A DNA stretch of 21,068 nt. It comes from a virus. The notes beneath the pieces were generated by a model. That model did no database searches. It saw nothing but the letters and a program-made list of their open reading frames with translations, and was not told the origin of the DNA. Both the position numbers and the translations under genes were made by a program. The stretch's first letter is position 1, and every line of letters starts with the position of its first letter. Below are positions 1-21,068 of the stretch, one piece after another. The stretch is from IMG/VR virus record IMGVR_UViG_3300020392_000744, positions 1-21,068 of that record; one strand, written 5' to 3'.

Positions 1-2
1 AT

Positions 3-254
3 CACAAGATGCATCGATACTATCCAGACTTTATTGTAAGGACAAAAGATAAAGTCAGTATGGTTGAAATAAAACCCAATCGAGAAACAAAACCACCCAG
101 AAAAAAGAAAAATCAGAGAAGGTATATCAACGAGGTAAAGACTTGGGGTATCAATGAAGCAAAATGGAAGGCTGCAGAGAAATACTGCGAGATGAAGGGA
201 TGGGAATTTAAAATCATCACGGAAAAACATATTTTACCGAAACTAAATAAGTAA
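3..254 (+). CDS. 4: Head completion protein gp4 (T4-like), 5' partial
   Basis: This is the C-terminal part of T4-type gp4, a nuclease-like head completion protein that acts on filled capsids before tail attachment. The frame is open to the window edge; codons before the first visible ATG (position 9) read His-Lys, so the true start lies upstream. Visible features are the HRYYPDF segment followed by VEIKP about ten residues later, which match the Asp and Glu-x-Lys active-site pattern of the TnsA-like endonuclease fold, then a basic stretch and a terminal GWEFKIITE block typical of the family. It is followed 13 nt later by the P450 gene on the same strand. Recognition is from memory of the family; the missing N-terminus cannot be assessed. 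Confidence 0.85.
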   Translation, partial: HKMHRYYPDFIVRTKDKVSMVEIKPNRETKPPRKKKNQRRYINEVKTWGINEAKWKAAEKYCEMKGWEFKIITEKHILPKLNK

Positions 255-258
255 AACT

Positions 259-263
259 GGAGG
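259..263 (+). promoter_or_regulatory. Ribosome binding site of the P450 gene
   Basis: GGAGG four bases before the ATG at 268. It fixes the start and shows the P450 has its own strong phage-style translation signal rather than relying on coupling to gp4. Confidence 0.7.
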
Positions 264-267
264 TAAC

Positions 268-1662
268 ATGAGCAATCAACCAATGTGGACAGACGAAGAT
301 GAAAAGAGAATGGATATCATCGGAAGTAATGGCAATGACGGCGAACACTATGCGGAACTGGAAGAAAGAGAATCCGCAGCCGCAGCAGGATTTGCCAGAG
401 CAGGATCAGAACAAGATGCATTCAAGGGCGAAATTCCTTCTGCGTATGATGTTCCATTAGAAACACTCAATCCAGTATGGAATAGACTCTTCGAAGAAAA
501 TAAAAGTCTTGAAATGTTTAAAAGACTTAGAGAGGAAGATCCAGTACACTTTAACGAGACAGATGTTGCAGGAAGATTCTGGTCACTGACAAAATATGAC
601 GATATCAAAAAAGTTGATATGAACCATCAAGAGTTTTCTTCTGAGCCAATGATAACAATCGGGTATCCTGTCGGGACTCCACGCCCAGAAGGTTCTCTAG
701 ATATCTCTTTGTTTATTGCAATGGATCCACCCAAACACGATCTTCAACGACGAACAGTTGCTCCAGTAGTTTCTATGAGAAGTATGATGGGATTAGAACC
801 CCTGATACGAGAAAGGACTGGTGCAGTTTTAGATTCTCTCCCAGAGAATGAAACATTTAACTGGGTAGACAAAGTTTCTATTGAACTTACCACACAAATG
901 CTCGCAACTCTCTTTGACTTTCCATTTGAAGAACGCAGAAAGTTAACAAGATGGTCTGACGTTGCGACTGCAGTGCCCGGCGCAGGGATTATTGACAGCG
1001 AACAACAAAGAATTGACGAATTGGTAGAATGTCTACAATATTTTACCGAAGTCTGGGAAATGAGAAAGAAAGAACCTACAAATGACTTCGTTTCTATGAT
1101 GGTCAAAGGAGAACATACAAAAGATATGGAGCCAATGGAGTTTCTGGGTAATCTTATTCTGCTGATTGTGGGAGGAAATGATACTACAAGAAATTCCATG
1201 TCTGCTGGTGTTCATGCCCTCAACCAGTTTCCGTCAGAATACGAAAAACTCAAAGGAGATCTAGGATTGATACCGAATATGGTATCAGAAATTATTAGAT
1301 GGCAAACTCCCCTCGCGTATATGAGAAGAACCGCAAATGATGACTGTGTTATCGGAAATAAAGAAATCAAAAAACATGACCAGATTCTTATGTGGTATGT
1401 TTCCGGAAATCGTGACGAAGAAGTTTTCCCTAATGGAGAAGATCTAATCATTGATAGAGAGAATGCTCGTAATCATTTATCATTTGGTTTTGGAATCCAT
1501 CGTTGTATGGGAAATAGAACCGCAGAACTACAACTCAAGATTCTTTGGGAAGAAATAATGAAAAGATTTGATCGAATAGAGGTTGTAGGTGAAGAGAAAC
1601 GCACATTCTCATCATTTGTCAGAGGTTATACTGAACTTCCTGTGAAAGTTTATCGAAAATAA
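268..1662 (+). CDS. Cytochrome P450, CYP153-like
   Basis: A full-length 464-residue soluble bacterial P450. Hallmarks: C-helix HDxxR-type segment (H157 to R161), I-helix GGNDTTRN (302-309) with the oxygen-activating Asp-Thr-Thr, K-helix ExxR (E341-R344), and the haem loop FGFGIHRCMG (406-415) with Cys413 as thiolate ligand. Long stretches match my memory of the CYP153 family, for example IELTTQMLATLFDFP (205-219), RKLTRWSDVATA and VSEIIRWQTPLA. Known CYP153 enzymes hydroxylate the terminal carbon of alkanes and fatty acids and need a ferredoxin and ferredoxin reductase; neither is in this window. Length agrees with the family (about 420-470 residues). A GGAGG lies 4 nt before the ATG. It sits between gp4 (13 nt upstream) and a structural gene (13 nt downstream), all on one strand, so late expression is expected. 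Substrate and activity are inferred. Confidence 0.95.
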   Translation: MSNQPMWTDEDEKRMDIIGSNGNDGEHYAELEERESAAAAGFARAGSEQDAFKGEIPSAYDVPLETLNPVWNRLFEENKSLEMFKRLREEDPVHFNETDVAGRFWSLTKYDDIKKVDMNHQEFSSEPMITIGYPVGTPRPEGSLDISLFIAMDPPKHDLQRRTVAPVVSMRSMMGLEPLIRERTGAVLDSLPENETFNWVDKVSIELTTQMLATLFDFPFEERRKLTRWSDVATAVPGAGIIDSEQQRIDELVECLQYFTEVWEMRKKEPTNDFVSMMVKGEHTKDMEPMEFLGNLILLIVGGNDTTRNSMSAGVHALNQFPSEYEKLKGDLGLIPNMVSEIIRWQTPLAYMRRTANDDCVIGNKEIKKHDQILMWYVSGNRDEEVFPNGEDLIIDRENARNHLSFGFGIHRCMGNRTAELQLKILWEEIMKRFDRIEVVGEEKRTFSSFVRGYTELPVKVYRK

Positions 1663-1675
1663 ACATAAATAGAAC

Positions 1676-2272
1676 ATGGCAGACTTTAGACCACTACTCA
1701 AAAGACTGGCCCAGAAGGGTATACAACCGAACTCAGCGGCGGCTAGAGAGTGGTTCAGTAAAAAGGTAAGACAAAGTGCAGTAACAAGTGCATTATCGCG
1801 TCAGCCGGGTAGGAGAAGTCTTCTGTCCGACTCAGAAAGAAGAGCAGCGACTCCGCAAGTAGGAAAAATGTATTTCTACAATTACGATCCGAAGTTTAAG
1901 GACAAGTTGCCCTATTATGATGAGTTTCCGTTGATATTCGCAGTAGATTACTTCTCTGGAGGATTTCTGGGAATGAATTTACATTATGTATCTCCAAGAA
2001 ACAGAATGTTGATTATGAATAGTCTAAGTAATATTGCGACAAATGCAAGATATGACTCCAGTACAAGACTTGCATTATCATATAGAGTCTTACAGGGTGC
2101 AAGTAAATTCAGTACGATCAAACCTTGCATTAAGAGATACTTGTATAGTAATGTGAAGAGTAGTTTTGTGTCAATAGACGCAAATGAATGGGATATAGCG
2201 ATATTCCTTCCAGTACAGAGATTTAGAAAGGCCAGCGCAAGTAAGGTTTGGTCTGATTCCGCGAGAGGATAA
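1676..2272 (+). CDS. Conserved T4-like phage structural protein, function unassigned
   Basis: 198 residues. The central segment MYFYNYDPKFKDKLPYYD (about 63-80), then FGG/GFLGMNLHY, looks like a family I associate with marine T4-like myoviruses, where it is annotated variously as hypothetical or virion protein. A relation to the DNA end-protector gp2 is possible because gp2 and gp4 are neighbours in T4, but I cannot demonstrate it. It does not resemble gp53, which follows gene 4 in T4. The N-terminal 60 residues are basic and rich in Ser/Ala. The start has no Shine-Dalgarno; the preceding 12 bases contain CATAAATA, which resembles a T4 late promoter core. It ends 2 nt before the next ATG. Confidence 0.7.
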   Translation: MADFRPLLKRLAQKGIQPNSAAAREWFSKKVRQSAVTSALSRQPGRRSLLSDSERRAATPQVGKMYFYNYDPKFKDKLPYYDEFPLIFAVDYFSGGFLGMNLHYVSPRNRMLIMNSLSNIATNARYDSSTRLALSYRVLQGASKFSTIKPCIKRYLYSNVKSSFVSIDANEWDIAIFLPVQRFRKASASKVWSDSARG

Positions 2273-2274
2273 CA

Positions 2275-2994
2275 ATGGCAGAGAATTCACCAACAAGCGC
2301 AAACCTTAATCGCGGATTTAATTTCGATAAAGGTACTACAGAAAGAGGCGGCAAGAAACCATTTAAGAGTACTATTATCGACAGAGGGGGAAAATTCAGT
2401 ATACAAGATTTTTCTTCTAAAGTATCAAACAATTTATTGATACCTAATACCTATGCGATGTTCATTCCATACCCTGCCGGTCTTCCTAATAGTATTACAG
2501 ATGGAATGTCGGAAAACTTGACTCTGAGAATTGATAATTTAGAACTGCCAGGCAAACAACTCGCCACAGAAGAAGTTCAATACTATGGCCCACCAAGAAA
2601 ATCTGCATATGGAATGATATACGAAGACTTATCTTTCAATGTATATCTCAGTAAAGATTTAAAAGAACGAGATTTTTTCAGCGCATGGATGGATTTGGCT
2701 TATAGTTATAATACCTCTCATATATCTTATTACGATGATGTAGTAAAGGATTGTACTTTCTATTCATATGATAGAAGCTCAGATCAAAATCAAATCCAAT
2801 CTACAATCGACAAAGTTAAAGGAACTCTTGGAGAATTAGAGAAGAAAGAATTGAAAGACTTTTCAAATTACTCTATAACCTTTGAAGAAGCATATCCAAT
2901 TTCTATTGGGCAGATAACTTATGCATACGCATCGGACGAAATCGCAAGTTTACCTGTCACAATGGCATACCGCAAGTGGAAAAAGTCTGACTAA
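2275..2994 (+). CDS. Tail-tube-fold baseplate protein (gp54/gp48/gp19 family)
   Basis: 239 residues. After an N-terminal low-complexity arm of about 40 residues, the body has LRIDNLELPGKQLATEEVQYYG, a YYDDVVKDC segment and a C-terminal ITFEEAYPISIGQITYAYAS block ending LPVTMAYRKW. That end is characteristic of the T4 tail-tube fold, in which the last strands read 'F.dvwp..is.i.ld......a.~v~f.y..w'. By length and by its place before gp26 it is most likely the tail tube initiator (gp54-like) or tube cap (gp48-like), which nucleates tube polymerisation on the baseplate hub. Simple gp19 tube protein is the main alternative. A GAGG sits 6 nt before the ATG, at the end of the upstream gene. Confidence 0.65.
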   Translation: MAENSPTSANLNRGFNFDKGTTERGGKKPFKSTIIDRGGKFSIQDFSSKVSNNLLIPNTYAMFIPYPAGLPNSITDGMSENLTLRIDNLELPGKQLATEEVQYYGPPRKSAYGMIYEDLSFNVYLSKDLKERDFFSAWMDLAYSYNTSHISYYDDVVKDCTFYSYDRSSDQNQIQSTIDKVKGTLGELEKKELKDFSNYSITFEEAYPISIGQITYAYASDEIASLPVTMAYRKWKKSD

Positions 2995-2997
2995 ATA
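2990..2997 (+). promoter_or_regulatory. Possible T4-type late promoter before gp26
   Basis: ACTAAATA overlaps the stop codon of the upstream gene. If the box spans -13 to -6 as in T4 late promoters, transcription would begin near 3003, giving a leader of about 31 nt to the gp26 ATG at 3034. It has one or two differences from TATAAATA, so this is tentative. Confidence 0.4.
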
Positions 2998-3033
2998 ATA
3001 GTAGTGACTTATTTTTTATTATAGGAGATTAGA

Positions 3034-3765
3034 ATGGCTCTACCTAAGTTAGATACGCCAACTTATAATCTTACAATTCCGTCAACCAAGAAAAAAATAA
3101 AGTTTAGACCTTTTTTGGTTAAGGAAGAAAAGATTCTATTGATGGCTAACGAAGGAGACGATGTTGAAGAACAAGTAGATGCAGCAAAACAAATTATTGC
3201 AAACTGCATCATTACCAAAGGCGTAAAGATTGAAAGTCTTGCGACATTTGACATAGAGTATTTGTTTGTCAACATTCGTAGTAAGTCTGTAGGAAACATC
3301 GTACAGTTAAATTATAAACATGACTGTCCAGCTGGTTCTGAAGACGGATCAACTACTGAGAAAGATGTTAGATTTGATATCAATCTTGATAATGTTGAAA
3401 TCGAAAATAATGAGGATCATACAAATAGAATTGATTTAACAGATACTATTGGTGTGATAATGAAGTATCCAGATTTTAAAATTCTTAAGGGTGTTCAAAA
3501 TCTGAATACATTTGAAGATACAATGAAAATGTTAAAAAATTGTATCGAATATATCTATGATGGCGACGAAGTTTACGATATTGCGGATTCGAATGATGAA
3601 GAAGTATCGGATTTTTTAGAATCTTTGTCGCAAATGCAGTTTCAGAAGATAAATACTTTTTTTGAGACTATGCCTCAGTGTGTAACTGATGCAGTTGTGA
3701 AATGTCCTGATTGTGGATGGACAAATACCTTTAAACTACGAGGAATCACCGATTTTTTCGTATAG
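3034..3765 (+). CDS. 26: Baseplate hub / tail assembly protein gp26
   Basis: 243 residues of the gp26 family (T4-type baseplate hub subunit). Recognised from the N-terminal LPKLDTPTYNLTIPSTKKKIKFRPFLVKEEK pattern (read in two parts), the FDIEYLFVNIRSKSVG segment and the C-terminal CPDCGW Cys pair (about residues 224-229). In T4 gp26 is needed for hub assembly. It has a good ribosome site (AGGAG, 8 nt before ATG). The last codons contain a T TTT TTC slippery heptamer (3753-3759); slipping back one base would extend the protein by 58 residues through the gp51 frame. This two-product arrangement is like tail-tube chaperone pairs (lambda G/GT), and suggests gp26 and gp51 act together around the tape measure protein encoded just downstream. 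Confidence 0.85.
   Translation: MALPKLDTPTYNLTIPSTKKKIKFRPFLVKEEKILLMANEGDDVEEQVDAAKQIIANCIITKGVKIESLATFDIEYLFVNIRSKSVGNIVQLNYKHDCPAGSEDGSTTEKDVRFDINLDNVEIENNEDHTNRIDLTDTIGVIMKYPDFKILKGVQNLNTFEDTMKMLKNCIEYIYDGDEVYDIADSNDEEVSDFLESLSQMQFQKINTFFETMPQCVTDAVVKCPDCGWTNTFKLRGITDFFV
3740..3759 (+). promoter_or_regulatory. Putative -1 ribosomal frameshift site linking gp26 to gp51
   Basis: The zero-frame codons GAT TTT TTC GTA TAG contain the canonical slippery heptamer T TTT TTC (3753-3759), two codons before the gp26 stop. A Shine-Dalgarno-like GAGGA (3740-3744) lies 8 nt upstream, a spacing like that of the stimulator in dnaX. After slipping, the frame reads Arg-Ile-Gly-Leu-Tyr and continues without a stop to 3935, through the conserved gp51 motif. 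I do not see a clear downstream stem-loop. The site is read from sequence; frameshifting itself is inferred. Confidence 0.65.
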
Positions 3766-3935
3766 GTTTATATCATGAAACATTATATTCTCTCTATCAG
3801 ACGAACTTCGCATTGATGCAACACCATAAATATAGTCTGACAGAATTAGAGAATATGATGCCGTGGGAAAGAGAAATCTATGTATCAATGCTCTTAAACT
3901 ATCTACAAGAAGAAAAAGATAGAATGAAAAAATAG
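3759..3935 (+). CDS. 51: gp51 (baseplate hub assembly catalyst), expressed as -1 frameshift extension of gp26
   Basis: The -1 frame relative to gp26 is open from within gp26 to the TAG at 3933-3935. It encodes the marked gp51-type motif MQHHKYSLTELENMMPWERE followed by IYVSMLLNYLQEEKDRMKK, as in short gp51 homologues of marine myoviruses. The first in-frame ATG (3816) would give only 39 residues and has no Shine-Dalgarno, while the in-frame residues before it (GLYHETLYSLYQTNFAL) look coding and continue the motif. Reading from the slippery site gives 58 residues fused to gp26, about 300 in all. T4 gp51 is longer and separate; here the gene appears to exist as a frameshift product. Family call is solid from the motif; mode of expression is inferred. 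Confidence 0.75.
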   Translation, partial: RIGLYHETLYSLYQTNFALMQHHKYSLTELENMMPWEREIYVSMLLNYLQEEKDRMKK

Positions 3936-3944
3936 GAAATTATT

Positions 3945-4265
3945 ATGGCGACAGAAAAACCTTTAACAAAAAAAGTTAAAATAGATCTAGAAATTGACAC
4001 AGATACAGTCAACAGCGGAAGTAATCCATACAAAAAAATGATTCATCTTGCGGCCGCGATTGATGCTTGGAGAATTTTTCCAAGATTATTCTTATCTGTA
4101 TACATATTCTTATTATACAAAACAGTTCTTTGGTATATGGATCTTCCAGCACCATCTATGGAACAATCCGGTCTTATCTCAGTAATCGTTGGGGCAGGTG
4201 CTGCATGGTTTGGTCTTTATGCTGGAACAAGTAAATCAAATAAGTCTTTTAACGGCGACAAATAA
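3945..4265 (+). CDS. Small membrane protein with two predicted TM segments
   Basis: 106 residues. A polar N-terminus of about 45 residues is followed by two hydrophobic segments, roughly 46-66 (LFLSVYIFLLYKTVLWYM) and 75-98 (LISVIVGAGAAWFGLYAG). Two closely spaced TM helices and a charged tail resemble holins, and proteins of this type stand next to tail genes in marine T4-like phages, but no lysis gene adjoins it and a structural role is equally possible. AGGAA lies about 8 nt before the ATG. Its TAA overlaps the next ATG by one base, so the large tail protein downstream is translationally coupled to it. Confidence 0.6.
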   Translation: MATEKPLTKKVKIDLEIDTDTVNSGSNPYKKMIHLAAAIDAWRIFPRLFLSVYIFLLYKTVLWYMDLPAPSMEQSGLISVIVGAGAAWFGLYAGTSKSNKSFNGDK

Positions 4266-6436
4266 TGGCTGAAGCAAGTCTAGACTCAGTAATAGATAAA
4301 TTAGAATCCGTAAATATGGACTATCGGGGGTTGTCTGAGAGTCTAGACAGTGCTAGTGGCGCATTAGAATCTAATACTGCGAATGAAGCGTTACGTCAAG
4401 TATCCGATTTGATATCAAAACAAGGAGATATGGAAGCGAAAGAACGCAGGGCCAGTAGAAAAGAAATGGCGAATATCGCAAAGTTGATCGAAGACTCCAA
4501 AGAAGTCGGCGATTCTGACAAACAAAGATTTCAGTCACTAATCCAAATGCACGATCAAAGAGTCAAATCAGATTCTTCTTTAATGAATGATGTGGGATCA
4601 AAAATAACAGAGACTCTCACCGAAGGAGTAACAAATATAAGTGCAGTTGTTGCTGGAGTGGTGTCTGATAGTCCTATCCTTGCACTGGGAGTTAAATTCT
4701 TGGGCGATAGTGTAAGAAAGGGTGTAGTTGCGTTCAGAAATTTCAGAAAGAAAAAACGAGAAGAAAAAACTATCAGAGAAAAACAAAGAGAACTCTTTAG
4801 AGAACAAGAAAGAATTGATTCCGAAGAAAGAAGAATTCTAAGAGAACAGATTTCAGAATCTGATGTCCAAAATAAATTAAATCTCTCCGAAGAAGATATA
4901 CAAAAGAAAGCGGAAGAGGCTAACAAAACTAGAGAACAGATCTTTAACGAAGAAAGAGACAGAATTATAGAACAGTCTAGGATTGCGAAAGAACAGAGAG
5001 ATAACGCACAGGCAGAACAAACAAGAATACAAGAATTAAGAGATCGTGTTGGTTTGGATATAGAACCCACAGATCAAGAAAGAGTTTCTCCCACAGAATC
5101 TGGTTCAGATTCTCCAGAAATAAATCAAATTACTGGAGAGGTTGGAGAAAGAATAGAATCAAGTTTAGTCTCTAGAGTAACAGAGGGGGGCGATAACGAT
5201 ACTACTACTTCAACAACCACGATAAGAGAAACTGGGTCAGATTCTTCTGAGAGTGTTCCTGTCAGTTCACCTTTCTTACAAGAAATCAGAGATCTACTAG
5301 AATTTTTGAGTTCTCAACAATCTCAAGGAGAACTTGATGCGATTGAATCCGAAAGAGAAAAGAGACGATCTGATCAAGCAAATCTGAGAGTAGAAAGAAA
5401 TCAAAGTTCTCTTCTAGAAGATTCTATAGAAACCGCAGAAGGGGCAAGAGAAGAAAATAAAGGAGTATTTGAATCTATTGCTGGAGGTTTGGGAATGTTC
5501 AAGGGAGTTCTAAGATTCTTGACAACTATTCCCAAAGTTCTTGGAATGTTATTCAGTCCAATTGCGTTAAAAATAATGGCAGTGGGTGCTGGAATTGCAG
5601 CTGCCGTTGCGTTTATAACTTCAGATCTCCCACAAAAGATCGGAGAGTTCGTTGCCGCGCTGCCAGAAAAAATAAGTTCTGCTATTTCTGGATTCTTCGA
5701 TTCTTTCGTATCATTTATTAGAGGAATGTTGTCTAAAATTCCGGGCATCGGAAGATTCTTTAAAGATGATGAAGAAGAATCTAATGATACTTCGACAACC
5801 ACTCCAGATGATTCAAATAGTAGAGGAAGCATCTTTGATAGGTTCTTTGGTAGGTCATCTACAGGTTCTAATCCAAATATAACTAACGCAAACCAAGAAA
5901 CAAATATTGACGAATCCGTGACAACTTCGCCTCCGCCCGATGCGTTGCGGTCGGCCGAACCAAGAGAAAATGTAGTTGTTCTTGACGAAAGAAGAAGATC
6001 TAGGAGAGAGAGAAGAGGTATACTCGGACTAGAGTCTCCTAATATAGAATCTGCAGAAAATGAAAATGTATCAGTCATACCCACAGAACTCGCTCAGGGA
6101 ACACAGAGTCCTTCTCAGGAAGTTGCAGTCAGAGAGGGTGTAGTTATCCCTGCTGGAGAATCTGTACCTCTAGAACAGGTTTCTGGTGCGCCTACGCAAG
6201 AGCTTGGAAATATATCATCTCCTATGGCTGGAGTAAGAAGTTCTGCTGCGAATGTTATGAAAGAGAGTGCGATAGAGAAGAGTGCATCGACCAATATCAG
6301 TCCTATACTCAACAATCTATCAAATGTAACTAACAATAACGTATCAAATTCAAGCAGTACTGTAATCCCAACAAAGGCATACAATACTGAAGATAGTTTC
6401 AACAAAATAAACTCAGCACTATCCGGTGCAGTATAA
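4265..6436 (+). CDS. Tape-measure-like tail protein (gp29 position)
   Basis: 723 residues, not recognised by motif but with the architecture of a tail length/tape measure protein. Residues 1-130 are helical; 150-260 form a strongly charged Arg/Glu coiled coil; 270-340 is a Ser/Thr-rich linker; 400-500 is a hydrophobic, Gly/Ala-rich block (GMLFSPIALKIMAVGAGIAAAVAF and neighbours) of the kind that such proteins insert into the cell membrane on infection; the remainder is disordered and rich in Ser, Asn and Glu. It directly follows gp26-gp51 and a small membrane protein, consistent with a chaperone-then-tape-measure order. It is longer than T4 gp29 (590 residues). A membrane-interacting hub protein is the alternative. 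Confidence 0.55.
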   Translation: MAEASLDSVIDKLESVNMDYRGLSESLDSASGALESNTANEALRQVSDLISKQGDMEAKERRASRKEMANIAKLIEDSKEVGDSDKQRFQSLIQMHDQRVKSDSSLMNDVGSKITETLTEGVTNISAVVAGVVSDSPILALGVKFLGDSVRKGVVAFRNFRKKKREEKTIREKQRELFREQERIDSEERRILREQISESDVQNKLNLSEEDIQKKAEEANKTREQIFNEERDRIIEQSRIAKEQRDNAQAEQTRIQELRDRVGLDIEPTDQERVSPTESGSDSPEINQITGEVGERIESSLVSRVTEGGDNDTTTSTTTIRETGSDSSESVPVSSPFLQEIRDLLEFLSSQQSQGELDAIESEREKRRSDQANLRVERNQSSLLEDSIETAEGAREENKGVFESIAGGLGMFKGVLRFLTTIPKVLGMLFSPIALKIMAVGAGIAAAVAFITSDLPQKIGEFVAALPEKISSAISGFFDSFVSFIRGMLSKIPGIGRFFKDDEEESNDTSTTTPDDSNSRGSIFDRFFGRSSTGSNPNITNANQETNIDESVTTSPPPDALRSAEPRENVVVLDERRRSRRERRGILGLESPNIESAENENVSVIPTELAQGTQSPSQEVAVREGVVIPAGESVPLEQVSGAPTQELGNISSPMAGVRSSAANVMKESAIEKSASTNISPILNNLSNVTNNNVSNSSSTVIPTKAYNTEDSFNKINSALSGAV

Positions 6437-6446
6437 GGAGAATCTT

Positions 6447-6626
6447 ATGTTACAATTGGAATATCTAAAAGCAAAACTGAAAGAGAAAGTAGGAGAAGCT
6501 TCTACATGGGATGGGGCGGTACTAATCGCTGGTGGCGTTGCGGTATTATTTGTTAAATCTATTGTTGCGTACATTGCATACGCAGCGATTCTATATGGTG
6601 CTTATAAGATTTATAAGAAGGGATAA
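6447..6626 (+). CDS. Small membrane protein, hypothetical
   Basis: 59 residues from the ATG at 6447, chosen because AAGGAG (6435-6440) lies 6 nt upstream; an in-frame ATG at 6426 is inside the preceding gene and has no such signal. An amphipathic lysine-rich N-terminus (about 1-20) precedes a hydrophobic segment (about 25-53, VLIAGGVAVLFVKSIVAYIAYAAILYG) and a basic tail YKIYKKG. It is the last gene of the rightward virion module and ends just before a hairpin. No function is suggested beyond membrane association. Confidence 0.65.
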   Translation: MLQLEYLKAKLKEKVGEASTWDGAVLIAGGVAVLFVKSIVAYIAYAAILYGAYKIYKKG

Positions 6627-6631
6627 GAAGT

Positions 6632-6651
6632 GGGGCGAGTTTCCTCGCCCC
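6632..6651. terminator. Hairpin between convergent transcription units
   Basis: GGGGCGAG and CTCGCCCC form a perfect 8-bp stem with a TTTC loop. It lies between the stop of the rightward virion genes (6626) and the stop of leftward gp32 (6661). There is no clear T tract on either side, so it may stop or stabilise both transcripts rather than being a textbook intrinsic terminator. Confidence 0.7.
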
Positions 6652-6660
6652 TGAGAGATA

Positions 6661-7566
6661 TTAATCCTCGTTTGCTAACTTCTCAAAGTAAGACAACGCA
6701 TCATCTTCTTCATCTTCCACAGTTGCAACTCTTTCCTTTGCAGGAGCAGGAGCTGGTTCTTCGACTGCGAATGGAACTTCCATCGTGTCTTCAACCATAT
6801 CCTCTGCAGCAGTCCTAGTCACAGATACAGTTCCAAGAACTCTATCAAGACGTTCCTTTAACTGTTCATAAGTCTTGAATGACTCAGGAGAAACAAACTC
6901 TTGCAAAGAATACTCTTTGTTAAAGACTGATTCTAACTCATCGTCATCATCAGACAATGCACTAACAGAATCAAACTCAGACTTGTCATAGTTGATATAA
7001 CCGTCCACAGTTCGAATCTTCAACTTGAAGTTCGCACCTTCCCACAAATCAAATGGGTTGATTGGCTCTTCATCTTCAAATGCTGGTTGCATGATGTCAG
7101 AGATCTTATCAAAGATCTTCTTACCAAACTGGTATAAGAATACCTTACCTTCATTTTCGGGATGAGCTGGATCACTCACCACATAGATGTTGGAATAATA
7201 CTTCAACTTACGCTTGCGTTCTCTCGCAAGGTTTTGGTTTTCCGTAGTCCCAGTGTTCCACAATTCAGTGTTTGCTTCACTGACAGGGCACTTCTTACCC
7301 AAGGTTGTCAAAGAGTTCTCAATGAACCAACCACCGGGCCCTTTGAACCCATGAGTAAAGACGCGAACCCAAGGCAAATCTTCATCCGCAGGAGGCGGTA
7401 AGAATCGGATTACAGCATAACCATTTCCGGTTTTGTCTGTAGTTGGCTTCCAGAAACGATCATCTCTATTGGAAGAAGTTTGTTGGGGGGATTGGATCTT
7501 CTCTAACTCAGCAGTGAGTTTGCTGAAGTCCTTACCCTTTTTGAGTTTTGCGAATGCATTCGACAT
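6661..7566 (-). CDS. 32: Single-stranded DNA-binding protein gp32
   Basis: 301 residues, close in size to T4 gp32. It coats ssDNA during replication and recombination. The basic N-terminus (FAKLKKGKDFSKL) corresponds to the cooperativity domain; the core includes FWKPTTDKTGNGYAVIRFLP, WFIENSLTTLGKKCPVSEAN and YYSNIYVVSDP; the C-terminal tail is acidic (EDEEDDALSYFEKLANED), as needed for contacts with other replication proteins. T4 gp32 binds zinc with one His and three Cys; here only H72 and C93 are in place (CPVS instead of CPVC), and the protein has a single Cys, so the zinc site appears lost. AAGGAA precedes the ATG. A strong sigma70-like promoter lies upstream at 7631-7659. Confidence 0.95.
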   Translation of the reverse strand: MSNAFAKLKKGKDFSKLTAELEKIQSPQQTSSNRDDRFWKPTTDKTGNGYAVIRFLPPPADEDLPWVRVFTHGFKGPGGWFIENSLTTLGKKCPVSEANTELWNTGTTENQNLARERKRKLKYYSNIYVVSDPAHPENEGKVFLYQFGKKIFDKISDIMQPAFEDEEPINPFDLWEGANFKLKIRTVDGYINYDKSEFDSVSALSDDDDELESVFNKEYSLQEFVSPESFKTYEQLKERLDRVLGTVSVTRTAAEDMVEDTMEVPFAVEEPAPAPAKERVATVEDEEDDALSYFEKLANED

Positions 7567-7576
7567 AGTATTTCCT

Positions 7577-7605
7577 TATATTCGTAGTATTTTTCGTATT
7601 GTCAA
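7577..7605 (-). promoter_or_regulatory. Possible second gp32 promoter
   Basis: A second TTGACA (7600-7605) is followed 17 bases later by AATATA (7577-7582), or 19 bases later by TATAAG. The -10 match is poor and the start would fall at the ribosome site, so this may be chance or a decayed copy. Confidence 0.25.
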
Positions 7606-7630
7606 TATCATCATTATGATATTGTGTAGT

Positions 7631-7659
7631 ATCATACCAAAGAGACTTTGGTTTGTCAA
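7631..7659 (-). promoter_or_regulatory. Sigma70-like promoter of gp32 with dyad in the spacer
   Basis: On the minus strand TTGACA (7654-7659) and TATGAT (7631-7636) are separated by exactly 17 bases. The spacer contains CCAAAG-TCT-CTTTGG, a 6-bp inverted repeat that could be an operator. The promoter lies directly after the stop of the upstream 74-residue gene and gives gp32 a leader of about 55 nt. Confidence 0.8.
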
Positions 7660-7662
7660 CTA

Positions 7663-7887
7663 CTAATTATCCCTACTTGCTTCCGCAAGTTGAAGAGATT
7701 CTTGTGTGAAACCCCGATTAGAGATTAACTCGTTTCGGAATTTTTGCTTTAATTTCGGTTTATTCGCTGTATAGTATTTTTCCAAAACCTCATCTTTAGT
7801 GAGGCTCTTCATATAGTAATGTTTTATTGTTTTCTTTTTTGTTTGTCGATTCACGTTTGTAACGCTCTTCTGATATTTCATCGGCAT
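7663..7887 (-). CDS. Small basic hypothetical protein
   Basis: 74 residues, Lys/Arg-rich (KKKTIKHYY, KPKLKQKFRNE), no recognised motif. AAGGAG lies about 10 nt before the ATG at 7887; a second in-frame ATG two codons later is possible. It is between the coiled-coil membrane protein and gp32 and the gp32 promoter starts at its stop codon, so it is the last gene of the operon that begins before the wall hydrolase. Confidence 0.6.
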   Translation of the reverse strand: MPMKYQKSVTNVNRQTKKKTIKHYYMKSLTKDEVLEKYYTANKPKLKQKFRNELISNRGFTQESLQLAEASRDN

Positions 7888-7901
7888 AATATAACTTCTC
7901 C

Positions 7902-9239
7902 TTAAGTTTCGTTTTCATCCTTCAGAGTTTCGTTGAGTTCCCTTCGACGTTTCTCTGTTCTATCAAGTCTCTGCCATCCGCCAGAGGTTTTCATTAACAC
8001 ATTTTCTGCATCATCAAAATTTGGAATATCTACTGGGCCTTCTGATGCTAGTTTTGCGTTCTTAACCGCAACCAGATTCATGTTTGCAGCAATCAATAGA
8101 AGCACCGCAAGGGGATCGAATACAAATACAATGAGAAGTATGATCCATTTTACTGCATTCTCTAATTCTTCTTCTGAAGCGTTATTCCCTGTTACAAGTT
8201 CTGCGATATACTTAATCGGCCCGACTTCTGCTTCCAGTTGTCGGTAACTTGTTTCTAAATCGAACTTCTCTAAGTTAAGATCGTCCAGTTTGTCTTCTAG
8301 GGTATCTATAATATTTCTTTGTTCTGCAACCAACTCTAGTTTATTGTCGTTCACAGGCGTTCCCAGTTGCGCTCTAAGACGTTGTATAAGAGCATTGGAG
8401 TCAGTTATCTCCTGACGCACAGTTTTTCTTATATCCGCAATCTGATCCATTGCGGAGTCTATATTCTGGTTGTCTTTGTTTCTTATTTCGTCAATCTTTA
8501 CTAGAAGTTTGTCTCTTTCTTCTAATTGTTGGGCCCTAAAGTAATCGACTTTAGACGCAGTTTCTTCTCCGTAAGAACCATCGACAATAGTACCGACAAT
8601 TCTTTGGATTATTCTTACGTTGTTTTCTTGTATAGCAGTATCAAGTTGATCCATACGAGAATCAATATTTGCAATCTCATCTCTGTAAGGTTTGACTCTA
8701 TTCTCGACAATCTCATTCTCTCTTTCGATGATACCCATCTGAGATTTTATCTGAGGATCCGCACGTTCATATGCGGTATCTATTCGTTGTTGTTCTCTAT
8801 CTATCTGGCCCTGTATCCCATCAGAGAAATCTATATCCGCACTTTCCAGATCTTGTATCTTTGCTTCTGCGGCATCAATAAGATAGTCTGTCCGTTGGAT
8901 TTCTTCCTCTACTCTGAGTATCTTAGATTGATTCTCTTGGTTTCCCAGAGTCTGTTCTATATGTGCAGACGATAAGAACCCAAAAATACCCATAGAGGTT
9001 ATGAACATCAAGACCACTACCGCACTTACAAAATATGTTTTGAGTAGTAGTGGACAAGTTTTCCAGTTTCGATATAACCAAGATGCGGTTACGAGTTTTC
9101 CGACCTCAAGAACCACACCCATAATGATAATTGGAAGAACAGCTGCAGAAAATATCTTTGCCAATCCAAATATAGAATAATATGCGGCGACTCCACTAAT
9201 TGCTAGTGCCGACATAAGTGTAATTATTGCTAGTTGCAT
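7902..9239 (-). CDS. Coiled-coil membrane protein between gp59 and gp32
   Basis: 445 residues. Three hydrophobic regions near the N-terminus (about 1-25, 30-55 and 68-92) and one near the C-terminus (about 365-393, WIILLIVFVFDPLAVLLLIAANM) flank a 260-residue Glu/Gln/Asp-rich coiled coil (about 95-355). The shape is that of a membrane-anchored rod with both ends in the membrane. I recall large membrane proteins of this layout in marine T4-like genomes but know no function. It is not between genes 59 and 32 in T4 itself. AGAGAAG precedes the ATG, and the gene starts 2 nt after the gp59 stop, so it is co-transcribed with gp33 and gp59. A role in anchoring replication at the membrane or in host takeover would be speculation. 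Confidence 0.7.
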   Translation of the reverse strand: MQLAIITLMSALAISGVAAYYSIFGLAKIFSAAVLPIIIMGVVLEVGKLVTASWLYRNWKTCPLLLKTYFVSAVVVLMFITSMGIFGFLSSAHIEQTLGNQENQSKILRVEEEIQRTDYLIDAAEAKIQDLESADIDFSDGIQGQIDREQQRIDTAYERADPQIKSQMGIIERENEIVENRVKPYRDEIANIDSRMDQLDTAIQENNVRIIQRIVGTIVDGSYGEETASKVDYFRAQQLEERDKLLVKIDEIRNKDNQNIDSAMDQIADIRKTVRQEITDSNALIQRLRAQLGTPVNDNKLELVAEQRNIIDTLEDKLDDLNLEKFDLETSYRQLEAEVGPIKYIAELVTGNNASEEELENAVKWIILLIVFVFDPLAVLLLIAANMNLVAVKNAKLASEGPVDIPNFDDAENVLMKTSGGWQRLDRTEKRRRELNETLKDENET

Positions 9240-9240
9240 T

Positions 9241-9927
9241 TTACTTCTCTAGTGATTTACCATACTCTTCGTAATAATCGTCTAATAGTATCTTTCTCAC
9301 TTTTTTAGTATAGGATTTATTATTTATCACCAAAAATCCTGAGTACTTTTTACACTTTCTTTTGTATATCGGCCAGTAGATGGTATCTGATATCTTCACA
9401 TTGTCCAAGAAGTCGAGAATTTTGTCTAAAATAACCAATGTTTCGATAGAAATCATGCCTCTACGTTCCATTTGCATGACCAAAGGGTAATCTCCATCGA
9501 TACATTGGAAAATTTCGTTAAAATTTAATTTATTTTTGACAGCAGACTCCATAATCCTGCCAAAATCTTCCTCAAACAGATATGAAAGACTCTGATTTCT
9601 CGTTTTCCAGAGTTTATAGTAGTCTTGAGTCTCTTCTGAGAGTAAATCGGAGGAATTTAAGAATTCTCCCCTTGCAATTGCAGTTCCATTTTCGTTAGAA
9701 GACAAAAATACGGATAGAAAATAATTTTCTAGCTCTTTGCGAGTATATTTTTTACTCAAATCCTTGAAAACGGATCGATCTTTTCGTTTCAGATAGGTAT
9801 TTTCGGGTATAGAGACTCTCCCACGATATTTTATGTAATCGTAGGAGTCATTTTTTGTTGAGAAATGATTTTTCATTGCTATAAACATCTTATAACACTC
9901 AAAATCATCTATTTTTCTGCTGGCCAT
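9241..9927 (-). CDS. 59: Replicative helicase loader gp59
   Basis: 228 residues from the ATG at 9927. A GTG six codons upstream keeps the frame open, but GAGG at about 9940 serves the ATG better. Segments line up with T4 gp59 (217 residues): YKMFIAMKNHF, DYIKYRGRVSIP, TYLKRKDRSVFKDLSKKYT, KELENYFLSVFLS and later GMISIETLVILDKILDFLD. gp59 binds fork DNA and gp32 and loads the gp41 helicase. The order 33-59-(two inserts)-32 in the direction of transcription is that of T4, supporting the call. Confidence 0.88.
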   Translation of the reverse strand: MASRKIDDFECYKMFIAMKNHFSTKNDSYDYIKYRGRVSIPENTYLKRKDRSVFKDLSKKYTRKELENYFLSVFLSSNENGTAIARGEFLNSSDLLSEETQDYYKLWKTRNQSLSYLFEEDFGRIMESAVKNKLNFNEIFQCIDGDYPLVMQMERRGMISIETLVILDKILDFLDNVKISDTIYWPIYKRKCKKYSGFLVINNKSYTKKVRKILLDDYYEEYGKSLEK

Positions 9928-9941
9928 GACCAGACTCGACC

Positions 9942-10166
9942 TCACAGCGGAAGTTGATTTGCAGTTTTTGCCATCATATTGAGGTTTTCTGCCTCAAATT
10001 GAATTTTTTGTTTGATTACTGTACTGAGAAGAGAGTTAATACTCTCAAAATCTAGATCATTTTCTTTACAATACATGATAACAGAATCCATATAAGATTC
10101 TCTAGTAGTTTTTACATACTTTTCAATTTCTTCACTGAACTCTTTTTGAGTCATGGTCTTTAACAT
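9942..10166 (-). CDS. 33: Late transcription co-activator gp33
   Basis: 74 residues, shorter than T4 gp33 (112), but the pattern MTQKEFSEEIEKYV, SYMDSVIMYCKENDLDFESI and IKQKIQFEAENLNMM matches the family, and it directly precedes gp59 as in T4. In T4, gp33 binds RNA polymerase beta flap and connects it to the sliding clamp gp45 for transcription from TATAAATA promoters; such motifs are present at several places in this window. AGGAAA lies 5 nt before the ATG. The stop is 15 nt before the gp59 ATG. Confidence 0.82.
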   Translation of the reverse strand: MLKTMTQKEFSEEIEKYVKTTRESYMDSVIMYCKENDLDFESINSLLSTVIKQKIQFEAENLNMMAKTANQLPL

Positions 10167-10175
10167 ATTGATTTC

Positions 10176-10718
10176 CTATCGGTAGAATATATGAGTACCA
10201 ATCTTAGTGGTATAAACCAACTTAGAATGGAACTTAGATTGAACATAGTCTGCGTGATACCACAACGCTCCACCAGTAGGATCGCTATGTCGTTCCGAAC
10301 CGTACTCAACAGTAACCATTGCGGCTACACTGACTGCACGATTCCATGCAACCAAGTCGAGTATCTTATCGGATTTACCATCGCAGTACCAAGAAAATTG
10401 ACATCTGTCTTTCACAGGGATGAATATAGCATCATTTGGATCTTTGGTTGCCCTAGTTTTCCACGATTCCTTGTATTCTCCCTGCCTAACAACATCGCAT
10501 ATTGTATTAGGATGCTTCTTTGCAAAAACACGATTAAGAGTTACATATGCGACAGCGATTTGCCCCATAATACTCTCATTTCTTGCCTCAAAGTATACAT
10601 TCTCTGCGAGGCATCGAACTTCTTCTTCTATCAAGGCATTCTTTTCGGTAATACTAGTGGTTACTTTGCTGGGAGTGAGTGTTCCCAGCGCAGCAACGAG
10701 CAGAAGCATAAATTTCAT
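10176..10718 (-). CDS. Secreted cell wall hydrolase, SleB / Hydrolase_2 family
   Basis: 180 residues from the ATG at 10718 (AGGA 9 nt upstream); the frame extends two codons to a TTG, less likely. Residues 1-20 (MKFMLLLVAALG...) are a signal peptide or signal-arrest segment. The catalytic domain begins at CLAENVYFEARNES and contains GQIAVAYVTLNRV, CQFSWYCDG, AVSVAA and ALWYHADYV, the conserved order of SleB-type lytic enzymes, with the Glu of the EARNE region as the likely catalytic residue. It would cleave peptidoglycan in the periplasm after Sec export. It heads an operon with gp33 and gp59 behind a perfect sigma70 promoter, an unusual place for a lysis enzyme. Confidence 0.88.
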   Translation of the reverse strand: MKFMLLLVAALGTLTPSKVTTSITEKNALIEEEVRCLAENVYFEARNESIMGQIAVAYVTLNRVFAKKHPNTICDVVRQGEYKESWKTRATKDPNDAIFIPVKDRCQFSWYCDGKSDKILDLVAWNRAVSVAAMVTVEYGSERHSDPTGGALWYHADYVQSKFHSKLVYTTKIGTHIFYR

Positions 10719-10753
10719 ATACAACTTTCCTGTGCTATGTTAATAACCCTTTA

Positions 10754-10782
10754 ATTATATAACATAACTAAGATATTGTCAA
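10754..10782 (-). promoter_or_regulatory. Consensus sigma70-like promoter
   Basis: On the minus strand TTGACA (10777-10782), 17 bases, then TATAAT (10754-10759): a perfect match in both hexamers and spacing. It lies in the 77-nt gap before the wall hydrolase and would drive hydrolase, gp33, gp59 and the following genes, starting near 10747. Confidence 0.88.
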
Positions 10783-10795
10783 GAAATTCTACATA

Positions 10796-11029
10796 TTAGT
10801 TTGTAGATAAAACTGCGATAGGCTCTAGGTCTGGATCATAATTCACCGAAGCCGAGTTTCTCACAGTGTTCTTAATCACGTTATAGTATTTAGTATAATC
10901 TGATGTTAGTGATTTTACGGATTCCGCAGCACGTTCTGCCGAAGATGTTACGACAGTCTCGTTATCAAAATCCTCTCCATCCCAGTTTAGGTCTGTTAAT
11001 CTTGCTTGAACTTGTCTGTAGTTTTCCAC
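10796..11029 (-). CDS. Hypothetical protein
   Basis: 77 residues, acidic, from a GTG at 11029 with AAGGA about 9 nt upstream. No ATG occurs near the N-terminus. The sequence (LTDLNWDGEDFDNETVVTSSAERAAESVKSL, read in part) shows no known motif, TM segment or signal. It follows the 82-residue membrane protein on the same strand and ends before the promoter at 10754-10782. Confidence 0.55.
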   Translation of the reverse strand: MENYRQVQARLTDLNWDGEDFDNETVVTSSAERAAESVKSLTSDYTKYYNVIKNTVRNSASVNYDPDLEPIAVLSTN

Positions 11030-11050
11030 TGTGAGTTATCCTTATGTGAA

Positions 11051-11299
11051 TTATTGTTTTTCCTCTAGCGCCTCCAATCTACTTTCTAATTCGTCCATTT
11101 TTGCAGATACATTCGGATACTTTTTTCTCCAAGTGTCTTCTGCATCCAAGACTTTTAAGTTGTACCGCTCTGCGGCCCAGTCGTATGTAGAAGATACTTT
11201 TGCAAAGAACCATCTCCCTGCTGCAGTGTTCTGAAACCAACTGCTTGTAGCACTTCCGATTATACTTCCGGCGATAGCTTGAATTAACCAGATCCACAT
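11051..11299 (-). CDS. Small membrane-anchored hypothetical protein
   Basis: 82 residues. An N-terminal hydrophobic stretch (MWIWLIQAIAGSIIGSA, about 1-18) precedes an aromatic-rich middle (WFQNTAAGRWFFAKV) and a C-terminal helix with heptads (MDELESRLEALEEKQ). GAGG lies 10 nt before the ATG. No family recognised; an N-anchored protein with a short coiled coil fits an accessory membrane or virion protein. Confidence 0.6.
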   Translation of the reverse strand: MWIWLIQAIAGSIIGSATSSWFQNTAAGRWFFAKVSSTYDWAAERYNLKVLDAEDTWRKKYPNVSAKMDELESRLEALEEKQ

Positions 11300-11366
11300 A
11301 TTTAGTACCTCGTTTTCTGATTTTCGTCAAAAAACCGTGAAAAAAATGAGGAATATTTGGAAATCA

Positions 11367-12089
11367 TTACATCCCAATTATTCCCTTTTTTAATTGATAA
11401 TTATTCCTATTTGTCAGACCATTTTTGACATAATATTCATCAATCATTCCAATCAAATCTCCGATATGATTGTCTCTCTTTGAGACATGAACTTCCGGAT
11501 GTAACTCATTGTCTACTGCAGCAATAATAACAACCTGAGAAACAGGTATTTTAGTTCGTTCTTCAAACATTACTGCATACCCTGAGGCCTGTCTGAAGTA
11601 CTTGTCTAATTTCTCACCACCAAACGCACTGAGGGGGCGCTTAGAAGTTTTAAAATCTATGATAGATAGTTTACCGTCGAATTCCGCGATACAGTCACAT
11701 CGTCCTGCTATTCCCAGATGATCCGAATACATCGCGTATTCTTGAGCATAGACGTTTCCGATTCTTTCATCAAGGACTGGTTTCATAATATGAAACATTT
11801 CCAAGTCGCTTGGCATCGCTTCCTTTTTCGTAGGAAGATTGTTGATATAGTCTTCGCACATTAAGTGGACGTTGGTTCCTCTGCGAGAAGCTTTGAGCGA
11901 GACTTTATTTGCCTCTTCTTCTCCGACTCGTTTTCTCCACGCCATGATGGCTGCTTTACTAAAGTAAGAAATTACTGTAGTGATAGAAGGATATCTTCCA
12001 CCACTATCAGTAACGTACCATCTTTTTCCATCTTCATTCACAGTTTTAAGTTCGAAGTCATCAGACTCAAACTCTACATGATTAAACAT
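11367..12089 (-). CDS. PD-(D/E)XK nuclease, RecB/Cas4-like exonuclease
   Basis: 240 residues with the RecB-type nuclease signature: AQEYAMYS (E117), GRCDC (D132), IIDFKTSK (D145, K147) and the QxxxY motif (Q167-Y171). In T4-like marine phages such proteins are annotated as exonucleases and are thought to act in recombination or host DNA breakdown. The start ATG at 12089 lacks a Shine-Dalgarno. It is 7 nt after the stop of the cysteine-rich micro-ORF, so re-initiation is one way to translate it; GTTAAATA four bases before the ATG is another signal to consider. Catalytic residues are intact; substrate is unknown. Confidence 0.82.
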   Translation of the reverse strand: MFNHVEFESDDFELKTVNEDGKRWYVTDSGGRYPSITTVISYFSKAAIMAWRKRVGEEEANKVSLKASRRGTNVHLMCEDYINNLPTKKEAMPSDLEMFHIMKPVLDERIGNVYAQEYAMYSDHLGIAGRCDCIAEFDGKLSIIDFKTSKRPLSAFGGEKLDKYFRQASGYAVMFEERTKIPVSQVVIIAAVDNELHPEVHVSKRDNHIGDLIGMIDEYYVKNGLTNRNNYQLKKGIIGM

Positions 12090-12096
12090 AATTTAT

Positions 12097-12141
12097 TTAA
12101 CAACAATCGCAATTACAACATTCGCAGCATTTGCAATCCAT
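12097..12141 (-). CDS. Cysteine-rich 14-residue micro-protein
   Basis: The ORF reads MDCKCCECCNCDCC then TAA: eight Cys in 14 residues, with the rest charged or Asn. AAAGGAGG lies 7 nt before the ATG, one of the best ribosome sites in the window, and the ORF fits between the stop of the 104-residue gene and the start of the nuclease gene. The Cys spacing (CxCCxCCxCxCC) resembles metallothionein-type metal clusters. It may instead be a leader peptide whose translation controls the nuclease gene 7 nt downstream. Translation is well supported by the signal; function is inferred. Confidence 0.65.
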   Translation of the reverse strand: MDCKCCECCNCDCC

Positions 12142-12154
12142 GTCTTTGCCTCCT

Positions 12155-12469
12155 TTATTTTTTGATATCAGCTTTTATTTGCTTTATCATTTTTCCAAGA
12201 TGTTGGTAGAATTGATTATCTACCCCCAACTGTCTGTCCAATGTGGCAGTCAATGCCATATTGATAAAAGTTAAATCGTCTAATGTCTTTTTGTCTGAGA
12301 TACTAAACCCTGACTGATCAATTGCATCAATAATATTTTCCATCAGACTGTGAGATATATTTCTCACATACTCTTCAGCTTTCATATAGTTCTGAATGCC
12401 TTTCAAATCTTTTGCATTGATATGTTTCCGAACCGCGAATACATCTCTTGCATCTACTAGTTCACCCAT
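12155..12469 (-). CDS. Hypothetical protein
   Basis: 104 residues, predicted all-helical, no Cys, no TM. Segments such as YVRNISHSLMENIIDAIDQSG and LDDLTFINMALTATLDRQLG look like a globular helical phage protein of unknown role. AAGGAGA precedes the ATG and overlaps the PhoH stop codon, so it is co-translated with PhoH and probably in the same operon. Confidence 0.65.
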   Translation of the reverse strand: MGELVDARDVFAVRKHINAKDLKGIQNYMKAEEYVRNISHSLMENIIDAIDQSGFSISDKKTLDDLTFINMALTATLDRQLGVDNQFYQHLGKMIKQIKADIKK

Positions 12470-12479
12470 CGATCTCTCC

Positions 12480-13184
12480 TTAGACTATTCCGGCCTGTAG
12501 CTTATTAAGTATATATGACTTAACAAAACAACTCCTTACAATATCATGTTCTATAAATTCTGTAAATCCGATATCTGGCATATTCTTCATAATCTCCATA
12601 AACTTTAGTATGCCATCCTTGTCATTTGTTTTTGTGAAGTCACTTTGTCGAAAATCTCCACAAAAAATAATTCTACAATTTTTTCCTAACCTTGTTATAA
12701 TCGAATCCAACTCATGGAAATTCATATTCTGACACTCATCCACTAAAACTATAGTGTCATTTAATGTGACTCCCCTGATGAATGAGGTAGTCATAAAGTT
12801 AATTGCACCCTTCTTTTTTAGTAGTGGGTACGCATCCCCTCTGCAGAACAAATCAGAGAAGATTGATTTATATGGAGACTCATAGACTTCCATCTTTTGT
12901 TCTTCTGAACCGGGCAAGAACCCGATATCTCTTGTAGGTACAACACTCCTTACTATGCTTAAATTTTTATATCTTGGGCCCAAGTCAAACAATTCTCTTG
13001 CTGCTAGATACAGAGAAATATAGGTCTTTCCTGTTCCAGCGACACCATGTAAAAACAGGTGTTTTCCGTTTTCAAAGTCTTCAAATACTCTGGTCTGGTT
13101 CGAAGTCATTGGATGAATGTCAACTAAGTTAAAGTGTGACTCGTTCAATGCGAACCTCGCAGTCTTCCGTTTATGCTTACCCAT
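12480..13184 (-). CDS. phoH: PhoH-like ATPase
   Basis: 234 residues from the ATG at 13184, which has AAGGAG 7 nt upstream; an upstream in-frame ATG at 13226 has none. Walker A is HGVAGTGKT (46-54), Walker B IVLVDECQN (145-153), with the PhoH-typical SFIRGVTLNDT just before it and IIFCGDFRQSD after it (sensor region). PhoH-like ATPases are common in marine phages; their role is unsettled, with RNA helicase/ribonuclease-linked functions and phosphate-stress links proposed. It follows the FmdB-like zinc ribbon gene. The N-terminus is basic (GKHKRKTAR). Confidence 0.93.
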   Translation of the reverse strand: MGKHKRKTARFALNESHFNLVDIHPMTSNQTRVFEDFENGKHLFLHGVAGTGKTYISLYLAARELFDLGPRYKNLSIVRSVVPTRDIGFLPGSEEQKMEVYESPYKSIFSDLFCRGDAYPLLKKKGAINFMTTSFIRGVTLNDTIVLVDECQNMNFHELDSIITRLGKNCRIIFCGDFRQSDFTKTNDKDGILKFMEIMKNMPDIGFTEFIEHDIVRSCFVKSYILNKLQAGIV

Positions 13185-13236
13185 GAAATGGCTCCTTGTG
13201 TTACACGCCACTCCATAATATCCCATATTGTAAAAC

Positions 13237-13479
13237 TCAAATCACTGCGCCTGGCGCTTTTCTAGCTTTATCTAAAACTCCTTCTTTAAAGTCTTTTGGT
13301 ATCCTTTTGACACCTAATGCAATCGGATCACCGACATTCACTTTCAATATAGTTTGAGATACTGCATTTTCTCCGCACTTTTCGCATGGTTCCTGTAGAG
13401 GTCTATTTCTTTCGGATATTTTCAGTATTTCCTCAAATCTATAATTACATGAATTACAAATATATGTGTATGTTGGCAT
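13237..13479 (-). CDS. FmdB-type zinc ribbon protein
   Basis: 80 residues. The start MPTYTYICNSCNYRFEE and the second pair CEKCG give C8/C11 and C32/C35, the zinc-ribbon of the FmdB/CxxC_CxxC_SSSS family. The C-terminal half is basic and unrecognised. Such small proteins are thought to be regulators, but there is no direct evidence of role. AGGGA precedes the ATG. It sits between the lipase and PhoH genes on the same strand. Confidence 0.85.
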   Translation of the reverse strand: MPTYTYICNSCNYRFEEILKISERNRPLQEPCEKCGENAVSQTILKVNVGDPIALGVKRIPKDFKEGVLDKARKAPGAVI

Positions 13480-13487
13480 ATTATTCC

Positions 13488-14282
13488 CTATGCAATATTA
13501 TCATAATAATCCGATATGTTATGGTCTTTGACCAATGACAGTAACGGTATTTTGGAAAAGATCGATCCTACCATGAGTTTAAATCTAATCCAATCAAAAT
13601 TTATTAAAGACTTTGTAGTGTACACTATTTTTTTCTTCTTGTCTACCACTTTAATGTCTCCTATGTGCCTATAGAACAACATAGGCAACGGAACGGCAGG
13701 AACTATATCGGCTCCTTGTACATGGCGGTAGATGGTTGATTTTACATTCTTTGCGTACTTTTTACTTCCAACTCTAGGTTGGCCATAAGTATACACTTGA
13801 CAAAGGTACTTCGATCTAGCAGCAGCAACAGTTGCGAGAGCGCCTCCCAAACTGTGACCGCAAATGTAGACCAAATCTCCAGACGCATGGATTGAGTCCA
13901 GATAAAGTTCTACATCATCCCAAATTTTATCAAGGGCTTCTGCGAAACCACTATGAACAATCCCTTGTCGTTCTTCGGATTTCTTTGGGATGATATTGAT
14001 ATCAGCTAAGATGTCTTTGAGTTCTGTTGGTTCAGTTCCGCGAAAAGCAAGAACAATACAAGTTCCGGTCTTTACTACGAGTGCTTCTGTACCATCGTTA
14101 TCAAAAGTTTTGAAATGTGATTTGGTGTAACTCGACAAGGCATTTTCTAGGAAATGCTTGTTATCGGTTTTATACACTAACACCGAAAAGAGTGCTAGTT
14201 GTTTAGCGACAGATGTAGAGTACTCACCTGTCTTTTCGATAGTTTTATATTTTTCGAATTCTGTTTTTAAGTCCAGTTCCAT
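13488..14282 (-). CDS. Class 3 lipase-like alpha/beta hydrolase
   Basis: 264 residues of the Lipase_3 family. The order is VLAFRGTEPTELKDILADI (about 77-95), GIVHSGFAEALDKIWDD, nucleophile elbow CGHSLGGALA (Ser144), YTYGQPRVGSKKYA, ADIVPAVP (Asp192) and FYRHIGD (His206). The Ser-Asp-His triad is complete, so an active acyl ester hydrolase is likely; substrates of the family include triacylglycerols and phospholipids. No signal peptide is seen, so action in the cytosol or on the inner membrane is expected. A TATAAATA late promoter lies upstream (14307-14314), and the start overlaps the deformylase C-terminus by 38 nt. A role in host lipid release or membrane weakening is inferred. Confidence 0.87.
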   Translation of the reverse strand: MELDLKTEFEKYKTIEKTGEYSTSVAKQLALFSVLVYKTDNKHFLENALSSYTKSHFKTFDNDGTEALVVKTGTCIVLAFRGTEPTELKDILADINIIPKKSEERQGIVHSGFAEALDKIWDDVELYLDSIHASGDLVYICGHSLGGALATVAAARSKYLCQVYTYGQPRVGSKKYAKNVKSTIYRHVQGADIVPAVPLPMLFYRHIGDIKVVDKKKKIVYTTKSLINFDWIRFKLMVGSIFSKIPLLSLVKDHNISDYYDNIA

Positions 14283-14871
14283 TATGAACCCCCATAATAT
14301 TACTATTATTTATAGTATAATTATTTTTCGTTGTTGACGAATAGTAATACTGTTTCTGCCATTTTTTCGCTGCGCGAGCTTTTGCTCTTTGCAATTTAAG
14401 ACCAGAAACCTTAGATGTATACACAATACCATTCAAATGGTCTAATTCATGTTGAAAACATCTTGCGTCGATTCCGCTCAAAAACTCAGTTACTTTATTT
14501 TCATGTTCGTCGTAATACTCTACCTCGACTGATTCCGGTCTAGATATTTCTAAGAATACATTGGGGTAACTCAAACAGCCTTCCGTATCTATTTGAGTCT
14601 TTTCGGATTTGGATATTATTTTGGGATTGATTGCTGTAAAAAATTCACCAGAACTTTTCTGCATGACAAAAATACGAGCATCTAGGTTGAGTTGGTTCGC
14701 ACTGAGTCCTCGACCAGCGTGAAATAACATAATGTCTATCATCTCCACACTCAATTGTGGAGCATCGTATAATTTAAAATCGAAGTCCTGCACTTTAGTC
14801 GTTAGAATATTGTGAGGCGCCTCTATCAATTTCAATTTCTTATAGAAAAGTCTATCATTAAAATTTGACAT
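14245..14871 (-). CDS. def: Peptide deformylase
   Basis: 208 residues with all three deformylase motifs: GRGLSANQ (53-60; usual GxGLAAxQ), EGCLS (97-101) and HELDH (141-145), giving metal ligands Cys99, His141, His145 and catalytic Glu142. It removes formyl groups from nascent proteins; phage deformylases are frequent in marine myoviruses. After the catalytic domain, a 50-residue tail rich in Tyr, Asn and Lys is unlike bacterial PDF. The tail overlaps the lipase gene by 38 nt. The ATG has no Shine-Dalgarno; ACTAAATA lies six bases upstream. An intrinsic terminator directly upstream separates it from the lipoprotein gene, so it needs its own promoter. Confidence 0.93.
   Translation of the reverse strand: MSNFNDRLFYKKLKLIEAPHNILTTKVQDFDFKLYDAPQLSVEMIDIMLFHAGRGLSANQLNLDARIFVMQKSSGEFFTAINPKIISKSEKTQIDTEGCLSYPNVFLEISRPESVEVEYYDEHENKVTEFLSGIDARCFQHELDHLNGIVYTSKVSGLKLQRAKARAAKKWQKQYYYSSTTKNNYTINNSNIMGVHNGTGLKNRIRKI
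14307..14314 (-). promoter_or_regulatory. T4-type late promoter for the lipase gene
   Basis: Perfect TATAAATA on the minus strand. With T4 geometry transcription begins near 14301, a leader of about 19 nt before the lipase ATG at 14282. It is inside the 3' end of the deformylase gene. A GGGGG in the leader may be the ribosome site. Confidence 0.7.
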
Positions 14872-14877
14872 GGAAAA

Positions 14878-14885
14878 TATTTAGT
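14878..14885 (-). promoter_or_regulatory. Possible late promoter abutting the deformylase start
   Basis: ACTAAATA on the minus strand, six bases before the ATG. With T4 late geometry the transcript would begin at about 14872, one base before the ATG, which would make the mRNA nearly leaderless. It is the only promoter-like motif between the terminator at 14900-14931 and the gene. Confidence 0.4.
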
Positions 14886-14898
14886 AATCTTTTATTAC

Positions 14899-14931
14899 GA
14901 AAAACCCCAATTCAGTTTCCTAAATCGGGGT
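14899..14931 (-). terminator. Intrinsic terminator downstream of the lipoprotein gene
   Basis: On the minus strand ACCCCGATT...AATTGGGGT forms a stem (one G-T pair) with a loop of about ten bases, followed by a run of five T. It lies 24-56 nt after the lipoprotein stop at 14955 and before the deformylase gene. Confidence 0.78.
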
Positions 14932-14954
14932 CTTTATGAAGATATTATGGAGTT

Positions 14955-15212
14955 TTAACCAGCAACACCGAAATCTGTGTTAGCTACTTTGACTCTACAA
15001 TAATCAAATACGCTGTATCCGTTAATGAAAACTAAGTCTCTTCCTGTCTTTTTTCTGTACTGAATACCGTATTTACTTAGACATTTACCGAGCATCTCTC
15101 TTTTTGGACTCATATTCGAAAATCCATATCTGGAGAGCTCGCTGGTAGTCGAGGTTGTGCATCCTGTTAGGGTGATGAATGCAATTGCAGCGATTATTAT
15201 TCTTCTTATCAT
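14955..15212 (-). CDS. Small lipoprotein
   Basis: 85 residues. Signal sequence MIRRIIIAAIAFITLTGC with lipobox LTGC (Cys18) marks lipid modification; the mature part is about 67 residues, with three further Cys-containing positions including GKCLSKYG and FDYCRVKV. Its ATG overlaps the TAA of the upstream membrane gene by one base (TAATG), so the two are coupled. A pair made of an inner membrane protein and a small lipoprotein recalls spanins, but the partner does not have the usual N-terminal TM plus coiled coil, and no lysis gene adjoins, so this is only a possibility. Confidence 0.75.
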   Translation of the reverse strand: MIRRIIIAAIAFITLTGCTTSTTSELSRYGFSNMSPKREMLGKCLSKYGIQYRKKTGRDLVFINGYSVFDYCRVKVANTDFGVAG

Positions 15213-15421
15213 TACATATTTCCTAGTGCGTGTAACGCAGCAATAGATGGGCCGAAACCAATCGCGAAATACATAAAATATTCTAACTTTTTTCCAAAGC
15301 TATCTGTGAAAATCCAACTGTTAGATTGTTGACTTACCAGATTTTCCTCAATATTTCTCATTCTTGTTTTATTTTTTGCCTCCTTTAAGACATAGGGTTG
15401 AGTTACTTTGTGTAACGTCAC
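15212..15421 (-). CDS. Small membrane protein, hypothetical
   Basis: 69 residues from a GTG at 15421. The only nearby ATG (15361) would give 49 residues; it has AAAGGAGG upstream but 17 nt away, too far. The GTG is favoured because TATAAATA at 15445-15452 would give an 18-nt leader, the same geometry as the lipase and endolysin genes. A C-terminal hydrophobic segment (about 48-66, YFMYFAIGFGPSIAALHAL) suggests a tail-anchored membrane protein. It is coupled to the lipoprotein gene by a TAATG overlap. Function unknown. Confidence 0.5.
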   Translation of the reverse strand: MTLHKVTQPYVLKEAKNKTRMRNIEENLVSQQSNSWIFTDSFGKKLEYFMYFAIGFGPSIAALHALGNM

Positions 15422-15442
15422 TTCGTTACTCTGAGTAACGAA
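15402..15442. repeat. Tandem GTTAC dyads
   Basis: Two dyads share the half-site GTTAC/GTAAC with identical 10-base periods: 15402-15406 with 15412-15416, and 15425-15429 with 15435-15439. The second is part of a 21-bp palindrome with 10-bp arms (15422-15431, 15433-15442) around a single T. Centres are 23 bp apart, about two helical turns. The stronger palindrome overlaps the predicted start of the late transcript, so it could be an operator or a 5' stem-loop that protects the mRNA. Confidence 0.7.
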
Positions 15443-15444
15443 AT

Positions 15445-15452
15445 TATTTATA
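15445..15452 (-). promoter_or_regulatory. T4-type late promoter
   Basis: Perfect TATAAATA on the minus strand. The expected start near 15439 is inside the palindrome at 15422-15442 and 18 nt before the GTG of the small membrane protein gene. Confidence 0.65.
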
Positions 15453-15513
15453 AATTAGGAGGTAAAAATAGTGTGAAAAGTGAACATAATTTTGATGTTT
15501 ATTCACATTTCTA

Positions 15514-15533
15514 GTGTTGCGTGGAAACAACAC
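15514..15533. repeat. Short hairpin after the 69-residue gene
   Basis: GTGTTG (15514-15519) and CAACAC (15528-15533) form a 6-bp stem with an 8-base loop, 13 nt after the stop of the upstream minus-strand gene. It has no T tract, so it is at most a weak terminator. The rest of the 124-nt gap (15422-15545) has only the late promoter and palindromes. Confidence 0.4.
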
Positions 15534-15545
15534 CCCGATCCAAAA

Positions 15546-15755
15546 TCACTCCAAAGGATCACCGACTATGGGATTGAGTAAATTTTCTTTCTTGTCATAT
15601 ACACTAAGACGGCCATGAGCAAGACCATAAGTAAACTTATTTGTGATTATATGCATTCCAGTATAATCTTTAATCTTCTCCTTTCCATCTGACTCAATTT
15701 GTTTTATCAACTGAGTTAATGTATTCCAATTTTTTTCTGCGTACTCAAGACCCAT
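15546..15755 (-). CDS. Hypothetical protein
   Basis: 69 residues, soluble, no recognised motif (contains MHIITNKFTYGLAHGRLSVYD). Its start overlaps the 3' end of the cupin gene by 11 nt, so it is translated in a coupled manner. The upstream ribosome signal is weak (GAGCGAG). No family known to me. Confidence 0.6.
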   Translation of the reverse strand: MGLEYAEKNWNTLTQLIKQIESDGKEKIKDYTGMHIITNKFTYGLAHGRLSVYDKKENLLNPIVGDPLE

Positions 15756-16170
15756 TTGTTGCTCGCTCTGTTAAATATTTTTTGTAGTCCACCCATCCCT
15801 TGTTGGTATTAAACCCCCAAGTTCTAGTTTTCTTTGTTCTCATAAAGAGACTCAATGCATAAGAACCTTCTGGAATTTCTATCCAATGCAAACTTTCTGC
15901 TTTGGAAAATCTCCAGTGACCCGGCCCTCTCCAGAATTTACCTTCTGGTGTATGTTCCCAGTATCCGCCCCAGAGAATAAATGTGAAGTAATCCCAAGGA
16001 TGATCGTGAAGAACTGGTTCGTCTGATAACATAATCTTGTGGAGATATATGTTGAATTTGAGATCTCTACTTTGGCTGAGAGTATCGATCTTATCCTTTA
16101 TCAATTGCCATCGGATCATATAGGGACGTTTATCATCCCTATCCATTATAATTCTTTTCCGTCCAAACAT
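15745..16170 (-). CDS. Cupin-like protein
   Basis: 141 residues. The segment LHDHPWDYFTFILWGGYWEH (about 55-74) has the HxH-type metal-binding start and Gly turn of a small cupin-type beta barrel, and a later LHWIEIPEGSYALSLF segment fits the second cupin motif. This family occurs in marine phages with no established role; a dioxygenase or sugar-modifying function would be a guess. Its ATG overlaps the TAA of the glycine-zipper gene (TAATG), so the two are coupled. Confidence 0.65.
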   Translation of the reverse strand: MFGRKRIIMDRDDKRPYMIRWQLIKDKIDTLSQSRDLKFNIYLHKIMLSDEPVLHDHPWDYFTFILWGGYWEHTPEGKFWRGPGHWRFSKAESLHWIEIPEGSYALSLFMRTKKTRTWGFNTNKGWVDYKKYLTERATNGS

Positions 16171-16724
16171 TATTTCATTAACACCTTAATCTTACTACCA
16201 ACTCCCGGCTGCCTTTTGGCATTCGTAGTGGTATAAATTCCATCGACTTCTACAGTAACTCTATAGTAGTCTACTCTCTGGAAGACTTCTTCAGTAAAAA
16301 CAGTCTCGCATTGGTTCACAGTTTTGTATTCTGTGTTCCTTTCTCTACGACTTTGTTCTACCCTATCTCCAATTCGCGCACCTACAACGACTCCGGTGAT
16401 CGTAGCGACAGTTTTACCTTTACCCTCACCAACTCTACTCCCAAGTCCGCCACCCAGTACAGCGCCTATTAGACCGCCTGTAGACCCGAATTTGCGATCT
16501 ATAGATCGACCGATTCTTCCGCCACCAGATCGATGACGTTCAATCGGAACCAAAACATCTCTGCATATTCTTTGAGGTCTTTTGTTGACCACTTCATAGT
16601 ATACAGGTTCAGAAGATATAACTTCTGCTTCAATCAGTTCCGCACCATGAACCGCATGAGTTACAAAGACAGTTGCGAAAATTATGGATGCGTAGACCAA
16701 AAAATATTCAAGCCTTGGGTTCAT
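16170..16724 (-). CDS. Glycine-zipper envelope protein (17 kDa antigen-like)
   Basis: 184 residues from the ATG at 16724, which has GAGGAG 8 nt upstream; the frame is open 24 codons further but without a signal. A signal/TM segment (about 8-28, FLVYASIIFATVFVTHAVHG) is followed by a Gly-zipper region around GLIGAVLGGGLGSRVGEG and VATITGVVVGARIGDRVEQ, as in the 2TM glycine-zipper / Rickettsia 17 kDa surface antigen group. Such proteins are membrane-inserted in the periplasm or outer membrane. Bacterial-type surface proteins in a phage suggest acquisition from a host. Its start overlaps the upstream gene by 17 nt. Confidence 0.72.
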   Translation of the reverse strand: MNPRLEYFLVYASIIFATVFVTHAVHGAELIEAEVISSEPVYYEVVNKRPQRICRDVLVPIERHRSGGGRIGRSIDRKFGSTGGLIGAVLGGGLGSRVGEGKGKTVATITGVVVGARIGDRVEQSRRERNTEYKTVNQCETVFTEEVFQRVDYYRVTVEVDGIYTTTNAKRQPGVGSKIKVLMK

Positions 16725-16875
16725 AATAAAACTCCTCATTATATTTGTTTTCCAAAAACTCTTTATTCGCCTGATAGTAGTCCCAAAAGTTTGCAAAGGC
16801 TGGTATTTTATAATACATCCTTTCCTTGCAATTTTCGTTATACATCATAAGTAACCATTGATCGAAATGCGTCAT
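16708..16875 (-). CDS. Small hypothetical protein
   Basis: 55 residues from the ATG at 16875, chosen because GGAGAG lies just upstream (within about 10 nt); an upstream ATG in the same frame at 16908 lies inside the SprT-like gene. The sequence is rich in Tyr, Phe, Asn and Glu (NFWDYYQANKEFLENKYNEE) and has no known motif. It overlaps the glycine-zipper gene by 17 nt and starts 11 nt after the SprT-like stop. Confidence 0.6.
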   Translation of the reverse strand: MTHFDQWLLMMYNENCKERMYYKIPAFANFWDYYQANKEFLENKYNEEFYYEPKA

Positions 16876-16885
16876 ATCCTCTCTC

Positions 16886-17329
16886 CTAGAAATCTGAATG
16901 TGCTTCACGAAAACACTCCATTGCTAGAGGCACTTCAAGTCGATATGCCTCCTTTTCCCACGGTTGTTCAACATACTCGACTTTATCCCAATTTCTTGGA
17001 GACTTTTTCCACATCGTTCCAACGTGCCAAGGGCCATCATAGATGTCTTTTATCTCTTTACGAGCATATTGTTTTACATGAACCATTTCATGGCAAAGGG
17101 CGGAGATCAAATCAAAAATTTTCATACCCTTTTGGATATAAATTTCGAACTCATTGCCACCCATATGGTGACATTCTGCGTGAGTTCCGTCTCCGAAATT
17201 CTTAAAGATGACTTCAATATCAAGAGTTCTAAATCTTGGAAGAAGTTTTTTTGCACACCATTCAACTGTAATCTTGGCGATCTTGGTTTCACCCATCAAA
17301 CCGCGATTTACAGAAAAAACATTGGACAT
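16886..17329 (-). CDS. SprT-like zinc metallopeptidase
   Basis: 147 residues from the ATG at 17329 (a TTG upstream is less likely). The zinc motif is HEMVH (80-84) inside ISALCHEMVHVKQYA, with a downstream WEKEA as probable third ligand (a Glu near 125-127), the arrangement of SprT/SPRTN-like peptidases. In cells this group cleaves proteins cross-linked to DNA, but phage members are uncharacterised. The upstream region has a dyad AGAGC-TAT-GCTCT (17356-17368). Confidence 0.78.
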   Translation of the reverse strand: MSNVFSVNRGLMGETKIAKITVEWCAKKLLPRFRTLDIEVIFKNFGDGTHAECHHMGGNEFEIYIQKGMKIFDLISALCHEMVHVKQYARKEIKDIYDGPWHVGTMWKKSPRNWDKVEYVEQPWEKEAYRLEVPLAMECFREAHSDF

Positions 17330-17355
17330 AATTTTGGATCTCTCTATCAACTTAC

Positions 17356-17368
17356 AGAGCTATGCTCT
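17356..17368. repeat. Short dyad before the SprT-like gene
   Basis: AGAGC TAT GCTCT is a 5-bp inverted repeat, 27 nt before the ATG. A TTGACT lies further upstream on the minus strand, but no -10 box at 16-18 bases is convincing. It could be an operator or mRNA leader stem. Confidence 0.4.
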
Positions 17369-17408
17369 CATATATTGGAACTGAAGTCAAGGCTTTTTTT
17401 ATACTTTT

Positions 17409-17624
17409 TTAGCATAAACCCAGTTCTAGTAATTCCTTTTTGGTAAGATCCCTAAATTTTCTCCGCGAAACACTCCAATTGGATGGTGGCTTTGAAAAAT
17501 ATTTAGGAGTTTTAGTTCCGAATGGGATATAGCCCATTAGAGAACTGCCTGATGTGATGTAGATGTGGTTGGAAACCTTGCCGTCACTCTCATCCCATTC
17601 CGTTATTTCTTGTCGATATCTCAT
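17409..17624 (-). CDS. Hypothetical protein
   Basis: 71 residues, soluble and basic at the end (SRRKFRDLTKKELLELGLC), unrecognised. It lies 3 nt after the stop of the tail-anchored gene upstream, so it is in the same operon. No strong ribosome site is visible; coupling is likely. Confidence 0.55.
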   Translation of the reverse strand: MRYRQEITEWDESDGKVSNHIYITSGSSLMGYIPFGTKTPKYFSKPPSNWSVSRRKFRDLTKKELLELGLC

Positions 17625-17627
17625 ATT

Positions 17628-17846
17628 CTACCAAGTAAAGTTCAAAATTAAAGTCAATACTATAACAGCAAGTATTGGCCATGTCTCTGGATCTCTTATG
17701 ATCTCGCCCCAAGTGGGCAATTCCTCTTCCTCCTCTGGAGTTGCAGCCTCCATCATTGCCTGTGCTGCGTCATCCACAGCACTAGGCAGTTGATCAAAAT
17801 CTCTATGTTCTTCATAGAGATCTAGATCTGTAGGAAACTTCCTCAT
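17628..17846 (-). CDS. Small tail-anchored membrane protein
   Basis: 72 residues from the ATG at 17846, which overlaps the TGA of the upstream gene (ATGA), a coupling signature; the frame extends further only to a TTG. The first two thirds are acidic (AATPEEEEELPTWGE), and the last 18 residues (WPILAVIVLTLILNFTW) form a C-terminal TM anchor. Function unknown. Confidence 0.62.
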   Translation of the reverse strand: MRKFPTDLDLYEEHRDFDQLPSAVDDAAQAMMEAATPEEEEELPTWGEIIRDPETWPILAVIVLTLILNFTW

Positions 17847-18196
17847 AAGACAAGGTACTTTCCATTCTTGATGGCGTACTTGACTCCACCAACCTCGATA
17901 CACTTCCAACCCCTAGTTCCGGAAGAAGCTTCGCGATAGAGTTCGACAGTCTCAGTCAACTCCACACCTTCTTCCATAACCTTGGTTGCAAGAAGATTCC
18001 AAGATTCAGCCCACGCCTTGGTGACACTGATCAGTTCATTTAACTGAACCGACTTGAAAAACTTCATTTCGGGGAGTTCGAACTTAGTTCCGATCTCTCC
18101 GACTTGCATATTGGTGAGGTCAAAAAGATCGCCATCGATCTCTTGGATTGAATAGTGACCAGTCTGACCAGTCACAAAGCTTGCGGTATAACCCAT
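17843..18196 (-). CDS. Hypothetical protein
   Basis: 117 residues from the ATG at 18196, with AAGGAG 8 nt upstream; the longer frame reading overlaps the upstream gene and is not supported. Soluble, mixed alpha/beta by eye (YSIQEIDGDLFDLTNMQVGEI, then RGWKCIEVGGVKYAIKNGKYL). No known motif. It is the second gene after the operator-bearing early promoter at 18533-18561. Confidence 0.65.
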   Translation of the reverse strand: MGYTASFVTGQTGHYSIQEIDGDLFDLTNMQVGEIGTKFELPEMKFFKSVQLNELISVTKAWAESWNLLATKVMEEGVELTETVELYREASSGTRGWKCIEVGGVKYAIKNGKYLVL

Positions 18197-18206
18197 AAAA
18201 GTCTCC

Positions 18207-18500
18207 TTATATCTTGATGTGAATACCAATTTTGGAAAGCATCTTTTCCCAAAGAGTTTTGGGAGTGTGATACTTGATGAGTGCGTTGAGTTCACGCCTC
18301 CAGTACATGATCCAGTCATCGACCTTCTCACTTTCTTCGCCGTACTTATCGCACAACATCAGATACTTAAGACGCATCTCGTAGGAACCATTGGAGGCAC
18401 CTTCGAATCCACCAAAACGATTGATAATCCGAGTAGCCTCTTTACGAGTCATCTGATTTATCATCGACTGGGGAAGTTCTGGAACACCTTTCATTCTCAT
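18207..18500 (-). CDS. Early-region hypothetical protein
   Basis: 97 residues from the ATG at 18500; an upstream TTG is also in frame. The AGAGAG before the ATG is part of a long inverted repeat, so translation and operator sequence overlap. A helical, basic soluble protein (MTRKEATRIINRFGGFEG, DDWIMYWRRELNALIKYH) with no recognised family. It is first in a leftward operon of small genes of unknown function, typical of early phage takeover regions. Confidence 0.65.
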   Translation of the reverse strand: MRMKGVPELPQSMINQMTRKEATRIINRFGGFEGASNGSYEMRLKYLMLCDKYGEESEKVDDWIMYWRRELNALIKYHTPKTLWEKMLSKIGIHIKI

Positions 18501-18505
18501 ATTTT

Positions 18506-18552
18506 TCTCTCTAATCAACAAAATATGAGCATATTATCGTTGATTAGAGAGA
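18506..18552. repeat. 14-bp inverted repeat spanning the early promoter
   Basis: TCTCTCTAATCAAC (18506-18519) is exactly repeated in inverted form at 18539-18552. One arm fills the -35/-10 spacer, the other the early leader and ribosome site, and the -10 lies between them. The 19-nt middle holds its own palindrome AATATG-AG-CATATT. Because the transcript would begin between the arms, it acts as DNA, most simply a repressor operator. Confidence 0.8.
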
Positions 18553-18561
18553 TATTGTCAA
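18533..18561 (-). promoter_or_regulatory. Sigma70-like early promoter
   Basis: TTGACA (18556-18561), 17 bases, GATAAT (18533-18538) on the minus strand. An A/T-rich stretch just upstream (18565-18590) resembles an UP element. The leader to the ATG at 18500 is about 25 nt. Confidence 0.85.
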
Positions 18562-18589
18562 GGACTTTTTGAAAATAATTTAAGTTTTT

Positions 18590-18608
18590 TTAGACCGATT
18601 TGGTCTAA
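18590..18608. repeat. Dyad upstream of the early promoter
   Basis: TTAGACC-GATTT-GGTCTAA: perfect 7-bp arms, five-base loop, 29 bp upstream of the -35 and 19 bp after the micro-ORF stop. A run of A follows on the minus strand, so it is not an intrinsic terminator for the micro-ORF; a protein binding site is possible. Confidence 0.55.
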
Positions 18609-18626
18609 GGGTGATAGTTGATATAA

Positions 18627-18710
18627 CTAAAATATTAGTGCGTAGGCAAATGGTGACACCATAAAAAGCGCAAGTGGACTTAACATCCATATCAGGACAA
18701 CATTAGACAT
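18627..18710 (-). CDS. 27-residue hydrophobic micro-ORF
   Basis: ATG at 18710 with AGGAG about 6 nt upstream, ending TAG at 18627-18629. The 27 residues begin MSNVVLIWMLSPLAL and continue FMVSPFAYALIF; all but a few are hydrophobic, and two Pro suggest a kinked single TM. It fills an otherwise empty 270-nt region, next to repeated operator-like sequences. Comparable small membrane peptides in phages act as toxins, antiholins or superinfection exclusion factors, but no specific function is supported. Confidence 0.5.
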   Translation of the reverse strand: MSNVVLIWMLSPLALFMVSPFAYALIF

Positions 18711-18732
18711 TTTTTACTCCTATAATATAATT

Positions 18733-18788
18733 GTTACAAAATTGTGACAACTATACTATATATAAAAAAATGTTACAGAATTATGACA
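18733..18788. repeat. Two copies of GTTACARAATTRTGACA
   Basis: 17-bp direct repeats at 18733-18749 and 18772-18788, 15 of 17 bases identical, 39 bp apart. The first is itself a partial palindrome. On the minus strand it overlaps TTGTCA (18745-18750), which is 17 bases from TATTAT (18722-18727), so it may be an operator of a promoter for the micro-ORF, though that start would fall inside the ribosome site. Confidence 0.55.
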
Positions 18789-18792
18789 GTCC

Positions 18793-19245
18793 CTACATTA
18801 ATTCAAAATGGGGGGCATCAATGAACGGCCTTCTACCCTGAGAACGTCTCGTATCGATGTAAGAGTTCATCGCATCTTCCATAGTTCCGTCCCAATCTCT
18901 AATGTCGCTGATAGTCCATGCAGCACCCCAGCGAACAGCGACTCCAACTTTCTCCGCACCAATTTTTACTGCATCTGCGATTTCGTCATAGACATTGAGT
19001 TCCCAACTTCCGCGACTACCGATATAAGCCATAAGATCGACTGCGCGGCCTTCTAGGTGTTTGGACTTCATTGTTTGTGATGCTCCAGCAGCAACCAGTT
19101 CTTCTTGTTTCTGAATAGAACGGACACCTTCGATGACTCCGAAATCAATCTTGGTTTCTTCGATTGCGTATTTGACTACTTGGACTAAATCCGGATCAAC
19201 TCCGTCTAGTCTCTTTAATGATCTTGATGATAATCTAAATCCCAT
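18793..19245 (-). CDS. Endolysin, M15 peptidase family
   Basis: 150 residues. GVRSIQKQEEL, then SKHLEGRAVDL (S61 to L71, zinc ligands His63 and Asp70) and DAPHFEL (third ligand His146) form the M15/VanY-type (L-alanyl-D-glutamate peptidase-like) zinc site. It cuts peptide cross-links of peptidoglycan at lysis. No signal peptide, so release needs a holin, not identified here. A perfect late promoter (19270-19277) and AGAGG ribosome site precede it. It adds a second wall-degrading enzyme to the SleB-type one. Confidence 0.92.
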   Translation of the reverse strand: MGFRLSSRSLKRLDGVDPDLVQVVKYAIEETKIDFGVIEGVRSIQKQEELVAAGASQTMKSKHLEGRAVDLMAYIGSRGSWELNVYDEIADAVKIGAEKVGVAVRWGAAWTISDIRDWDGTMEDAMNSYIDTRRSQGRRPFIDAPHFELM

Positions 19246-19269
19246 AATATAATCCTCTGAGTAAAAAAC

Positions 19270-19277
19270 TATTTATA
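19270..19277 (-). promoter_or_regulatory. T4-type late promoter for the endolysin
   Basis: Perfect TATAAATA on the minus strand, expected start near 19264, 19-nt leader with AGAGG before the ATG at 19245. The leader length matches that of the lipase gene. Confidence 0.8.
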
Positions 19278-19281
19278 ATCT

Positions 19282-19833
19282 TTAGTTTCCACCACCGCTA
19301 CCGCCGAACCCACCGCCAACAGCACCGTCTTCTACTTCTATAAGGTACTGAATAGTTTTCGATGTAGTTGCATTAGTATCATTATGTTTAATTGTCAAAA
19401 AGAGATTTCCAGCAACTGCTCCAGAGTTTCCGGTCTGCAACGTGTACAAAACATTGGATGATAACGCTTGATACGAACCGAATGATCCAGAGGCATTTGC
19501 CTGTCCGGAATGAGTTGCTCTTACTGAATAATCATCACCAACAGAAGAACTTCCACCAGTTGCCCAACTAGAACTGGTTGGAGATAGACTTGCTTGTCCA
19601 GCGGTACTGGAGAATGTAATTGATCCATTTGTGTTGATCGAAACAGTAACCGTAAATTGACTATTAGAGTTCTGCAATAAGTTGACTGTTCCACCAACGA
19701 TAGTTTCTGATGGTGTTAATGGCCATACTTCGGTATTGATCCCATTTGCGTCTGTATAGAATACTTTATTTACCACTTGGTTATTGTAGTAAACATTAGT
19801 AGGTACACTGCCGTTATAGTGAAACTTAGTCAT
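19282..19833 (-). CDS. Tail-fibre-associated / virion protein with Gly-rich end
   Basis: 183 residues, poor in charge, rich in Ser, Thr, Asn and Gly, with a beta-sandwich-like repeat pattern (NSNSQFTVTVSINTNGSITFSS, split here) and the terminus VGGGFGGSGGGN. Such composition and the Gly-rich tip resemble marine phage fibre tips and adhesins. Its start overlaps the stop of the long fibre gene (TAATG), with no own ribosome signal, so the two are made in linked amounts. Role as receptor-binding tip or fibre accessory is inferred. Confidence 0.6.
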   Translation of the reverse strand: MTKFHYNGSVPTNVYYNNQVVNKVFYTDANGINTEVWPLTPSETIVGGTVNLLQNSNSQFTVTVSINTNGSITFSSTAGQASLSPTSSSWATGGSSSVGDDYSVRATHSGQANASGSFGSYQALSSNVLYTLQTGNSGAVAGNLFLTIKHNDTNATTSKTIQYLIEVEDGAVGGGFGGSGGGN

Positions 19834-21068
19834 TATGAAGTCGAGATATAGAGATTGCCATTACTGAATGATACTTTGACTCCACCTAGATGCTGAGAAG
19901 TAGCTGCAGGGATTGAAGAAAGATACCCAGCACCATTTGTCAGTTGATTGTTATTTGTAGGAACTGATGGGATACTTGATGATGTAATAAATCCAGAATC
20001 ATTAGTGAGGTCACTGGTATTTGTAGGAACAGTAGGGATAGTAGGAATACTTGCAGGAGTAAATGAGAATACTCCAGTAGTATTATTATAACTCAATGAA
20101 CCGCCACCACTTGCGGAGCCGGAAGTTACGCTAATATCATCGAGAGATATTCCGCCACCGCCAGTAGAAGAAACCCAAGGCACATTCACATATGCCCTAT
20201 TGTTTGTATCCAATTCTACCGGATAATTTTTAGCGTTCGCTGAGTATCCTATTTTTATCTGGCCCAACGTAGAAGAAGATGCAGTCCTGGCTATCAGAGT
20301 ATCATAAACATTTGCATCATCATTAATTGCATCTGCCAGTTCATTGAGTGTATCTAGTGCATCGGGCGCTCCGTCAACTAAATTATTAATTGCAGTGGTG
20401 ACATACGTTTCTGTGGCATATCCTGTTAATGAGGGTATTGTTGGTTTATTTTCCAAGTCATTGTAGTCGCCAGAGAATACTGCATTATCAACATATGTTT
20501 CCGTAGCATATTCAGATAGGTCTACACCAGAAGGAACATCGGTCAAGTCATTATAAGATCCAGAGAACAAACCTGGCTTATCCTCCAAGTCATCATAAGA
20601 TCCAGAAGTTGCGACTGCATGGAGATTTCCTAACACAGCATCAAGTTTATTATCTGCATCTTTGAGACTCGTTGCTGTGGTCAAATGAGTGCTGGAACTA
20701 TTTGCGACATATTGACCAGAGACACTTAGTCCTGCTCCGGATTGAGTTGTATCTAATTCTGTCTGTAACGAAGTATCCGCATTTTGCCTTGCGGTAGTTT
20801 CTGCCGAGATTGCAGCTGCGTTTACTTTTGATTGTGCGTCAAGTTTTTCGTCTGCATCCTGCAACGAAACTGCCCCATCGATATAATTAGCATCCGTCTT
20901 GGCAATATAACTTCCATCTGTATCTAAACCAGCACCAGTTTGAGTCGCATCTAGTTCATTTTGTATTGCAAAGATTGCTGAGTCTAGAAGTGAATCTGCA
21001 TTCTTTAGTGATGATGCCGATTGAAGATAGGTTGTATTAGAATCTTCTTCATATAATCCAGTTCCGGT
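19833..21068 (-). CDS. Tail fibre protein, 5' partial
   Basis: The frame is open from the window end to the TAA at 19833, at least 411 residues; a TTG at 20864 is not a believable start because coding repeats continue upstream of it. Repeats of about 60 residues contain ELDxTQxGAGL, YxANSxxxxL and SLKDADxKLDA, followed by SGSYNDLxDxP and ATETYVDNA motifs, typical of fibre shafts in marine myoviruses. A Gly-rich linker (STGGGGISLDD) and a C-terminal domain with TSDLTNDSGF and GGVKVSFSNGNLYIST come last; the latter resembles phage fibre end repeats. It probably binds host receptors. Confidence 0.85.
   Translation of the reverse strand, partial: TGTGLYEEDSNTTYLQSASSLKNADSLLDSAIFAIQNELDATQTGAGLDTDGSYIAKTDANYIDGAVSLQDADEKLDAQSKVNAAAISAETTARQNADTSLQTELDTTQSGAGLSVSGQYVANSSSTHLTTATSLKDADNKLDAVLGNLHAVATSGSYDDLEDKPGLFSGSYNDLTDVPSGVDLSEYATETYVDNAVFSGDYNDLENKPTIPSLTGYATETYVTTAINNLVDGAPDALDTLNELADAINDDANVYDTLIARTASSSTLGQIKIGYSANAKNYPVELDTNNRAYVNVPWVSSTGGGGISLDDISVTSGSASGGGSLSYNNTTGVFSFTPASIPTIPTVPTNTSDLTNDSGFITSSSIPSVPTNNNQLTNGAGYLSSIPAATSQHLGGVKVSFSNGNLYISTS

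Follow-up and report, generated by a model that had tools for sequence, protein, structure and literature searches.

Cytochromes P450 of the CYP153 family carry out terminal hydroxylation of alkanes and fatty acids, receiving electrons through a ferredoxin and a ferredoxin reductase. CYP153 is among the genes of aerobic alkane degradation, and cyanobacteria make C15 and C17 alkanes (PMC10176705). Phages are known to carry metabolic genes for photosynthesis, nutrients and methane. P450s have also been described in phages; CYP102L1 of Mycobacterium phage Adler is said to have been acquired from the bacterial host. Earlier work on viral P450s reported no redox partner in viral genomes, and a 2022 paper found that a phage flavodoxin can drive a bacterial P450 (PMC11814380, PMC9405906). 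A second relevant system is found in large freshwater phages: they carry pmoC, which encodes a single component of a bacterial hydrocarbon monooxygenase, without the partner subunits. In those phages, which are related to cyanophages, pmoC is co-expressed with structural genes and its product has divergent termini (PMC7674155).

The DNA analysed here (the window) is a virus record of 21,068 bases. At 268-1662 (+) it holds a single uninterrupted reading frame of 464 codons with an ATG start, preceded by a directly read GGAGG ribosome-binding site at 259-263 (+), 4 nt before the ATG. The only Pfam match of the 464-aa product is p450 (PF00067, E 2.8e-21), and no PHROG matched it. When the PDB was searched, the top 13 distinct sequences gave E values of 2e-146 to 2e-104; the titles of 11 name CYP153, P450-153 or P450pyr, those of the remaining two (9uy0 and 9vfd) just "Cytochrome P450", and the next family, CYP125, followed at 2e-61. 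P450 families are named by a rule of more than 40% identity to members. This criterion is satisfied for CYP153 by the three nearest bacterial genes (75-76%) and by the structures (51-57%).

The catalytic motifs are all in place on the plus strand, as seen by direct reading and by alignment: the I-helix motif GGNDTTR (residues 302-308, positions 1171-1191), ExxR in the form EIIR (residues 341-344, 1288-1299) and the haem ligand Cys413 in FGFGIHRC (1504-1506). The key residues of these motifs do not vary across 32 aligned sequences. The CYP153 catalytic core, as delimited by the PDB search and Foldseek, spans residues 56-464 (433-1659, +), and a retained bacterial CYP153 N-terminal stretch, GFARAGSEQD..G, lies just ahead of it (residues 41-55, 388-432, +). 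An AlphaFold2 model of the protein (pLDDT 84.6, pTM 0.84) was submitted to Foldseek. The first 28 rows were CYP153 structures, with target TM up to 0.93, and the first 18 showed 51-57% identity to CYP153A structures. In the Marinobacter aquaeolei enzyme, 17 positions that we take to line the substrate pocket were mapped, and 15 of them are identical in the phage protein, including G307, L354 and V456; the two differences are V141, which is Ile146 in the phage protein, and T302, which is Ile297. PDB titles among the Foldseek matches name mutants at L354 and V456. Sequence, fold model and tree thus agree that the phage gene is an intact CYP153-family P450. The preliminary description, made from the sequence alone, had proposed closeness to CYP153 and intact motifs (Cys413, ExxR, GGNDTTR), and both claims held. 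Among the results that it had named as counting against it are a structure model lacking the P450 fold and, for the substrate, a phylogeny away from CYP153, and neither of these was obtained. Enzymatic activity and substrate are inferred from the family; the activity is untested.

The P450 gene lies between two T4-type genes on the same strand, with a gap of 13 nt on either side (254/268 and 1662/1676). Upstream is a gp4-type head closure protein with a TnsA-like nuclease fold (3-254, +; phrog_218 head closure, E 7e-28; PF08722, E 7e-17), its 5' end cut by the window edge. Downstream follow a gp2-type DNA end protector (1676-2272, +; phrog_429, E 6e-54), a tail tube protein (2275-2994, +; phrog_45, E 4e-35) and a gp26-type baseplate hub protein (3034-3765, +; PF12322, E 1e-64), whose best phage matches are annotated as baseplate hub, some as gp26. 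T4-type gp2, gp4, gp26, gp32 and gp59 genes were all recognised in the window by Pfam and PHROG. For gp32, the first-listed matches are cyanophages at 57-59% identity, and 37 of 2,419 records fall at 60-80%. The P450-carrying phages are T4-like, and they are probably marine, as we take their samples to be from the sample codes. The T4-like structural setting, the gaps, the gene's own GGAGG and its flanking by gp4 and a structural gene had been described correctly before; the structural gene is gp2.

A protein-based scan of IMG/VR recovered nine further contigs with the P450, 87-97% identical and from eight sample codes (two contigs share one code; one, L011, is cut inside the gene), and two further IMG/VR scans gave the identical nine. 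One record, G003, has 200,733 bases with identical 218-base ends, as expected for a complete genome of about 200.5 kb. Each of the 33 window ORFs tried has a match in both G003 and another large record, G001, although one of them (19282-19833) is matched over just 20-23% of its length. The gene order recurs as well, which answers the earlier suggestion to look for homologues at the same place: gp2 comes immediately after the P450 in 8/8 contigs not cut inside the gene, and directly before it is gp4 in 6/9 and a hydroxylase gene in 3/9. Because the gene recurs in nine further contigs, one of them with identical ends, it is not an assembly chimera. By tblastn at E 1e-5, no relative was detected in 50,697 phage records, a result that bears on CYP153-like P450s only. 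The earlier statement that P450s are very rare in phages is supported by it for CYP153-like P450s; for other phage P450s precedents exist.

The same junction was compared over 80 gp2 loci, kept out of 105 relatives. The P450 adjoins gp2 in eight, all with gp2 at least 92.9% identical, and gp4 and gp2 are adjacent (3-138 nt apart) in 70; one of the remaining loci has a 639-nt gap and in the other gp4 was not found. In the nearest P450-free relatives, L283 and L322 (gp2 identity 79.7% and 78.5%), 32 nt separate gp4 from gp2. Nearly all P450-free relatives seen have gp4 beside gp2, so the P450 was inserted here in one phage lineage only.

The inserted gene is maintained. Among nine phage P450 genes, dN/dS lies between 0.033 and 0.100 in 33 of 36 pairs, the other three pairs being identical (L003, L004 and L010); the comparison represents seven distinct genes and its pairs are not independent. 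Synonymous divergence (dS) reaches 0.81. The GC content of the gene (39.9%) is close to that of the window (38.3%); in the loci around the three nearest bacterial genes it is 46-55%. These results show that the gene is adapted to the phage and kept under purifying selection. Taken with the tree and the empty-site comparison, dN/dS satisfies the criterion for an auxiliary metabolic gene, namely a host-derived metabolic gene under selection in a phage genome; an effect on host metabolism remains an inference. The earlier view that the gene is fixed in the genome is supported by the nine further contigs, the low dN/dS and the empty gp4-gp2 site.

A genome scan for bacterial relatives, limited to the best 80 loci, placed three gammaproteobacterial CYP153 genes at the top (L181, L182 and L183, 75-76% identity). 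L183, from OM182 bacterium MED-G155, is the sole one of the three titled OM182. The tree had 65 rows, took in 49 of the 80 bacterial loci and had no outgroup from another P450 family. Its seven phage rows form one clade (support 100/100) within the group that holds L181, L182 and L183 (100/99), next to L181 (96/85); another OM182 record, L194, falls outside. The donor was likely a gammaproteobacterium near OM182. The present host is inferred to be a gammaproteobacterium too, without host data, and the donor need not be the host. A long branch (0.27 changes per site) leads to the phage genes, and a shift in substrate is therefore possible.

A second phage CYP153 was found at L267:7956-9206 and also in L268, both of which we take to be freshwater from their sample codes. 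It has 416 aa, is 57% identical and lacks the N-terminal peptide described below. Five of nine neighbouring proteins tried match PHROGs, one being a phage ATP-dependent protease (E 9e-233). In the tree its nearest neighbour is an alphaproteobacterial gene, with moderate support (90/81), apart from the first clade. Since this second gene sits in another phage and elsewhere in the tree, capture apparently took place at least twice, which suggests that the function was acquired more than once.

The first ~32 residues of the window's P450 were missed in the preliminary description: they belong to a distinct phage peptide and not to the P450. The module covers residues 1-32 (268-363, +), was recognised by an HMM and is absent from bacterial homologues; its core, RMDIIGSNGNDGEHY, covers residues 14-28 (307-351, +). 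The consensus is RMDIIG(Q/S)NGNxGxHY, or more broadly R[MI][DN][IV]IG(Q/S)NGNxGxHY. With pLDDT below 50 for residues 1-41, the N-terminal part is modelled at low confidence and is probably disordered. In an alignment scan, 20 contigs besides the nine P450 contigs matched only within residues 1-52, and in these the stretch is borne by very different proteins. A pattern scan for IGQNGNxG gave at least 120 stretches. The 79 that were checked all encode this peptide within an open frame, and 64 satisfy a strict pattern. Among 78 such segments (75 distinct), positions outside the searched letters are also conserved, with R at -4 in 78/78, Y at +10 in 78/78 and H at +9 in 74/78. Conservation as DNA was rejected, as synonymous codons vary and residues stay constant; the peptide is conserved at the protein level.

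Its carriers are diverse. The 163 tags in 162 phage loci correspond to 143 distinct proteins, which blastp at E 1e-4 sorts into 60 groups once the tag is masked, one of them the P450; the loci are partial, and short proteins may have been split too finely. They include ribonucleotide reductase, DUF3310, MazG, RecA, a 5'-3' exonuclease, a DnaA-type helix-turn-helix protein, an apparently multi-spanning protein and many proteins without a named function, and the peptide may lie at either end or inside. An HMM was built from 123 tag segments not derived from P450s and run on 25,995 six-frame segments from a set in which the 80 bacterial CYP153 loci were all represented, together with nine P450-free phage loci and L267. 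It matched only the P450 of the window (E 1.2e-12), G001 and G003, within 1.2e-12 to 1.6e-12, and the next best value was 0.32. The peptide was not found in 72,556 plasmids at E up to 1, nor as an exact pattern in any of 299 genomes of the phylum of record G010. It occurs in 22 of 50,697 phage records, at one place each, some of these being duplicate entries. Cultured phages that have a tag include Vibrio phage 1.021.A and Pseudomonas phage PspYZU01. A looser pattern applied to 35 whole records gave exactly one match in 10 and none in 25; the latter are 20 P450-free gp2 relatives, L267, L268 and three records whose tag is a GAAY variant, which falls outside the pattern. Use of the tag several times per genome was not seen. 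The only locus of the 162 with two tagged proteins is L145 (5262-5567 and 5911-6171, both on the minus strand), with the tag at residue 12 in both. Presence of the tag first in P450-free relatives, followed by movement onto the P450, was not seen either (0/20 records, several of them fragments).

Comparison with the bacterial genes bears on how the tag was acquired. Seven of the eight bacterial CYP153 N-termini shown start with MSEA, and none of the three nearest genes has the RMDIIGSNGNDGEHY peptide. L182 and L183 carry RPGSEQD ahead of the core (YVRPGSEQD and FIRPGSEQD; L181 has FERPGAEMD), and the phage protein retains RAGSEQD with the peptide in front. As the peptide is absent from bacterial relatives and RAGSEQD is retained behind it, the simplest reading is a gain in the phage after capture. 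A PDB search with the tag gave no match, and a text search for IGQNGN found no occurrence in the open-access literature searched. The peptide is likely a binding or localisation signal, a role that is inferred and untested. A bolder reading, on which we find the case evenly balanced, is that it is an undescribed, phage-wide portable peptide, present in single copy and mounted on any protein at hand as a ligand for one conserved target, which could be a factor of the host or machinery that the phages share; the P450 would then simply join its other carriers, and the peptide would direct it to a particular site in the infected cell.

The position of the gene bears on its expression. Over both strands, G003 has 42 copies of the box TATAAATA, which we take to be a T4-type late promoter by consensus. 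In a simple ATG-based list of 137 ORFs of at least 120 aa, 21 have the box on the coding strand in the 80 nt before them, and two have it in the reverse orientation. In L005 and L008 a copy precedes gp4 by 43 nt, and all the P450 contigs that hold this region (8/8; L007 and the window are cut) have one at the corresponding position. A possible weak late-promoter-like box, CATAAATA, was read directly just before gp2 (1664-1671, +) and is also present 12 nt before gp2 in G003. It is likely that TATAAATA drives gp4, the P450 and gp2 as a late promoter. This timing is inferred from the box and gene order without transcripts, and on the same grounds the suggested expression with virion genes is supported as probable. 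Rfam and tRNA scans of the window gave no match.

The source of electrons was addressed by searching the phage records. The 2Fe-2S ferredoxin family (Fer2, PF00111) was not found in any of nine P450 records or in any of ten records of a second, overlapping set, and neither Pyr_redox_2 nor Flavodoxin_1 was found in the six records tried. Four plasmid-borne CYP153 redox partners gave no tblastn match at E below 1 in G003, G001, L010 or the window. The search covered three families only and several records are fragments; G003 is apparently complete. The window's M15-type endolysin gene (18793-19245, -; best PHROG match endolysin, 7e-50; Pfam Peptidase_M15) also matches a PHROG labelled ferredoxin (E 1.8e-11), which is likely a label error or a shared domain. 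A phage-encoded partner from Fer2, Pyr_redox_2 or Flavodoxin_1 was thus not found in the phage records searched, and host redox partners are implied by this absence. Besides the endolysin, the window has a second cell-wall hydrolase, of SleB type (10176-10724, -).

In three contigs a fatty-acid hydroxylase gene lies directly upstream of the P450. In L008 it codes for 323 aa between gp4 and the P450 (9028-9999; PF04116, E 9e-24); it is whole in L011 (2665-3633) and partial in the contig of L007 (L057:3-473), at 97-98% identity. No such gene lies between gp4 and the P450 in L003-L006, L009, L010 or the window, and none was found in the large records G001, G003 and G008. Joint capture of hydroxylase and P450 as a bacterial operon was not supported by locus comparison: by tblastn at E 1e-3 the hydroxylase had no match close to any of the 80 bacterial CYP153 loci apart from one of 29% in L221, many flanks being short. 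Matches in eight related genomes are 25-37% identical, except for one short 45% stretch.

Other genes of the window deserve mention. A class 3 lipase (13488-14282, -; PF01764, E 8e-24), 96-97% conserved in G003 and G001, overlaps a peptide deformylase gene, and a cysteine dioxygenase-like protein is encoded at 15745-16170 (-; phrog_4786, E 1e-35; no Pfam match). Between gp32 and gp59 lies a gene for a 445-aa protein (7902-9239, -) with a sub-threshold SMODS (nucleotidyltransferase) match (E 8e-4) and no PHROG match, 91-96% conserved in relatives. A 723-aa protein (4265-6436, +) matches tape-measure proteins only weakly, and a search of 50,697 phage records yielded no relative; it is 63-67% identical between P450 phages, in which the other genes there are mostly above 85%.

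Our main reading, to which we assign a probability of about 0.6, is that the gene is a functional auxiliary CYP153 terminal hydroxylase that sustains fatty-acid or alkane oxidation late in infection. A gammaproteobacterial CYP153 near OM182 would have been captured into the gp4-gp2 junction of one T4-like phage lineage and would have gained the phage peptide at its N-terminus thereafter, probably as a binding or localisation signal. The P450 would be transcribed with the head-completion genes late in infection, take electrons from the host's own ferredoxin and ferredoxin reductase, and hydroxylate the ends of fatty acids or of C15-C17 alkanes. Oxidation of hydrocarbons or fatty acids by the host, and hence energy and precursors, would in this way be sustained during virion assembly. 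The benefit is inferred, there being no activity data. The same holds for the earlier proposal of altered hydrocarbon or fatty-acid metabolism or membrane lipids, which rests on the family only.

The main rival, which remains possible, is that the P450 inactivates or modifies some signal, toxin or membrane lipid of the host, as when hydroxylation of fatty acids would change the envelope ahead of lysis, and does not serve catabolism. A lipid role draws support from the hydroxylase upstream of the P450 in three contigs and from the conserved lipase, and these two genes favour lipids over free alkanes as the substrate. Against it, neither the window nor six other P450 contigs have the hydroxylase at the junction, the three large records lack it too, and there are no lipid data. 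We regard as unlikely the view that the P450 serves chiefly as a carrier or a structural component, with the peptide or a virion role selected and catalysis secondary. The same peptide on ~60 dissimilar protein groups, in one copy per whole record where found, and the location of the gene among virion genes speak for such a role, but all catalytic residues are retained, dN/dS is low across the gene, and the peptide is missing from the second phage CYP153 (L267).

Far less probable still is a neutral passenger recently acquired from the host. The single-gene insertion with its clean empty site speaks for it, but dS up to 0.81 with dN/dS of no more than 0.10 and a GC content resembling the window rather than the bacterial loci argue against it. 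Assembly chimerism or host contamination can be all but excluded: no supporting evidence was found, and the constant gp2 neighbour, gp4 directly before the gene in six of nine contigs and a P450 record with 218-base identical ends oppose it. The reading as an auxiliary hydroxylase is the one preferred. If true, CYP153 in T4-like phages would link viruses to the turnover of fatty acids and cyanobacterial alkanes. The peptide is potentially the more general finding, as a 15-residue module across unrelated phage proteins that might represent a novel type of feature; that it was added to a captured enzyme could illustrate the way in which phages modify the host genes they take up.

How, then, does this locus compare with the systems described? 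With the CYP153A hydroxylases of Polaromonas (7ant/7ao7) and Marinobacter aquaeolei (5fyf/5fyg) and with CYP153A7 (3rwl) it shares family, fold, catalytic motifs and G307/L354/V456, but it is phage-encoded, has the N-terminal peptide, and has no redox partner of the searched families in the phage. CYP102L1 of phage Adler belongs to another P450 family, phage type and host, and no such peptide is mentioned in the relevant sections of those reports. CypX of an uncultured Caudovirales phage (A0A6J5NCR8, BFVD) likewise has a P450 fold in a tailed-phage record, at 25% identity. Phage P450s are already known; no report of a CYP153 in a phage was found in the open-access articles searched, most subscription journals being outside the scope. 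A parallel in role is pmoC, likewise a phage copy of a bacterial hydrocarbon-oxidation component and a precedent for an auxiliary function (PMC7674155). That gene codes for a subunit of a copper membrane enzyme for methane, whereas here a P450 with an added peptide is found; and for late co-expression as in the pmoC phages, the P450 phages offer a promoter box and gene order, without transcripts. By analogy with what has been proposed for the pmoC phages (PMC7674155), the phage CYP153 may support host oxidation during assembly.
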